In this document: piece after piece, positions 1 to 64,000 of the stretch
Numbering within the stretch: the first letter of the stretch is position 1
How the letters are laid out: each line of letters opens with the position of its first letter
Source of the DNA: Prochlorococcus marinus str. MIT 0918
Lineage (GTDB): Bacteria > Cyanobacteriota > Cyanobacteriia > PCC-6307 > Cyanobiaceae
Direction of reading: 5' to 3'
Assembly: GCF_027359415.1 (NCBI RefSeq)
Contig: NZ_CP114780.1
Location: 682,001 to 746,000 of the forward strand
DNA: 64,000 nt
Translations under genes and position numbers: made by a program
Notes under the pieces: model-generated
Databases searched by the model: none
Told to the model about the DNA's origin: nothing
What the model saw: only the letters and a program-made list of their open reading frames with translations

Positions 1-2
1 AT

Positions 3-401
3 GCTAATGATAATAAAAATATGTCTCCAATAAAAATTGTATCTGATCAAATAGGCACCCCAACAACCTCAATGGAGGTAGCAAAGGCATGTTGGAAATC
101 ATTATCACTAAACCTGAAAGGGAAACATATACTTCATTGGTCTAATAGTGGCTGTGCAAGTTGGTATGACTTTGGAGTTGCAATAGCAGAATTAGGTGAA
201 AAATATGGATTCTTTAAAAAAGCAAAAGATATTATTCCGATAAGAACTGTTGATTACCCTAAAGCAGCTAAAAGACCTCATTATTCAGTCTTAGATTGTA
301 TTGACTCTAAACAAATACTTGATTTAAAACAAATACATTGGAGAGAGTCCTTAATTGAGGTTATATATCAATTTAAGGAAGGCAAATTATCATTAGATTG
401 A
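3..401 (+). CDS. rfbD: dTDP-4-dehydrorhamnose reductase, C-terminal part (5' cut by window)
   Basis: Last step of dTDP-L-rhamnose synthesis: NADPH-dependent reduction of dTDP-4-keto-rhamnose in the cytoplasm. The frame is open from base 3 with no stop, so the first ATG at 21 is internal and the gene begins outside the window. The visible 132 residues carry the RmlD C-terminal hallmark VSDQIGTPT, followed by the substrate-side segment HWSNSGCASWYDF. Its tail overlaps the tail of rfbC on the other strand by 34 bases, so no terminator fits between them. rfbC, rfbB and rfbA lie next to it. Family assignment is strong, and the missing N-terminal NAD-binding half is an edge effect, not a defect. 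Confidence 0.9.
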   Translation, partial: ANDNKNMSPIKIVSDQIGTPTTSMEVAKACWKSLSLNLKGKHILHWSNSGCASWYDFGVAIAELGEKYGFFKKAKDIIPIRTVDYPKAAKRPHYSVLDCIDSKQILDLKQIHWRESLIEVIYQFKEGKLSLD

Positions 402-931
402 TCTGAGAGTTTTTTATTTTTTAAATCTCTCTGTGAAAGTATAGGTCTTTTTACTTTATCAATTTTTGGCCATTTTATGTTAATTTCAGGATCACTCCAT
501 AAAATTCCAAATTCATACTCTTTATAATAATATTCAGTACACATATAACAAATGTCGGCGATTTCACTTAATACAAGAAAACCATGTGCAAATCCAGGTG
601 GGATCCAAAGCTGATTATGATCGACGTCATCTAAAATAACTGAAACATATCTCCCAAAGTTCTCAGATTCTACTCTTATATCAACTGCTACATCAAATAC
701 TTTACCTCTACTGCACCTTACTAATTTCCCCTGAGGTTGTACTAATTGATAATGCAACCCTCTTAAAACTCCAATAGAACTTCTTGACTGATTATGTTGT
801 ACAAAATCAGGCAATCCTATTTCCTTATGAATGCTATGTCTTGTTGTTTCTAAAAAAAATCCTCTATCGTCAGAATATACCTTAGGCTCAATAAGAAGAA
901 CTTCTGGTATAGACATTTCTATGATATTCAT
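368..931 (-). CDS. rfbC: dTDP-4-dehydrorhamnose 3,5-epimerase
   Basis: Cupin epimerase converting dTDP-4-keto-6-deoxyglucose to dTDP-4-keto-rhamnose. The RmlC hallmarks are all present: EPKVYSDDRGFFLE near the N-terminus, RGLHYQ with the catalytic histidine near residue 60, PPGFAHGF near 111-118, and a tyrosine-rich stretch before FGILWSDP. The ATG at 931 fits family N-termini (MNIIEMSIPEV) better than the in-frame TTG at 937. At about 187 residues it is family-sized, with a short tail that runs 34 bases into the convergent rfbD. rfbB lies 20 bases upstream on the same strand, so the two are probably one transcript. Confidence 0.93.
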   Translation of the reverse strand: MNIIEMSIPEVLLIEPKVYSDDRGFFLETTRHSIHKEIGLPDFVQHNQSRSSIGVLRGLHYQLVQPQGKLVRCSRGKVFDVAVDIRVESENFGRYVSVILDDVDHNQLWIPPGFAHGFLVLSEIADICYMCTEYYYKEYEFGILWSDPEINIKWPKIDKVKRPILSQRDLKNKKLSDQSNDNLPSLN

Positions 932-951
932 AATCAAATTAATAGGTTAAC

Positions 952-1998
952 TTAACTAGAAGTAAATTTATTCTTCATTGAGATATCTTGCAACCAATGC
1001 TGGTTATTTATATACCATTTTATAGTTTTCTTCAATCCATCTTTTAGGGAAATCTCTGGGTTCCAACCTAATTGATTATTAATACACTCAGAATTAATAG
1101 CATATCTATAGTCATGACCTACTCTATCAGTCACAAAGTTAAGAAGATCCTTACTTGGAGTAATAGGCAACTGATAACTAGATTGATCCATTAATTCACA
1201 AATTAAAATCACTAAATCTAAATTCCTTATCTCATTATTTCCTCCTATACAATACCTAGAGCCTGGCTTAGCTTTAGATAGGATTAAATCTAAGGCTCTA
1301 CAGTGATCATCAACATGTAACCAATCTCGAATATTAGATCCTTTACCGTAAATTGGTATTGATTTCCCTAAAAGTATATTTTGAATTGTTAAAGGTATTA
1401 ACTTCTCAGGGAATTGAAAAGGTCCATAGTTATTAGAACAATTACTAATTAATATAGGCAAATTGTAAGTCTTGTGCCAAGACCAAGCCAGGTGATCACT
1501 TGAAGCCTTTGATGCTGAATAGGGCGAGCTTGGTTTATAATTTGTAGTCTCACAAAAGCTTTCTTCATTATCACTTAAAGCGCCAAAAACCTCATCAGTA
1601 CTAACATGTAAAAATTTAAAATTAGCATTATAGTCGGATTTCTGCCAATGCAATCTAAAGGATTCTAATAAATTAAAAGTCCCAACTACATTTGTCTCGA
1701 TAAACATCTTGGGGTTAAGTATAGATCGATCTACATGACTTTCAGCAGCCATATGTATAACATGTGTAATATTATATTTGCTAATTACTGAATCAAGTCT
1801 AACTCTATCAAGAAGATTTACTTGCTCAAATATAATATCCTTATTCTCAATTAAATCTTTGATATTACTTATATTACCAGCATAAGTTAATGCATCCAAG
1901 ACAATTATTTTATCATCAGGATTTTTTTTAATCCAATTAAAAACCAAGTTGCTTCCTATAAAGCCAGCTCCACCAGTAATAAGCAGGTTACGCTTCAC
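952..1998 (-). CDS. rfbB: dTDP-glucose 4,6-dehydratase
   Basis: Extended short-chain dehydrogenase that turns dTDP-glucose into dTDP-4-keto-6-deoxyglucose. Residues 7-14 are the TGGAGFIG nucleotide-binding loop. STDEVFG (133-139) supplies the Asp-Glu pair typical of 4,6-dehydratases, and the YxxxK pair is Y160/K164. The 348-residue length matches the family. It begins with GTG and is divergent from rfbA, with a 52-base shared promoter region. It is the first gene of a short rfbB-rfbC unit on the minus strand. Confidence 0.95.
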   Translation of the reverse strand: MKRNLLITGGAGFIGSNLVFNWIKKNPDDKIIVLDALTYAGNISNIKDLIENKDIIFEQVNLLDRVRLDSVISKYNITHVIHMAAESHVDRSILNPKMFIETNVVGTFNLLESFRLHWQKSDYNANFKFLHVSTDEVFGALSDNEESFCETTNYKPSSPYSASKASSDHLAWSWHKTYNLPILISNCSNNYGPFQFPEKLIPLTIQNILLGKSIPIYGKGSNIRDWLHVDDHCRALDLILSKAKPGSRYCIGGNNEIRNLDLVILICELMDQSSYQLPITPSKDLLNFVTDRVGHDYRYAINSECINNQLGWNPEISLKDGLKKTIKWYINNQHWLQDISMKNKFTSS

Positions 1999-2020
1999 TT
2001 TAAGGTTAACTCCACAGAGG

Positions 2021-2026
2021 TATAAT
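2021..2026 (+). promoter_or_regulatory. Candidate -10 element for rfbA
   Basis: A perfect TATAAT lies 24 bases upstream of the rfbA start, in the only gap between the divergent rfbB and rfbA. No clear -35 hexamer is visible at the expected distance. The assignment rests on the hexamer and position alone. Confidence 0.4.
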
Positions 2027-2050
2027 CATATTAATAATACATCAGAGTAA

Positions 2051-2923
2051 TTGAAACAACGAAAGGGAATTATCTTAGCGGGTGGTTCGGGCACTAGACT
2101 TCATCCAATCACTAAAGGGGTTAGCAAACAATTATTACCTGTCTATGACAAGCCTATGATTTATTACCCTATAACTACATTAATGTTAGCTGGAATAAAA
2201 GATATTTTAATTATTACAACTCCTCATGAACATATTAATTTTAAAAGACTTTTAGGCGATGGAAGTTGTTGGGGTATAAATTTAAAATACGAAGTTCAAA
2301 ATCATCCTGATGGATTAGCTCAAGCTTTTATTATTGGTAAGGATTTCCTTCAAAATGGCCCAGCTGCTCTTATATTGGGAGACAATCTATTCCATGGAGA
2401 CCAACTAAGAAAACAATTATTAAAAAGCAATGATCGAAAAAAAGGAGCAACTGTTTTTGCATACCCAGTTAAAGATCCAGAGAGATATGGTGTAATAGAG
2501 TTAAATGAAAATGGTAGAGTTATAAGTATAGAAGAAAAGCCTAAAGTTCCAAAAAGTAAATATGCTTTAACAGGCCTATATTTTTACGACTCTAGTATTA
2601 TTGAAAAGGCTCAAAAGGTTAAGCCTTCTAAGAGAGGTGAGTTAGAAATTACAGACATAAATCAAATGTATCTTAATGAAGATACTCTTAATGTAGAACT
2701 AATGAGTAGAGGGACAGCATGGTTAGATACAGGAACTTGTGAATCGCTTCATGATGCAGCAAGTTACATAAGAACATTAGAAAATAGGCAAGGGCTTAAA
2801 ATTGGTTGTCCAGAAGAAATTTCATGGAGACAAGGTCTTATAAATAAAGATCAATTAATAGAATTAGCAAATAAACAAGAAAAAAGTGGATATGGTAAGT
2901 ACCTAATTGAATTAGTAAAGTAA
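2051..2923 (+). CDS. rfbA: Glucose-1-phosphate thymidylyltransferase
   Basis: First step of dTDP-rhamnose synthesis: dTTP plus glucose-1-phosphate gives dTDP-glucose. It shows the sugar-nucleotidyltransferase signature GGSGTRLHP at residues 11-19, [15 protein letters not shown], and GDNLFHG at 110-116, with GTAWLDTGT near the end. The 290 residues are standard for RmlA. The TTG start is chosen because it gives the usual few residues before KGIILAGG and there is no better ATG upstream. It faces rfbB divergently and meets a minus-strand glycosyltransferase 34 bases after its stop. Confidence 0.95.
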
Positions 2924-2957
2924 GTAGTCTAACTTAGATAATTTTAAAAAAATAATT

Positions 2958-4106
2958 TTAATTATTTAGAAGTTTATAATACTCCTCAACTGTACTTTTA
3001 ATGACAAGAGGGACTTGGAATTCTCTTTTGACTTTTTCTCTTGCTTCTAAACCATATTTATTAATTAACTCAGGATTATGGTAAAAGAGTTGTATTGCCA
3101 ACTTAATTGCATATTGATCCTTAAGAGGAATTAATATTCCAGAAATTCCATGCTCAACTACATCTTTACACCCAGGTACATCTGTAGTTATTATTCCCCT
3201 TTGCATCGCAGCTGCTTCTATTAATGATCTAGATAGGCCCTCTCTCCAAGACGGCATTATAACTATATCCACATCTGCGTAAACACTTTTCATATCTTCA
3301 ACATGACCTAAAATAACTATATTTTGTAGAGATTTTAATTCATCAATTTCAACACTTGTTAATGAACTTCGATTACCTGAATCTATTTCACCAGCTATAA
3401 TTAATTTAAATTTATAATTATCATCCCATAATTCCTTACATGCATTTATTGTCTCTTGAATTCCTTTTTCTCTAATTAATCTTGCTGGGAATAAAAGTTT
3501 TAATGGTTTGTTGAGTTTATGTTCTTCAATATTTTTAAAATAATCTATATCTACTCCAGATCCACGTATAAGTTTAGAGTTAGTACTATTGACTAAACCC
3601 ATTTTAATTAGTTCTTCTTGGTCATCTGCATTTTGAAAAACAACTAAGCCCCTACTATCAATAAAAAGTGCTCTATATAAAGGCTTAAAGAATGTTCGTA
3701 AAAAGCGCATTCTTTTCTTTGTTGATAAAAAAACATGACCTAATCCAGTAATCGCATTTATAACTTTATATATACCTGCATTTCTTGCCGCAATAGTTCC
3801 ATAAATACAAGCTTTGATTGTAAAGTGATGGAGAATTATCGGCTTTTCTCGTTTATATATTCTAATTAAATCAATCAAAGATAGAAATTCTTTAATAGGA
3901 TTAATCGACCTTCTTGAAATTTTCCACTGATGAACAGTAAATCCTCTATTGAAAATTAAATCTGAATAAAAATCTAATGGAACTACAATGTGAACATCAA
4001 ACCCCTCCGCTACCAATTGCTCCAGAAGTGATAATCTAAAATTATAAATATACCAACCAGAGTTAGCTACCAAAAGTACTTTAGGATTGTATATATTCTT
4101 TGCCAT
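2958..4106 (-). CDS. Glycosyltransferase, GT4-like
   Basis: GT-B fold sugar transferase of the group 1 (GT4) type, probably adding a sugar to a polysaccharide precursor at the inner membrane face. The N-terminal half begins VLLVANSGWYIYNFR, typical of this group. The C-terminal donor-binding half has LLFPARLIREKGI near residue 207 and GLSRSLIEAAAMQRG near 290, including the conserved E of the E(x7)E motif region. There is no transmembrane segment. It is the last gene of the minus-strand sugar block and has its own candidate promoter just upstream. Donor and acceptor cannot be read from the sequence. Confidence 0.85.
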   Translation of the reverse strand: MAKNIYNPKVLLVANSGWYIYNFRLSLLEQLVAEGFDVHIVVPLDFYSDLIFNRGFTVHQWKISRRSINPIKEFLSLIDLIRIYKREKPIILHHFTIKACIYGTIAARNAGIYKVINAITGLGHVFLSTKKRMRFLRTFFKPLYRALFIDSRGLVVFQNADDQEELIKMGLVNSTNSKLIRGSGVDIDYFKNIEEHKLNKPLKLLFPARLIREKGIQETINACKELWDDNYKFKLIIAGEIDSGNRSSLTSVEIDELKSLQNIVILGHVEDMKSVYADVDIVIMPSWREGLSRSLIEAAAMQRGIITTDVPGCKDVVEHGISGILIPLKDQYAIKLAIQLFYHNPELINKYGLEAREKVKREFQVPLVIKSTVEEYYKLLNN

Positions 4107-4146
4107 AAACTAAAATCAGTTAAACAAGGCTAATTGCGTAAGCTTA

Positions 4147-4175
4147 ATTATACTAGATCTTCTAGAGATCTCTAG
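4147..4175 (-). promoter_or_regulatory. Candidate promoter with palindrome upstream of a glycosyltransferase
   Basis: On the minus strand a perfect TATAAT (4147-4152) lies about 40 bases before the downstream glycosyltransferase start. A perfect 14-base palindrome, CTAGAGATCTCTAG (4162-4175), sits just upstream where the -35 region would be, with a second AGATCT at 4155-4160. The symmetry suggests a dimeric regulator site or a small hairpin. No known operator was matched. Confidence 0.35.
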
Positions 4176-4214
4176 CTTAACTAGACAAGGCAGCGGGGAG
4201 GCAAATCTCATCTT

Positions 4215-5282
4215 TTAGTGTTTAATTCTAGATTTAGTGTCAATTAGCATTTTCAATAGCTCTGACTTATTTTTTTGTAAGCTATATTCATTTAGAACCC
4301 ATTTGGAAGATGCTTTCCCCATTGATTCTCTTAAATTCTTATCAGATGATAGTAATTGAATAGCTTCTATCCATTCATGTTTATTCGAAACAAGAAAACC
4401 ACAATTACTTGGAACAACATCTAAATTTGCTCCTACTGATGAAGCTATTACAGGTATACCACAGCTCATATATTGAATTAATTTATAAGCGCATTTACCT
4501 CTAGTCCAGGCATTATCAGGTAAAGGCATTAATCCAACATCAAATTTTTGTATTTCTTCAACATGAGTATTTAGATTCCATTTCCTTTGCACTATCTGTA
4601 TGCCAGGTATAGATGGGGGTTCCCCTCCTATAACTACTAATCTAATTGGTATTCTTTGTGAAATAAACTTTAAAGGCTCTATAAGTATTTTCAAGTAATC
4701 AGCTGTGGTTGGGCTACCTAACCAGCCTAAAGTAAATACATCATTCTTATTTTTCAAAATAGGAAGCGATTTATAAATATTGGTATCAACTACTGAAGGT
4801 AGTCTAAAAACATATTGATTGTTTTTAAAGGCATACTTATAGAGTAAATTATTACCAGCTGCTACAGATAAGGCATTTTTAATAACATTTTTAAATTTAT
4901 TTTTCAGAATAATATTAAGAGGAAAATAATTATATTTTAGATAAAATGCATCATCATAATCGTAGATATAAGGTAATTTTAAAAATAATCTTTCAATGTA
5001 AAAAGGTACTAATGGAAGCAATTCACCTTGAATAATATAGATATCATATTGCGATGTTGACCTTAATAAAATTATAATTCTAGTTATTAATAATTTAATT
5101 AACTTAAAAAGCTTAGGTGTCTGATTATTAAACCTTCGTTCCAGATATTCATTATCCAGTAAAGAGTGAATATCTAAAATGATTCCATTTTCTAAAAGAA
5201 AATCTTTATATTGAGATAGCCTGACTCTATGACTGGCTGCCTTAGGACCATATAAAGCTAGTCCAAGAATACGAAGGGGCAT
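4215..5282 (-). CDS. Glycosyltransferase, GT4-like
   Basis: A 355-residue GT-B transferase. The C-terminal half is the recognisable part: FTLGWLGSPTTADYL near residue 182, then GKCAYKLIQYMSCGIPVIAS near 265, which is the nucleotide-sugar binding stretch of group 1 transferases. The N-terminus starts LRILGLALYGPKAASHRVR, as in several O-antigen-cluster transferases. It directly abuts the next upstream gene (no bases between 5282 and 5283), so co-translation is likely. Sugar specificity is unknown. Confidence 0.8.
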   Translation of the reverse strand: MPLRILGLALYGPKAASHRVRLSQYKDFLLENGIILDIHSLLDNEYLERRFNNQTPKLFKLIKLLITRIIILLRSTSQYDIYIIQGELLPLVPFYIERLFLKLPYIYDYDDAFYLKYNYFPLNIILKNKFKNVIKNALSVAAGNNLLYKYAFKNNQYVFRLPSVVDTNIYKSLPILKNKNDVFTLGWLGSPTTADYLKILIEPLKFISQRIPIRLVVIGGEPPSIPGIQIVQRKWNLNTHVEEIQKFDVGLMPLPDNAWTRGKCAYKLIQYMSCGIPVIASSVGANLDVVPSNCGFLVSNKHEWIEAIQLLSSDKNLRESMGKASSKWVLNEYSLQKNKSELLKMLIDTKSRIKH

Positions 5283-6464
5283 TTATATAATAATCCTTTT
5301 ATACAATTTATTATACTCAGAACTTCCATAATATAAAGAGAAGTTATTCATAGCAACTTCTCTACATACAAGATTAATATCAGGTTTATTTATTAGCAAT
5401 TCTAACTCGTCTAAAGAGCTTGAAATAGCTTTGGTGTCTATATTACTAATTACTATTCCAAACTTTAAATTTCGAATTAATTGATCCAAATCGCCTACAC
5501 CAGAATTGATTACAACTGGTCTTCCACAAGCTAAAGATTCGGCTAACCTTGTAGGGAAACTTCCTAATTTGCTTAATCCTGGTGTAAAAAACATAACAGT
5601 AGCTGAAAATCTACTAATAATTGATGGCATTTGAATTGGATCAGCTGAATAAACCCTTAATCTAGAAAGTAATTTTAAATTATTCTTAAAACAATGTTTA
5701 ATATCAGAAGGATTGTCATTAGTAACTATTTCGAATAATGCATTTGGGTCTCTAATTGAGAGCAAACTAAAAAACTCTATCAACCAATCTATTTGAAACC
5801 ATCCACTTAGAACAGTACCATAACATCCATATATTCTAGGATTTAAGTTAGGGTTTAAATTAGAAAAAAATCTATCTACGTCTACACAAGTTGGAATCAC
5901 AGAATAAATCTTATTTGAAAAATGATTATTATATTTACTATTTAAATAACCAATAGCACCATTAGTTAAAGAAACTACTGCTGCTGAATCCTTAATACAA
6001 ATTCCTTCAAGAGTAGATAAAATCCTATATCTTAATGAACCTCTATTAAGACGTTTAGAAGAAACAAGTTCTTCTAGCCAAAGTGCTCTCATATCAAAAA
6101 TAAAAGGAACACGAAGAATTTTATAAATAAAAGCAGCTATAAAAGCTGGTACATAAGAGCGTGCATGAATTAAATGATATTTACGTTTTTTTATGATCTC
6201 TATTATAGAAACCAATAATAATTGTAAAAGGGAGAGTAGTGGTTTTCCTTGAATAAACTTTAAAGGAATCCATGTAATCCCTAGCGTAGTCAGTTCATTA
6301 TTTAAACTAGTCTTATAAGAAATGAAATTACTAATATTTTCTTTCTCAAATGAAATAATAGTAATGTTATATGATTTAGATAAGTATTTTAAATAAGGTA
6401 GTATCTGACTTTGTCCAAGTGGTTCTAACAGCGCATTTCTAGTTAAATATAATACATTTTTCAT
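5283..6464 (-). CDS. Glycosyltransferase, GT4-like
   Basis: A 393-residue GT-B transferase for polysaccharide assembly. The N-terminus reads VLYLTRNALLEPLGQSQ, a start shared by many exopolysaccharide-cluster transferases. The C-terminal donor motif is TRLAESLACGRPVV near residue 307. The ATG at 6464 makes a four-base ATGA overlap with the stop of the asparagine-synthase-like gene. An in-frame ATG at 6470 is also possible. Tight coupling on both sides places it in one operon with its neighbours. Confidence 0.82.
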   Translation of the reverse strand: MKNVLYLTRNALLEPLGQSQILPYLKYLSKSYNITIISFEKENISNFISYKTSLNNELTTLGITWIPLKFIQGKPLLSLLQLLLVSIIEIIKKRKYHLIHARSYVPAFIAAFIYKILRVPFIFDMRALWLEELVSSKRLNRGSLRYRILSTLEGICIKDSAAVVSLTNGAIGYLNSKYNNHFSNKIYSVIPTCVDVDRFFSNLNPNLNPRIYGCYGTVLSGWFQIDWLIEFFSLLSIRDPNALFEIVTNDNPSDIKHCFKNNLKLLSRLRVYSADPIQMPSIISRFSATVMFFTPGLSKLGSFPTRLAESLACGRPVVINSGVGDLDQLIRNLKFGIVISNIDTKAISSSLDELELLINKPDINLVCREVAMNNFSLYYGSSEYNKLYKRIII

Positions 6465-8440
6465 GTCCATTTTTCAAGCCAAGCTTGCCACATAAGAATA
6501 GTCCATATTTTATATGGGCTATTCTTATGTGTATTCAAATGCTTTTCCCAAGTTTTATTTACCATTGAAGGGTTAAGAAATCCTTGATTGATAATTTTAG
6601 ATGGATTTAAAAGGTCCTCAGCCCAAGGTCTTAATGGGCCTCTTAACCAATCTCCTATAGGGATTGCAAAGCCTGCCTTAGGACGGTCAATTAAATCTGG
6701 GGGAACATATTTATATAATATTTGTCTCAAAGCCCATTTAGAATTATTGTATTTTAAATTGGGGTTTATTTTAAGTGAATGAGGTAATCGTGCTGAAACA
6801 TTAAAAACATTATGATCAAGAAATGGTGCTCTTGTTTCTAAACTCACATTCATAGAAGCTCTATCAACCTTGGTCAATATGTCATTAGGTAGATAATTAA
6901 GTGTATCCATCAACATCATTTTCAAAGCGGGGTTATCAGAAGCAGATTTAGGTAATTCGAAATCTAAAGGAGAAGGTGCTTTGTTTACAATCTGATCTTG
7001 GCTAGAAGTAATAATTTGAGCTGTAGAATCCTCACAGACTGTTACTAGGGATATATAAAGATCATCTATAGAATTAATATATTTTAGCCTCTTTGAGAGT
7101 TTATACACCTTATTACTCAATTGACTTACCGGTAGATATAGCCCTAGGAGATTCCAAAATTGGGGTGGGATTAATAATAATAATTTCCCTAGTATTCTTC
7201 TTAAAGAGAACGGAATCAATGAGATCTTTTTCCATAAAGAAGGTCCATAAATATGCCTTACATAACCACCAAATAATTCATCAGCACCATCTCCAGATAT
7301 AGCAACCTTAAGACCATTATCTATTGCGAGTTTACTTACTAAATATGTTGGCAATTGAGAAGAATCTGCAAATGGCTCAGAATATATGCTGGGCAAATTA
7401 ACAATATTATTAATTATTTCTTCTGGCTGAATAATGAGTTGAGTATGATCAGTTCCTAAATAATTAGAAACAGATTTAGCATAATCAGATTCATTCAAAC
7501 TATTATCTTTAGTTCCAATTGTAAATGTTTTAATAGGTTTTATACTATTTTTTTGAAGCAACGCAGTTATTAACGATGAATCAATACCACCAGACAAAAA
7601 TGTTCCTATAGGGACATCTGAAACGCTCTGCTGTAAAACAGACTTGGTAAGCTTCTCTTCTAAGATTTCTAAAGCATAGTTATCATCTGTGTATTGATTC
7701 TGGCTAAGCCTTTGATATTCATCTAAAAGATTCCACCAACATGATCCTTCAAGTGAATAATTAACTATAGGAAATTTTAGTTTGAATAGGCTGCCAGGCT
7801 GTAATTGTAAGATTCCATTATAAATGGAGTTTGGAGCTGCAATAAAAGTAAATCTTAAAAGCTGGGCCAATGATGATCTATTTATTGAATTATTAAAAAA
7901 AGGAAGAGATCTAAATGATGAAAGTTCAGAGCTAAATATAAAAGAGCGATGAGATTGATCTCCAGTAAATCCATAGTAAAGCGGCTTCTCTCCAAATCTA
8001 TCGCGAATTAATGTTAGTTCTTTATTTAGTTTGTCATATAAACCAATTGCAAACATACCAGTAATTTTCTTTAAAGTTTTTTCTAATCCCCATATTTGAA
8101 CTGATGCAAGCAATGTCTCAGTATCACTATGGCCTTTCCATGGATAACCAGCAAAATCTTTATTTATCTCATGCCTAATATCTTGATGGTTATATATTTC
8201 TCCATTAAATGAAATTATAAATCTTTTATCAAGACTTTCCATTGGCTGATTACCAGTTGAACTTAAATCAATTATTGAAAGCCTATTATGAACAAAGCCA
8301 AATGATTCCATCTCGTCTATATAATAGCCTCTGTGATCTGGTCCTCTATGATCTATAGATTCACCCATAGATTCAAGATAGAAATGAATATCAGATTGAG
8401 CCTTTGAATTAAAGCAATATATTCCAGCAAATCCACACAT
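6461..8440 (-). CDS. Asparagine synthase-like glutamine amidotransferase
   Basis: Class II glutamine amidotransferase plus ATP-pyrophosphatase synthase, 659 residues. The catalytic Cys is residue 2 (MCGFAGIY). RLSIIDLS (53-60), SFNGEIYN (77-84) and GHSDTET (103-109) complete the glutaminase site. SGGIDSS (283-289) is the PP-loop, and SGDGADELFGGY supports the synthase fold. The enzyme is full-length with intact motifs. Paralogues inside O-antigen clusters are thought to amidate sugar acids rather than make free asparagine. The operon context here (glycosyltransferase overlap, uronate-forming enzymes nearby) points to that role, by inference. Confidence 0.85.
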   Translation of the reverse strand: MCGFAGIYCFNSKAQSDIHFYLESMGESIDHRGPDHRGYYIDEMESFGFVHNRLSIIDLSSTGNQPMESLDKRFIISFNGEIYNHQDIRHEINKDFAGYPWKGHSDTETLLASVQIWGLEKTLKKITGMFAIGLYDKLNKELTLIRDRFGEKPLYYGFTGDQSHRSFIFSSELSSFRSLPFFNNSINRSSLAQLLRFTFIAAPNSIYNGILQLQPGSLFKLKFPIVNYSLEGSCWWNLLDEYQRLSQNQYTDDNYALEILEEKLTKSVLQQSVSDVPIGTFLSGGIDSSLITALLQKNSIKPIKTFTIGTKDNSLNESDYAKSVSNYLGTDHTQLIIQPEEIINNIVNLPSIYSEPFADSSQLPTYLVSKLAIDNGLKVAISGDGADELFGGYVRHIYGPSLWKKISLIPFSLRRILGKLLLLIPPQFWNLLGLYLPVSQLSNKVYKLSKRLKYINSIDDLYISLVTVCEDSTAQIITSSQDQIVNKAPSPLDFELPKSASDNPALKMMLMDTLNYLPNDILTKVDRASMNVSLETRAPFLDHNVFNVSARLPHSLKINPNLKYNNSKWALRQILYKYVPPDLIDRPKAGFAIPIGDWLRGPLRPWAEDLLNPSKIINQGFLNPSMVNKTWEKHLNTHKNSPYKIWTILMWQAWLEKWT

Positions 8441-8548
8441 CCTAAAAATCTACAGTTATTAATTATTATAAAGGCTTTAATTGAATTTCACAATCATATT
8501 AAATGTTTATAAGTTTCTAATAAATAATTAAATTTATAACTCTATAAA

Positions 8549-9568
8549 TCAAATTGGAACAAAATTATTATCAACATTTTCAACGATTAGATCTCTGATT
8601 TCGTCTACAGTAAGAAAAGATGAATTTGTCCCAGAGTTATATGAAAAACCTTTTGGAACAGGCTCAAATTCTCTATTTAAATCCTTATATATATTTAATA
8701 ATTTACAATCTGAGGGTAGTATTGCATAATATTTTCCAAGGTCCAAAGTAGAGAAACTATCTGATTTGGTAATCATTTCTTCATGTATTTTCTCACCTGG
8801 CCTGATCCCTACTATTTGTGTTCTGCAATTTGGGCCAATTGCTTCAGCTAAGTCCAATATTTTATAACTAGGTATTTTAGGAACAAATAACTCACCTCCC
8901 AAACAATTATCTAAAGACCAAAGGACCATATCCACGCCCTCATTTAAAGAGATATTAAACCTGGTCATGTCTTCATCAGTAATAGGAAGAAGTCCTGCTT
9001 TTGCTTTCTCAAGGAAAAAAGGAATTACTGATCCCCTAGATCCCATTACATTGCCATAGCGAACAATTGAAAGACGAATATCACTATCACCTACTACATT
9101 ATTTGCTGCCACGAATAATTTGTCGGAGCATAATTTAGTTGCTCCATATAAATTGATAGGAGCTGCTGCTTTATCAGTACTTAAAGCAATAACTCTTTTA
9201 ACATTAGAGTTTAAACAAGCATGAATAATATTTTGTGAGCCTATTATATTAGTCATAATAAACTCTGTTGGGTTATATTCAGCTGCTGGAACTTGTTTCA
9301 AAGCAGCAGCATGAATTACAAAATCTATTCCCTTCAAAGCCCTTTGTAATCGATTATAATCCCTAATATCACCTAAAAAGAATCTAAGCTGTGGATATTT
9401 ATCTGGAGAGAAGACCTGTTGCATCTCCCATTGCTTTAATTCATCCCTACTAAATATTACTAATCGTTTAATATTTGGATATAAATTTAAAACCTTAGAA
9501 ACAAATGCTTTACCAAAGCTTCCTGTTCCACCAGTAATAAGGATTGAAGAATCTGAATTTAATTTCAT
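8549..9568 (-). CDS. UDP-N-acetylglucosamine 4,6-dehydratase, PseB type
   Basis: Short single-domain member of the CapD/PseB group that makes 4-keto-6-deoxy amino sugars from UDP-GlcNAc. TGGTGSFGKAF (12-22) is the NAD(P) loop. FSRDELKQWEM follows, as in PseB. Residues 131-133 are TDK where ordinary dehydratases have TDE, and Y141/K145 form the catalytic pair. At 339 residues it lacks the membrane part of full-length CapD proteins. PseC and later pseudaminate genes are not in this window, so the end product is unknown. Confidence 0.85.
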   Translation of the reverse strand: MKLNSDSSILITGGTGSFGKAFVSKVLNLYPNIKRLVIFSRDELKQWEMQQVFSPDKYPQLRFFLGDIRDYNRLQRALKGIDFVIHAAALKQVPAAEYNPTEFIMTNIIGSQNIIHACLNSNVKRVIALSTDKAAAPINLYGATKLCSDKLFVAANNVVGDSDIRLSIVRYGNVMGSRGSVIPFFLEKAKAGLLPITDEDMTRFNISLNEGVDMVLWSLDNCLGGELFVPKIPSYKILDLAEAIGPNCRTQIVGIRPGEKIHEEMITKSDSFSTLDLGKYYAILPSDCKLLNIYKDLNREFEPVPKGFSYNSGTNSSFLTVDEIRDLIVENVDNNFVPI

Positions 9569-9588
9569 ATATTTTAATAGTGCATGAG

Positions 9589-11379
9589 CTAACTGAGCAT
9601 AGTCTCTGGAGGGCCTTCTGAGTGAACAGTCCCCTTCTCAATTCTTATAACACGATCACAGTTCTCGACACTACTTAATCTATGAGCAATTTGAATGATT
9701 GTAAATTTACGGCTAAGGCTATCGATTGCATGCATGAGAGACTTTTCCGTAAGATTGTCTAATGAACTAGTAGCTTCATCAAAAACAATAATTTGAGCAT
9801 TTTTATATAGAGCCCTAGCTATACCAATTCTCTGTCGCTGACCTCCGCTAAGGCTTACCCCTCTTTCCCCAACAATTGTTTTATATCCTTGAGGTGTACT
9901 AATTATAAAGTCATGTAGTTGAGCCTTCTTGGCAGCTAATGTGGCCTTCTCTAAATCAATAGAATCAAATGCTACCCCTAATGCAATATTTTCAGCGATA
10001 GAAGAATCTGTAAGAAATATATCTTGAGGTACGTGAGCAATAATAGATCTCCATTGATATAAAAAGCTTTTATCACTTTGAGAATGAATATCCTTACCGT
10101 CTACTATAATTTGTCCATTAGTAGGTTTTAATAAACCTATGAGAAGATCTATAAAAGTACTTTTTCCACTTCCTGTTCTGCCAATAATACCTAATCGTTC
10201 GCCTTCTTGAATACTAAGATTAAATGAACGAATTACATTAGAAAGATTTTTCTCATATTGATAAGAAACATTTTTAAAAATGATTTTATCCTTCAAATGT
10301 AATTGATTACGCTTAATAATTAATGACTGAGAAGTTATAGGTTTTTCTATTAGATTAATAACATTCTCCAAACTAGTAATTGCACTATTACATTGAGCCC
10401 AGCCTTCATAAACCTTTTGCGAGTTGGGCAATAACCTTTGAGCCCCTAATGCCAATGCTCCTAGGATAGGTAAAGTCTTATCTAATCCTCCTTCTAATGA
10501 AAGGTAATAGGCTATGAATGCAATTATTACCATCGAAATAGGCTCTAATAGCATCCTAGGATAGAGAGAGATAAATCTAGAGTTTACTTCTGAAATTCTT
10601 AATCTTCTATCAACTTTCTCATAAGAAGATGTATAATGTAGCTGCGTATTATTTAAAATAATATCTCTTATAGCTCCTAATGATTCTTGAATACTTTTAA
10701 TCTGCCTGATCCTATAATCGACTTGTTTTCTACTCATTCGTTGTAAAGGTTTTCTACCATTAGCTATGGCTAAATAATAAATAATTAATATAAATAATGC
10801 TGCAAAGATGGCTGATTGCCAATTTATAACTAACAAGGTTACAATTATACTAAATGATATAACAAACGAGCTAATTAATTGTAGTAAAGGATTGAGAACT
10901 AAACTTATTACATTTGCAATATCATCCTTAATAGAATTAATACTCTTACTGCTATTTTTTGAAATGTGAAAAGCGTATGGCTGATAGAGTGTTCTTCTTA
11001 AAGATTCTAAACTCAAATCAGATCCAACTGATGCTGAAATCCTTCCATTTAGATAGATATTAAATAGTCGAATTAACCCAGAGAGAATTGCTGTAGCACT
11101 AAAAAGCAAACAACATGGCAATAAAAGTTGATCATAATTTCTAATTCCAATTAAATGTGAATATTGTTGTATAAAAGGTTGGCTCCATAAATATTCTGGA
11201 TTAGCTAATACCTGTAGCAAAGGGATCACGGATGCAAGGCTAACAACTTCAGACAAACTACTTATAAACATTATTATAATTAATATATATATCTGTTTTT
11301 TCCTCTTTTGATTTTGCATACGCCATAATCTAATTAAGAGTTGTATTAACTTCTTACTTTTAGCTTGTTTAATATTCAT
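9589..11379 (-). CDS. ABC transporter, fused membrane and ATPase domains
   Basis: Half-size type IV ABC exporter (MsbA/PglK-like), 596 residues. The N-terminal part has several hydrophobic spans, including a segment rich in isoleucine near residues 30-50 and another near 180-205. The ATPase half has Walker A GRTGSGKST near 400, signature LSGGQRQRIGIARAL near 507, and Walker B IIVFDEATSSLD. It probably works as a dimer in the inner membrane. Sitting in the sugar block, it is a candidate flippase for lipid-linked oligosaccharides, by context only. Confidence 0.85.
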   Translation of the reverse strand: MNIKQAKSKKLIQLLIRLWRMQNQKRKKQIYILIIIMFISSLSEVVSLASVIPLLQVLANPEYLWSQPFIQQYSHLIGIRNYDQLLLPCCLLFSATAILSGLIRLFNIYLNGRISASVGSDLSLESLRRTLYQPYAFHISKNSSKSINSIKDDIANVISLVLNPLLQLISSFVISFSIIVTLLVINWQSAIFAALFILIIYYLAIANGRKPLQRMSRKQVDYRIRQIKSIQESLGAIRDIILNNTQLHYTSSYEKVDRRLRISEVNSRFISLYPRMLLEPISMVIIAFIAYYLSLEGGLDKTLPILGALALGAQRLLPNSQKVYEGWAQCNSAITSLENVINLIEKPITSQSLIIKRNQLHLKDKIIFKNVSYQYEKNLSNVIRSFNLSIQEGERLGIIGRTGSGKSTFIDLLIGLLKPTNGQIIVDGKDIHSQSDKSFLYQWRSIIAHVPQDIFLTDSSIAENIALGVAFDSIDLEKATLAAKKAQLHDFIISTPQGYKTIVGERGVSLSGGQRQRIGIARALYKNAQIIVFDEATSSLDNLTEKSLMHAIDSLSRKFTIIQIAHRLSSVENCDRVIRIEKGTVHSEGPPETMLS

Positions 11380-11395
11380 TAGGGAAATGAATTAA

Positions 11396-12763
11396 CTATA
11401 TTCTAATAGGGTTCAATTCCCTTGGTACATATCCTTTTAAATCAATAATAAAGCCATCTTTTTCTAAAACTGCCTTCCATTTTAATACAGGCAAATCAAC
11501 AAAATTCTGATGTCGAACTGCCGCAATAACTACTGAATATTTTTTTTCAGGATGAAAATCTTTTAAAACATTTATATTATATATTTCTTTTGCTTCTTGT
11601 GGGTCAACATAATTATCAATTAAATCTGTAACAATAGAATATTTTGCCAATGAATTTACTAAATCAGCAACCTTTGTATTTCTTAAATCAGGGCAATTTT
11701 CTTTAAAACTAAGTCCTAATATTAAAACTTTATTGCCCCCTATAGTTAAACCTCTTTTTGACATTTCAATAAGTAACTGTTCAATAATCCAATCGCTCAT
11801 ACCATCATTCATACGCCTACCAGCTAATACTACTTGTGGGCTATATCCAAGCTGTTCTGATTTGTAAGTTAAATAATAAGGGTCAACACCTATGCAATGT
11901 CCACCAACAAGACCTGGTCTAAAGTCAAGAAAATTCCACTTACTGCGAGCCGCATCTAAAACATCCAGGGTGTCAATCTCCATCTTACGAAATATCATTG
12001 AAAATTCATTAACAAGAGCAATATTTAGATCACGTTGGGTGTTTTCTATCACTTTTGCAGCTTCAGCTACTTTAATACTTTTTGCTTTATATGTTCCAGC
12101 TTGGATAATTGAACCATAAAAATTATCAACCCAATTAGCGGCTTCAGAATTACTACCACTAGTTACCTTAGTAATAGTTGTTAATTTGTGTTCTTTATCT
12201 CCTGGGTTTATTCTTTCTGGGCTATACCCACAGCAAAAGCCTTTTCCTTGTTCTGGGCTATTTAGAGCTAAGCCTGATTCTTCAAGTATAGGAATACATA
12301 CTTCTTCAGTTGCTCCAGGGTAAACAGTACTTTCATAAATAATTATCGGTGTATTTTTCTTATCTATAAACTCTTCCTTGTTTTTCATTGCGCAAAGCGC
12401 TAAAGAAACAGTTTTACTTGCTTTCTTTAAAGCTGAGAGATCAGGTCTTTTTAAAGAATCAATAGGTGTCGGGACAGTAATTATAAAAACATCTGCATCA
12501 GAAAGCAAACTAATTTCATTAGTAAAGATTAAATCTTTAGCCTCATTAAAATCATTTTTTGATACTTCATTTGTTCTATCATAAAAATTATTTAATTCCT
12601 TTAGTCTATCTTTATTAACATCAAATCCTATAATTCTTCTTTGTAGTAATTCTCCCGTTAATAAACATTTTTTTGACTTGGAAAGTTCAATTGCTATAGG
12701 CAACCCGACATATCCCAATCCCATTACGGCAACAGTGCAACTAGTTAATTCAGGAAACTTCAT
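11396..12763 (-). CDS. UDP-sugar 6-dehydrogenase (WbpA/TviB-like)
   Basis: NAD-dependent dehydrogenase that oxidises C6 of a UDP-sugar (UDP-GlcNAc or UDP-GalNAc in the closest families) to the uronate. The N-terminal Rossmann motif is MGLGYVGLP (14-22). ESTVYPG (144-150) is conserved, and the active-site cysteine is C290 in GGHCIGVDPYYL. The C-terminal domain has LGLSFKENCPDLRNTK. Its 455 residues are normal for the family. It lies 18 bases after the epimerase gene and 16 bases before the ABC exporter, clearly one operon. The exact substrate is not decided by sequence. Confidence 0.88.
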   Translation of the reverse strand: MKFPELTSCTVAVMGLGYVGLPIAIELSKSKKCLLTGELLQRRIIGFDVNKDRLKELNNFYDRTNEVSKNDFNEAKDLIFTNEISLLSDADVFIITVPTPIDSLKRPDLSALKKASKTVSLALCAMKNKEEFIDKKNTPIIIYESTVYPGATEEVCIPILEESGLALNSPEQGKGFCCGYSPERINPGDKEHKLTTITKVTSGSNSEAANWVDNFYGSIIQAGTYKAKSIKVAEAAKVIENTQRDLNIALVNEFSMIFRKMEIDTLDVLDAARSKWNFLDFRPGLVGGHCIGVDPYYLTYKSEQLGYSPQVVLAGRRMNDGMSDWIIEQLLIEMSKRGLTIGGNKVLILGLSFKENCPDLRNTKVADLVNSLAKYSIVTDLIDNYVDPQEAKEIYNINVLKDFHPEKKYSVVIAAVRHQNFVDLPVLKWKAVLEKDGFIIDLKGYVPRELNPIRI

Positions 12764-12781
12764 CTAGATAATATATCTTAT

Positions 12782-13810
12782 CTATATAGCTTTGTAAAAC
12801 TCTAAATACCAACTTACAAACTTTTTAATCCCATCACTTATTGATGTTTTAGGTCTAAAGTTAATATAACTTTCCAACTCATTTGTTTCAGCAGCAGTCA
12901 TTGGTACATCACCTGGCTGCATTGGCAAGAATTTTTTTGTAGCTTTTTTACCTAATGACTGTTCTAAAGCCGAGATGTAGTCCATTAAAGGGACTGGGTT
13001 TGAATTGCCAATATTGAAGATACGATATGGACACCAACTTTTATGAGGTTCTGGAAATTCCTTATCAAACATAGGGTCTGGAGAAGGAGGTTTATCTAAT
13101 AAAAGAAACAAGCTCTCTACAATATCATCTATATAAGTAAAATCTCTAGTCATTTCACCATGATTAAAAATCTGAATAGGCTCATCAGATAAAATTGCTT
13201 TAGTAAATAGAAATAAAGCCATATCAGGTCTCCCCCAAGGACCATAAACAGTAAAGAATCTCAGTCCTGTTGTAGGAAGTCCATATAAATTACTATAAGT
13301 ATGTGCCATTAGTTCATTAGCTTTTTTGCTAGCGGCATACAAACTCATAGGATGATCAACTGAATCTTTTTCAGAGAACGGGATTTTTTCATTACCTCCA
13401 TAAACCGAACTACTACTTGCATAAAGAAGATGTTGGACATTGCTATGGCGACAACACTCAAGTATATTTGCAAATCCGACTATATTTGAATCAATATATG
13501 CAATGGGATTTTCTATCGAATAACGAACTCCTGCTTGAGCAGCAAGGTTAATAACAATTGATGGTTTATAAATATCAAATAGCTTATTAAGACCTTCTCT
13601 ATTTACTAGATCATCCTCAACAAATTCAAAATTCATGTCTTTTTTAGATACGTCTTTTAAGATCCCTAAACGTGCTAGCTTCAAATTTCTATCATAATAT
13701 GAATTTAAATTATCTAAGCCAATAACAAAAATTCCCTTGCTAATCAAATATTTAGAGAGATGAAAGCCAATAAAGCCAGCTGAACCAGTCACCAAAACAG
13801 CCTTTTTCAT
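12782..13810 (-). CDS. UDP-sugar 4-epimerase (UDP-glucuronate epimerase/CapI-like)
   Basis: Extended short-chain dehydrogenase, 342 residues. TGSAGFIGFHLS (8-19), LDNLNSYYD (32-40), Y158/K162 and RFFTVYGPWGRPDMA match the UDP-glucuronate 4-epimerase (CapI/LspL) group closely. The expected reaction is UDP-GlcA to UDP-GalA. It is the first gene of the long minus-strand sugar operon and is followed by the 6-dehydrogenase, a pairing often seen for acidic capsule or O-antigen sugars. Confidence 0.87.
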   Translation of the reverse strand: MKKAVLVTGSAGFIGFHLSKYLISKGIFVIGLDNLNSYYDRNLKLARLGILKDVSKKDMNFEFVEDDLVNREGLNKLFDIYKPSIVINLAAQAGVRYSIENPIAYIDSNIVGFANILECCRHSNVQHLLYASSSSVYGGNEKIPFSEKDSVDHPMSLYAASKKANELMAHTYSNLYGLPTTGLRFFTVYGPWGRPDMALFLFTKAILSDEPIQIFNHGEMTRDFTYIDDIVESLFLLLDKPPSPDPMFDKEFPEPHKSWCPYRIFNIGNSNPVPLMDYISALEQSLGKKATKKFLPMQPGDVPMTAAETNELESYINFRPKTSISDGIKKFVSWYLEFYKAI

Positions 13811-14170
13811 TTTATTGGCAAATTAAAAAATCATTCGTATTCTATCAAATCAAATAATATTAATGACCAGAATTATTTTAAAATATCTATAAATCTGACA
13901 CTTTTAAAGCAAAAAATAATCAAAATATGCTGAAATAATTTTTCATTGAAATAATAGTATTAGAATTTTAATCCATTTTAATAACATCTTAGATTAATTA
14001 TTAATACCAACCTAATTCTTAATATATATAATTTCTATTAAACTCAAAATAAAGTTGCGGGCATTTCATTTCATATAATCTATAATATTTATAAAAATCA
14101 TTATTCTTCATAACTGTAGTAAAAAACTTTACTTTTTTTTCAAGAAGCAAGACTAATCTTTAGATCATTA
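13811..14170. other. AT-rich non-coding gap, left of tRNA-Ala
   Basis: About 360 bases with no supportable gene. It is strongly AT-rich with stops in all frames. It holds the candidate extended -10 of the sugar operon at its left end and a weak AT hairpin near 14117-14132. It forms the boundary between the polysaccharide block and tRNA-Ala. Confidence 0.6.
13839..13847 (-). promoter_or_regulatory. Candidate extended -10 promoter of the sugar operon
   Basis: On the minus strand TGATAGAAT reads as an extended -10 (TGn followed by TAGAAT) about 30 bases before the epimerase start. The hexamer at the -35 position is poor, which is common for extended -10 promoters. It is the only good match near the operon head in this AT-rich gap. 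Confidence 0.3.
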
Positions 14171-14243
14171 TGGAGCCAAGCGGATTTGAACCGCTGACCC
14201 CCTGCATGCCATGCAGGTGCTCTACCAGCTGAGCTATGGCCCC
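14171..14243 (-). tRNA. tRNA-Ala(GGC)
   Basis: A 73-base cloverleaf on the minus strand. The acceptor stem GGGGCCA/TGGCTCC contains the G3-U70 wobble pair that marks alanine tRNAs, with discriminator A. The anticodon stem CCTGC/GCAGG encloses loop ATGGCAT, giving anticodon GGC. The T arm carries GGTTCAAATCC. CCA is not encoded. It stands alone between two gene-free stretches, at the edge of the polysaccharide block. Confidence 0.97.
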
Positions 14244-14586
14244 GTAATTATATTTTGCCTTGATATTAAGCATATAAAAAATTATGTAAAAATCTTTAGA
14301 TTCTTGTAATGTTTTAATTTCTCTTAAAAAACACTAGGACTTGCAAATTCCTAATCAGTCTTTATCAAATAACTTCCTGTCTGATCAACCCAAGCAACTG
14401 GAAGATTTCTCTAGTGGAAAAATCAAACCATATTGAAAAAGTTAATTATTCAATTAAGAACATTGGTTATATAAACTATCCAATTATTGCTAATTTAACA
14501 ATGCATAAAAATTAATCTAAATAATTTACATTATATTAATCATGATAAAATTAAATTATACAATTAATTCTAATAGAATAGCTTAT
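14244..14586. other. AT-rich non-coding gap between tRNA-Ala and the beta-barrel gene
   Basis: About 340 bases, no gene I can support. Short open frames of 20-60 codons occur, but none has a convincing start or protein-like composition. It must hold the end of the beta-barrel transcript and the promoter of tRNA-Ala. No strong hairpin with a T-run was found. Confidence 0.55.
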
Positions 14587-16455
14587 CTAATATATAATAT
14601 TTAATTTAAAACCAGTTCTTAATTTTTTAGATTTAAAAAATTGACCTATATCTTGAATGCCTTCTGCAGAACTTATATATAGATCGAGATTAAAATAATC
14701 ATTAAATAGTCTTCTTAAAGCAAACGTATAATTTGTCTCTGATGAGTCAAGTATTGCTAGGTTGAGTTCTGATATGAATTGATATTTCTCAGCCAATTGA
14801 AGATTTGTAGAAACCCCAAAACTACTTAAAGCCCCATAGCCACTCCAAGCTATTTTAGGATTATAATTAATTGCTAAAGACTTATTTATATCATAAGTAT
14901 TAATTAGCTCATAAAACATATACCCTTGTTTAGATTCCTGATTTCTTCCTACACTAATTCTAGTAGAAAGCCATGAATTACTTCCTCTTAATGGACTAAG
15001 CAAAACAAATTTACCGCCTATTCGTGTATTAAAATTTTCTGATCCCATAAAGGAGTTTGCAAATCTTTTATTTGCACCATTACGATTCTCTACATTAGAA
15101 AAAGAACCTAAATTCAGCACTTCTAGTTGAAAAGCATTAGATAACGAATGTCCTAGTTTAATAAAGAAATTACTATAATTATCAATATTGCTAGATAAAA
15201 TCGTTGAGCCTCGCGGAGGTACTAATGCTGTAGCAACTGTTAAACCAGAATTACTTAAAGATCTTTCTCGAGTTGTTAAGGTCCTCTGAGGCGAATCTAT
15301 CAGGCCTGGCCTATAATTTATACCAGCAAAATAAAGTGGCTGATTATCTGAAGGTATTGTAAGAGTAGATGTAGAAGGAGTTGCTCCAAAGCCATTTGTA
15401 ATACGTCCCTCTATGCCTATAATAGGATTTACATTCCAATTAATTCCTAAATTATAAATATTGCTTTTATTAAATTGCAAGCTTGAATTAAATGAATTAT
15501 TACCATTACCAATAGGAGATAGAACTGATGCAACTGAGTATATCCTTGGGCTAATTTCCCAAGTAATTCCTGTACCAAAGTAAAGATTATTTCCATAAAA
15601 ATTATTATTATTACTAGATAGATTACTTGGCAAAAATGTGGCCGTAGTGATAAAATTTAAATCAATTTTATCATTTATTTTTCTAGTAAAAGGTACGTGA
15701 ATAGAACCAATTAAATTCTTAGATGAAACTGAAGAGATATAATTATTGAAAATATTTCCATTTACACTATCTCCATTTCGTATATGCCATGATTCAAGTG
15801 AGAGAAATATTGAAGATGACCATTTATCGGTATTAATTATTCTCTTTTTTACAGAAGTTCCATATATTTCCCAATAATTAGGGATAAATTTATTACCATT
15901 AACAAATGAATATAAACCATCATCTGCTACAGAGTAAAAACCAGAGACCTGGAGGTTTTTGTTAACTCCATAATCAATTTGATAGGAATAGTTCTGATTT
16001 CCTGTACCACCGGCCGCACCTCCCGAAAAAGATGAAACAGAAAAGAATGATTGTAAGAAGTCTGATTTATCTAAATAATTATCAGTAGGAAAAGAAGGAC
16101 TTAGACGAAGTGGTTTTATAAAATCTAAATCTCTAGGCTCGATTAGCATTATTGACTCTTCTACATCTTCTAATGAATTTGATTCGTTTTGGATGTTAAT
16201 TATTTCTTCTAAGCTGTCCTCTAATTGATCATCTTCCAAATATTCCCATTCAACTTGGTTTTCCAAATAAAGATTTGGCAATGAGATTTTTTCCCATTTA
16301 ATTTCATTATTAATATTTTCATTGGAATTATCAGCTTTTGATTGATTCTTGGGACTAAAAATAAAAGCCAGGATAAATAAATATGCAAAACTTGACCTTC
16401 TTAGTAATATTTTTTTTATGAATAAGACTAAATCTTTACTATATATTGCCTTCAT
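14587..16455 (-). CDS. Probable outer-membrane beta-barrel protein, unknown family
   Basis: A 622-residue protein I do not recognise by family. It starts with basic residues, a hydrophobic span (SFAYLFILAFIF, about 22-33) and a polar stretch, as in an exported protein. An acidic region (about 45-110) follows. The rest is a long run of alternating polar and hydrophobic strands rich in Asn, Ser, Gly and aromatics, with SFSGGAAGGTGNQNYSYQ near 142. It ends LRTGFKLNIIY, an alternating strand with a terminal aromatic typical of outer-membrane barrels. There is no catalytic motif. It is convergent with nothing and lies between tRNA-Ala and lexA. The barrel fold is inference; the function is unknown. 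Confidence 0.75.
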   Translation of the reverse strand: MKAIYSKDLVLFIKKILLRRSSFAYLFILAFIFSPKNQSKADNSNENINNEIKWEKISLPNLYLENQVEWEYLEDDQLEDSLEEIINIQNESNSLEDVEESIMLIEPRDLDFIKPLRLSPSFPTDNYLDKSDFLQSFFSVSSFSGGAAGGTGNQNYSYQIDYGVNKNLQVSGFYSVADDGLYSFVNGNKFIPNYWEIYGTSVKKRIINTDKWSSSIFLSLESWHIRNGDSVNGNIFNNYISSVSSKNLIGSIHVPFTRKINDKIDLNFITTATFLPSNLSSNNNNFYGNNLYFGTGITWEISPRIYSVASVLSPIGNGNNSFNSSLQFNKSNIYNLGINWNVNPIIGIEGRITNGFGATPSTSTLTIPSDNQPLYFAGINYRPGLIDSPQRTLTTRERSLSNSGLTVATALVPPRGSTILSSNIDNYSNFFIKLGHSLSNAFQLEVLNLGSFSNVENRNGANKRFANSFMGSENFNTRIGGKFVLLSPLRGSNSWLSTRISVGRNQESKQGYMFYELINTYDINKSLAINYNPKIAWSGYGALSSFGVSTNLQLAEKYQFISELNLAILDSSETNYTFALRRLFNDYFNLDLYISSAEGIQDIGQFFKSKKLRTGFKLNIIY

Positions 16456-16525
16456 TATTTTAATTATCCAAGATCTAAGGACTTATAGAAAACAATTTTT
16501 GAAATCGCACTATAACATCAATTAC

Positions 16526-17134
16526 TCAGGTTTTTCTCCAAACAGCTAAAAGTTTGCCTTGAATTTGAACCATTTCAGCTTCTAATTCGATTGGATCATA
16601 AGCAGGGTTTGCTGCCTCTAACCTTACAAAGGAACCATTACGGTAAAAATGTTTGAGTGTAGTCCCTGATCCTGGAACCATTGCACTAACAACAGTTCCA
16701 TCTTTAATAAAAGATGGTTCCCTAACGGGCTCCATTAAAACTACATCTCCATCAGCTATATAAGAATCAACCATTGAATCCCCATTCACTGTCAAAGCAA
16801 ATAGACCTCTAGTTTGAAGAACTGTACTCATATCTAATGTTTCTTGAACATCATCAAAAGTTTCTACTAAACCACCTGCAGCAACTGCTCCAAGAACAGG
16901 AATTCCTGATAATGCATTATCTACTAACTGTAATGTCCTCGCCTGACCTTCTTTCCAAGTAATCCAACCTTTTTCTTGAAGATGTTTTAAACGACTCTGA
17001 ATAGGAGCAGGAGATCGAAGCCCCATAGCAGTCATCATCTGCCTAATAGAAGGGCTATGGTGATGCGCAGCTATGTAATCGGATAACCAATCAAAAAGCT
17101 CCTGCTGTGCTGAAGTAAGTTCTTCGCCTTCCAT
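16526..17134 (-). CDS. lexA: LexA repressor
   Basis: SOS-type transcriptional repressor, 202 residues. The N-terminal winged helix spans about 8-65. The self-cleavage site is A86-G87 in AVAAGG, and the protease dyad is S120 (GDSM) and K161 (TTLKHF), all intact, so RecA-stimulated autocleavage should be possible. A GAGG sits four bases before the ATG. A LexA-type operator lies 29-42 bases upstream, overlapping a promoter, which implies autoregulation. In some cyanobacteria LexA has lost cleavage residues and regulates carbon or redox genes; this copy has them. Confidence 0.95.
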   Translation of the reverse strand: MEGEELTSAQQELFDWLSDYIAAHHHSPSIRQMMTAMGLRSPAPIQSRLKHLQEKGWITWKEGQARTLQLVDNALSGIPVLGAVAAGGLVETFDDVQETLDMSTVLQTRGLFALTVNGDSMVDSYIADGDVVLMEPVREPSFIKDGTVVSAMVPGSGTTLKHFYRNGSFVRLEAANPAYDPIELEAEMVQIQGKLLAVWRKT

Positions 17135-17162
17135 TAGCCCTCAAGTAATGCATTTGTTCTCC

Positions 17163-17176
17163 AATACATATGTACC
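17163..17176 (-). promoter_or_regulatory. LexA operator overlapping the lexA promoter
   Basis: On the minus strand the site reads GGTACATATGTATT, matching 12 of 14 positions of the cyanobacterial LexA box AGTACWNWTGTACT. A TTGCAG (17192-17197) and TACATA (17169-17174) with a 17-base spacer make a -35/-10 pair. The -10 lies inside the box, so a bound repressor would block polymerase. Confidence 0.7.
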
Positions 17177-17200
17177 TAATGAATTGCTTTTCTGCAAGGT

Positions 17201-18157
17201 TTATAGCCCGCCAAGCAAAGCAGCTAAAAGAGCTTGTTGCACATGCAAACGATTTTCAGCCTGATCAAATATTTTGCTGGCATTACTTTCAAAAACCTCT
17301 TCACTAATTTCTTCTCCTCTGTGCGCAGGCAAACAATGCAAAACTATTGAATCTTTATGAGATTTTGCCATCAAACTTTTATCAACCGTAAATCCCTGAA
17401 AAGAATCCTTTCTTTGCAATTGCTCTTTTTCTTGTCCCATAGATGCCCAAACATCAGTATAAACAACATGAGCTCCTTCTACTACTTCCAAAGGATCATT
17501 TGATATTTCTATTCGTGATGCTGAACCTGCTAGTGCTTTTGCTTGTTTAATAATTAGTGATAAAGGTTCAAAGCCTTTTGGAGAAGCTATATGAACATCT
17601 ACTCCTAAAATAGCTCCACATATCATTAAAGAATTAGCAACATTATTTCCATCTCCTATATATGAAAGTTTTAAGCCATCAAAACTACCAAATACTTCCT
17701 TGATAGTAAGAAAATCAGCTAAAGCTTGACATGGATGTTCTAAATCTGTAAGTGCATTAATAATAGGAATAGAAGCCCATTTAGCATAGTTTAGAATTTC
17801 ATCGTTAGAATAAGTTCTTATTGCTAACACATCACAATAACGACTTAAGACTCTTGCAGTATCTCTAACAGGCTCGCCTCTTCCTACCTGAGTTGCTTGC
17901 AAGCTTAAATCAATTGTTTGTCCCCCTAGTCTTGCTATTGCAACTTGAAAACTTACTCTTGTTCTCGTCGAAGCCTTACTAAAAAGCAATCCTAATACTC
18001 TATTCCCAAGGTCTATCCTGCGATTACCTTTTTTTAGTTGTGTTGCTAATTCCAAAAGAGCTGAAATCTGCTCTGATTTCAAGTCTGAGCAAGATATATA
18101 ATCGCAACCATTTAAGTTACTAAGTTGACTAGAGATTGATTGAGAAGACAAGTCCAT
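17201..18157 (-). CDS. argF: Ornithine carbamoyltransferase
   Basis: Makes citrulline from ornithine and carbamoyl phosphate in arginine synthesis. STRTRVSF at residues 63-70 is the carbamoyl-phosphate site. HPCQALAD near 141 and HCLPAHRGEE near 274 are the ornithine-side and catalytic motifs that separate it from aspartate carbamoyltransferase. The 318-residue length is normal. It is upstream of lexA on the same strand, but lexA has its own promoter in the 66-base gap. Another arginine gene, argD, lies far away in the window. Confidence 0.96.
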   Translation of the reverse strand: MDLSSQSISSQLSNLNGCDYISCSDLKSEQISALLELATQLKKGNRRIDLGNRVLGLLFSKASTRTRVSFQVAIARLGGQTIDLSLQATQVGRGEPVRDTARVLSRYCDVLAIRTYSNDEILNYAKWASIPIINALTDLEHPCQALADFLTIKEVFGSFDGLKLSYIGDGNNVANSLMICGAILGVDVHIASPKGFEPLSLIIKQAKALAGSASRIEISNDPLEVVEGAHVVYTDVWASMGQEKEQLQRKDSFQGFTVDKSLMAKSHKDSIVLHCLPAHRGEEISEEVFESNASKIFDQAENRLHVQQALLAALLGGL

Positions 18158-18224
18158 ATAAATACTCTTAAATTAAATTTATCGGTAGAAAATGCTAATT
18201 AGTAAAATATAAATTTAAAGCTAT

Positions 18225-20084
18225 TTATGGCAATACAGTTTCTGAAAGTAAAGATTTTAAATCATCACCCTCAATAACCTCCTTCTCTAGAATCATTTGA
18301 GCAATATTTTCTAATAAAGGCAAATTACGTCTAAGGATATTTAAAGCACTTTCATGAGCCTCATCAACAAGACTTCTTACTTCTTTATCAATCGCTTGAG
18401 CAGTAGCATCACTCACTGCCCTTCTTGGATTATTATTTCCTCCTAAAAACGTACCTCCTCCTTGCTTGTCATAAGCCAAAGGGCCCAAGATGTCACTCAT
18501 TCCATAAGTACTTACCATTTGTTCAGCTAAATCAGTTGCTCTTTGCAAATCATTTGATGCTCCAGTAGTTATTTTCCCAAATATGATTTCCTCAGCAGAC
18601 CTTCCTCCAAGCAGAGTTGCAATTTGACCTTTCAACTCATCCTTAGAATTGAGGAATCTTTCCTCAGTAGGAAGCTGCAAAGTATATCCAAGAGCACTCA
18701 TACCTCTTGGTACTATTGAAATTTTAGCCACTTTGCTACCACCAGGCATTAGATGTCCAACAATTGCGTGGCCTACTTCATGATAAGCAACTACTTTCTT
18801 TTCATCTTCTTGGAGAACCCTGCTTTTCTTTTCTAAACCAGCTACTACTCTCTCAATAGCCTCATTTAAGTCTTGTTGCTCTACTTTCTTTCTTTTATTT
18901 CTGGCTGCTAATAACGCAGCTTCATTAACCATATTAGCGAGATCTGCTCCAGCAAAACCACTCGTTGCTTGAGCGATTAAATCCAAATCAATTCCTTCAG
19001 ATAATTTGACCTTTTTCGTATAAATCTCAAGGATAGTTTTTCTTCCAGAAAGATCAGGCCTGTCTACCAAAACTTGTCTATCAAAACGTCCTGGTCTTAG
19101 AAGAGCTGCATCAAGAACCTCTGGTTGGTTAGTAGCTGCTAAAACAATTACTGGTTTATCTGCTGAAGAGAACCCATCCATTTCTGTAAGTAATTGATTA
19201 AGAGTTTGTTCTCTTTCATCGTTTCCTCCCACAACGCCCATAGATCCAGATCTACTTTTACCAATCGCATCTAATTCATCAATGAAAATGATACATGGTG
19301 CTTTTTTCTTAGCTTGTTCAAATAAATCTCTAACTCTTGCAGCACCAGCTCCAACAAAAAGCTCTACAAATTCTGATCCTGAAATAATAAAGAAAGGAAC
19401 TTCTGCTTCACCTGCGACAGCTTTAGAAAGCAATGTTTTACCCGTCCCTGGAGGGCCTACTAAGAGAACACCTTTTGGTATGCGCGCTCCAATATCAGAA
19501 TAACGTTGTGGCCTTTTTAGAAAATCAACTATCTCCGTCAATTCATCTTTAGCTTCATCTACTCCTGCAACATCATCAAAAGTAACCCTTGATTCTTCAC
19601 CGGGAACATATACTTTTGCTTTGCTCTTAGTAAAGCTGAGCGCACCTTGGGCACCTCCCCCTCCCATACTACGGCGTGCAAAAAATTGGAGAACTAAAAT
19701 GAAAATTAATGGTGGTACAACCCAGCTAAGAATTGTTGTAAAAATGTTTGGCTTCTTTGGAGGAGCTGCTGCAAATTCTACGCCCTTACTTTCTAATCTC
19801 TGAGGCAGATCCATATCAAAGATAGGAGTGGTTGCCAACACTGAAGGTGTCCCTTCTACAGGAGAAGAAAGTTCATAACGTATTTGCTCCTGCGTGATAT
19901 ATGCCCTTTTAACTGCTCCATCATTAACTTGATCTATAAACAAAGAATATGGAACTCTTGGGACTTGCATATTTTGATTTGGAAGAAAGCTGCTAAAAAG
20001 CAAAAGAGCTCCAAACCCAATCAAAACAAGATTTATTATCCCAAAACGTCTATTTGGTTGATTCTCATCTTGGCGAATAGGCAT
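18225..20084 (-). CDS. ftsH: ATP-dependent zinc metalloprotease FtsH
   Basis: Membrane-anchored AAA protease, 619 residues. In cyanobacteria its kin degrade damaged photosystem II D1 and other membrane proteins. The N-terminus has two spans (about 15-33 and 118-138) around a lumenal segment. The AAA module has Walker A GPPGTGKT near 208 and [11 protein letters not shown], with the second region of homology [10 protein letters not shown]. The zinc site is HEVGH near 435. All active residues are present. Cyanobacteria carry several FtsH forms, and which one this is cannot be settled without alignment. Confidence 0.95.
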
Positions 20085-20181
20085 GAGAATAAAAATGAAG
20101 TGGATACAAAGCTAACAAATATGAGCAAGTCGCAGAACAAAAATGGGGTGTAAAGACCGAACGAGATGAAAATTTACGCCA

Positions 20182-21282
20182 TTAATACTCCCCTAAAACC
20201 ATTTTAAAAACAAAGTCCTCTCCTGTTCTTGAAGAAGCTATTTCAGACAATTTTATAACTTGCTCCATAGAACTAAATCCTAGATCACAAAGAGGAGTCA
20301 TTGCTGAAACGCCACCTAATAATTTAGGCGCTATAAAAAGTACTAATTCTTGAACACAATTCTGATTTATTGCAGTTGTTGCTAAAGAAGGGCCGCATTC
20401 CCAAAGAACCTTGTTGCATCCATATTCTGCTAAACGTTCTAGTAATTTTTTTGGTGTACTCTTTGAGAGAGGTAATCTTTTAGGCCCATTAGGTAAGTTT
20501 TCTAGTAACTCTGGATTACTTTCAGGGCCATAACAAATTAATGTTTTCGCCAAATCCGTTTTCCAAATTTTTGCATTACTAGGAAGATCTAAACTTGAAC
20601 TAAAAACAACCCTTAATGGCTCAGTTTCAGCAAGCCCTCTAGAAGTTAAAAGCGGGTCATCATTGCGAACTGTGCTTCCTCCAACTATTACTGCATCACA
20701 TTTGGCTCGTAAACAATGAACTGAATTTCTAGATATTTCTCCACTTATCCATTTACTAGATCCATTAGGCAATCCGATTCGACCGTCAAGGCTCATAGCC
20801 CATTTTAGTACTCCCCAGGATCTACCTGTCCGATTTCTAAAAATAAATGCTCTATTTAGATAAGAGGCTTCTTTTTCCAGCACTCCTGTAATAACTTCTA
20901 TACCTGCTTTTTTTAGCAAAGATATCCCTTTCCCTGAAACTCTTGGGTCTGGGTCTTTAATTCCAATAACAACCCTTGAAAGACCAGCTTTTAAGATTGC
21001 TTCTGTACAAGGAGGCGTTTTCCCTTGATGACAACAAGGCTCAAGATTAACAATAAGTGTTCCATTCTTTGATAAAGCTCCTGCTTGAGCTAAAGCTTCT
21101 ACTTCTGCATGAGGCTCTCCTGCCAAAGAATGAAACCCTTCACCAACCAGTTGATTGTTAACATCTAATATCACAGCTCCAACTAGTGGATTTGGACTGG
21201 TTTGGCCATCTGCTAAAGAAGCCAACTCCAATACTCGCCTCATCCAAGAAGTCCAAACTTGATTAATTGACTTAATTGTCAT
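20182..21282 (-). CDS. ribD: Bifunctional riboflavin biosynthesis deaminase/reductase
   Basis: Second and third steps of riboflavin synthesis: a zinc pyrimidine deaminase followed by an NADPH reductase. HAEVEAL and PCCHQGKTPPC supply the zinc ligands in the N-terminal half. The C-terminal half has KWAMSLDGRIG and AVIVGGSTVRNDDP, standard for the reductase. I chose the ATG at 21282 (MTIKSINQ), which gives a family-like N-terminus. An upstream in-frame start at 21321 would only add residues read through the DUF3122 gene. It overlaps that gene by 11 bases, so the two are likely co-transcribed. Confidence 0.93.
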   Translation of the reverse strand: MTIKSINQVWTSWMRRVLELASLADGQTSPNPLVGAVILDVNNQLVGEGFHSLAGEPHAEVEALAQAGALSKNGTLIVNLEPCCHQGKTPPCTEAILKAGLSRVVIGIKDPDPRVSGKGISLLKKAGIEVITGVLEKEASYLNRAFIFRNRTGRSWGVLKWAMSLDGRIGLPNGSSKWISGEISRNSVHCLRAKCDAVIVGGSTVRNDDPLLTSRGLAETEPLRVVFSSSLDLPSNAKIWKTDLAKTLICYGPESNPELLENLPNGPKRLPLSKSTPKKLLERLAEYGCNKVLWECGPSLATTAINQNCVQELVLFIAPKLLGGVSAMTPLCDLGFSSMEQVIKLSEIASSRTGEDFVFKMVLGEY

Positions 21283-21799
21283 TTTGCATTTTGGTCGTTG
21301 AAGCAAGTGTTTGCCATTCACTTACAACATATGGAGGAACTGGCAACTCTGTAAAACCTCGTTCTAAAGATAATCTTAAAGGTCTAGGCTTCTTTATTTC
21401 TTTGAGCATAGGTTCTATTAAAAACTCCACAGCTGCTTCTCTTTTATCATTAAACAATTGAGAATTATCCAGGGTTACATCTTCTAAATCCCAAAATTTA
21501 ATTCCTGAAGAAATTCTTAAAGGTGTTGGATGACTAATTCTAAGGCTTCCTTTAAAACCAATAATTCTAAGGACTATTCTATTATCATTATCTGATAATG
21601 GGTAAACAACTAACTGCCAACTTTGTGAATCCAAATCTCGCAAGTTCTCTATACTTCTTTGAACACCAACTCCATTAGTATTCTCAGTAAAATCTAATTT
21701 TGCTTCAGCCTTTAATGGGTTAAATGTAAGCAAAATGACTAATGTTAGACAATGCAATAGAAATTTTTTTATTGTTTTTCTAAATAGCACTTTATTCAC
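21272..21799 (-). CDS. DUF3122 family exported protein
   Basis: A 175-residue cyanobacterial protein that appears to belong to DUF3122; no function is known. It starts with GTG and a basic stretch plus hydrophobic core (FLLHCLTLVILLTF, about 13-26) ending near AEA, which looks like a signal peptide. The mature part is a small soluble domain with NRIVLRIIGFKGSLRI and ELPVPPYVVSEW. It probably acts in the periplasm or lumen. It overlaps the upstream small gene by 8 bases and ribD by 11, making a three-gene unit. Confidence 0.75.
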   Translation of the reverse strand: MNKVLFRKTIKKFLLHCLTLVILLTFNPLKAEAKLDFTENTNGVGVQRSIENLRDLDSQSWQLVVYPLSDNDNRIVLRIIGFKGSLRISHPTPLRISSGIKFWDLEDVTLDNSQLFNDKREAAVEFLIEPMLKEIKKPRPLRLSLERGFTELPVPPYVVSEWQTLASTTKMQNDN

Positions 21800-22070
21800 T
21801 TTGAATCACCTCTGAGTCAAGTAATGAATCAAGAGTCTTACATGACCTGACCAAAGCTTGATATTTAATCAAAATTCGTCGGTTTCGATTAATAAATTCA
21901 GCAGGGTCAATAGACTCTCTACTATCAAAGTTGAAGGCAGTTTCATTTGAATCCAACAGTTCCAAATCTTTTTGTTGTTGAATCAATGCGATCAAAATTT
22001 CATGTTGTCGCTGACGCCTAATAGAATCTTTAGACACCTGGCTGTTTGACTTGTCCAATGAATCTTTCAA
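21792..22070 (-). CDS. Small cyanobacterial conserved-type protein, unknown function
   Basis: A 92-residue soluble, charged, probably helical protein with no domain I recognise. The middle has HEILIALIQQQKDLELL, then INRNRRILIKYQALVRSCKTL, consistent with two or three helices. The TTG start at 22070 is the only reasonable one. It overlaps the DUF3122 gene by 8 bases and is divergent from cbiET. The tight coupling argues that it is a real gene. Confidence 0.65.
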   Translation of the reverse strand: MKDSLDKSNSQVSKDSIRRQRQHEILIALIQQQKDLELLDSNETAFNFDSRESIDPAEFINRNRRILIKYQALVRSCKTLDSLLDSEVIQSE

Positions 22071-22118
22071 TAACCAAGAAGAATCTAATCAATCAAGGGT
22101 TTAAATCAGGAGTTTAAT

Positions 22119-23435
22119 ATGACAAGAAGCAATACAAATACAAAAAACGAATCTAATACTATTGAAGTGATAGGCGTTCCTGCATCTGGAGTAGTTGATC
22201 TTTGTACCTCTCTACAGAATTTAATTTTATCGGGAGAAAAGATATCAGCGCCTAAAAGACTTTTAAGTCCTTTAATTAATTGGTGGAAAGCTCAACATTC
22301 AAAAAAACCCTTCCCAGATTTCTTCCCAAGTGATAAGCCAATGGAACTAATATCTTGGCTTAAAAAACAAGATAAAAAAACTATTTTACTTGCAACTGGA
22401 GATCCTCTTTGGTTTGGAATTGGAAGAATATTGATTGAACATTTTCCAAGGGAGAAAATCACTTTCCACCCTTCTCCAACCTCCTTGCAATTAGCTTTCT
22501 CTCGTTTAGCAAGGCCTTGGCAAGATGCAACATGGACAAGTCTTCATGGCAGAGAGTCAATCTCTCTATTAAAACTTTTAAAAACAAGCCCCGAGACAAT
22601 TGGGATACTTATAGATCCAAACAATGGTGGAGCAAAAGAAGTCAGAGAGATTTTATTTTCACTTGGCCTTGAATATGATTATTTCTTCTGGATATTTGAA
22701 AAGGTTGGGGATGTTAATGAAAAAATCTACAAATTATCACCCGACGAAGAGTTACCCTATATTGACCCACTTCATTTAGTTATTTTAATAAGGAATAAAG
22801 AGAAAAAGCATAAAAGAAAAGACATACCGCTTTTTGGAATCGAAGACGACTTTTTTAAACAATATGACGATAGGCCAGGCCTAATGACAAAAAGAGAAGT
22901 ACGTATTCAAGTATTAGCAGATCTTGAATTACCAAAAAACGGAGTCATATGGGATGTTGGTGCAGGAGTAGGTAGCATTGGGCTGGAAGCTTTACGAATA
23001 AGTCCAAACCTGCAATTACTTTGTATCGATAAGCGAATAGGGAGCAAGAGCCTAATCGAAGAAAATGCAAATCTTCTTTCAGTTAAACCAGAGAAAATAA
23101 TTGAAGCAGAAGCATTAGATGTTCTGGTTAAAGAAGAAATTCCTATATATATATCAAAACCCAAAAGAGTCATATTAGGGGGAGGCAGTTATAAGAAAAT
23201 TGAACTTTTGAAAAAGATATTAAGAAACCTTTGCCCAGGAGGAATAATAGTTATCCCTCTTGCAACGATAGATAATTTAGAAAAAATAATGAGTATTCTA
23301 AGAGGTGCTAAATGCAAGTTAAAAATAAGTCAACACCAAAATTATAGAGGTGTCCCATTAAAGCAAGGGACTCGTTTCCAACCTATGAATCCTGTTTTTA
23401 TTATCAAAGCAAAACTAGAAAAAAAACTTTTATAA
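22119..23435 (+). CDS. cobL: Precorrin-6Y C5,15-methyltransferase (decarboxylating), CbiE-CbiT fusion
   Basis: Cobamide (B12-type) corrin ring synthesis: methylation at C5 and C15 with decarboxylation. The N-terminal half (about 1-230) is the CbiE tetrapyrrole methylase with VIGVPASGVVDL and LATGDPLWFGIG. The C-terminal half (about 250-438) is the CbiT S-adenosylmethionine methylase with WDVGAGVGSIGLEAL and LGGGSYKK. Fusion is usual in cyanobacteria, and 438 residues fits. Its stop is one base from the stop of the convergent nadK. Confidence 0.9.
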   Translation: MTRSNTNTKNESNTIEVIGVPASGVVDLCTSLQNLILSGEKISAPKRLLSPLINWWKAQHSKKPFPDFFPSDKPMELISWLKKQDKKTILLATGDPLWFGIGRILIEHFPREKITFHPSPTSLQLAFSRLARPWQDATWTSLHGRESISLLKLLKTSPETIGILIDPNNGGAKEVREILFSLGLEYDYFFWIFEKVGDVNEKIYKLSPDEELPYIDPLHLVILIRNKEKKHKRKDIPLFGIEDDFFKQYDDRPGLMTKREVRIQVLADLELPKNGVIWDVGAGVGSIGLEALRISPNLQLLCIDKRIGSKSLIEENANLLSVKPEKIIEAEALDVLVKEEIPIYISKPKRVILGGGSYKKIELLKKILRNLCPGGIIVIPLATIDNLEKIMSILRGAKCKLKISQHQNYRGVPLKQGTRFQPMNPVFIIKAKLEKKLL

Positions 23436-23436
23436 A

Positions 23437-24348
23437 CTAATCTTTTTCAGGTTTTGCTACATGTGGCAATCCCCATCCCAATTTATTTCTAAGTACTTGA
23501 AAAAACTCATGGTCAGATAGCCTGATAAACCTAACAGGATGATTACTTCTACGAATCAAAACTCTATCTTCAGGCCATACATAACAACCTGCAGTACCAT
23601 CAACTACCATCATTAATCTCTCCGGGGTAGCAGGGAAAACAGTTACAGGTTCTACGTCACTAAAAACAAGTGCTCTTGATGCTAAAGAATGAGGAGCTAT
23701 TGGGGTTAACTGAAGCACTGGACAGTCAGGAGTAATTACTGGTCCACCTGCACTGAGAGAATAAGCGGTAGATCCTGTAGGTGTTGAAAGGATTACCCCA
23801 TCAGCAGCTATATCAACAGGTGCATGCTTTCCTATAGATATCTCAAAATGACACATACTTGTAAGAGGTTCTCTATGTAATGCCATTTCATTAAGACAAA
23901 GTGCTTCCCACCTTCTTTGATCACCTCTCATAACACTTACTACTAAACTTGTTCTCTCTTCGATATTCCATTGAGTTGATAGAAGTTGATCGATAGCTCT
24001 ATCTAAATCTGGCAAGTAAGTCTCTGCTAAAAAACCTAGATGACCTGTGTTTATAGTAAGTATTGGTATTTGCAAAGGAGCAGTTTGCCTTGCTGCTGAA
24101 AGCACTGTTCCATCACCACCCAATACAATTGCTAATTTCATAGACTTATCAAAACCATCTGGCACACAAGCGTTATAACCAAGGGTTCTCATATGTTGAT
24201 CAGGATTAGCAAAACCAACCATCCCACCTGAGCTACTTGCTAGAACTACTTCATAACCTGCTTTTTCAAGCCTTTTATGGATATTCTGAGCTGTCTCTAA
24301 AGCAAGCTCTTTACCATCATTAAAAATTAGTCCTAATCGACTAGGCAC
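23437..24348 (-). CDS. nadK: NAD kinase
   Basis: Phosphorylates NAD to NADP, 303 residues. [11 protein letters not shown] near residue 95 is the diagnostic motif, followed by [10 protein letters not shown] and, near 200, a conserved stretch [17 protein letters not shown]. The start is GTG. Cyanobacteria carry two NAD kinases, and this one cannot be assigned to either group by eye. It is tail-to-tail with cobL with a single-base gap and no terminator between them. Confidence 0.94.
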
Positions 24349-24438
24349 TAATAAAAAACTTAAACAACATTTTCAGTCTAATTAAAACTTTATTTTTAAG
24401 AAAATTCTAATTTAAAAAATATAAGAATCTCCCGAAAA

Positions 24439-25446
24439 TTAAAACTGATCCAAAAATCTAAGATCACTTGTATAAAACCTTCTAATATCATCGATACCGT
24501 GCTTAACCATACAAAACCGCTCTACTCCTACTCCAGCTGCAAAACCAGACCATCTCTCTGGGTCAAGATCTAATCCCTCTAAAACAGAAGGGTCAACCAT
24601 TCCACATCCCATAACCTCAAGCCACTTACCTCTCCATTGAACATCTACCTCAGCAGAAGGCTCGGTAAATGGGAAATAACTAGCTCTAAATCGCACTGGT
24701 AAATCTCCAAAAAATGCCTTTAGGAATGCCATAACAGTTCCTCGGAGATGACTGAAATCCAACCCTTCATCAATAGCTAAAACTTCTACTTGATGAAAAA
24801 CTGGTGAGTGGGTTGCATCAACCGCATCTCTTCGAAAAACTCTTCCTGGAGCAACAATTCTTATCGGAGGAGAATTTTTTTCTAAACACCTTATCTGTAC
24901 TGGCGAAGTATGGGTTCTTAAAAGTAAATTATTTTCCAAATAAAAAGTATCCTGCATATCTCTTGCAGGATGGTCTTGAGGAATATTTAATGCTGCAAAG
25001 TTGTAATAATCATTTTCTATTTCAGGTCCTTCATTAACTTCATAACCAAGTCCACAAAAAAGATCAACTATTTCCTCAGACGTAGTTATTAAAGGATGTC
25101 TATGCCCAAAAGGCATTCCTATTGAAGGAGCAGTAACATCAATTCTTTCTTTTTCAATTAATTCATTCAGGTTTTTCTCTTTTAATTCTTTCAGACGTAT
25201 TTTCAAAAGATCCTGGATTTGTGTCTTTAATAAATTTGCCCTTTGCCCTACAACAGGCCGTTCTGATTTACTTAAACCGGCCATAGAACCTAGAATCTTG
25301 GACAAACGACCTTTCTTGCCAAGTAAATGAATTCGGAGTCGTTCTAAAGACTCAGCATCACTTAAATTAGAAATATCTTGTTCAGCTTCTTTTTCTAACC
25401 TCGCAAGGTCTGAATTTAGTTGATCAAGAGAAACGTTATTACTCAC
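24439..25446 (-). CDS. pheS: Phenylalanine-tRNA ligase alpha subunit
   Basis: Catalytic subunit of class II PheRS, which works as an alpha2-beta2 tetramer. An N-terminal coiled-coil arm (about 1-90) binds tRNA. The core shows GHRHPLITT, motif 2 with [16 protein letters not shown], and motif 3 [11 protein letters not shown]. The 335-residue length is normal, with a GTG start. pheT is not next to it, the usual cyanobacterial arrangement being split. It is divergent from surE with about 70 bases between starts. Confidence 0.96.
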
Positions 25447-25518
25447 AGGGGGAAGAGACTCAATAGAAATTTTAAATCAATCATGGTGACTAATTTTGAC
25501 AAAAAACGAAATTCATCA

Positions 25519-26310
25519 ATGACTTCTTTGAAAATTTTAATTAGTAATGATGATGGAGTCTTTGCTAAAGGTATAAGAACTCTTGCTATTGCAGCCGCAA
25601 ATCGGGGGCATAAAGTCACAGTTGTTTGTCCTGATCAAGAAAGATCAGCAACAGGCCATGGACTTACATTGCAAGCTCCTATACGAGCAGAAAAAGCTAA
25701 TGAATTATTTGATCATTCTATCCAAGCCTGGGGTTGCAATGGAACGCCAGCAGATTGTGTGAAGCTTGCTCTAAATGAAATCTTAGAGGAGAAACCTGAT
25801 CTAATTCTTTCAGGCATAAATCATGGGCCTAATTTAGGTACAGATATTTTCTGCTCTGGCACAGTAGCTGCAGCACTGGAAGGAACACTAGTAGGCATTC
25901 CTTCTCTTGCTGTAAGTGTTGCAAGTTTTCAATGGCGACACTTTGATTTTGCAGGAGATTTAGCATTAAAGATTGCAGAAAAAGCCTTAAATCAATTTTG
26001 GCCTGAGAATCTACTTCTAAATTTAAATGTCCCACCATGCAATCCATCAGAAATGGGAAATTTAGCCTGGACTAGACTTTCAATTAGACAATATCAAGAA
26101 CAATTTAGTAAACGAAAAGACCCCAGAGGTAATACCTACTATTGGATGGCTGGTGAAGCAGTGAAAGATTTAAAATCTGCAGGTGATGGCCCTATTGAGT
26201 GGCCAAGCGATGTCTCTCAAATAGAATCCCAATCCCCTTCTTTAACTCCTATACAACCAGATTTATTCTGGAGAGGGAATATATCTGAGTTACCAAAGTT
26301 ATTAATATAA
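25519..26310 (+). CDS. surE: 5'-nucleotidase SurE
   Basis: Metal-dependent nucleoside monophosphate phosphatase. The N-terminus [15 protein letters not shown] carries the metal-binding Asp pair and [12 protein letters not shown] the phosphate loop. [22 protein letters not shown] is present in short form near residue 95. The ATG at 25519 (MTSLKIL) is chosen because SurE proteins begin right at this strand. In-frame starts at 25483 and 25420 exist, but the latter runs into pheS. Length is 263, normal. It stops three bases before the stop of the convergent DUF3611 gene. Confidence 0.93.
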
Positions 26311-26313
26311 AAT

Positions 26314-26877
26314 TTATTTAACGCGATAAATCCTTTGAAGTAACCAAAGAGAAAAAATCAATCCAATTAAATGAGCAAATAAAACCTGTGTATTACTTAA
26401 CACTGAAAGCATTTCCAAAGACGTAATAGGATAATTTTCCATTGATCTCATTCCAGCTCCTATCGAAATACCTGGCGCTTGCATTGAAGCCTGAACAAAC
26501 AATGCACCTGCTAAAGATTGATAACCAACTGAAGAAAAAACTAATCCTAAAAGATCTACAAATACTCCTCTTTTTAACAACCGACTTGTTTCACCTCTAC
26601 TTGGACGAGCAGGAGTATTAATGGCCCTACCAGTACGAACTATCAACCATCCCTGCCAAAGACTGTATAACAATAATAGGAAAGACAAACTGGTCAATGA
26701 CAAACCAGGCCCTAATCCCAAAGCTCTCTCAGAATTTCTAGCCAAGCTGCTTCCTACATTGTTAAAAAGCAACACCCCTACTACAACAACTCCAAGTACT
26801 GTTTGGATCCAAAACCGGATCCAACCAATTCGACGCATGCCTAAAGCAAGCAAAGGGAAATCGGGCTGGTCAGCCAT
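26314..26877 (-). CDS. DUF3611 family membrane protein (Tic21-like)
   Basis: A 187-residue membrane protein with about four hydrophobic spans (near 24-42, 60-80, 105-125 and 160-180). The family is DUF3611, shared by cyanobacteria and plastids. To my knowledge the plastid member Tic21/PIC1 has been linked to protein import or iron transport, with no settled function in bacteria. Features include GFVDLLGLVFSSVG-like spans and a basic linker RPSRGETSRLLKRG. It is a single-gene unit, convergent with surE and divergent from ribF. Confidence 0.7.
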   Translation of the reverse strand: MADQPDFPLLALGMRRIGWIRFWIQTVLGVVVVGVLLFNNVGSSLARNSERALGLGPGLSLTSLSFLLLLYSLWQGWLIVRTGRAINTPARPSRGETSRLLKRGVFVDLLGLVFSSVGYQSLAGALFVQASMQAPGISIGAGMRSMENYPITSLEMLSVLSNTQVLFAHLIGLIFSLWLLQRIYRVK

Positions 26878-26937
26878 TACAAAAACATGGGCAGTAATTC
26901 AAACTTGCCATCTAATTGAGAAAATTGCACGTTCATC

Positions 26938-27849
26938 TTGATACCACTCTGTTCGCCACTTGAAGCTCAACTTCCAACTGCTCTTGCTCTAGGCAGTTTT
27001 GATGGCCTTCATGCTGGTCATAAACGCGTTATTAGTGAAATAGCGTCTAGCAAAAATGGCATCCCAACATGTGTAAGCTTTTGGCCTCATCCTAGAGAAG
27101 TCCTTTATGGAGAATCTCGATTAAGACTTGATCTCCCATCTGAGAAGACACTACTTTTAGAACCTTTAGGTATCAAACAACTTGTACTAGTTCCTTTTAA
27201 TCAATCATTAGCATCTTTAAGTGCCAAAGATTTTTTTCATAAAATACTTTTAGAGGAATTACAAGCAAAACATATTTCTGTAGGTGCTAATTTCAGATTT
27301 GGTAAAAATAGAGAAGGTGATCCATCAACTTTATTAGAGCTTGGGAAAGATGCAAATATCAAAATAACTGTTGTTGAAATACTAAAGGATCAGAAAGGAA
27401 GAATGAGTAGTAGCAGAATTAGAGCCGCACTAAAAGCTGGCGATTTAAAAATGACTAAAGAGCTCTTAGGTAGACCATATCGCTTTCAAGGTGAAGTAGT
27501 CAGCGGGAAAGGCCTGGGAAAGCAAATAGGCTGGCCAACAGCTAATCTTCGCGTAGATGGAAGAAAACTACTCCCAGGGCCTGGTGTATATGCAGTATTA
27601 GCCAAAGAATCTTCGATGAAATCTTTTTCCCCAGCTGTTATGAATTTGGGGACACAACCAACAATTGATCCAAATACTCCATCAGCCACTGAGGTTCACT
27701 TATTGAATAAAGAAATAAACCTAAAAGGAAAAGAATTAACAGTTGAACCCGTAAAAAAGCTTAGAATTCAAAAAAAATTCGAATCCATCCAAGCCTTAAG
27801 TAATCAAATTCAATTAGATGCCAAATTAGCTCTTTCAATATTGACTTAA
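26938..27849 (+). CDS. ribF: Bifunctional riboflavin kinase/FMN adenylyltransferase
   Basis: Makes FMN and FAD from riboflavin. The N-terminal nucleotidyltransferase domain has GSFDGLHAGHKRVI near residue 18 and VGANFRFGKNREGD near 118, then SSSRIRAAL. The C-terminal flavokinase domain has GKGLGKQIGWPTANL and LLPGPGVYAV. All motifs are intact in 303 residues. A TTG start is used, and no ATG fits ahead of the first conserved strand. ribD lies about 6 kb away, not in an operon with it. Confidence 0.93.
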   Translation: MIPLCSPLEAQLPTALALGSFDGLHAGHKRVISEIASSKNGIPTCVSFWPHPREVLYGESRLRLDLPSEKTLLLEPLGIKQLVLVPFNQSLASLSAKDFFHKILLEELQAKHISVGANFRFGKNREGDPSTLLELGKDANIKITVVEILKDQKGRMSSSRIRAALKAGDLKMTKELLGRPYRFQGEVVSGKGLGKQIGWPTANLRVDGRKLLPGPGVYAVLAKESSMKSFSPAVMNLGTQPTIDPNTPSATEVHLLNKEINLKGKELTVEPVKKLRIQKKFESIQALSNQIQLDAKLALSILT

Positions 27850-27867
27850 ATATAAAATTGAATATGG

Positions 27868-27975
27868 CTATGGATATGCATTCGTCAAACCCCAAACCAC
27901 AAAGAAACCTATACCTCCTAACAAAACCGCACCCCAAATGAGGACATTAGTATTACCAAAATCAGCTTTTTCCAT
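27868..27975 (-). CDS. 35-aa single-span membrane protein, unknown
   Basis: A short gene in the 170-base gap between ribF and thiE, read on the minus strand. ATG at 27975 gives MEKADFGNTN, then a hydrophobic span VLIWGAVLLGGIGFFVVWG, then LTNAYP and TAG. The shape (charged N-terminus of ten residues, one glycine- and tryptophan-bearing span, short tail) is that of the small accessory subunits of thylakoid complexes such as photosystems, cytochrome b6f or NDH-1. I cannot match it to a named subunit. It shares an upstream region with thiE, which starts 45 bases away in the other direction. Confidence 0.7.
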   Translation of the reverse strand: MEKADFGNTNVLIWGAVLLGGIGFFVVWGLTNAYP

Positions 27976-28019
27976 TAATTAAAGGGATGTCCATTTTCTT
28001 TAAACTAGGCATTAGATAG

Positions 28020-29057
28020 ATGAGTGTCACCCCTAATCCAGATCAACGTGTAGCTCAGCTCATAGATGCCAATCTAGACAGAGCAAGAGAAGGGCTAAGA
28101 GTAATTGAAGATTGGAGTAGATTTGCAATAAAAAATAAAGGACTAGTAATAACGCTTAAAGACTGGAGACATCAGCTAGGGCAACTTCATCATGAAAGCT
28201 ATAAAGAATCACGTTCTATAAATTCTGACAAAGGCTTAGGTCTAGGCCATGATTCTCAATCAAAACGGGTTTCTGCAAAGCAAATTGTTGAAGCAAACTT
28301 TGCAAGAGTTCAAGAAGCACTGAGAGTTCTAGAGGAGTTTTCCCGCATTTATCATCCAGAACTATCATTAACTTCATCAAAAATTAGATATGAACTTTAT
28401 GACTTTGAGAAAGTTTTCTTCAAACTAGAGAAAAAACAAATTTTGCTAGAAAGAATGAATTCATGCAAAATTTGTCTTATCACTCATCCTCATAAAGATC
28501 TAATTAAAATCATTTCGAAAGCTCTTGAAGCTGGCATTACAATGGTGCAATACCGATGTAAAGAAAGTAATGATTTCGACTCAATTTCTCAAGCAAAGGA
28601 ATTAGCATCTTTATGCAAAAAGCATCAATGTCTTTTCATAATCAATGATCGAGTAGATATTGCCCTTGCAACAAATGCAGATGGAGTACATCTTGGTCAG
28701 AAAGATATCCCAATAGATCTTGCTCGCAAATTAATTGGACCTGAAAAATTAATAGGTCTTAGCACTCATTCTCTAGAAGAGGTTTACAACGCAAACAAGC
28801 AAAAATGCGATTACATAGGCTTAGGTCCAGTTTATAAAACACAATTCAAACCTGAGCTATTAGCTATAGGAACTGAACTTCTAAAAGAAGCTGTGAAGAT
28901 AAGTCAAATACCAATATTTGCAATAGGTGGAATAAATGAAGAGAAGTTATCCGAGTTGCAATCAACTGGAATAAACCGAATTGCAGTTATTCATGCAATT
29001 ATTAATTCAAAAGATCCTTTTTCAACAAGTAAAAAACTATTAGAGAACCTAAAATGA
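28020..29057 (+). CDS. thiE: Thiamine-phosphate synthase with N-terminal extra domain
   Basis: Joins the pyrimidine and thiazole halves of thiamine. Residues 1 to about 130 form the helical N-terminal domain found in cyanobacterial ThiE (ThiD2-like), with ANLDRAREGLRVIEDWSRF and a second copy-like EANFARVQEALRVLEEFSR. The C-terminal TIM barrel (about 145-345) has VQYRCKES, INDRVDIALATNADGVHLGQ in short pieces, and GLSTHS and GPVYKTQFKP. The 345-residue length fits this fused form. It overlaps thiS by four bases (ATGA). Confidence 0.93.
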   Translation: MSVTPNPDQRVAQLIDANLDRAREGLRVIEDWSRFAIKNKGLVITLKDWRHQLGQLHHESYKESRSINSDKGLGLGHDSQSKRVSAKQIVEANFARVQEALRVLEEFSRIYHPELSLTSSKIRYELYDFEKVFFKLEKKQILLERMNSCKICLITHPHKDLIKIISKALEAGITMVQYRCKESNDFDSISQAKELASLCKKHQCLFIINDRVDIALATNADGVHLGQKDIPIDLARKLIGPEKLIGLSTHSLEEVYNANKQKCDYIGLGPVYKTQFKPELLAIGTELLKEAVKISQIPIFAIGGINEEKLSELQSTGINRIAVIHAIINSKDPFSTSKKLLENLK

Positions 29058-29272
29058 AACTAACAATAAATGGAGAATTAAAGAGTTTAAGAACAACAGA
29101 TAGTAGTCCTACACTAATCGAAATAGTAAAATTACTTGGACATAATCCTAAAATTATTGTTATTGAACTAAATGGGGCAATAATCAATCCAAAAGAATGG
29201 AGCAAGCAAATAATTCAAGCTGACGACATATTGGAAATCGTTACTATTGTCGGTGGAGGAGATAGCCCATAA
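29054..29272 (+). CDS. thiS: Sulfur carrier protein ThiS
   Basis: Ubiquitin-like carrier that delivers sulfur as a C-terminal thiocarboxylate for the thiazole ring. The protein is 72 residues and the end reads VTIVGGGDSP. Most ThiS proteins stop at Gly-Gly. Here a three-residue DSP tail follows the glycines, so it would need trimming unless the tail is tolerated. The start overlaps the thiE stop by four bases, so translation is coupled. Confidence 0.9.
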   Translation: MKLTINGELKSLRTTDSSPTLIEIVKLLGHNPKIIVIELNGAIINPKEWSKQIIQADDILEIVTIVGGGDSP

Positions 29273-29344
29273 AGGAAATATCTATTAACTATGGGGTCAA
29301 ATCTAAAATCATTATAAAAAAAAAGCCTTGAAATAGCCATTTTT

Positions 29345-29366
29345 GAAAATCTTTAGATTTTCTTTC
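29345..29366 (+). terminator. Weak candidate terminator after thiES
   Basis: GAAAATC-TTTA-GATTTTC forms a 7-base stem with a 4-base loop, about 70 bases past the thiS stop, followed by a short T/C run. The stem is AT-rich, so the call is weak. Confidence 0.3.
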
Positions 29367-29443
29367 GCTAAAATCTCGCAATATCTCCCAAATCAGTGGT
29401 TCCTCACATTTAAGTTGTAGCTACATGTTTTTTATCAAGTTAG

Positions 29444-29611
29444 GTGTCTTTTTCATCAAAAACTGAATCACGCTCAATGAAGTGGGAGAGCAATGGTGAA
29501 TTAGCTCAAAAAGACCTTTCTGAATTAGTAAATCGTTTACTTGATGTTGAGTCGACCACACATAGTGATGAGCTTTCTAGATTAGGAACAAAATATGACA
29601 AAGAAGACTAA
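29444..29611 (+). CDS. Small soluble protein, 55 aa, unknown
   Basis: An open frame in the otherwise gene-free stretch after thiS. GTG at 29444 starts VSFSSKTESRS; an in-frame ATG at 29477 would give MKWESNGELAQKD and 44 residues. The sequence is hydrophilic and helix-prone (DLSELVNRLLDVES, then DELSRLGTKYDKED) with a protein-like composition and a regular stop. There is no recognised domain. It is too short for the usual length cut-off, and conservation was not checked. Confidence 0.45.
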   Translation: MSFSSKTESRSMKWESNGELAQKDLSELVNRLLDVESTTHSDELSRLGTKYDKED

Positions 29612-29681
29612 TTATAAATATAGCTATTGCGTAAAGGGAAAATAAACTCAGAATTCAGAATATCTATTCTAAATTTAGTTT

Positions 29682-29825
29682 TTGAGAACAAAGAAATCTT
29701 TAATTTGGGTTAACACTCCTGTACTAATGGAGGCATTAAATCGATATGAAAAAGGAAGATTAACTCATTCTATGAAATTGTGGATTGAACAAATTTTGGA
29801 AATAAGTTCAAATAAAACTCTTTAA
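29682..29825 (+). CDS. Small protein, 47 aa, unknown
   Basis: A second short frame about 70 bases after the first. TTG at 29682 gives LRTKKSLIWVNTPVLMEAL, then NRYEKGRLTHSMKLWIEQIL, ending SSNKTL. ATG at 29727 is an alternative start of 32 residues. The composition (basic, with an amphipathic helix) looks protein-like, and the frame is open from the upstream stop to its end. It ends 33 bases before the convergent cpmA stop. Function is unknown and reality is moderately likely. Confidence 0.4.
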   Translation: MRTKKSLIWVNTPVLMEALNRYEKGRLTHSMKLWIEQILEISSNKTL

Positions 29826-29857
29826 ATATTTAGTTCAATTATTTTTCAAGTGAATAT

Positions 29858-30511
29858 TTAAGACTTGACAATCCTTAAAGCTGCCATTGCAGCCCCATAT
29901 CCATTGTCAATATTAACAACCATTAAGCCAGGTGAGCAGCTTGCCAACATTCCTTGAAGAGCAGCAAATCCGCCACTACTTACTCCATATCCAACAGAAA
30001 TAGGTAAGCCAATGACAGGCTGTGGAATTAAACCTGCAAGAACTGTTGGGAGAGCTCCTTCCATTCCAGCACAGGCAATTACAACCTTTGCTTTTTTGAA
30101 TCTATCCAAATTACTTAAAACCCTATGCAACCCAGCAACCCCTATATCCATCAAAAGCTCAGTTTTTATTCCATGAAATTGCAAAAAAAGATCTGCTTCT
30201 GTCGCTACTGCTAGATCACTAGTCCCTCCACTGACAATTAAAACCTCGCCAAGAGAGGCTTTCATCGGGAGAGGTTTCCCCAAACTCAAACAAGATGCAT
30301 TTGAATGATATTTAGCATAAGAAATATTTGCTAAAACTTCTCCTGCCTTAGTTTTGTCAACTCTAGTTACAAGGGCTAATTGAGAAGCAATTTCAAATTG
30401 ATGCAAGATTTCGATAATTTGTTCCGATGATTTATGTTCGCCCCACACGGCCTCAACCATTCCCAAACGTTTTAAACGTTCAAAATCCAACCTTGCAAAC
30501 TTATCTGTCAT
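29858..30511 (-). CDS. cpmA: CpmA/LarB family protein (PurE-like)
   Basis: Member of the LarB group, related to PurE. In Synechococcus elongatus the homologue CpmA modifies circadian phase; in lactate-racemase bacteria LarB carboxylates nicotinate dinucleotide to build the nickel-pincer cofactor. Seen here: EVLIVSGGTSDLAVATEA in pieces, then VVIACAGMEGALPTVLAGL and PVIGLPISVGYG, the PurE-type core, then INNGYGAA-like ending (DNGYGAAMAAL). 217 residues. LarC and LarE partners are not in the window. ATGA overlap with the upstream gene indicates co-translation. Confidence 0.85.
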   Translation of the reverse strand: MTDKFARLDFERLKRLGMVEAVWGEHKSSEQIIEILHQFEIASQLALVTRVDKTKAGEVLANISYAKYHSNASCLSLGKPLPMKASLGEVLIVSGGTSDLAVATEADLFLQFHGIKTELLMDIGVAGLHRVLSNLDRFKKAKVVIACAGMEGALPTVLAGLIPQPVIGLPISVGYGVSSGGFAALQGMLASCSPGLMVVNIDNGYGAAMAALRIVKS

Positions 30512-30963
30512 AGAGCAGACAATTCACCTTGAAATTTGATCGGAAAGGGATTTAAAGATTGTTCCCCTGTTGAGTCTTTTGCTATTTTTTCGAAAAGCTC
30601 CTGCACATGATCAATTTCAACTTGTGGGATAGCCTTCCATTCTTCGCGACTAGCCCAACGAATAAGCACAATCGCTTCCTCATTAAGAGGATCCCAAAAA
30701 AGCTGTCTATCTAAAAAACCTTTTTGTTTTTCTAGCCAAGGCTCCCATGTCCTTTTCTCAGCAGATAACCAAGCCTCTTTATCCTGCCTAGACACACTAA
30801 GCTTTAAATATTCAACAATTGAGGTATTTGAATTAATCACCTGAAAACTTTCAACAGCATATAAAATGGGAGTGTTCCAAAAGTAAAAAATAAGAACAGA
30901 AAAACATAATAATAGAAATTGAAAAATCTTGTTCCAATAATATTGAAGTAGAGAAATAATCAT
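30508..30963 (-). CDS. TIGR03792-type cyanobacterial protein
   Basis: A 151-residue protein with an N-terminal hydrophobic span ([16 protein letters not shown]-like, about 10-28) that may be a signal anchor. A small domain follows, with [20 protein letters not shown] and [14 protein letters not shown], matching my memory of the uncharacterised TIGR03792 family, whose domain resembles antibiotic-monooxygenase-like ferredoxin folds. The ATG at 30963 forms an ATGA overlap with ispF, and its stop forms another with cpmA, so the three genes form one translationally coupled set. Function is unknown. Confidence 0.72.
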
Positions 30964-31460
30964 ATTTCCTCTAATAAAACTACAGCATGACAACTAATTC
31001 CTTCTTCTCTACCCTCTGCACCTAACAACTCATTTGTTGTAGCTTTAACACCAATACAGTCAACATCTACAAGCATTTTCTTAGAAAGATTTTCACGCAT
31101 AAAATTAATATAAGGCTTTAATTTAGGGCGCTCAGCAATAACTACCGAATCAACATTGAGAATTTGCCAACCTTTTATCTTTATTAACTCAACAACCCTT
31201 TCTAAAAGCAATAAGCTATCAATATCTTTCCATTTCGGATTATCAGGAGGGAAATATTTCCCAATATCTCCCAAAGAAAGTGCTCCAAGCATTGCATCCA
31301 TTAAAGAATGAACAAGCACATCTGCATCGCTATGACCATCAAGCCCCAACCCATCAGGATGTTCAAGTTTAACTCCTCCAATAATCAAGTCCCTCTCTGG
31401 CACTAACCTATGGATGTCATAACCGTTGCCTATCCGAATTTTTGGCAACTTTTCAATCAT
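30960..31460 (-). CDS. ispF: 2-C-methyl-D-erythritol 2,4-cyclodiphosphate synthase
   Basis: Fifth step of the MEP isoprenoid pathway, feeding carotenoids, phytol and quinones. GNGYDIHRL near the start and [15 protein letters not shown] carry the zinc and substrate residues. [19 protein letters not shown] is the C-terminal motif, shown here in part. The ATG at 31460 gives the usual short lead-in. A TTG at 31502 preceded by a GGAGAGG stretch is an alternative that would add 14 residues. It overlaps the next gene by four bases. Confidence 0.94.
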
Positions 31461-31697
31461 GGGGATTTGTTGTTTTTTAAAGAAATGAGAAGAAGTTATC
31501 AAAACCTCTCCCCTTCCATAATATATATAAATTTACTTTCTTCTAAAACAAGCGAAAAGCAAAATGCAGAATAAACTCTATTTCCCAGCTCTCAAACTAC
31601 TTTAATTTTTAAAAGCATGAATTAATTAGTTATATAATTGGTTTAAGTATGATTTTGAGTAAAAAATTTAGTTAGAGAATATATAAATCAAGAGGTC

Positions 31698-32423
31698 TTA
31701 ATTATCTTTTTCATCATTATATAATCTTTCTCTTTCTAACCACTTTTGATATAATTCTGGACGACGATTTTTTGTTCTAATCTCTCTTTGATCCTGTCTC
31801 CATTGCGAGATTTCAGCATGATTACCACTCCGCAGAACTTTTGGAACTTCAAGATCGCGAAATTTAACTGGGCGAGTGTAATGAGGATGTTCAAGCAAAA
31901 AGTTTGCATGGCTCTCATCTTCCAATGATTCCGAGCTTCCTATAGTTCCAGGTAGAAGTCGAACCACTCCATTTATGATAATCATTGCAGCCAATTCACC
32001 ACCTGTTAAAACAAAATCTCCTAAAGAAATCTCCTCATCCGCAAGAGTTCTAATCCGTTCATCAAACCCCTCATATTGACCACAAAGGATAACTAATTGA
32101 CTGCATCCCTTAGACCATCGAAATAGATCTTTTTGAGACAAAGTTTTTCCCTGTGGAGTCATCATCAAAACCTTTCTATTTTCACAAATAGGTATAGATT
32201 CAAATGCCTCAAAAAAGGGTTCTGGCTTTAAGACCATACCAGCACCACCACCATATGGTTGGTCATCTACTTTGTGATATCCATCATTAGTAAAATCACG
32301 CGGATTATATACATTAAGCTCTGCAATCCCTTTTGAGAAAGAACGCCCAATAACACCCAGTTCTTTAATCTTCTCAAAAGACTTTGGGAAAAGGCTTATA
32401 ACGTCAATTCGTATTGGTTGCAT
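31698..32423 (-). CDS. trmD: tRNA (guanine-37-N1)-methyltransferase
   Basis: SPOUT methylase that makes m1G37 next to the anticodon and prevents frameshifting. IDVISLFPKSF opens the protein. DQPYGGGAGMVLKPEP, CGQYEGFDER and LTGGELAAM form the trefoil-knot cofactor site. 241 residues, normal. It follows era by seven bases on the same strand. rpsP, its usual partner in other bacteria, is about 3.5 kb away rather than adjacent. Confidence 0.95.
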   Translation of the reverse strand: MQPIRIDVISLFPKSFEKIKELGVIGRSFSKGIAELNVYNPRDFTNDGYHKVDDQPYGGGAGMVLKPEPFFEAFESIPICENRKVLMMTPQGKTLSQKDLFRWSKGCSQLVILCGQYEGFDERIRTLADEEISLGDFVLTGGELAAMIIINGVVRLLPGTIGSSESLEDESHANFLLEHPHYTRPVKFRDLEVPKVLRSGNHAEISQWRQDQREIRTKNRRPELYQKWLERERLYNDEKDN

Positions 32424-32430
32424 AATTAAA

Positions 32431-33372
32431 CTATTTTGCCTTATATCCCAATTCAGATAGTCTCGCTGAGCGACTTCTCCAATTAGGTAAAACCTTTACA
32501 AAAAGTTCCAGATATATAGGAACATTCATTATCTTCTTCATTTGACTTCTCGCTCCTTTTCCAATTATTTTGAGCATAGAGCCACCTTTTCCGATTAAAA
32601 TTGACTTTTGACTTTTTTTCTCTACAAAGATAGTTGCCAAGATAGCAGTTCTTTTTATATTAGAAGATTTATTTTTTATTGGCATTTCTTCAATACGGTC
32701 AATAGATACTGCAACGCTATGTGGGATCTCTTCTCTAGTATTTAATAACACTTGTTCACGTATAAGTTCACTTAAAAAAATCTCTTCAGATTGATCTGAA
32801 GTTATATTAGATGGATAAAGGCAAGGGCCAAAAGGTAGAAAGTTAATAATATTTTTAGTTAATATCTCACAACCTTCACCATTAACTGCACTGCAACAAT
32901 AAATAGGCCATATATGTTGCTCAATAAGGTTTCTATACTCGTTTAATCTATTTTGAGCTTGATCTTTTGAAACAAGGTCCCATTTATTTAAAGCAATTAA
33001 TACAGGAATAGATTGCTGTGCAAGTAATTGCACAATAAAAGCATCTCCTCTTCCAGGGGGTTTGCAACCTTCAAACATCAGCAAAATACTATCCACTTCA
33101 CCTATAAGATTTTTTGAACTTTGCACCAATCTTTCACCCAACAAATGATGAGGCTTATGAATTCCAGGCGCATCTACAAAAATAATTTGGGCTTTGGGAG
33201 TAGTCAAAATAACTCTTAATCGATTCCTAGTTGTTTGAGCAATAGGTGAAGTAATTGCAACTTTTTTACCAACAAGTTTATTTACCAAAGTTGACTTCCC
33301 TACATTCGGTCTTCCAATCAAAGCTATAAAACCTGACCGAAAATCTTCTCTAGATGACTGTAAGGATGACAT
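32431..33372 (-). CDS. era: GTPase Era
   Basis: Ribosome assembly GTPase binding the 3' end of 16S rRNA. G1 GRPNVGKST, G2/G3 region with VDAPGIHKP, and G4 NKWD are present. The C-terminal KH domain spans about 215-300 with ILIGKGGSMLKIIGKGAR. 313 residues, normal. It forms a unit with trmD downstream. Divergent from the 172-residue unknown gene with a 49-base gap. Confidence 0.95.
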   Translation of the reverse strand: MSSLQSSREDFRSGFIALIGRPNVGKSTLVNKLVGKKVAITSPIAQTTRNRLRVILTTPKAQIIFVDAPGIHKPHHLLGERLVQSSKNLIGEVDSILLMFEGCKPPGRGDAFIVQLLAQQSIPVLIALNKWDLVSKDQAQNRLNEYRNLIEQHIWPIYCCSAVNGEGCEILTKNIINFLPFGPCLYPSNITSDQSEEIFLSELIREQVLLNTREEIPHSVAVSIDRIEEMPIKNKSSNIKRTAILATIFVEKKSQKSILIGKGGSMLKIIGKGARSQMKKIMNVPIYLELFVKVLPNWRSRSARLSELGYKAK

Positions 33373-33421
33373 GCTCTAAATACTTTCCTCATCTAGCCTG
33401 ACTCAAAAGATAAATAAAGCT

Positions 33422-33940
33422 ATGAAAAAGAAAAGTCCAAGTTTTGAAGAAGCAATAAATGCTGCTTCTTTATGGTGTACCGCATGGGAAGAGGGAGAGC
33501 TAAGTGATGAAGTTTTAGCTGATAGAGTTTCTGAGCTATTAGAGTCTAGAAACGGGAGTAGAGGTTTCTTTGCATTCAGTCTTTCAAGCAACTCACCACT
33601 GATGGATCGTCTCCCTGATGTACTAATTTTTCATCTGAGAGAAGCTGGTGAAATAGTTGTTGACCTTATAGTAAAAAACCTTGCAATGAGTACAGCCATG
33701 GCATGGCATCATAAACTTGATAAAAAACCTGACCAACAAGCTGCATCTGAGAATATCAAAAGAAGATGTATAGAACTTTTGAGATTGCTAGAACCACATT
33801 CTGTAAAAAAAAGGCTTGAAAGTCTTTTAGAAGGAACAAAAGGGAAAGGAAAAGATTTGGATTTTCTTACTCGTTGGAACTACGACGATGCTCAGAAAAA
33901 AGAAATTGCTAAAGCAATTCTCTCAGTTCCTGAATATTGA
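33422..33940 (+). CDS. Cyanobacterial conserved-type protein, 172 aa, unknown function
   Basis: A soluble protein without a domain I can name. The N-terminus SFEEAINAASLWCTAWEEGELSDE in pieces, the middle RGFFAFSLSSNSPLMDRLPD, and the helical half LAMSTAMAWHHKL are regular and protein-like. No signal peptide or membrane segment. It stands alone between divergent era and a bidirectional terminator, so it is a one-gene transcript. Confidence 0.75.
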   Translation: MKKKSPSFEEAINAASLWCTAWEEGELSDEVLADRVSELLESRNGSRGFFAFSLSSNSPLMDRLPDVLIFHLREAGEIVVDLIVKNLAMSTAMAWHHKLDKKPDQQAASENIKRRCIELLRLLEPHSVKKRLESLLEGTKGKGKDLDFLTRWNYDDAQKKEIAKAILSVPEY

Positions 33941-33950
33941 GACAAAAAAA

Positions 33951-33979
33951 GGGAGAATTTAATTCTCCCCCTCTTTTTT
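33951..33979. terminator. Bidirectional rho-independent terminator
   Basis: GGGAGAATT-T-AATTCTCCC is a near-perfect inverted repeat, with an A-run just before it (33943-33950 region) and CCTCTTTTTTT just after. It can end transcription from the 172-residue gene on the plus strand and from the BI-1 gene on the minus strand's far side. It is the clearest terminator in the window. Confidence 0.85.
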
Positions 33980-33998
33980 TGATTGATTTTAGTAATAA

Positions 33999-34736
33999 CT
34001 AATCTCTGCGTCCACCACCTTGCAAAGCAATAATCAAACGAAGTATGAAAACAAATAAATTGATATAAGTTAAATACATCCCCAAAGCTCCTGCAAGATA
34101 CTGCTCATCGTTATATCTACGAGGCATTGTATAAAAATCTACAAAAGACATTGCAACAAAAAGAACTGTTCCAAAACCTGCAATCATCAACTCAAAACCA
34201 GTCCCACCAAACATTCCAGGAGCAAAGAAACCTCCAATAAATTGAACAACCATTGCAATTATTAAACCTATAAGACCTAATCCAACAGCCCCACTTAAAG
34301 CCTGGCCAACACTATCACTCATTTTTCTACCAACTGCTGAAGCTATAACAAAGGTTATTCCTGTGGCAAAAGCTGCTGTCCCAACTGAACCGATACCTGC
34401 TGTTCCAATAGCGATAGCAACAATTCCACTTAGAGTAAAGCCTGTTAAGAGGCTAAAAGCAGTAAGTAATGGCAATGCTTTTGCATTGTTTGCATTGTTT
34501 GCAGCACTTGTAGCCATGAAAAACAGAACTATTTCTGCAATTAGGGCAACAAATGACAGAGGCTGAAATAGAGCAGGATTAGAAGCCAAGAGAGATAATC
34601 CACTCAAGACTCCCAAAGCCGTAAGAACCATACCCCCACCAACATAAGGCAAAGCCTTATTAACTACATTTGGCCCTACTAAAGAGCCTGACTGAGCCTC
34701 ACGAATGGCTTGTTGAAAATTGCTACTTGCTGGCAT
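33999..34736 (-). CDS. BI-1/YbhL family integral membrane protein
   Basis: Bax inhibitor-1 family protein (YbhL/YccA type), 245 residues with about seven hydrophobic spans starting at residue 30. The C-terminal stretch FVDFYTMPRRYNDEQYLAGALGMY, given here in parts, and the final INLFVFILRLI are typical of the bacterial members, which act as pH-sensitive calcium leak channels in the one studied case. The ATG at 34736 is preferred over TTG at 34745. Transcribed away from phoH and ending at the shared terminator. Confidence 0.85.
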   Translation of the reverse strand: MPASSNFQQAIREAQSGSLVGPNVVNKALPYVGGGMVLTALGVLSGLSLLASNPALFQPLSFVALIAEIVLFFMATSAANNANNAKALPLLTAFSLLTGFTLSGIVAIAIGTAGIGSVGTAAFATGITFVIASAVGRKMSDSVGQALSGAVGLGLIGLIIAMVVQFIGGFFAPGMFGGTGFELMIAGFGTVLFVAMSFVDFYTMPRRYNDEQYLAGALGMYLTYINLFVFILRLIIALQGGGRRD

Positions 34737-34805
34737 ATGTATCAAGGTAATTAATCACTACTTTGACAGAAAAAAAATATTTACGCGAATTATTTTGTGC
34801 GGATG

Positions 34806-35780
34806 TCACGAACTTTTCTCTTTTCTTGCATAAGCATCTACTACTCGCTGAACAAGTTGGTGCCTAACAATATCTGCAGAAGTCAATTTGCAAATAGAAA
34901 TCCCTTTTACACCTTTTAATACTTTAATAGCTTCAACCAATCCACTAGTTACTCCTGAGGGAAGATCAATTTGTGTAATATCTCCTGTTACAACCATACG
35001 AGACTTTTCCCCAAGCCTAGTCAGAGCCATCCTCATTTGAGCTGATGTAGTATTTTGAGCTTCATCAAGAATCACAAAAGCATCTTCTAAAGTTCTTCCC
35101 CTCATATAAGCCAAAGGCGCGACTTCAATAATTCCTTTTTCAAGCAAAATTGATGTTTTTTCTAAACCAAGCAAAGCATGAAGAGAGTCATAAAGAGGCC
35201 TTAAATAAGGATCAACTTTTTGTTGTAAGTCACCTGGAAGAAATCCTAATCTTTCTCCTGCTTCTACAGCAGGTCTTGTGAGAATAATTTTATCTATTTT
35301 TTTCTCAGTCAACATTCGAACAGCTAATAATGTGGCAAGAAAAGTTTTTCCAGTTCCTGCAGGACCTAGAGAAAAAGTAAGGTCATTTGATTCCATTTCT
35401 TCTACATAAGTTTTTTGCCTAAGTGTTCTTGGTCGCAATAACTGACCTCGTTGACTTCTTGCAAGAATTTTTTCTCCCAAAGATGCGTGATCAGCCTGCC
35501 TACCTGTATCAATAGAAGTAAGTGCTGCAGTTAAGTCAACAGGAGAAACTATTTGACCTTCTTGCCAAACTGGACGTATTAACTCAACCAAAGCGACTGC
35601 TCTTTCAAGCTGACTTTGACGTCCGCTTATTTCAAGCTGTAAGCCTCTTAAAACAATTGAAACACCTGTTAAAGATTCCAGACGATGTAATGTTGACTGA
35701 CCTGCACCAGCAAGAGCTATAGCAGAATCAGAATCAGGTAAGTCAATAAAAAATTTTCCAGAAGACTCTGCTTCTGCCAT
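34806..35780 (-). CDS. phoH: PhoH-like ATPase
   Basis: Cytoplasmic P-loop ATPase, 324 residues. Walker A GPAGTGKTFLA near residue 138 and Walker B FVILDEAQN near 236 lie in the helicase-like core, followed by MVVTGDITQIDLPSG. The N-terminal part (about 10-85) is a small KH-like domain. The family is linked to RNA metabolism and phosphate stress in some bacteria; no phosphate box was seen here. The ATG at 35780 is used (an in-frame TTG lies six bases earlier). It follows rpsP closely. Confidence 0.92.
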   Translation of the reverse strand: MAEAESSGKFFIDLPDSDSAIALAGAGQSTLHRLESLTGVSIVLRGLQLEISGRQSQLERAVALVELIRPVWQEGQIVSPVDLTAALTSIDTGRQADHASLGEKILARSQRGQLLRPRTLRQKTYVEEMESNDLTFSLGPAGTGKTFLATLLAVRMLTEKKIDKIILTRPAVEAGERLGFLPGDLQQKVDPYLRPLYDSLHALLGLEKTSILLEKGIIEVAPLAYMRGRTLEDAFVILDEAQNTTSAQMRMALTRLGEKSRMVVTGDITQIDLPSGVTSGLVEAIKVLKGVKGISICKLTSADIVRHQLVQRVVDAYARKEKSS

Positions 35781-35787
35781 ATACAAT

Positions 35788-36162
35788 TTAAGCCTCAGTA
35801 GAGATTTCCTTGGATTCTTCGTCTTTAGACTTTTCTTTTTCTACTTTTTTTGAAGCATTCTTAGATTCTGATTTCCTTGATTCAGCTTGTTTAGCTTTAC
35901 CTACTATTTCAGCAGGCCGAATTTTCTTTTCAAGCAAACCTCCCTTTTCCAAAAGAGAACGAACAGCATCAGTAGGCTGAGCACCCTGACTCAGTCTCAA
36001 CCTAAGTGCTTCAGTATCAAGTCTAGTTTCTTTAGTTCGTGGATTATAAAATCCTAATTCCTGGAGAGGACGGCCATCTCGTCTGGAAGTGCTATTGCAA
36101 GCAACTAGGCGGAAACTGGCTTCCCTCTTCTTTCCGAACCGCTTAAGGCGGAGCTTGATCAT
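35788..36162 (-). CDS. rpsP: 30S ribosomal protein S16
   Basis: Small-subunit protein binding near the 5' domain of 16S r[20 protein letters not shown] and the segment [11 protein letters not shown] are the S16 core (1-80). A lysine- and serine-rich tail of about 40 residues follows, longer than in E. coli but common in picocyanobacteria. It sits between ffh and phoH on the same strand. Confidence 0.96.
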
Positions 36163-36237
36163 CTTCGCTTAACTTCTTATGTTGAACAAAGGCAGTGATT
36201 AATCACTTACCAAATATCAACTTTAACTTGTCGAGGT

Positions 36238-37698
36238 TCATAAATCTCCAAAACCTTTCTTTTTCTTATGAGGACGTTGACGTTTAGGAGTCCCATAAGA
36301 GCTCCCTCGACCACCTCTTGAAGGAGATTGATTAGTCGCCATGCCAGGCATTCCACCAGGAGCACCAAGGCCAGGGAGCCCTCCCATGCCAGGCAACCCA
36401 GCCCCACTAGCCATTTGTTTCATAAGTCCTCTCATCTTCTGAAAGTCTGCTAAAACCTTGTCAACTTCAGCGGAAGTATGACCACTTCCAAGTGCAACCC
36501 TTCTTCGTCTGGAAGGTTGAGCGGCTAATAATTCTGGCTGTTTACGCTCTGCATCAGTCATAGACGCAATCATTGCTTCTATGCGTTTCAACTGCTGCTC
36601 GCCACTTTTTAACATCCCATCATCAATTTTATTCATCCCTGGAATCATTTTCATTAATCCTCCTAATGACCCCATCCGCTTAATAAGTCTCATTTGCTTT
36701 ACAAAGTCTGAAAAATCAAAAGTTGCTTCTTGAAATTTTCTTTGCATTTGTTCAGCATCTGCAATCTCTACTTCTTTCTGAGCTTTTTCTACCAAAGTCA
36801 AAACATCACCCATCCCCAAAATCCTTCCTGCCATTCTTTCGGGATGAAAAGGTTCTAAAGCCTCAACCTTCTCTCCAGTACCAATAAATTTAATTGGCTG
36901 ACCACTGACTTTCCTTATAGAAAGTGCCGCGCCTCCTCTTGAATCACCATCTAATTTTGTAAGGACAGCTCCTGTTATTCCTACTTTTTCATGAAAAGCT
37001 CTTGTAAGTTCTGCTGCTTCTTGACCAATCATTGAGTCAACAACTAATAGCACTTCATCTGGATTAACTGCTGAACGAATTCGAACCATTTCATTCATCA
37101 TTTCTTCGTCAATTTGCAATCGACCTGCCGTATCAACAATTAAGTTGTCAAATCCTTCTTCTTTAGCCTTGGCTAATCCAGATAAAGCAATTTCTTCTGG
37201 CTTCAATTCTTTACCAAGACTAAAAACCTCTAAGCCAATTTGTTCGCCCAAAGTATTTAATTGTTCTATCGCCGCTGGACGATATACATCTGCTGCAACC
37301 AATAAAGTTCTAAGTCCTTTTTCTTTTAAATGAAGACCCAGTTTTGCTGTGGCTGTTGTTTTACCTGCTCCTTGAAGACCTGCCATAAGAATGACAGTGG
37401 GCTTATTAGTCACATTTGCTAAAGGAGCATTTGCACCTCCCATAACCTCTTTCAATTCTTGATGAACGACATCAATAAATTTTTCACCTGGCTTTACGCC
37501 CCTAACAACGTCAGCCCCAATAGCCTTTTGACGTACTTCTTCTACAAATTCCTTAACAACTGAAAGACTTACATCAGCCTCTAAGAGAGCTCGGCGAACT
37601 TCCTTAAGAGCAACATCTACATTATCTTCATTAATTTTATTTTCTCCTTTGAGACCTTTTACTGCATCCTCAAAACGTGCGGAAAGCTCGTCAAACAT
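36238..37698 (-). CDS. ffh: Signal recognition particle protein Ffh
   Basis: SRP54 GTPase that targets nascent membrane proteins. The N domain and GTPase are followed by the methionine-rich M domain (about 300-430). G1 GLQGAGKTTATAKLG, DTAGRLQID and TKLDGDSRGGA are intact. A glycine- and basic-rich tail of about 50 residues ends it. 486 residues. Gene order ffh-rpsP-phoH on one strand suggests a shared translation-related unit. Confidence 0.96.
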   Translation of the reverse strand: MFDELSARFEDAVKGLKGENKINEDNVDVALKEVRRALLEADVSLSVVKEFVEEVRQKAIGADVVRGVKPGEKFIDVVHQELKEVMGGANAPLANVTNKPTVILMAGLQGAGKTTATAKLGLHLKEKGLRTLLVAADVYRPAAIEQLNTLGEQIGLEVFSLGKELKPEEIALSGLAKAKEEGFDNLIVDTAGRLQIDEEMMNEMVRIRSAVNPDEVLLVVDSMIGQEAAELTRAFHEKVGITGAVLTKLDGDSRGGAALSIRKVSGQPIKFIGTGEKVEALEPFHPERMAGRILGMGDVLTLVEKAQKEVEIADAEQMQRKFQEATFDFSDFVKQMRLIKRMGSLGGLMKMIPGMNKIDDGMLKSGEQQLKRIEAMIASMTDAERKQPELLAAQPSRRRRVALGSGHTSAEVDKVLADFQKMRGLMKQMASGAGLPGMGGLPGLGAPGGMPGMATNQSPSRGGRGSSYGTPKRQRPHKKKKGFGDL

Positions 37699-37775
37699 CT
37701 CTGAAGAAATTTAAATCTTTATCTTTACTATCTTAGCTAAAAATGAACCTATAAGGAAAAAATAATAGTTGCTAT

Positions 37776-39824
37776 TTAAGTTCCGCTCGAAAAATTAACT
37801 AACTGCCATAGATTCTTTTCTCTACCTAAAATATATTTAACTGTTAAAGAAGGAATATTTGTCTCAGAAACTACTTCACCAGATTCCTTAATTCTTTTAT
37901 CCTGATAAGTAATTATAACTTTAACAGCAATCCTTTTATTAGTTTGATCTTCTATATTAATGGATTCTATCTTGGTCTTGATAATCTGTTTTTCTCCTAA
38001 GTCTTTATCTTTGGAACGTTGCTCATTAACGATTTTAACAAGAGTGTTCCTAGCAACAATAGGTAAATTTTTGTTTTGTCCGCCTGAAAGAATATCAGCT
38101 TTAGCTAAAAGCCATACCTCTATGAGCTCAAGGATTTGATCTTTACTAGGAGATTTATCAATTAAAGGCTTAAAATCCGATTTATTTTTTAAAATTAGAG
38201 ATTCTTGAGAATCAGAAATTTTTTTCTCAATTTGATCTTTAGACTTTAATTTATCTTCAATTTTAATTGATGTAGAGATATTATTTTCTTTAATCTGATC
38301 TCTAATTGAAAGCCATCCTATTACCCCCCCAGAGAAGAATAGAAAAATAAATAAAAAGGAACTAATCAATAATTTATTTTCTCTAATTTTCAAATTAGAT
38401 TTTGAAAAGTTATTTAGTGGATTCGTGATATTATTAATTATATTTCTATATCCAGAGGTAATTCTTTCTAAGAGAATAAAAGAGCTACTATCATAATCTT
38501 CAAAATCACCCTCCTCTAAAGAATCGCCACTTGTTTTATTATCCAAAGACTCTTTTTCCTCTTCTTTAAATAAATTAAAATCTTTCTTTCTATTAGGGTT
38601 TTCATTAGCACGTCCTGATACAAAAGAGAATCCTGCCCTAGCCATTCCAAAAGCTCCTCTCCTATCTATTTTTGCTATATAATCTTGAACATCTCGATCT
38701 GCAAACCAAGCTTCTAAATCAACTGAATCAACATCTATATCTCTAAAACCTATTAATACATCCTCTTTTAACCAGTTCCTACAATAGTCACATAAAGCTG
38801 CTAATTTCTCACCTGGATAGCTATCCAACCAATAGCGTAAATCTAAATCAGAACTTTTTGCAAATTGCTCCTCAGCAGAAGAAACATTAGCAAGTAAAAG
38901 CTCTATACATCCAAGCAATGGCATTGCATCAAAGCCTTCTAAATTAAGTTTAGATATTTGCTTCCTTGCTTTTTTCAACGATTCTGGTTTTCTTCGAGAA
39001 AAACCTGAAGCAACTAAAGAAATTGAATATAAGAAGCCTGCATCAGAAGATCCATTCTTATACCAATGAGAAAAAAGATCTATTTGTTCCTGAACTGTAA
39101 GAAACTTTCTAATTTGTTGAAAGAATATTTCAAAATCTGATTGCTTTAAATCATAACTTAAATCAATCTTTCTACCTTCCAATCCTCCCCTCTGTAAAAC
39201 AAATCCATCAAGTAAATTAATTCCATCTTGATGAGACTTTTGATCTGACAAGTTCCTACTTAATAAATCAAGAATCCTATACGGAAGTAATTCTTCTAAC
39301 TCTTTCTCAAGTGATTGCCTATGATCTGGAAGTTTCCCCATCCGTTGCAACAATTGAATGCCTTCTTCTAAAAGCTCCGCAGCAGATGAATAGTGCCTTT
39401 GACTTTTTTCTTGAGAAGCTGCATTACTGCAGGAAAGTGCCGCTAAAAGTGTCAGGTCAGACTCTCTACCACTCCCAAGTGCAGGTGCTTGAGGAGGTTG
39501 CAGAGATTTTCTAGCTAATTTAAAAGCTTCAAAAGAATTACCTGCTTCCCATAACAATATTAAGCCAGCAACTTCTCGATTCGATGACAATTCGAGACCT
39601 AAAGCACCATTCAATAGATCCGTTTCATAATTTTTTCTCAACTCATTATCGCATAGCAAATCAGCAGAGCGGCGTAAAAGCTCTGAACGCTGATCTAGGA
39701 CCTCAGGAGTAAAACCTTGTTCCGGAGGGCGATCTAAGCGTAAATGAAAAAACCTCAAAACCTCTTCAGGGTCTGCAGAGGCATTTACGCCTAGTAAACG
39801 AAAATGATCGATCGGCAGTTCCAA
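37776..39824 (-). CDS. ftn2: Cell division protein Ftn2/ZipN (ARC6-like)
   Basis: Cyanobacterial division protein that anchors the FtsZ ring, the ancestor of plastid ARC6. The N-terminal J-like domain (HFRLLGVNASADPEEV and on to about 70) lacks the HPD triplet, so it should not stimulate Hsp70. A helical middle follows, one transmembrane span near residue 500 (SSFLFIFLFFSGGVIGWL), and a C-terminal conserved domain of about 120 residues. 682 residues, TTG start. ftsZ and ftsQ lie at the far end of the window. Confidence 0.85.
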   Translation of the reverse strand: MELPIDHFRLLGVNASADPEEVLRFFHLRLDRPPEQGFTPEVLDQRSELLRRSADLLCDNELRKNYETDLLNGALGLELSSNREVAGLILLWEAGNSFEAFKLARKSLQPPQAPALGSGRESDLTLLAALSCSNAASQEKSQRHYSSAAELLEEGIQLLQRMGKLPDHRQSLEKELEELLPYRILDLLSRNLSDQKSHQDGINLLDGFVLQRGGLEGRKIDLSYDLKQSDFEIFFQQIRKFLTVQEQIDLFSHWYKNGSSDAGFLYSISLVASGFSRRKPESLKKARKQISKLNLEGFDAMPLLGCIELLLANVSSAEEQFAKSSDLDLRYWLDSYPGEKLAALCDYCRNWLKEDVLIGFRDIDVDSVDLEAWFADRDVQDYIAKIDRRGAFGMARAGFSFVSGRANENPNRKKDFNLFKEEEKESLDNKTSGDSLEEGDFEDYDSSSFILLERITSGYRNIINNITNPLNNFSKSNLKIRENKLLISSFLFIFLFFSGGVIGWLSIRDQIKENNISTSIKIEDKLKSKDQIEKKISDSQESLILKNKSDFKPLIDKSPSKDQILELIEVWLLAKADILSGGQNKNLPIVARNTLVKIVNEQRSKDKDLGEKQIIKTKIESINIEDQTNKRIAVKVIITYQDKRIKESGEVVSETNIPSLTVKYILGREKNLWQLVNFSSGT

Positions 39825-39930
39825 TCAAAACCAAGCTATTAGTCATAAACTTTAGACAGAACAAAGATCTCTGCAATGCTTATTCACCCCATAGCCCTTT
39901 AAAGTTATACATAGATAGACAGTTGTTAAC

Positions 39931-41019
39931 ATGATTCATTCAACAAACGTGGCTAATCAATCTGGCAACCAGGCTCCTACCTCTAAAGAGAGTCATTCAG
40001 AACGCATTATTAAAATTTCCAATCAACAGCCAATTTCAATAAGTAAAGACATAGGCCTAAGACTCTTTCGTGATATGACTCTGGGCAGAAGGTTTGAAGA
40101 TAAATGCGCTGAAATGTATTACAGAGGCAAAATGTTTGGTTTTGTTCACTTATACAACGGACAAGAAGCTGTTAGTACAGGGGTTATAGGAGCAATGAAG
40201 TTAAAACATGATTGGTTTTGCAGTACTTATCGCGATCATGTTCATGCTTTAAGTGCAGGAGTACCAGCAAGAGAAGTCATGAGTGAACTTTTTGGTAAAG
40301 AGACTGGGTGCAGTAAAGGGAGAGGAGGATCAATGCATCTATTTTCTAAAGAGCACCACTTATTAGGTGGTTATGCATTTATTGGAGAAGGAATTCCTGT
40401 AGCTCTTGGAGCGGCTTTTACTAGTCGTTATAAAAAAGAAGTTTTTAACGACAGCAATAGCAACTCTGTTACAGCAGCCTTCTTTGGAGACGGAACATGC
40501 AATATTGGACAATTTTATGAATGTCTAAACATGGCTCAGTTATGGAAGTTACCAATTCTTTTCGTTGTGGAAAATAATAAATGGGCTATTGGAATGGCTC
40601 ATAATCGAGCTACTAGCGAACCTGAGATATGGCGAAAAGCAGAGGCTTTTGGAATGAAAGGAGAGGAAGTTGATGGCATGGATGTTCTTGCAGTTAGAGA
40701 GGCTGCAATAAGGGCTATAGAGAGGGCTAGATCAGGGGAGGGCCCAACTCTTATTGAGTGCCTAACTTATAGATTCAGAGGCCATTCTCTAGCTGATCCT
40801 GACGAACTTAGATCTGCTCAAGAAAAGAATTTTTGGGCCGAAAGAGACCCCTTAAAACTTCTTGAAAAAAATCTCTTAGAAGAAGATTTGATCTCAAAAG
40901 ATGAACTAAGAGCAATAGAAAAAGAAATCGATCAAGAAGTTAATGATGCAGTCGAATTTGCTCTAGGAGCTCCAGATCCAGACCCAGCTGAACTCACAAA
41001 ATATATTTGGGCAGAATAA
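39931..41019 (+). CDS. pdhA: Pyruvate dehydrogenase E1 component, alpha subunit
   Basis: Thiamine-diphosphate-dependent decarboxylase subunit of the pyruvate dehydrogenase complex. The cofactor motif [12 protein letters not shown] with VENNKWAIG about 30 residues later is intact. RGGSMHLF and [14 protein letters not shown] mark the active site and phosphorylation-loop equivalents. 362 residues with a loosely conserved 45-residue lead. Convergent with the sigma-factor gene. The E3 gene lpd is about 9 kb away. Confidence 0.95.
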
Positions 41020-41042
41020 ACACAAATCAATAAGTTAATTAT

Positions 41043-41984
41043 TTAAATTCCACTAGGTAGTTTGCGAGTCAAATTCCTTAATTTTCTTAAAGACTTCAAT
41101 TCAACTTGACGAACACGTTCTCTAGAGACCTCTAACAATCTTCCTATCTCCGCAAGAGTATGTCTGTCATGTCCTTCAAGTCCAAATCTTAATTTAAGAA
41201 CATGTTGTTCTTGCTCACTTAAATGAGTTAACCATCTCCCTAATTGTTCTTGATGAATACTTTGCTCAACTTTATCTAAAGGTTCTTCAGCAGATCCATC
41301 AGCTATAAGATCCCCTAAAAAGCTTCTTCCATCATCTCCATTGACTGGAGCATCAAGACTACTAGTAGTAAGTGCTTGTCTCAATATTGAATCAAGCTCC
41401 TCAACCTCTATATCCATCTCTTCAGCAATTTCAAGTCTATTGGGCATAGCTCCTAATTTATGGGCTAAATCTAAACTTACTTTTCTTATGGTTGCGAGTC
41501 TTTCGCTCAAATGAACTGGTAAACGAATTGTGCGTGATTGACAAGCAATGGCTCTTGTCATACTTTGACGAATCCACCAAAAAGCATAGGTAGAAAATTT
41601 ATAGCCACGTGTGGGGTCAAACTTTTCTACAGCTCTCTCTAAACCAAGAGAACCTTCTTGAACTAAATCTAGAAGCTCCAATCCTTTTCCTTGATATTTC
41701 TTAGCGACACTAACTACAAGACGTAGATTTGCTTTCATCATCCTTTCTTTAGCTCTTCTGCCTATGCGAATCAATCTACGTTCATGAGAAGTGAATTTTT
41801 TCTTTTGCTCATCAACCATTCCATCTTCTGTCAAGTTCATCATTACTTGAACTTGATTGCCTAGTTCAATTTCCTCAGCAGGAGTGAGCAATGGCACTCT
41901 TCCAATAGTTGCCAGATACCAACTGATTGGATCAGTACTACGCCTTTTCTGCGTTTCAGCTGGCTTGGGTGCTGATGAAACCAT
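41043..41984 (-). CDS. Group 2 RNA polymerase sigma factor
   Basis: A sigma-70 family factor of 313 residues lacking the long region 1.1 of the housekeeping factor. Region 1.2 begins DPISWYLATIGR. Region 2 has LRLVVSVAKKYQGKGLELLDLVQEG in parts and YAFWWIRQSMTRAI. Region 4.2 has LAEIGRLLEVSRERVRQVE. Cyanobacteria have several such factors for stress or day-night control; which one this is (SigB/C/D/E type) needs alignment. Confidence 0.92.
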   Translation of the reverse strand: MVSSAPKPAETQKRRSTDPISWYLATIGRVPLLTPAEEIELGNQVQVMMNLTEDGMVDEQKKKFTSHERRLIRIGRRAKERMMKANLRLVVSVAKKYQGKGLELLDLVQEGSLGLERAVEKFDPTRGYKFSTYAFWWIRQSMTRAIACQSRTIRLPVHLSERLATIRKVSLDLAHKLGAMPNRLEIAEEMDIEVEELDSILRQALTTSSLDAPVNGDDGRSFLGDLIADGSAEEPLDKVEQSIHQEQLGRWLTHLSEQEQHVLKLRFGLEGHDRHTLAEIGRLLEVSRERVRQVELKSLRKLRNLTRKLPSGI

Positions 41985-42112
41985 TTTTTTTTCCCAAACT
42001 CGTGATAGTTGACTTTCCTACAGATTTTGCAAAACAGGTCAATGCTTCAAAAACCCTTCAGATTCTTGCTTTGAAACGTAAACATTTCGGCTAAAAAACG
42101 TCATATTAGACA

Positions 42113-43687
42113 CTAAAGTGTATCCGCTTGAACATTTTGCATCTGAATCGTCTTTACAAGTTTTCCCAGAAATCTAGAAATAGAGCTTGCATTAGTTCCT
42201 TCATTACAATTCTTAGCTGCGTGGGAATGTAAGAGAACTGCAAACGCAAATAAATCAAAATCTAGTTTTCCCTCTGAACAAACTCCCAATGCTCCAAAAC
42301 CTGCTGTAAAGCCAGCCAAAACATCACCCAATCCAGTACGAGCAACATAAGGAGAAGTGTCAACTAATTGCCAAGCCAAGCCATTAGGCGTGGCAATTAC
42401 ACTATTTGCACCTTTTAGCAAAATCCCTGCACCACTAATCCGTGCTGCTAAAACAGCTGCCTCTAAGGGAGAAGAAATTGCAATATCAGGGAATAAACGA
42501 CGAAACTCATTTAAGTGAGGTGTTATCCAAGTAGGGCCTTTTCTCCTAGGCAACCATTTCCATCCTTCTTGAGACAATGCAAGCCTATTTAATGCATCTG
42601 CATCTAATACCAATAGTCCAATAAAGTCTTCAAGCATGGGAGAAAAATCAGACCATTGTTCATCTGCACCACCTAATCCTGGGCCAATTAATAAACTATC
42701 AATTCGATCTAGGTTAATTTCTTTCAGGCAATTATGAATAAAAATAGATTGTTCATTTGAATCGTTTGAATAGTTATAAAAAACCACTTCTGGCACCTGA
42801 GCAAAAATAGATTTCACAATATCTTTTGGCAATACAGCTTGAACACTTCCAACTCCACTCGCAATAACTCCTTGCAATGCTAATAAAGAAGCACCTTTAA
42901 ACTGATCACTACCTGCAATAACCGCTACTCTTCCCCTAAGATATTTAGTTGCATTTGGAAGTGTTCTAGGCAATAAAAACGAATCAATATCTTTTGAATA
43001 AATTCTCAATGGAACACTCGCAGGTAATAATTCAAAAGCTATTTCTGGGATCCCAATATCAACTCTGACAAGTGTTCCTACATACCTCAAAGCTATATCT
43101 TGTATTAAGCCTGACTTAATTAAGCCCACAGTCAAAGTAAATAAAGCTGTAGCAACGCCTGCATCAAAAGATTTCCCAGTGTCTGAACATATACCAGCTG
43201 GCACATCCAGACTAATCAATTTACCTGGTTTAACTCTTTCTCGTGATTGCAAAAGGAACCCTATTTCTTGAGGCAAAGGCCTGTTTTGCCCAAGCCCAAA
43301 CAAAGCATCAATCCAAAGAAAATTGCCAGCTGGGTCTGGTGGGCTTTGTAACTCTTTAATACCAATTGAATAGCAATAAGAAAGTTGACGAACTGTTAAT
43401 GATTTTTTATTGACAAATGGACACCATAAAAAAACTTCAACACCTAATAAATGAAGTTCTCTTGCTAAAACCAATCCATCTCCTCCGTTATGGCCAGGTC
43501 CAACTAAAACAACTACCCCATTTTCAAGCAGCCTAGGATTTTCTATAAACCATTTCTTCATTTCTAAACCTACCTTCTCCATTAATGCCTCTACTGGCAT
43601 TCCATATGAAAAAAGTTTCTCCTCTATGCCTTTCATCTGTGAAGATGAGACAATTAAATGGTTTGCATCCAAATTAGGCCAGGTCAA
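42113..43687 (-). CDS. nnr: Bifunctional NAD(P)H-hydrate epimerase/dehydratase
   Basis: Repairs hydrated NAD(P)H. The N-terminal YjeF domain (about 1-215) has [20 protein letters not shown] in parts, the epimerase phosphate site. The C-terminal ribokinase-like domain (about 240-510) has [30 protein letters not shown] and [11 protein letters not shown], the ADP-dependent dehydratase motifs. 524 residues, TTG start. Divergent from mnmA with a 44-base gap. Confidence 0.93.
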
Positions 43688-43731
43688 AACTTTTCCGCAT
43701 ATTTCCCCACTATGAAGAAATTAATACCGTA

Positions 43732-44958
43732 ATGACTATTTTTACTACGAACAAAAAAGAATTATCTACCCCCACAAACTCCAAAGAGACTCGTCAAGGG
43801 GATGAAGTCCTAGCAAAGCTGAAATCAATACCAGGGGAACATGCTGTTGCAGTAGGGCTTTCAGGCGGTGTTGACAGCTCTCTAACTGCTGCTCTTCTTG
43901 TTGAAGCGGGGTGGGATGTAAAAGGTATTACTCTTTGGCTAATGAGTGGGAAAGGATCATGCTGCTCAGAAGGGCTAGTTGATGCCGCAAGTATTTGCAA
44001 TCAACTTGGAATAGATCACCACATAGTTGATACAAGGGAGACATTTCAAAAAGAAATTATTGAATCCTTAGTAAGCGGTTATAAGGAAGGCATCACTCCG
44101 TCACCATGTTCAAGATGTAATCGATTTGTGAAATTCTCACCAATATTGCACTGGGCAAAAACAAATCTTGGACTAAATCGTATTGCTACAGGACACTATG
44201 CTCGGATAAGACATTGTGACCCTCAAAAAGAAAAAGGATCTCCCCAAAAAAAATCAAAGAAACGTCATCTTCTACTAAGAGGTCTAGATCCAAATAAAGA
44301 TCAAAGTTATTTCCTCTATGACCTTTCTCAAGAGATACTTGCAAAAGTTATTTTTCCCCTAGGTGAGTTGAAAAAATCAGATACAAGAAAGGAAGCGAGT
44401 CGATTAGAATTAAAAACAGCCAAAAAACCTGAAAGCCAAGATTTATGTCTCGTTGAACATCATGGATCAATGAAAGCTTTTTTGGATAACTATTTGCCTC
44501 CACGTGAAGGGAAAATAATTCTTGAAACCGGGAAGGAAATTGGTGTACATGATGGAATTGAGCATTTCACTATTGGTCAACGGAAAGGTTTAGGTGTTGC
44601 CTGGGAAGAGCCTCTTTATGTAATAGAAATTCAAGCTTCTACAAATCGAGTAATAGTTGCTCCTAGGTCAAAAGCAAGCAAGCAAAAATGTACTGTAGGA
44701 GTAATTAATTGGGTCTCAATTGAACCACCAACTAAACCAATAAAAGTAGAAGTGCAATTAAGATATAGAAGCAATCCTGTTATTGCAAACCTAACTCCTA
44801 TTAATGCATCTGAAAAAGATATAAAAGCAAACCGTCCATTTCGTTGCAAACTAGATTTTGACTCTGAACAGTTTTCTATAACTCCTGGGCAAGCAGCTGT
44901 TTTTTATGATGGCGAAATTCTTCTTGGAGGTGGGATTATTGAATCAAGTGAAAATTAA
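43732..44958 (+). CDS. mnmA: tRNA-specific 2-thiouridylase
   Basis: Puts sulfur on U34 of Lys, Glu and Gln tRNAs. The PP-loop is GLSGGVDSS (42-50). Catalytic Cys126 is in TPSPCSRCN, and the second cysteine near 238 is in [10 protein letters not shown], so the disulfide-relay pair is present. [16 protein letters not shown] marks the central domain. A basic insert near 170-180 ([13 protein letters not shown]) lengthens it to 408 residues. It overlaps the convergent lnt gene by four bases. Confidence 0.95.
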
Positions 44959-46463
44959 TCTGAGAATTGATTCTTTATACTAAAACTTAAAAGAAAAAAT
45001 ATAGCAGTTAAAAAGCTAACGAATAAGGGTAGATCTGACCATCTAACGTAACCGCTAATTTTGTTAGACAAATGAATATCTATAGTGTCAATACCTTTTA
45101 CAAATGGCTCAATAACTGATGTGATTTTGCCATTACTTAAAATTAATGAAGATGGGCCAGTGTTAGCGACACTAATCAAGTCCCTAGCAGATTCAATACT
45201 TCTTATTTGTGCCATAGCAAGAAACTGTTTTTGAAGCAGCATTGGATATGGATCAAGGTTGGCAATAGACAAAATCCATTCAGCTCCATTCATAGTGGCT
45301 TTAGCCAAAGCATTACCATCACTTAACTCATAACAAATTGCAACTGCTACTGAAGGTCCTTCTTCCCACTTAAGAAGCCTCGAAGCCTCTCCAGGATAAA
45401 TACCTCCTACAAATGATAATCCTCTAAAAATAAAACCTGGGAAAGAAGGTACCTTCTCACCTAAAGGAACTAATCGATATTTATCAATAGCTTCTGAATA
45501 AGAATATTCCCCTTTATTAAAAACAAGCAAAGAACTGCGTTGTTTATCTTTTACCACTCTAAAACCTCCTGAAAGCAATGAAACTTGAGAAGGAGACAGA
45601 AGCTTCTGACCAAGCTGTAATGTTCCTTCAGGTGCAACCATAATCTCAGCTCCTAATTTTTCTGATTGAGATAAAGCATCTTGAAGAGAACCTGGCAAAT
45701 TCAACAAAAATTCTCTAGAGAATTTTTTTCTTATAGGAATATTTGTTTGCCAAAGAGCTATACGTTTAGTAGATGAAAAATCACTTTCTACTAATAAAGA
45801 CCATCCAACAGCATGAACAAATAAAAGAAAAGCTACTCCTAAAAAAAAGAACTTCTTCCATGCCAACCTTTTTCTAAAAACATATCCAACTCTCCATAGC
45901 CACCAGCCTAAAAAAAGTTCTAATGTCGCCAATCCTCCTTCCCCAAACCATCTGGCCAAGCCAACCAGCCACCTATCACCTTGCAAAAGGCTTTCACCAA
46001 TACCAATCCAAAAGAAAGGAGTCTTAGCAAGAATTACTTCTACAAGACCCCATAAAGCAGATAAAATAAAAGCTGTTAGAACCTGTTGTTTTAAAGAACT
46101 TTTCCAAGCCTTTTCAAAAAAAGTTATTTTCCCAACCAAACACCATAAATAAACCAACGCCCCACCAAAGACCCCACAACTCAACCACAGCAATATTGCT
46201 ATGGGCAAGCTAAACAACTCTGGCACTCCTAGCCATGTCAGAGGATGAAGAGATAGTAACCAACGATGACTTAAAAGGATTGATACAAAGCCCCAAAGGA
46301 AACCCGCAACAGGGAATTGCTTAGCTTCCCAAAGCAAAGGAAGTGCTAAAAAAATAAAAATAAACCCACTCTGAGAAAGAGCGAATCCAGCAAAAAATCC
46401 TCCTAAAGCCCCTATTGCCCAAATAAAATACTTATAGCGGCTTTTATTACAAGGAAAAAACAT
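44955..46463 (-). CDS. lnt: Apolipoprotein N-acyltransferase
   Basis: Adds the third acyl chain to lipoproteins at the inner membrane. Several hydrophobic spans occupy about 1-215 and one closes the protein. The nitrilase-like domain shows VAPEGTL with the catalytic Glu, GEKVPSF with the Lys, and AICYELSDG with the Cys, a complete triad. The ATG at 46463 is used rather than TTG at 46469. Divergent from the FKBP gene. Confidence 0.9.
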
Positions 46464-46563
46464 ATACAAAAAATATTTAGTTTTTTATTAGCTTCAAAAC
46501 AGAAAGTAGTTTCCAACTGCAAATCTTCTGCAAGAATTAATATTAAATCAATTATAAATTGCC

Positions 46564-47163
46564 ATGAAAGAAATTTTTCTAAGTTTCTCAATTTTTCTTG
46601 CATGCGTAATCGTCGCAATTGCCAGTCAAATTATTTCTCCATCAATAGTTTCAGCAAATAGCAACGATTTTAATAATGCTTTTAAAACTAAGCCTGTTAA
46701 TACTGAAACAATACAAGCTATAAACAATCCTCTGGAATTAGACCCAGACGACCCTAATCCCTCTCTTTTTAAAATGGCTAGCGAAAAACAATCCTCTAAC
46801 AATTCTCTTGGCGGATCAATAAAAACAGAAATAAAACCATCAGGCCTAAGAGTTACAGACCTTAAAATTGGAGAAGGAGATGAAGCTACAGCAGGCAAAA
46901 AAATATCTGTAAATTACAAAGGAACACTTGAGAATGGCAAGGAATTTGACAGCAGTTATGGCAGAGCACCTTTTCCTTTCCAACTTGGTGCAGGGCGCGT
47001 AATTAAAGGATGGGACGAAGGTGTCGCCGGAATGAAAGTAGGTGGCAAGCGTGAACTTATCATCCCTCCTTCTTTGGGATATGGCGAAAGAGGTGCAGGG
47101 GGAGGGGTTATCCCTCCAAATGCAACGTTGATATTTGAAGTTGAATTATTAAGTGTTGAATAG
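46564..47163 (+). CDS. FKBP-type peptidyl-prolyl isomerase, exported
   Basis: A 199-residue periplasmic or lumenal isomerase. A signal-peptide-like start (FLSFSIFLACVIVAIAS) is followed by a low-complexity linker of about 70 residues. The FKBP domain (about 90-199) begins SGLRVTDLKIGEGDEA and has SVNYKGTLENGKEFDSSY, GWDEGVAGMKVGGKREL and PPSLGYGERG. The active-site aromatic residues are retained. It precedes the NiSOD gene on the same strand, but a separate promoter gap of 85 bases lies between. Confidence 0.92.
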   Translation: MKEIFLSFSIFLACVIVAIASQIISPSIVSANSNDFNNAFKTKPVNTETIQAINNPLELDPDDPNPSLFKMASEKQSSNNSLGGSIKTEIKPSGLRVTDLKIGEGDEATAGKKISVNYKGTLENGKEFDSSYGRAPFPFQLGAGRVIKGWDEGVAGMKVGGKRELIIPPSLGYGERGAGGGVIPPNATLIFEVELLSVE

Positions 47164-47248
47164 AAATCTTTCTAGTAAATAGATAAAAAATCACTCATTA
47201 ATAGACATTGGCAAGTAATGTGTCATAAGGGTTATTTATTAATGCCAA

Positions 47249-47722
47249 ATGTTGCGTTCGGTTCTTTCATCAATTATCAAAAGGCTTCCAGCCCAAAATG
47301 TACTTGCTCATTGCGATGGGCCTTGTGGTGTTTATGACCCTGCATCGGCTCGAGTAGCAGCAGAAGCAGTGGTTTCTATGACAAAAAAACTTCTGGATTT
47401 AACTCCTCCATCAGGGAATAACCCTGCAGAATGGGCTACTTATAACAATACATTTTCCCGCTATGTCTCTATAAAAGAAGAACAAGCTCAAGAAACAAAA
47501 AAGGAACTCCTGATTTTATGGACTGACTATTTCAAACCAGAGCACCTTTCTACTTTCCCAGATCTTCATGAGACTTTTTGGAAAGCATCAAAACTTTGCA
47601 GTGCTTGCAAAGTCAATATTGACAAATCAAAAGCAGACGATTTATTAGCTTCTGTAGAAAAAGTTCATCACATGTTCTGGAAATCCAAAGGTCGCTCTGA
47701 TGCTTGGATAACAGCAAGCTAA
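47249..47722 (+). CDS. sodN: Nickel superoxide dismutase precursor
   Basis: Detoxifies superoxide with a nickel centre. Residues 1-20 (MLRSVLSSIIKRLPAQNVLA) are the leader. The mature protein would start HCDGPCGVYDPA, the nickel hook, where His1, Cys2 and Cys6 bind the metal after cleavage. The rest is the four-helix bundle, 137 residues. The dedicated protease gene sodX follows 22 bases later. NiSOD replaces FeSOD in most marine picocyanobacteria, a known saving of iron. Confidence 0.97.
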   Translation: MLRSVLSSIIKRLPAQNVLAHCDGPCGVYDPASARVAAEAVVSMTKKLLDLTPPSGNNPAEWATYNNTFSRYVSIKEEQAQETKKELLILWTDYFKPEHLSTFPDLHETFWKASKLCSACKVNIDKSKADDLLASVEKVHHMFWKSKGRSDAWITAS

Positions 47723-47744
47723 AAAGAAGATTCTAAAATCTCTC

Positions 47745-48062
47745 TTGCTTTTATTAATTGGTTCCCGACGACACTGCCGTGTTGTTGGGAATTCAATGAC
47801 CCCTTCAATTAGTGACGGTGATTTTCTTATCTACAAACCTTTTTTTATTAACAAAGATATTCTTCTAGAAAACTTATTGATTTTAGTAGAAAACCCGTTG
47901 GATAGAGATTCATTAATTGTCAAAAGAATTTCTAAAATAAATGAAAATAGTGTAGAAATTATTGGCGACAATAAATCAATAAGTATCGACAGTCGTCAAT
48001 TTGGAAAAGTAAATAAAAATCAAATTAAAGGAATTGTTGAAAAAATAATTCCTATACAATAA
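47745..48062 (+). CDS. sodX: NiSOD maturation peptidase
   Basis: Signal-peptidase-I-like serine protease thought to remove the SodN leader. Only 105 residues. The catalytic Ser17 is in VVGNSMTP and the Lys60 in DSLIVKR, giving the Ser-Lys dyad. There is no clear N-terminal membrane anchor. The TTG start is the only one before the conserved block. Directly downstream of sodN, one operon. Tail-to-tail with the nickel permease gene. Confidence 0.9.
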   Translation: MLLLIGSRRHCRVVGNSMTPSISDGDFLIYKPFFINKDILLENLLILVENPLDRDSLIVKRISKINENSVEIIGDNKSISIDSRQFGKVNKNQIKGIVEKIIPIQ

Positions 48063-48078
48063 TAATGATTCTTGTATT

Positions 48079-48747
48079 TTAAAGAATAAAACTTGAAGTT
48101 TTATGAATCCAAAAGAATCCTGTCATAACAGAAAGAGCCCCAGTAAATCCAAAGAACATAGGAATTGTTTTTTTACCTGCTCTAAGTGTTGCTAAAGACA
48201 TTGCTGTAACAATTACACCCATAGATAAAAAAGAACCTAGAAGATAAAAAAATAAATATAAAACAGCACCTACTCTAGGCAAAGCCAAAGCAGGAATAAC
48301 AGCTATAAGATGACTGGCACCTGCTAAACCATGAAGTAAACCTAGACTTATAGAAGTATGGGAATGTCTATTATGTTTTTTTCCACCTCTTAAATGTAAA
48401 TGAAAATGTTGATGTTTCCCATCATTCCTATGAGTATGAGTATGAGTATGAATATGAAGACCTAACGATGTTTTAATAGTTAGAACACCAACTATTAAAA
48501 GAAAAATACCCACACTTAACTCAGCCATAGTGGACATTCGCTCTATTTGAGCAAAATCTTTAATCAATATTGCCAATACTGATAGCAAAAGGACACCAGT
48601 AGAATGTCCTAAGCCCCAAGCAAAACCATCTTTAAGGGCAAATCTAGGCTTGTTAAATGCGGAAGGTGCCATGGCAACCAAATGATCAGCACCACCAATT
48701 ACGTGAAGAGCTCCAGCAGCAAAGCCAGTTAAAACACTAATTATCAT
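48079..48747 (-). CDS. sodT: Putative nickel permease of the NiSOD locus
   Basis: A 222-residue membrane protein with about six spans. The N-terminus HVIGGADHLVAMAP and the later LLHGLAGASHLIAV hold histidine-aspartate motifs like those of NicO/HupE-type metal transporters. A cytoplasmic or periplasmic loop (about 95-133) is packed with histidines (IHTHTHTHR, HQHFHLHLR, HNRHSH), likely a nickel-binding buffer. The position beside sodN-sodX matches the SodT candidate described for cyanobacterial NiSOD loci. Transport itself is inferred. Confidence 0.78.
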   Translation of the reverse strand: MIISVLTGFAAGALHVIGGADHLVAMAPSAFNKPRFALKDGFAWGLGHSTGVLLLSVLAILIKDFAQIERMSTMAELSVGIFLLIVGVLTIKTSLGLHIHTHTHTHRNDGKHQHFHLHLRGGKKHNRHSHTSISLGLLHGLAGASHLIAVIPALALPRVGAVLYLFFYLLGSFLSMGVIVTAMSLATLRAGKKTIPMFFGFTGALSVMTGFFWIHKTSSFIL

Positions 48748-48843
48748 TTAAATCACACAGTTTTTAAGCCTGCTGCCTGAAAGGCAATAGATTCGTTAAA
48801 CATTTTATTAGAACAATAACTTTAATAATAGGGTTTTTTCAAA

Positions 48844-49728
48844 TTACAATCCGATTATTTCCTGCAACGCACTTTTTAAATCTTCTTTTCTCATCAAAGA
48901 TTCCCCAACCAAAACTGCTCTAGCACCAAACGACGAAACCTTTTCAATATCCTCTCTAATAAAAAGTCCAGACTCGCTAACTAAAAAAACATCCTGATCT
49001 GCTAAAGGTTTTGAAAAATTTCTAATAACTTTCTCCGTATTATTTATATCTGTCTTAAAAGTTGTCAAATTTCTATTGTTAATGCCAATGAGTGGAAATC
49101 CACCTAAGGCAAGAATTCTTTTTAATTCTTTTGAATTATGGACCTCAACTAATATTGAAAGGCCAAGGTTTAAAGCAATTTTTCTCATATAAATTAAGTC
49201 CTGATCTGAGAGTATTGATGCTATTAACAAAATTGCATCAGCTCCCGCAGATCTTGCCTGATAAATTTGATAAGGATGCAACATAAAGTCCTTACAAAGC
49301 AAAGGAAGATCAACTACTTGTCTAACTTCCATAAGCACATCAAACCCTCCTGCAAAAAAAGTTTTATCAGTCAATACCGACAAACATGTTGCTCCTCCTT
49401 CTTGATAGGCAACTGCTATCTCAACAGGATCAAAATTTTTTCTAATAACTCCTCTACTAGGACTAGCCTTCTTAATTTCAGCTATTACAGCTGGTTTAAC
49501 TGAAGACTCTTTTAATTGCATTAAAAAATCTTTGCAAGGAGGTAGTTTTTCAATTTTTGATTTGAGTTTCTCTAAAGGGATATTTTTACGGGCAACACTA
49601 ACTTCTCTATCTTTTTCCCAAACTATTTTTTCAAGAATATTACGAGGCTCTGCATCAGCATGAGGAATTGAATACTCAAGATTAGCTACCTTAACTTTTG
49701 GATTAGGTGGGCGTCGACGAATCTCCAT
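48844..49728 (-). CDS. trpC: Indole-3-glycerol-phosphate synthase
   Basis: Tryptophan synthesis: closes the indole ring. A TIM barrel of 294 residues with a 40-residue N-terminal extension usual in cyanobacteria. [15 protein letters not shown] carries the catalytic lysine loop, [13 protein letters not shown] the second lysine, and [11 protein letters not shown] and VSESGL the phosphate side. It stands 18 bases after lpd on the same strand. Not in a trp operon, as is typical for the group. Confidence 0.95.
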
Positions 49729-49746
49729 TAAAAAAAAGTAGATTAA

Positions 49747-51192
49747 TTATTGTCCTTTTAATTGTTGAGCAGCTTGCTTATAAGCAACCTCAACAACTTC
49801 ACTCAAAGTCGGATGAGTATGAACTTCTCTAGACAATTCCAATACACTCTGTTTCCTAGACAATGCATTTGCAACTTCCTGAATTAGATCAGCTGCATGA
49901 AGTCCATATATATGTGCACCAAGTATTTCACCAGTATCTTTTCGAAAAAGTAATTTCATTAATCCATCACTCTCTAATTCAGCTAAAGCTTTGGAGTTGG
50001 CTTTGAAATAACTCCGAACAATTCCTAGCTTAAAACTATCGGTTTTAGATAATTCTTTTGCTTGTTCTTCAGATAATCCCACCGAACTAATCTCTGGATG
50101 AGTAAAAGTGGCCGCAGGGATACTTCTATAGTCAATATTTCTATCGACACCAAGAATGTTATCAACTGCGATAGTGCCTTGTGCTGCAGCTGTATGAGCT
50201 AACATTAATTTCCCAGTAACATCCCCAACAGCCCAAAGATTGGGGACTAACTTACCATCAACCAAAACCCTCATTGAGTCATCAATAGGAATAAAACCTC
50301 TATTGGTTTTAACACCCATAGATTCTAAATTTAAATCCTTACTACTAGGGATTCTTCCCGTAGCTACAAGTACAGCATCAACTTCTAATTCTTCTACTAA
50401 ATCTCTTGTTTTAACATCAGAAAGTTCGATGTTAACTGGACATCCTGGCGTTACCTTACTTGCAAGTAAACCTGACTTAGCATCTATATCGCGACCAGCA
50501 ATTAAATTGCGAGAAGCAATCTTAGTGATATCAGGATCAAAAGTAGGCATGACTCTTTCCAAAGCCTCTATCATGGTCACCTCACAACCTAAAGCTGTAT
50601 AAACATCTGCAAATTCAAGACCTATATAACCACTTCCAATAATGGCTATCCATCTTGGAAGCCATTCAAGACTAATTGCTTCATCACTTGTAAAAACTGT
50701 TCTGCCGTCAATTTCTATCCCTGGAGGGACAAAAGGATCTGATCCAGTAGCTAAAATCACATCTTTAGCGACTAAAACTCGATCGACACCATTATTTTCT
50801 CTTAGACCAACTTTTTGTTGTCCTTCCAACCGACCTTTGCCTTGCAAAATAGTTACACCTGACCTTTCTAAAGTCTTAGTTAAATTATTTCGCACGTTCA
50901 AAACTAAATTATTTGCATGATCTGCAATTTTGCTTCGTTCAAACCTAACAGGTGCTGAATGAATACCAAACGAAGCAAGATGATCAGAATCAGCAAGTTC
51001 CCGAACTTTGCCACTTGCTGCCAACAATGCTTTTGAGGGGACACAACCTCTATTAACACATGTGCCACCCATTTCTCGAGATTCAATAATTGCCACTTTC
51101 AAACCATGTTCAGCAGCATGTTTGGCGGCATCAAAGCCCCCATAACCTGCCCCAATGACAATTACATCGAAATCGTAATTTGTTTGACTCAC
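49747..51192 (-). CDS. lpd: Dihydrolipoamide dehydrogenase
   Basis: FAD-containing E3 component of the 2-oxoacid dehydrogenase complexes and the glycine cleavage system. VIGAGYGGFDAA binds FAD; GGTCVNRGCVPSKALL has the redox disulfide; the NAD loop is IGSGYIGLEFADV; the C-terminal HTHPTLSEVVE holds the catalytic His. 481 residues, GTG start. Followed by trpC; the upstream methyltransferase gene is 15 bases away on the same strand. Confidence 0.95.
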   Translation of the reverse strand: MSQTNYDFDVIVIGAGYGGFDAAKHAAEHGLKVAIIESREMGGTCVNRGCVPSKALLAASGKVRELADSDHLASFGIHSAPVRFERSKIADHANNLVLNVRNNLTKTLERSGVTILQGKGRLEGQQKVGLRENNGVDRVLVAKDVILATGSDPFVPPGIEIDGRTVFTSDEAISLEWLPRWIAIIGSGYIGLEFADVYTALGCEVTMIEALERVMPTFDPDITKIASRNLIAGRDIDAKSGLLASKVTPGCPVNIELSDVKTRDLVEELEVDAVLVATGRIPSSKDLNLESMGVKTNRGFIPIDDSMRVLVDGKLVPNLWAVGDVTGKLMLAHTAAAQGTIAVDNILGVDRNIDYRSIPAATFTHPEISSVGLSEEQAKELSKTDSFKLGIVRSYFKANSKALAELESDGLMKLLFRKDTGEILGAHIYGLHAADLIQEVANALSRKQSVLELSREVHTHPTLSEVVEVAYKQAAQQLKGQ

Positions 51193-51207
51193 CTTTCTTT
51201 CAGGGTA

Positions 51208-52026
51208 CTAAGAGGTCATTTTGGCTCGCAACCGTTCCAACAGTAATGGAACGGCTGCAGATGCAACATTTAGAGACTCAACAAGTACATTATGAGGCAA
51301 CGTTACTGCATGCGTACAAGAAGCTTGGATTTTCGGATGAAGGCCTGAGCCTTCATTCCCTAAAACTAAGATAGTTGGCTCACTCCAATTAATCTCCCAA
51401 TAGGGAGAAACCCTTGTAATTGCATGAGCTCCTGGCCCATAAGTTCCAACAATTTGGAATCCTCTATCTTTAGCCATTTTTAACTTCGTAAACAATTCAT
51501 TAACAGCATCTTCTTCAGAATTACCTAAACGTTGAAAAGGAAGATGGAAAATTGCTCCAGCAGATGATCTTAAAACTTTTTGACTAAGTGGATCTGCTCC
51601 CATCGCTAACCAAACATCTTCTACTTCAGCGGCCAAAGCAGTTCTAAACAAAGTTCCTAAATTGCCAGGATCTTGCAATCTATCAAGAGCTAAAATGAAA
51701 TCAGCTTTATCGTTTACTTTAGGGAGCGAATCTAAAGACAAAAGAGATGCAACTCCATCTGGGTTTACAGTTGTAAGAGATGCCTTAAGCACAGATTTCG
51801 AAACAAGATGAAGGCGAACACTTTCAGGTAAACATTCCATTATCTCTAAATGTTTTTCAATCCATTCTGGAGTGGCAATTATTTCAGAAGGCAGCGAACT
51901 AGTTTTTAAAGCTTCTTTCAACAAATTACTTCCTTCAAGTAAGAAACTTGATTTTTGATAACGTTCCTTAGGAGCAGATAATGCTTTCAAGCGGCGCACT
52001 AAAGGATTCCGAGAACTAGTAATCAA
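51208..52026 (-). CDS. SpoU/TrmH family RNA 2'-O-methyltransferase
   Basis: SPOUT-class RNA methylase, 272 residues. An N-terminal substrate-binding domain (about 1-100) is followed by the knot domain with LDRLQDPGNLGTLFRTA, LVLGNEGSGL and LPHNVLVESLNVASA, the three SpoU motifs. The closest named groups are TsnR/RlmB-like enzymes; whether rRNA or tRNA is the target is not clear. TTG start. Upstream lies tRNA-Leu on the same strand. Confidence 0.88.
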   Translation of the reverse strand: MITSSRNPLVRRLKALSAPKERYQKSSFLLEGSNLLKEALKTSSLPSEIIATPEWIEKHLEIMECLPESVRLHLVSKSVLKASLTTVNPDGVASLLSLDSLPKVNDKADFILALDRLQDPGNLGTLFRTALAAEVEDVWLAMGADPLSQKVLRSSAGAIFHLPFQRLGNSEEDAVNELFTKLKMAKDRGFQIVGTYGPGAHAITRVSPYWEINWSEPTILVLGNEGSGLHPKIQASCTHAVTLPHNVLVESLNVASAAVPLLLERLRAKMTS

Positions 52027-52174
52027 AGTCAGAGCAGACGTTTTAATCTTTAAACCTCTTGAAGAACTAGAATTTCTATTCTAAATAATTTTTTAAAAGA
52101 TTCTTTATCAGTTACCAAAAAAGGAGGATGTAAATAAGAATTTAAATCGAATAAGCAGCAAAATATTTCATTAA

Positions 52175-52257
52175 TGCGGATGGGGAGACTTGAACTCCCA
52201 TAGCACAAAGCCACATGTACCTGAAACATGCGCGTCTACCAATTCCGCCACATCCGC
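52175..52257 (-). tRNA. tRNA-Leu(CAG)
   Basis: An 83-base class II tRNA on the minus strand. The acceptor GCGGATG/CATCCGC pairs fully. The D arm GGCGGAATTGGTAGACGC is the leucine form. Anticodon stem CATGT/ACATG encloses TTCAGGT, anticodon CAG. A long variable arm and the T arm with GAGTTCAAGTCTC follow; discriminator A. CCA not encoded. Confidence 0.97.
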
Positions 52258-52422
52258 ATGATCAATTCACTATAAAAAAGCATCAATCTACTTCTCCTTA
52301 GCTAAATAAGAATGTGATCTGACTGCCCTAGGTTTTAAGTGAAAAGTCTTTTTCTATTTCATAAAGCTAGACGACTTTATATAACCTTGCATGATAGGGG
52401 TATTCATGGTTTCATTTAAGAC

Positions 52423-53811
52423 ATGCATAGCGTGTCATCAATACTCAAAGAAGATAGTCTTTTACCGTATTTAAGGGTTGAAGGGAAATCTTGTTTATCG
52501 GGTCATGTAAATATTAGTGGTGCCAAAAATTCTGCACTAGTTTTGATGGCGGCATCTCTTTTATGTAAAGAAACTCTTGTTCTCAATAATATTCCAAAGC
52601 TTACCGATATTGATGTAATGACAAATATTCTAAAATCTTTAGGGGCAAATATAAAACGTAACAAGAATAAACTCCAAATAAATGCATCTGGATTAAATGG
52701 CAATCAAAAAGAATTACCTTATGAACTAGTTCATGCTCTCAGGGCTAGCTTAGTTTGCATAGGACCGCTTCTTACAAGATTCGAAGAAGTTAAAATCCCT
52801 TTACCAGGAGGTTGCAGGATCGGCGCAAGGCCTATTGATGAGCATATTAATGGGCTGCAAGCATTAGGAGTTAATGTAAGAATAAAAGATGAAAATATAA
52901 TTGCTAAAATCACTAATCCACTCAGAAAATTAATAGGTACAAAAATAAACTTTAAATGTAAAAGTGTTGGTGCAACTGAAACAATCTTAATGGCAGCAAC
53001 TCTGGCTCATGGGACCACTATTATTGAGAATGCTGCTGAAGAGCCAGAAATACAAGATCTAGCAAATATGTTAAACAAAATGGGGGCAAACATTAAAGGG
53101 GCTGGATCATCCCAAATCAATATTGAAGGAGTTAATCGATTACATGGTTGTATACATAGAGTTATACCTGATCGCATTGAAGCGGGAACATTTCTAATTG
53201 CTTCAGCTATTACTCGAAGTCCTCTCACTCTTTCACCAGTAATCCCTCATCATCTTGAATCGGTGATCTCCAAGCTTGAAGAAGCAGGATGTTTAATTGA
53301 ACAATCAAATGAACAAGTAAAAATCATACCCCCTCAAACTATAAATTCAGTAGATATCACAACAATGCCTTATCCAGGGTTCCCTACTGATTTACAAGCA
53401 CCTTATATGGCACTTATGGCTACTGCCAGAGGAACTTCCAAAATTAAAGAAACCATTTTCGAAAAAAGGATGCAACATGTGGGTGAATTGCAAAGAATGG
53501 GGAGCAAAATCCAACTTCAAGGAAATACTGCTTTTGTCTCAGGAGTAAAGAGTTTAAAAGCAACTTCTCTTACTGGTGGAGATTTAAGATCTTCTGCTGC
53601 AATGGTATTAGCCAGTCTAAGTGCTCAAGGAATTAGCATTGTTGAAGGATTAAGTCATTTGGACAGAGGCTATGAAAATTTCGAAGATAAACTAAGTTCT
53701 TTAGGAGTCAACATCTCAAGGAGCATGATAAAAAGTCCAAATAGAATGAAAAAAAATACAAAAATACTAGAACAACCAAACATTGTTTCTTCTGATGCCG
53801 AAGTGGCCTAA
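52423..53811 (+). CDS. murA: UDP-N-acetylglucosamine 1-carboxyvinyltransferase
   Basis: First committed step of peptidoglycan synthesis: adds enolpyruvate to UDP-GlcNAc. [16 protein letters not shown] near residue 32 holds the conserved Lys-Asn; [15 protein letters not shown] near 125 holds the fosfomycin-target cysteine, so the enzyme should be fosfomycin-sensitive in principle. [17 protein letters not shown] and the [20 protein letters not shown] [10 protein letters not shown] region complete the pocket. 462 residues with a 20-residue extra tail. Followed by tRNA-Leu(CAA) within 40 bases. Confidence 0.95.
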
Positions 53812-53846
53812 AATCAAACAATAATCAATCCCAAAAGCAAATTTAA

Positions 53847-53928
53847 GGGAGCGTGGTGGAATTGGTAGACGCACCGCACTCAAAATGCGGCACCTTCGGG
53901 TTTGTCGGTTCAAGTCCGACCGCTCCCA
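53847..53928 (+). tRNA. tRNA-Leu(CAA)
   Basis: An 82-base class II tRNA. The acceptor GGGAGCG/CGCTCCC pairs fully and the discriminator is A. The D arm reads GGTGGAATTGGTAGACGC. Anticodon stem CCGCA/TGCGG encloses CTCAAAA, anticodon CAA. A variable arm with ACCTTCGGGTTTG follows, then the T arm with CGGTTCAAGTCCG. It ends only 8 bases before the argD start. Confidence 0.97.
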
Positions 53929-53936
53929 TTTGTCTA

Positions 53937-55121
53937 ATGAATACTTATAACCGTATACCTCTAAAATTCGTTAGAGGGAAAGAAGTATGGTTATGGGATG
54001 ATACGGGGAGAAGGTACCTAGATGCAGTAGCTGGTATTGCAACATGCACTCTTGGTCATAGTGACAAGAAGTTATCAAAAGCTCTTAGCAAGCAACTTAA
54101 CAAGATTCAACATGTTTCCAACCTTTACTACATTCCAGAGCAGGAAGAGTTAGCACATTGGTTAGTTAATGAAAGTTGTGCTGACAGTGTTTTTTTCTGC
54201 AACAGTGGTGCAGAAGCTAATGAAGCAGCAATCAAACTTGCTAGAAAATATGGTCATATCAATGGTGTTAGCAAGACCCCAATTATTCTTTCTGCAAAGT
54301 CAAGCTTTCATGGAAGAACACTCGCTGCAATTAGCGCTACAGGACAACCCAAATATCAAAAAGGCTTTGAGCCTTTAGTAGAAGGATTTGACTTCTTTTC
54401 TTTTAATGATTCAAAATCTGTTGAGAACCTATACCAACAATTAAAAAATGATGGCTGTATAGTTTCAGCAATTTTAATAGAACCAATCCAAGGAGAAGGT
54501 GGAATTCATCCTGGAGACCCTAAATTCTTTAAATTCTTAAGAGATTTTTGTGATGAAAATAAAATTTTATTAATTTTTGACGAAGTTCAATCAGGCATGG
54601 GTCGAACTGGAAAGCTATGGGGATATGAGAACCTTGATGTAGAACCAGATGCTTTCACAATTGCAAAAGGGTTAGGAGGAGGTCATGCCATTGGCGCTTT
54701 ATTAGTAAAAGAAAAAGCAAATATTTTTAAACCTGGAGATCACGCAAGTACTTTTGGTGGGAATCCTTTTGCTTGCAAAGCAGCCTTGACTGTCGCTCAA
54801 GAAATACAGAATCGAAATCTTCTAAAAAATTCCACTCTAAGAGGTATTGAATTAAGAGAAGGCCTTCAGGAGATACTGAGAAAATACCCAAATCATCTTA
54901 AAGAAGTAAGAGGACTTGGTTTAATGCAAGGGCTAATAATAAAAGAAGAAAGTAATTTAACATCTTCTATATTTATAAAAAAATCTATAGAAGAAGGTCT
55001 TCTTCTTATTGGTGCTGGCGATAAAGTAATTAGAATAGTCCCACCATTAATTATCAAGAAAAAACAAATTAAAGAAATACTAAGAATACTTAACATTTGT
55101 TTTGAAGATTTAATAACTTGA
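53937..55121 (+). CDS. argD: Acetylornithine aminotransferase
   Basis: PLP enzyme of arginine synthesis, 394 residues. FCNSGAEANEAAIKLAR, FHGRTLAAISATGQPK, LIFDEVQSGMGRTG and FTIAKGLGGG (with the PLP lysine) are intact. The open frame continues upstream through the tRNA gene, but the ATG at 53937 matches where homologues begin. With only 8 bases from the mature tRNA-Leu 3' end, translation must begin right at the tRNA-processing point or use a leaderless mRNA. It overlaps folC by four bases. Confidence 0.94.
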   Translation: MNTYNRIPLKFVRGKEVWLWDDTGRRYLDAVAGIATCTLGHSDKKLSKALSKQLNKIQHVSNLYYIPEQEELAHWLVNESCADSVFFCNSGAEANEAAIKLARKYGHINGVSKTPIILSAKSSFHGRTLAAISATGQPKYQKGFEPLVEGFDFFSFNDSKSVENLYQQLKNDGCIVSAILIEPIQGEGGIHPGDPKFFKFLRDFCDENKILLIFDEVQSGMGRTGKLWGYENLDVEPDAFTIAKGLGGGHAIGALLVKEKANIFKPGDHASTFGGNPFACKAALTVAQEIQNRNLLKNSTLRGIELREGLQEILRKYPNHLKEVRGLGLMQGLIIKEESNLTSSIFIKKSIEEGLLLIGAGDKVIRIVPPLIIKKKQIKEILRILNICFEDLIT

Positions 55122-56377
55122 ATATTTCAACTTCAAATCTAAATAATGATTTAGACGACCTAATTCCTTCATTTAAGCTCAAGGGAATGAATCTTAGTCT
55201 TGCAAGAATAGAGAATGCAATAAATAAAATGGGAAACCCTTGTAAAAATATTCCAGCAATTCAAATAGCAGGGACGAATGGTAAAGGTTCAATTGCATGT
55301 TTCCTTGAAAATTGCTTAGTCAAAGCAGGAATTAAAACTGGTTGTACAACATCACCGCACTTAATTAACTGGTGTGAAAGAATAAGAGTAAATGGAGAAA
55401 TGATTACTGATAAAGAGCTCAGAGAAGCAATTTTTAGCATTAATTCGTTAATTAAGGGAGATGAATTAACTCCTTTTGAACTTTTAATCGCCAGTGCATT
55501 TCATCATTTTTCTAGTAAAGATGTTGAACTAATGGTTTTAGAAGTCGGTCTAGGTGGAAGATTAGATGCAACAACAATTCATCCCAATAGGCCCATAATT
55601 GCAATGGCAAGTATCAGCAAAGATCACTGTGAGCACCTTGGTAAAAGCTTAACCGAAATAGCACAAGAAAAGTCAGCTGTAATTACCAAAGGTTCCACAA
55701 TAATTAGTGCTAAACAAAATTCTGAAGTGAAGAAGGTGCTCGAAAAAGCTGTAAAAAAAAACAACGCAAAGATTACTTGGGTTAAACCTTTATCTAAAAA
55801 TTGGAAGCTTGGACTAAAAGGGAATATACAAAGAGAAAATGCTGCTGTTGCAAAGGCTGCCTTAGAGTCATTAAAAAGTTTTGGGTGGGTAATTAACAAT
55901 GATCAAATCAAAAAAGGCCTTGCATCTGCATCCTGGCCAGGAAGACTACAAAAAACAAATTGGGAAAATCTACCTTTATTGGTCGATGGTGCTCATAACC
56001 CAGATGCAATAAAACAGCTTTCAAAAGAACGTTTAACTTGGGAAGATGAAGACAAAGGAGTTACTTGGATAATTGGTATACAGAAAAATAAAGATAGTCA
56101 AACAATGTTGAGATATTTATTAAAAGCAAAAGACCTTGCTTGGATTATTCCTATTCCTTACCATGAAAGCTGGGACAAACAAAGCATTGCCAATAATTGC
56201 CCAGAATTATCTCATCAATTATATGAATCTGAGGGATTAATAGAAGTTTTAAAGCATCTTCGCTCAAAAGGAGAATGGCCAAAACCACCTCCTGTAATAA
56301 CAGGTTCGCTATACCTAATAGGGGATCTATTTAAAAAAACAATTAATCCATTTAAATCTTCAAAGAGATCCTTTTAA
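55118..56377 (+). CDS. folC: Folylpolyglutamate synthase/dihydrofolate synthase
   Basis: Mur-ligase-like enzyme that adds glutamate to (dihydro)folate, 419 residues. AGTNGKGSIACFLE is the P-loop, TSPHLINWCERIRVNG the omega loop, LEVGLGGRLDATT the metal site, and DGAHNPDA the C-terminal motif. A TTG start inside the argD stop (TTGA overlap) is used. Its tail overlaps the FAD oxidase tail on the other strand by 18 bases. Confidence 0.92.
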   Translation: MNISTSNLNNDLDDLIPSFKLKGMNLSLARIENAINKMGNPCKNIPAIQIAGTNGKGSIACFLENCLVKAGIKTGCTTSPHLINWCERIRVNGEMITDKELREAIFSINSLIKGDELTPFELLIASAFHHFSSKDVELMVLEVGLGGRLDATTIHPNRPIIAMASISKDHCEHLGKSLTEIAQEKSAVITKGSTIISAKQNSEVKKVLEKAVKKNNAKITWVKPLSKNWKLGLKGNIQRENAAVAKAALESLKSFGWVINNDQIKKGLASASWPGRLQKTNWENLPLLVDGAHNPDAIKQLSKERLTWEDEDKGVTWIIGIQKNKDSQTMLRYLLKAKDLAWIIPIPYHESWDKQSIANNCPELSHQLYESEGLIEVLKHLRSKGEWPKPPPVITGSLYLIGDLFKKTINPFKSSKRSF

Positions 56378-57694
56378 CTTTCCTGGATTAAGTAATGCTT
56401 TTGGATCATATTTTTTCTTAGCAGAAACCTGGTCAGAATCAATGACACCTAACCCACCGTCTTCAACTGTAATTACATGAGGGTTAAATATAATTGCACC
56501 AGCATTTTTGCAATCTAAAATTAATTCCTCTAAATAATCATTACCTTTCCATAAAACCAATGGCAATGCAGCTATTCGTTGTACTCCTTGTTGCCTAACC
56601 GCTTCTAAATGCCAAAGCAAAGTATCTCCCCATTTACTTTTAAGATTTTGAATTATCTTGATTTCGGGCTGAGGTAAAAGCATCTGGAGATAAGTCCAAT
56701 CTGGATTAATTGCTCTCATGTGCAAAGTCGTATGGTTCCAACTTAATTCTCTAAAACCATTACCAGCTTTTTCAGATCCTAGATGGTTGAAATCGGCCCC
56801 ATAAGCTTTAGCTAATCTCTCTACAGTACAAACCCCATCCGGAGCAACCAAAAGCAATAAACGATTTTTCCCTTTTGGTTCTCCACTCCAACTAGGTAGA
56901 AACTGAACAATGGTTCTTTCTAAAAAGCTGCACAAAAATAAATCAACAGCTGCTCTTGTGAAAGTCTCAAATAGTTTTATTGAATCAAAAAGGCTTTCAC
57001 AATCTATTGCAACCTCCTGCCAATCCACTGCAGGACAAGTAGAGAGTCTTAAAGCAGTAATTATTCCATTAGTTCCATATGCGTGATTCAATGCTTCTGC
57101 TGAAGTTGCGTTAAGAGTGATTGTTCTAGAAGGGCTTTCTAAAGTAACAATTTCCAGCCCTAATAAATGACCAGGATCTCGTAAGAAACCCCATCGAACC
57201 GAACCTATCCCACCAGAACCCCCTGCTATAAAACCTCCTATAGAGGCAGTTCTCCAAGTACTTGGCAACAACCTCAATTGTCGTCCATTTTTAATCAAAT
57301 ATGTATTTAAATCTCCCAGCAAACATCCAGCTTCTACAGTTACTTCACCAGTATTTAAATCAAAGTTTCTTATTTTTGTAAGAGAAGTCATCAACATCAC
57401 AACCCCACCCTTAAGAGGAACACATTGACCATAATTCCCTGTTCCTGCTCCTCTCAAAGTCAATGGAATTTGATATTTAGTACAGACATTTGCAACTCTA
57501 ATTACTGCTTGAATCGATAAGGGTTTTACTACTAGATCCGCACAACATCCAGAAAGTTGATTCTTCAATACAGGCGAATAATCATAAAAATCACGAGAAT
57601 ATCTATTAATTTCAGAAGGTCTTGAAAGTATTGCCAAATCATTAAACCCTTTTATCTCATTTAAAAGGTCATTCAAGAAAGATTTATTGAGCAT
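56360..57694 (-). CDS. FAD-linked oxidase (GlcD-like)
   Basis: FAD-binding oxidoreductase of the glycolate oxidase GlcD / D-lactate dehydrogenase group, 444 residues. The PCMH-type FAD fold shows TLRGAGTGNYGQCVPLKGGVV in parts and SIGGFIAGGSGGIGS, the diphosphate loop; the ending YDPKALLNPGKL is the usual C-terminal signature. No iron-sulfur motif. A role in photorespiratory glycolate oxidation is possible because picocyanobacteria use GlcD-type enzymes, but the substrate is not shown. Paired with the deaminase-like gene upstream. Confidence 0.82.
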   Translation of the reverse strand: MLNKSFLNDLLNEIKGFNDLAILSRPSEINRYSRDFYDYSPVLKNQLSGCCADLVVKPLSIQAVIRVANVCTKYQIPLTLRGAGTGNYGQCVPLKGGVVMLMTSLTKIRNFDLNTGEVTVEAGCLLGDLNTYLIKNGRQLRLLPSTWRTASIGGFIAGGSGGIGSVRWGFLRDPGHLLGLEIVTLESPSRTITLNATSAEALNHAYGTNGIITALRLSTCPAVDWQEVAIDCESLFDSIKLFETFTRAAVDLFLCSFLERTIVQFLPSWSGEPKGKNRLLLLVAPDGVCTVERLAKAYGADFNHLGSEKAGNGFRELSWNHTTLHMRAINPDWTYLQMLLPQPEIKIIQNLKSKWGDTLLWHLEAVRQQGVQRIAALPLVLWKGNDYLEELILDCKNAGAIIFNPHVITVEDGGLGVIDSDQVSAKKKYDPKALLNPGKLKGSL

Positions 57695-57722
57695 TTGCTT
57701 AAGAACTTTGTTTAAAAAATAA

Positions 57723-58985
57723 TTAATTTAATTCAAGCCACTTTCCTTTAATCATTATTTTCCTGCTCGGAGGTCTAGACATTGCTCCTGACCAACTATC
57801 AATATCTAATAAAACAAAATCTGCAGAACTTCCCTTTTGAAAAGTTCCATCCCATTCCAATCCCATCAATCTAGATGGCGCTGTTATAAATGTCGATAAT
57901 CCCAATCTTTCCCATGGGGCAATATGAGTCATAGATACTGCATTAGCCATCAAAGAAATTGGGTCAAAATTACCACCTGGATTCCAAGGGTCTTGAACAT
58001 TATCACCTCCAATAGCAACATTGACTCCAGAATATTGAAGCTGCTTGACAGGTGCTAATGGGCGCTTAATTGGAGTTGATTTAGGGCATCTTGATAACAA
58101 CCAATAATTTGTAATTGGGAGAGAAATTACATTTATTTGATGGTGCGCTAATTTATCTGCAAAGAAATTTATTGCTTTTTGAGAAAGCAATCCCATACTA
58201 CTTAAATGACTACAAGTTACAGGCACATCTAGCTTAATATGATCAAGAACATTAAGCATTTCACGTAATCCTCCTGAAGGAGTAATAGAAGTTTCATCAA
58301 TATGGAGATCAACACCGCAACTCAAATCATTTGCTAAAGAAAATAAATTCATCAACAGACTTCTTAATTTTCTTTTTTCATAAGGTGGGGCAATAACTCC
58401 TCCAATCAAACCTCTATTTCTAGAAATTTTACGCGCCAATGTTTTCCCATGGTCAGTAATCCAATAGTCCAAAGGAACCAAAGCTACTAATTGCAAATCA
58501 ATAAATGGTTGCCAATCCTTTTTAAGCTCTAATAAAACTTCCCAGCTCTGATCACCAATCCACCCAAAACTGTCAACATGAGTTCTAACTGCTCTTAAAC
58601 CATTTCTCAAACACAAATTTAATGCTTTATTAGCTCTTGCCCTAACTTGTTTAATAGTTCGCTCTTTATATTCATTTAAATTTGCTTGCAATGCACCTTG
58701 ATAAGTGCCTGATAAATTTGGCCAAGACTGCCAGGTAAATGCCTTATCAATATGAGTATGCGGTTCAATCAGTCTTGGGAGGAGTAACCCCATAGAAGGA
58801 TTTGCAAAATTTTCGATTATCTCGAATTTTCTAATAACACCTTCTTGCAAATGAACTCTTAAAGGACAAAGTCCTTCAGAAGAGATTTCGGCACCTAAAA
58901 CATCTCCACCACTGGTAATTAAGCTTCTTGGAACTAATGCCTCAATGCTTTGAATATCAGTAGATGTCTTTTTTTGCGCAAACAT
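57723..58985 (-). CDS. Cytosine-deaminase-like amidohydrolase
   Basis: Metal-dependent hydrolase of the CodA group, 420 residues. Metal ligands: PHTHIDKAF near 76 (HxH), DLHIDET near 225, CSHLSSMG near 256, and the Asp in GGDNVQDPWNPGG near 335. This last motif is typical of cytosine/isoguanine deaminases. Activity on cytosine or on damaged pyrimidines is plausible, but the true substrate is unknown. It is followed 28 bases later by the FAD oxidase, likely co-transcribed. Confidence 0.82.
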   Translation of the reverse strand: MFAQKKTSTDIQSIEALVPRSLITSGGDVLGAEISSEGLCPLRVHLQEGVIRKFEIIENFANPSMGLLLPRLIEPHTHIDKAFTWQSWPNLSGTYQGALQANLNEYKERTIKQVRARANKALNLCLRNGLRAVRTHVDSFGWIGDQSWEVLLELKKDWQPFIDLQLVALVPLDYWITDHGKTLARKISRNRGLIGGVIAPPYEKRKLRSLLMNLFSLANDLSCGVDLHIDETSITPSGGLREMLNVLDHIKLDVPVTCSHLSSMGLLSQKAINFFADKLAHHQINVISLPITNYWLLSRCPKSTPIKRPLAPVKQLQYSGVNVAIGGDNVQDPWNPGGNFDPISLMANAVSMTHIAPWERLGLSTFITAPSRLMGLEWDGTFQKGSSADFVLLDIDSWSGAMSRPPSRKIMIKGKWLELN

Positions 58986-59026
58986 TTATATCAAGCAAGG
59001 CCGAATTGGTAAATTTGTATATATGC

Positions 59027-59100
59027 GGCGGGCGTCGCCAAGTGGTTAAGGCAGCGGCTTGTGGCGCCGCTATTCGGGGGTTCGAATCCCCTCGCTCGCC
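59027..59100 (+). tRNA. tRNA-His(GTG)
   Basis: The acceptor GCGGGCG/CGCTCGC is preceded by an encoded extra G at -1 facing discriminator C73, the identity pair of histidine tRNAs. Anticodon stem GCGGC/GCCGC encloses TTGTGGC, anticodon GTG. The T arm is GGGGGTTCGAATCCCCT. CCA not encoded. Confidence 0.97.
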
Positions 59101-59200
59101 CTTATTTAATAGAATCTTATGAAAGATCACAGGCAAAAGTGATGTTTCAGGCGAAAATTAGAAAATCATTTTATTAAATCTTCAGGTTTCTATCAAAACA

Positions 59201-60601
59201 GTGCCATCAACTAATTCAAAACAAATATATAGAGAATTAGAAACCTCTAAAGAAGATAAAGGAAGTTATTGGATTAAAACTTTTGGATGTCAAATGAATA
59301 AAGCAGATTCTGAGAAGATGGCAGGAATCCTCCAAAAAATGGGATATAAAGAAGCTCAGACAGAATTGAATGCTGATCTTGTCTTATATAACACCTGTAC
59401 AATTAGGGACAATGCAGAGCAAAAAGTATATAGCTATTTAGGAAGACAAGCCTTAAGAAAAAAAACAACTCCGCATTTAAAACTAGTCGTTGCAGGATGT
59501 GTTGCTCAGCAAGAAGGAGCGTCCTTGCTTAGAAGAGTTCCTGAAATTGATCTTATAATGGGTCCTCAACATGCAAATCGCCTAGAGACACTTCTAAACC
59601 AAGTCGACAATGGTTCCCAAGTTGTAGCAACAAATGAAAATCAAATCCTTGAAGATTTAACTGCAGCTAGAAGAGATAGCAATATATGTGCATGGGTAAA
59701 TGTGATTTATGGTTGCAATGAAAGATGCACTTACTGCGTAGTGCCATCTGTAAGAGGTAAAGAACAATCAAGAACACCAGAAGCAATAAAAATAGAAATA
59801 GAAGATCTTGCTCTTAAAGGCTTTAAAGAAGTTACCTTACTAGGACAAAATATTGATGCATATGGTAGAGACTTACCTGGCATTTCTCCTTCTGGAAGAC
59901 GTAAAAACACCTTAACTGATCTTCTTTATTACATTCATGACATAAAAGGAATCGAACGAATTCGATTCGCAACTAGCCATCCACGTTATTTCACAAATCG
60001 CTTAATTAAAGCTTGCGCAGAATTACCAAAACTCTGCGAGCATTTTCATATCCCCTTTCAAAGCGGTGACAATGAAATACTAAAAAGGATGAGCAGAGGT
60101 TACACAATTGAGAAATACAAAAGAATAATTGATGAGATTAGGGATCTTATGCCAAATGCCTCTATTAGCGCCGATGTAATTGTTGCGTTCCCAGGGGAAA
60201 ATAAAAGCCAATTCAAGAATACTCTTAAAGCTGTTAGTGAAATAGGTTTTGACCAAGTCAATACAGCTGCTTATTCACCAAGACCAAATACCCCTGCAGC
60301 ATCATGGCTCAATCAACTTCCTGAAGAAATCAAAATTGAACGATTAAGAGAACTGAATGAATTAGTCGAACAAACAGCAAAAATTAGAAATGCCCGCTAT
60401 AAAAACGAAGTCGTAGAAGTTCTTGCGGAAAAAGTAAATCCCAAAGATAAAGATCAACTGATGGGGAGAACAAGGACAAATCGACTTACATTTTTTCCTA
60501 ATCAGGCTCTTGGAAATGTTGCATATAAACCTGGAGATCTTGTTAAAGTTAAAATTCAAACAATAAGATCATTCTCCCTCAGTGGCATCCCTTTAATATA
60601 A
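59201..60601 (+). CDS. miaB: tRNA-2-methylthio-N6-isopentenyladenosine synthase
   Basis: Radical-SAM methylthiotransferase acting on A37 of tRNAs reading UNN codons. The N-terminal domain has three cluster cysteines in [25 protein letters not shown] and [10 protein letters not shown]. The radical-SAM triad is [13 protein letters not shown] near 164. A C-terminal TRAM domain (about 400-466) binds RNA. 466 residues, GTG start. Complete and unbroken. Confidence 0.95.
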
Positions 60602-60641
60602 AAGCTAATTATAATTTTTATTTAATAAAAGATCCTCATAA

Positions 60642-61700
60642 ATGAAAAACAAAGTTACAAATGTTGGAATAGTCTTTGGAGGCGTATCAGGAGAACATGA
60701 GGTTTCCATCAATTCAGCTAAAACAATTTTAACTGCTTTAAGAGAAACTTCTAATTCCAAAAAATATAAAGGAACCCCCTTTTATATTGATAAACAAGGA
60801 AAATGGTTACAAGGGGAAGCTGCTGAAAATATTTTACACGCAGATTCCATACCTAATACCACTAATAATAAATTAAATAGTTCTATAGGGTTAAATTGTT
60901 TTCCAGAAGAAATAGAAAAAATAGATATTTGGTTTCCAGTTCTTCATGGCCCAAATTGTGAAGATGGAACTATTCAAGGGCTTTTCAAACTTACAGGTAA
61001 GCCATTTGTAGGCTCAGGCGTTCTAGGTTCTGCTTTAGGTATGGATAAAATTGCCATGAAAAATATTTTTTCATCAGTTGGATTACCGCAAGTTAGTTAT
61101 TGTGAAGTATATAAAAAGGATTTATTAGATAAAAAAAATCTTATTTTATTAATAGAAAAAATTGAGTTAAATTTAGGTTATCCTTGTTTTATCAAACCTG
61201 CAAATCTTGGATCTTCCGTTGGAATTAGCAAGGCATATAACAAAGAAGATCTTTTACAAGGAATTAAAATAGCCTCTAAGCTAGACAATCGAGTAGTAGT
61301 AGAAAAAGGAATTACAGCAAGAGAGCTTGAATGCGGTGTACTTGGTAAAAAAGAAATGATCACATCTTGCGTTGGAGAAGTTCGATATAAGTCTGATTGG
61401 TATGACTATTCAACTAAATATTCAGAAAAATCAAATGAAATTTTAATTCCTGCTCCAATATCAATTGAACTATCAAATAAAATAAAAAAGTTAGCTCTTT
61501 ATGCTTGCAATGCAATTGCAGTGGAAGGAATTGCAAGGGTTGATTTTTTTTATGAAGAAAATACTTGTAACTTGTTGATCAATGAAATAAATACATTACC
61601 TGGGTTCACCTCCCAAAGCATGTATCCAATGCTTTGGGCAGCTTCTGGAATAAATCTCTCAAAACTAGTGTCAAGGTTGATAGAAAGCGCTAAAGAATAA
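60642..61700 (+). CDS. ddl: D-alanine-D-alanine ligase
   Basis: ATP-grasp enzyme for peptidoglycan precursors, 352 residues. GGVSGEHEVSINSAKTI near the start, LHGPNCEDGTIQGL, IKPANLGSSVGISKA, and the metal site INEINTLPGFTSQSMYP are all present, in the order expected. It heads a run of wall and division genes on one strand (ddl, unknown, ftsQ, ftsZ), consistent with a shortened dcw cluster. Confidence 0.95.
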   Translation: MKNKVTNVGIVFGGVSGEHEVSINSAKTILTALRETSNSKKYKGTPFYIDKQGKWLQGEAAENILHADSIPNTTNNKLNSSIGLNCFPEEIEKIDIWFPVLHGPNCEDGTIQGLFKLTGKPFVGSGVLGSALGMDKIAMKNIFSSVGLPQVSYCEVYKKDLLDKKNLILLIEKIELNLGYPCFIKPANLGSSVGISKAYNKEDLLQGIKIASKLDNRVVVEKGITARELECGVLGKKEMITSCVGEVRYKSDWYDYSTKYSEKSNEILIPAPISIELSNKIKKLALYACNAIAVEGIARVDFFYEENTCNLLINEINTLPGFTSQSMYPMLWAASGINLSKLVSRLIESAKE

Positions 61701-61746
61701 ATGAGTTCCACTTGAATGGTTATTTAAACAATCCATTCCGAAAAAT

Positions 61747-62157
61747 ATGATTCATGGACTTCTCTGGTTTCCTTTACTTATAGTTTTTGTGCTTCTAACA
61801 GCACTAGGTTGGCTTGAGAGAAGAAGGCAAAACCTTTATAGAGATTGGGCAAAAGGTTCTGAGCTCGCAAAATTAGATGGATCATGTGCAGCTCGGCTAA
61901 AAGAAGGGCTTCTTAGTTGGAGCAGTTTTGAAGCAGGTACTTTTAAAGAAAAAGAAACTTTTGAAATAAAACAATTAGAACTTCTTGAGTTAATGGCTCT
62001 TAGTTCAGGAGAAGCCCCTTTAACAAATGAATCTCAAGGTCAATGTAGATTAAGACTAATTGGATGTGGGAAAGAAATAGACATTCCTTTTTCTGATGCA
62101 GATCGTGCTCGTCAATGGATGAATCAACTGATGACTAAGGCACGATGCGACTTATGA
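61747..62157 (+). CDS. Membrane-anchored cyanobacterial protein between ddl and ftsQ
   Basis: A 136-residue protein with one N-terminal hydrophobic span (LLWFPLLIVFVLLTALGW, about 5-22) followed by a basic patch (ERRRQN) and a soluble domain of about 100 residues with a PH-like mix of strands. No known family comes to mind. Its stop forms a four-base overlap with one ftsQ start, so it is translated together with ftsQ. Position suggests a link to division or wall work, by context only. Confidence 0.7.
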   Translation: MIHGLLWFPLLIVFVLLTALGWLERRRQNLYRDWAKGSELAKLDGSCAARLKEGLLSWSSFEAGTFKEKETFEIKQLELLELMALSSGEAPLTNESQGQCRLRLIGCGKEIDIPFSDADRARQWMNQLMTKARCDL

Positions 62158-62915
62158 AAAGCTTAAAAAAGAATCAAAAATCAATACCTAAGGAAATCAA
62201 ACAAGTCTGGAGTATATTTTGCTACTTTTCAATATCATTATTATTAGCAATATTGCTTGCAAATAAAGGATGGGAACCAATTGCAACCAACCAAATAAAT
62301 GTCAAAGGAAATATAAATATTCCCAAAGAGCAAATAATTGAAGCCCTTGGTATAAGGGCCAAGACATCTCTATTAAAAATTAATCCCAAAGAATTAGAAA
62401 GCAAAATTCAAAAAAACTTACCAATCCAATCGGTAGCTATTAGTCGAAGGATTTCTCCTTTAGGCATAGATGTTGAAATTCTTGAGAAAAAGCCAATAGG
62501 GTTAGCATTCCGCTCAAAGACAAGCGGTAAAGAAGCAGGGATGATAGACAAAGAAGGAGATTGGATACCTATTTTTGAATCTGCAGAATATACAAATGAT
62601 TTAAATCAGTTAATAGTTGAAGGGTGGAGCTCTAGAAACAAGCCGTGGATTACTCTGATTCTTAATCATCAAAGAGAATCCCCAAAAAAACTAAAAAAAA
62701 TAATCTTTAATAATGACGGCCAAATAAGACTTCAAACCAAAGATTTTTTGCTAGTTGATTTAGGGAGTAAAAAAGCTTTACTGAAAAAGCAATTAGATGC
62801 CTTCGATGAATTATCTCGGTCTTTATCATCTGATTTGAAAAATGGTTCAAAAACAATCCTCGATTTAAAAAATCCAGAAAAACCAAAATTATTTTTCCAA
62901 AAAAAGGAGATTTAA
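62154..62915 (+). CDS. ftsQ: Cell division protein FtsQ
   Basis: Bitopic divisome protein, about 253 residues. A short basic cytoplasmic tail, one span (FCYFSISLLLAILLANKGW, about 20-38), then the POTRA domain starting NQINVKGNINIPKEQI and ending near SVAISRRISPLGIDVEILEKKP in parts. The ATG at 62154 gives an ATGA overlap with the previous gene; 62145 is also in frame. Sequence outside POTRA is weakly conserved, as usual. ftsZ follows. Confidence 0.85.
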   Translation: MKSLKKNQKSIPKEIKQVWSIFCYFSISLLLAILLANKGWEPIATNQINVKGNINIPKEQIIEALGIRAKTSLLKINPKELESKIQKNLPIQSVAISRRISPLGIDVEILEKKPIGLAFRSKTSGKEAGMIDKEGDWIPIFESAEYTNDLNQLIVEGWSSRNKPWITLILNHQRESPKKLKKIIFNNDGQIRLQTKDFLLVDLGSKKALLKKQLDAFDELSRSLSSDLKNGSKTILDLKNPEKPKLFFQKKEI

Positions 62916-62947
62916 CTATCCAAGCTTTGCAAAAAGGGAATTTTCAA

Positions 62948-62991
62948 AAGAAATTTTATAGAAAAGTCAGTGAATTCTGATTTTATTTCTT
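62948..62991 (+). promoter_or_regulatory. Imperfect hairpin in the ftsZ leader
   Basis: AAGAAAT (62948-62954) pairs with ATTTCTT (62985-62991); inside, AAAA and TCAG pair with CTGA and TTTT around loop TGAATT (62971-62976), with a 7-base bulge on the left. A second stem TAATGC/GCATTA (63045-63064) with an 8-base loop lies 14 bases before the ftsZ start. No T-run makes either a convincing terminator. Confidence 0.35.
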
Positions 62992-63078
62992 AAAGAAAAA
63001 AGAGACTTTCTTGAAAAAGCCAACATAAATCTCTAGCCAGTTCATAATGCACAAAAAAGCATTATTTAAATTTTCAAT

Positions 63079-64000
63079 ATGGTGATGGGTATGGGAAACA
63101 ATTCTGGTTCTGGATATAGAACCGAGGGCATTCAACCAAGTCAGAATGCTCGAATAGAAGTCATTGGGGTAGGGGGTGGCGGCAGCAATGCTGTAAACCG
63201 AATGATAAATAGCGATCTAAAAGGAGTCTCTTACAGAGTCTTAAATACAGATGCACAAGCTTTACTGCAATCATCAGCAGAGAACAGAGTGCAACTAGGC
63301 CAGACATTAACAAGAGGATTAGGAGCTGGAGGGAATCCAAGTATTGGAGAAAAAGCTGCTGAAGAGTCCAGAGCAGAGCTGCAACAAGCCTTAGAAGGTG
63401 CTGACTTGGTTTTTATTGCTGCGGGAATGGGAGGCGGAACAGGAACAGGTGCGGCCCCTGTAGTAGCAGAAGTAGCTAAACAGAGTGGTGCACTTACAGT
63501 TGGTATAGTTACAAAGCCTTTTGGATTTGAAGGGCGTAGAAGAATGCGTCAGGCAGACGAAGGAATATCAAAACTTACTGAAAATGTTGATACTTTAATT
63601 GTTATACCTAATGACCGCCTTAAAGAAGCAATTGTTGGTGCACCTCTTCAAGAAGCCTTTAGAAGTGCAGATGACGTATTAAGAATGGGAGTAAAAGGCA
63701 TAACAGACATAATTACTTGTCCAGGACTTGTGAATGTTGATTTTGCTGATGTTCGTTCAGTCATGACTGAAGCAGGAACCTCATTACTTGGAATAGGCAA
63801 AGGCTCTGGACGTTCCAGAGCAACTGAAGCAGCTCAATCAGCAATTAGCAGTCCTTTATTAGAAGCAGGTCGCATAGATGGTGCAAAAGGCTGTGTAGTG
63901 AACATCACTGGAGGGAAAGACATGACTCTAGAAGATATGACTTCAGCCTCTGAAGTCATATATGAAGTGGTGGATCCAGAAGCAAATATTATTGTTGGTG
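63079..64000 (+). CDS. ftsZ: Cell division protein FtsZ, N-terminal part (3' cut by window)
   Basis: Tubulin-like GTPase that forms the division ring. The first 307 residues are visible. The GTP-binding part starts [19 protein letters not shown] in pieces, and the tubulin signature GMGGGTGTG is at 117-125, followed by [11 protein letters not shown] and [13 protein letters not shown]. Three in-frame ATGs (63079, 63085, 63091) could start it. The frame is open to the window end, so the C-terminal tail is outside. Ftn2, its membrane tether in cyanobacteria, is encoded at 37776-39824. Confidence 0.96.

Follow-up and report, generated by a model that had tools for sequence, protein, structure and literature searches.

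A putative shortened ndhQ gene at the ribF-thiE locus of Prochlorococcus marinus MIT 0918 and its apparent relatives in cyanophages

The position of the small subunits NdhP and NdhQ in the NDH-1L complex is known from the structures of Thermosynechococcus elongatus. According to the accessible text of PMC6992706 and PMC7021789, the two proteins flank and contact NdhD from opposite sides and also touch NdhF; along with beta-carotene and lipids, they stabilise the part specific to NDH-1L. The deletion of either NdhP or NdhQ is said to disassemble NDH-1L, in work cited in the available part of PMC6992706. In Synechocystis, the NdhQ protein (Norf6) has 46 amino acids, as given in the accessible portion of PMC5126843. 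A survey of NDH-1 subunits includes the strains CCMP1375 and WH8102 (PMC12038448), and its main text, as far as available, makes no statement on NdhQ in either of them. Cyanophages are also described as carriers of genes of this complex: ndhI, ndhD and ndhP are named in the accessible part of a review (PMC10452541), and ndhP in that of PMC3877843. In the literature searched, outside which most subscription papers lie, no report was found of a viral ndhQ or of an ndhQ locus in Prochlorococcus.

The window considered here is a stretch of 64,000 nucleotides from Prochlorococcus marinus str. MIT 0918 (NZ_CP114780.1; genome label G000). Its minus strand holds, at positions 27868-27975, an open reading frame (ORF) of 35 codons, translated from ATG to TAG as MEKADFGNTNVLIWGAVLLGGIGFFVVWGLTNAYP*, which is exactly the frame that a preliminary description of this DNA had reported. 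Two plus-strand genes, whose names were assumed beforehand, serve as synteny anchors: ribF (26938-27849) is the convergent neighbor and thiE (28020-29057) the divergent one. The end of ribF at 27849 and the start of thiE at 28020 leave the described gap of 170 bases, and 44 bases separate the starts of the ORF and thiE. The proposed single-span membrane protein is borne out by prediction, since the best 19-residue Kyte-Doolittle mean is 2.15 and AlphaFold2 returns one helix (residues 3-33, mean pLDDT 89). An NdhQ would be expected to have one transmembrane span and fewer than about 50 residues, which the ORF satisfies. The transmembrane helix together with the C-terminal motif (residues 11-33; positions 27877-27945, minus strand) is the part common to canonical NdhQ and the viral copies. 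One promoter-like site was found, not upstream of the ORF start, and shuffled sequence yields 1.2 such sites on average; no terminator-like site was found.

The arrangement of the three genes is conserved among the relatives. In the family of MIT 0918, 61 loci were fetched (L001-L029, L033-L056 and L206-L213), and in 60/60 of those with both flanks ribF and thiE enclose the ORF and run in the opposite direction. These 60 loci represent 54 distinct genomes, six of which are present twice; the remaining locus, L023, is cut, with thiE alone visible. The same order and orientation were observed in 78 of the 80 loci of a separate named collection, which includes Synechococcus WH7803, Synechococcus WH 5701 and Prochlorococcus MIT 0701, the two exceptions (L255 and L289) being truncated near thiE. 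In a class-wide search, the gene was matched at E <= 3e-14 in all but one (G018) of the 25 family genomes listed outside the genus g17, hence in 24; 16 genomes without a match are absent from that listing. A second weak match in the genome G016 falls inside an unrelated frame of 67 amino acids and was discarded.

The ORF is a protein-coding gene under purifying selection, because pN/pS is low and the differences are in excess at third codon positions in this frame; its translation is inferred. In a codon test with 11 congeners, pN/pS equals 0.125 in the ORF frame and 0.29-3.55 in the other five frames, and the differences at codon positions 1, 2 and 3 number 183, 58 and 622, so that third positions hold 622 of 863. 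Over the last 28 codons of 22 family members, pN/pS is 0.175. A match to the ORF at E <= 10 was obtained in 44 of the 60 genomes searched, including its own, and 29 of these (own included) reach E <= 1.8e-5, the other matches being weak. The preliminary description had named a tblastn search of relatives and a comparison of synonymous and non-synonymous changes as suitable checks, and both came out in favor of a gene. That the frame is a chance ORF without a product, as its mere 35 codons and a number of promoter-like sites not above the shuffle expectation might suggest, is practically ruled out, being refuted already by the codon test and opposed by conservation and synteny as well.

The identity of the protein depends on profiles, as the single sequence is not informative. 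In a phmmer search of the PDB with the ORF alone, NdhQ was not found and the best match was PsaG at E 1.3; searched against Pfam and NCBIfam, the ORF alone gave no match at the cut-off, and the 32 rows of profile A1 gave none at E < 0.005. Profile A1 includes two phage rows and one outlying genome, and the residues G20, I22, W28, A33 and Y34 are invariant across all its rows. Against the PDB, its first matches are the NdhQ chains 6khi_Q (2.5e-5), 6l7o_Q (1.7e-4) and 6hum_Q (0.012). Profile A3, the host-only version from which the phage rows and the outlying genome were removed and which contains the window ORF, likewise ranks 6khi_Q (0.0064) and 6l7o_Q (0.045) first, though with modest values, followed by PsbX at 0.23. 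Profile A5, made of 28 viral sequences only, has three matches at E <= 10, all of them NdhQ, the best at 0.017. Homology to solved NdhQ over the span is thus shown by the profiles and not by the single sequence.

Two of the profiles do not contain the window ORF. These are A5 and A2, the latter being built from 16 canonical NdhQ sequences, all from outside the family, and recovering solved NdhQ at E 5e-27. When the 1122 stop-to-stop frames in the window are compared, A1, A2, A3 and A5 all rank the ORF first, with values of 6.5e-7 for A2 (next frame 0.29) and 2.5e-12 for A5 (next frame 0.45). In the complete genome, A2 matches the window ORF (E 1.6e-4) and nothing else at E <= 10, so that no better genomic candidate exists; the ORF also stands at the locus where unambiguous NdhQ of the family is found. 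A2 matches 52 of the 61 family genomes at E <= 2.1e-4; four further genomes at E 0.08-1.3 were judged to be chance, and five had no match. The direct alignment of A3 with A2 by hhalign gives E 6e-12 and a probability of 97.5. Outside the family, ribF adjoins canonical ndhQ in one of 18 short-flanked loci (genome G065, locus L070), and the synteny of ndhQ there therefore rests on a single case.

The alternative that the peptide is a small subunit of photosystem I or II, similar to PsaG or PsbX, finds its support in the weak phmmer matches to PsaG (E 1.3) and the weak profile matches to PsbX (0.23 with A3, 1.5 with A1). Neither amounts to the significant match to a solved chain that such an identity would call for, and the PsbX match spans 14 positions only, whereas NdhQ ranks first in three profile searches (A1, A3 and A5) and matches through the W and the AY. 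This alternative is highly improbable, and PsaG, supported by the weak phmmer match alone, was rejected. NdhP would require homology to solved NdhP, and no NdhP chain appears among the PDB matches of the ORF, A1 or A3; a separate ndhP of the same genome is located at G000:C1:579084-579206. Matches to an LPXTG anchor (E 0.03-0.09, below cut-off), to YrhK (0.0077) and to phrog_2253 (0.037) were set aside as generic hydrophobic similarity. The comparison with NdhP, NdhQ and Psb subunits thus points to NdhQ, and the earlier proposal of a small subunit of a thylakoid complex gains support from the tblastn search and the codon test; there is no experimental evidence for the peptide or for its place in NDH-1L.

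Judged from its sequence, the window ORF belongs to a known subunit family, in a shortened form. All 16 canonical NdhQ rows have an unvaried RGIMKF at the N-terminus, ahead of the span; the window ORF lacks it and therefore does not fulfil the expectation of this motif in an NdhQ. Two members of the family at the ribF-thiE locus keep the N-terminus in part (NRGIMRF in G021 and DRGIMQF in G342), and other family genomes have intermediate N-termini at the same locus. RGIMKF is taken as a common and not a defining trait, because the two forms are connected within a single locus by G021 and G342; and since the graded N-termini share the ribF-thiE locus and profile homology, the protein is interpreted as a shortened NdhQ by descent.

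The gene is not present everywhere in the family. In the genus g17 (L214-L224), most likely the high-light clade of Prochlorococcus, ribF and thiE are still adjacent, the ORF between them is absent in 11/11 genomes, and the distance from the ribF stop to the presumed thiE ATG is 6-8 nt in all of them. The G+C content at these loci is 0.31. A search of this genus with A1 left 10 of 11 genomes without a match at E <= 1, and the value of 0.24 in G198 was taken as chance. The ndhP gene is kept in 11/11 of these genomes, as in 18/18 overall. G018 (L225), a high-G+C member of the family, has no recognisable ndhQ at ribF-thiE or elsewhere, which is possibly an independent loss. ndhQ is dispensable in places, because the ORF is missing at ribF-thiE in 11/11 g17 genomes and G018. 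Provided that g17 is assigned correctly, the make-up of NDH-1L differs between low-light and high-light Prochlorococcus. Regarding additional copies, a second, diverged NdhQ-like protein was read in four genomes of the genus g5, probably marine Synechococcus (L062:831-965 of G017:C4, L063, L064 and L065); in G017 it has 44 amino acids and ends WGLFNAYPNML. The class-wide search gave two or more matches in 7/7 g5 genomes, and no close second copy was found outside g5 in the 61-genome family sample, which holds one g5 genome.

This distribution bears on the possibility that a descendant of ndhQ was re-purposed for another thylakoid complex or assembly step after the loss of its N-terminus. The loss of RGIMKF, the absence of the gene from 11/11 g17 genomes that all retain ndhP, and the second copy read in four g5 genomes would agree with such a change of role. 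It is opposed by the gradation of N-termini within a single locus, by the lack of any other NdhQ candidate at E <= 10 in G000, and by the viral copies, which are also short and lie near ndhP on 47 of 120 listed stretches; a re-purposed gene is accordingly considered improbable. As regards a place in NDH-1L, the window protein shares with canonical NdhQ and the viral copies the residues of the membrane span and of its end (G-x-I ... W-G/A-L-x-x-A-Y). By analogy with the T. elongatus structures, from which both its membership and its place are inferred, the single helix would lie against NdhD1 and NdhF1, opposite NdhP and near a beta-carotene and lipids. There it may help to keep the module specific to NDH-1L (NdhD1/NdhF1/NdhP/NdhQ) attached to the complex, and would thereby support respiratory and cyclic electron flow (ferredoxin to plastoquinone) and proton pumping, although insertion and any effect on activity are inferred.

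Relatives of ndhQ apparently constitute a recurrent, unrecognised auxiliary gene of cyanophages, which is the stronger point of the analysis. When 50,697 phage records were searched by tblastn with the 35 residues, 19 matches were obtained at E <= 1, every one in a record named as a Synechococcus phage or cyanophage. Viral queries matched 70 (E <= 5), 21 (E <= 5), 27 (E <= 2) and 75 (E <= 2) records, and here too every record bears such a name; there is overlap and redundancy in these sets, with ACG-2014f making up at least 30 of the 75 from one query. One viral query returned 33 mycobacteriophages among 83 records, which were dropped as chance, and the 10 listed of these 33 matches fall under a capsid maturation protease. 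The viral ORF was followed as far as its stop codon in ACG-2014j, S-SCSM2R, ACG-2014f, DSL-LC03, S-MbCM7 (ACG-2014h), S-CAM9, S-SRM01 (ending HAYG) and Sf-CH3 (WSL for WGL). Many ACG-2014f matches have E values of only 0.1-0.9 and were accepted because one of them, read through, ends WGLNNAYP. No CDS matching viral ndhQ is present in the 10 annotated phage regions examined; the annotated features under the matches are neighbors that overlap its ends. At E < 0.005, neither the ORF nor its viral relatives were matched by a model of Pfam, NCBIfam or PHROG, and the subunit thus escapes the usual annotation libraries. No Prochlorococcus phage is named in the tallies of ndhQ matches, compared with 34 of 508 for TalC; the records being redundant, an absence of ndhQ from such phages is weakly supported.

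A degenerate DNA pattern for [FLI][IV]xWG.x[NH]AYP was found on at least 120 IMG/VR stretches, and a codon-reversed decoy on none. Conservation of the motif on the 120 listed stretches is by construction, because the motif selected them, and the upstream codons alone provide independent evidence. None of the 120 has a stop within the 11 codons before the motif, and the upstream codons give a pN/pS of 0.486 over 354 close pairs, with 1366, 613 and 1686 differences at positions 1, 2 and 3. The stretches are redundant (95 distinct 25-residue stretches) and include isolate genomes. From the nearest ATG, the listed viral ndhQ has a median of 29 residues and a range of 22-41, the 22 of L101 being an artefact of the start rule. 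Alignment of A5 gives 3.5e-10 against canonical NdhQ and 2.4e-16 against the host form.

The neighborhood of the viral gene was described on the same listed stretches, whose median length is 7.8 kb and many of which are cut. Viral genes were named by Pfam for PTOX (AOX), petE, talC, gnd and zwf, and by solved NdhP for ndhP, the viral NdhP matching it at 3.7e-9. By tblastn, ndhP is present on 47 of the 120 stretches, gnd on 43, PTOX on 15, petE on 12, talC on 9 and zwf on 7, and ribF and thiE on none. Any of these six metabolic genes occurs on 68 stretches, a T4-like phage gene of the query set on 46, a phage and/or metabolic query gene on 87 and neither on 33. On the 68 stretches, the nearest metabolic gene is always on the same strand as ndhQ, at a median distance of 81 bases compared with a mean of 1447 for random points placed on these same stretches, and 53 of 68 lie within 300 bases of such a gene (random mean 16, maximum 28). 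The nearest query gene within 120 bases downstream is gnd in 21 cases, talC in 8, an unknown protein of 67 amino acids in 8, PTOX in 6 and ndhP in 5. In six contigs (three seen as ORFs, three extrapolated), PTOX starts 4 bases before the end of the ndhQ stop, and in three of the six petE lies just upstream. Because viral ndhQ is linked to ndhP, the host and viral assignments are both supported.

The 67-residue protein of unknown function (L204:4804-5007; phrog_593, phrog_13921) has similar sequence on 53 of the 120 listed stretches, and several contigs have it next to viral ndhQ or ndhP. An acidic protein of 34-38 amino acids precedes viral ndhQ in many of 40 contigs (L082, L084, L093, L105 and others); its 3′ end overlaps the ndhQ start, it mostly carries ELFEEPSTYEDE, and it matches phrog_2505, of unknown function, at 3.9e-5. 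The viral NdhP at L032:12876-13010 is matched at 1.2e-18 by phrog_2173, also labelled as unknown function, and a phage-record search with viral NdhP gave its own record only at E <= 0.01.

The proximity of viral ndhQ to ndhP and its 4-base overlap with PTOX point to the NDH-1/plastoquinone route. It is inferred that infected cells would produce viral NdhQ, accompanied in many phages by NdhP, PTOX, plastocyanin or pentose-phosphate enzymes, and that it may keep NDH-1L assembled, so that electrons pass through plastoquinone and ATP is produced. In the wider reading, held to be rather likely, marine and freshwater cyanophages carry an unrecognised NdhQ of about 29 residues, often near ndhP, PTOX, petE or pentose-phosphate genes; NdhP and NdhQ would stabilise or take over the host NDH-1L for cyclic or pseudocyclic flow, and the NDH-1L of ndhQ-less high-light Prochlorococcus would lack a subunit that such phages supply. 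The opposite effect is also conceivable, in which the viral copies poison NDH-1L: host NdhQ would be displaced, the large complex would disassemble and reducing power would be left for nucleotide synthesis. The viral forms are short (the median of 29 residues) and diverged, and NADPH from the pentose-phosphate neighbors (gnd on 43 and zwf on 7 of the 120 listed stretches) would make flow through NDH-1 less obviously needed. Carriage with ndhP (47), PTOX (15) and petE (12) nevertheless fits a support of electron flow, and the pN/pS of 0.486 indicates some purifying selection upstream of the motif, which leaves poisoning an unlikely option, if one to be kept in mind. The best explanation, that the window ORF is ndhQ for a shortened NDH-1L subunit, with the support of NDH-1L by phage copies as an inferred extension, is given a probability of about 0.91.

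The closest described proteins are NdhQ of T. elongatus (chain Q of PDB 6KHI, 6L7O and 6HUM), which the profiles match over the span, and NdhQ of Synechocystis. The window ORF has in common with the NdhQ of T. elongatus and Synechocystis a single span and G-x-I ... W-G/A-L-x-x-A-Y near the C-terminus; it differs from canonical NdhQ in the lack of RGIMKF, in ending with AYP, in its length (35 compared with about 45 residues) and in its ribF-thiE locus. Viral NdhP, as in S-SCSM2R and phrog_2173, is the partner single-span subunit of NDH-1L, found on 47 of the 120 listed stretches; it belongs to a different protein family, and ndhP is already named as a cyanophage gene in the accessible text of PMC10452541 and PMC3877843, where ndhQ does not appear. 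The close neighbors petE, PTOX, talC, zwf and gnd would share with viral ndhQ the inferred aim of redirecting the energy metabolism of the host, but they encode enzymes or carriers with Pfam families, whereas viral ndhQ would encode a structural subunit of about 29 residues.
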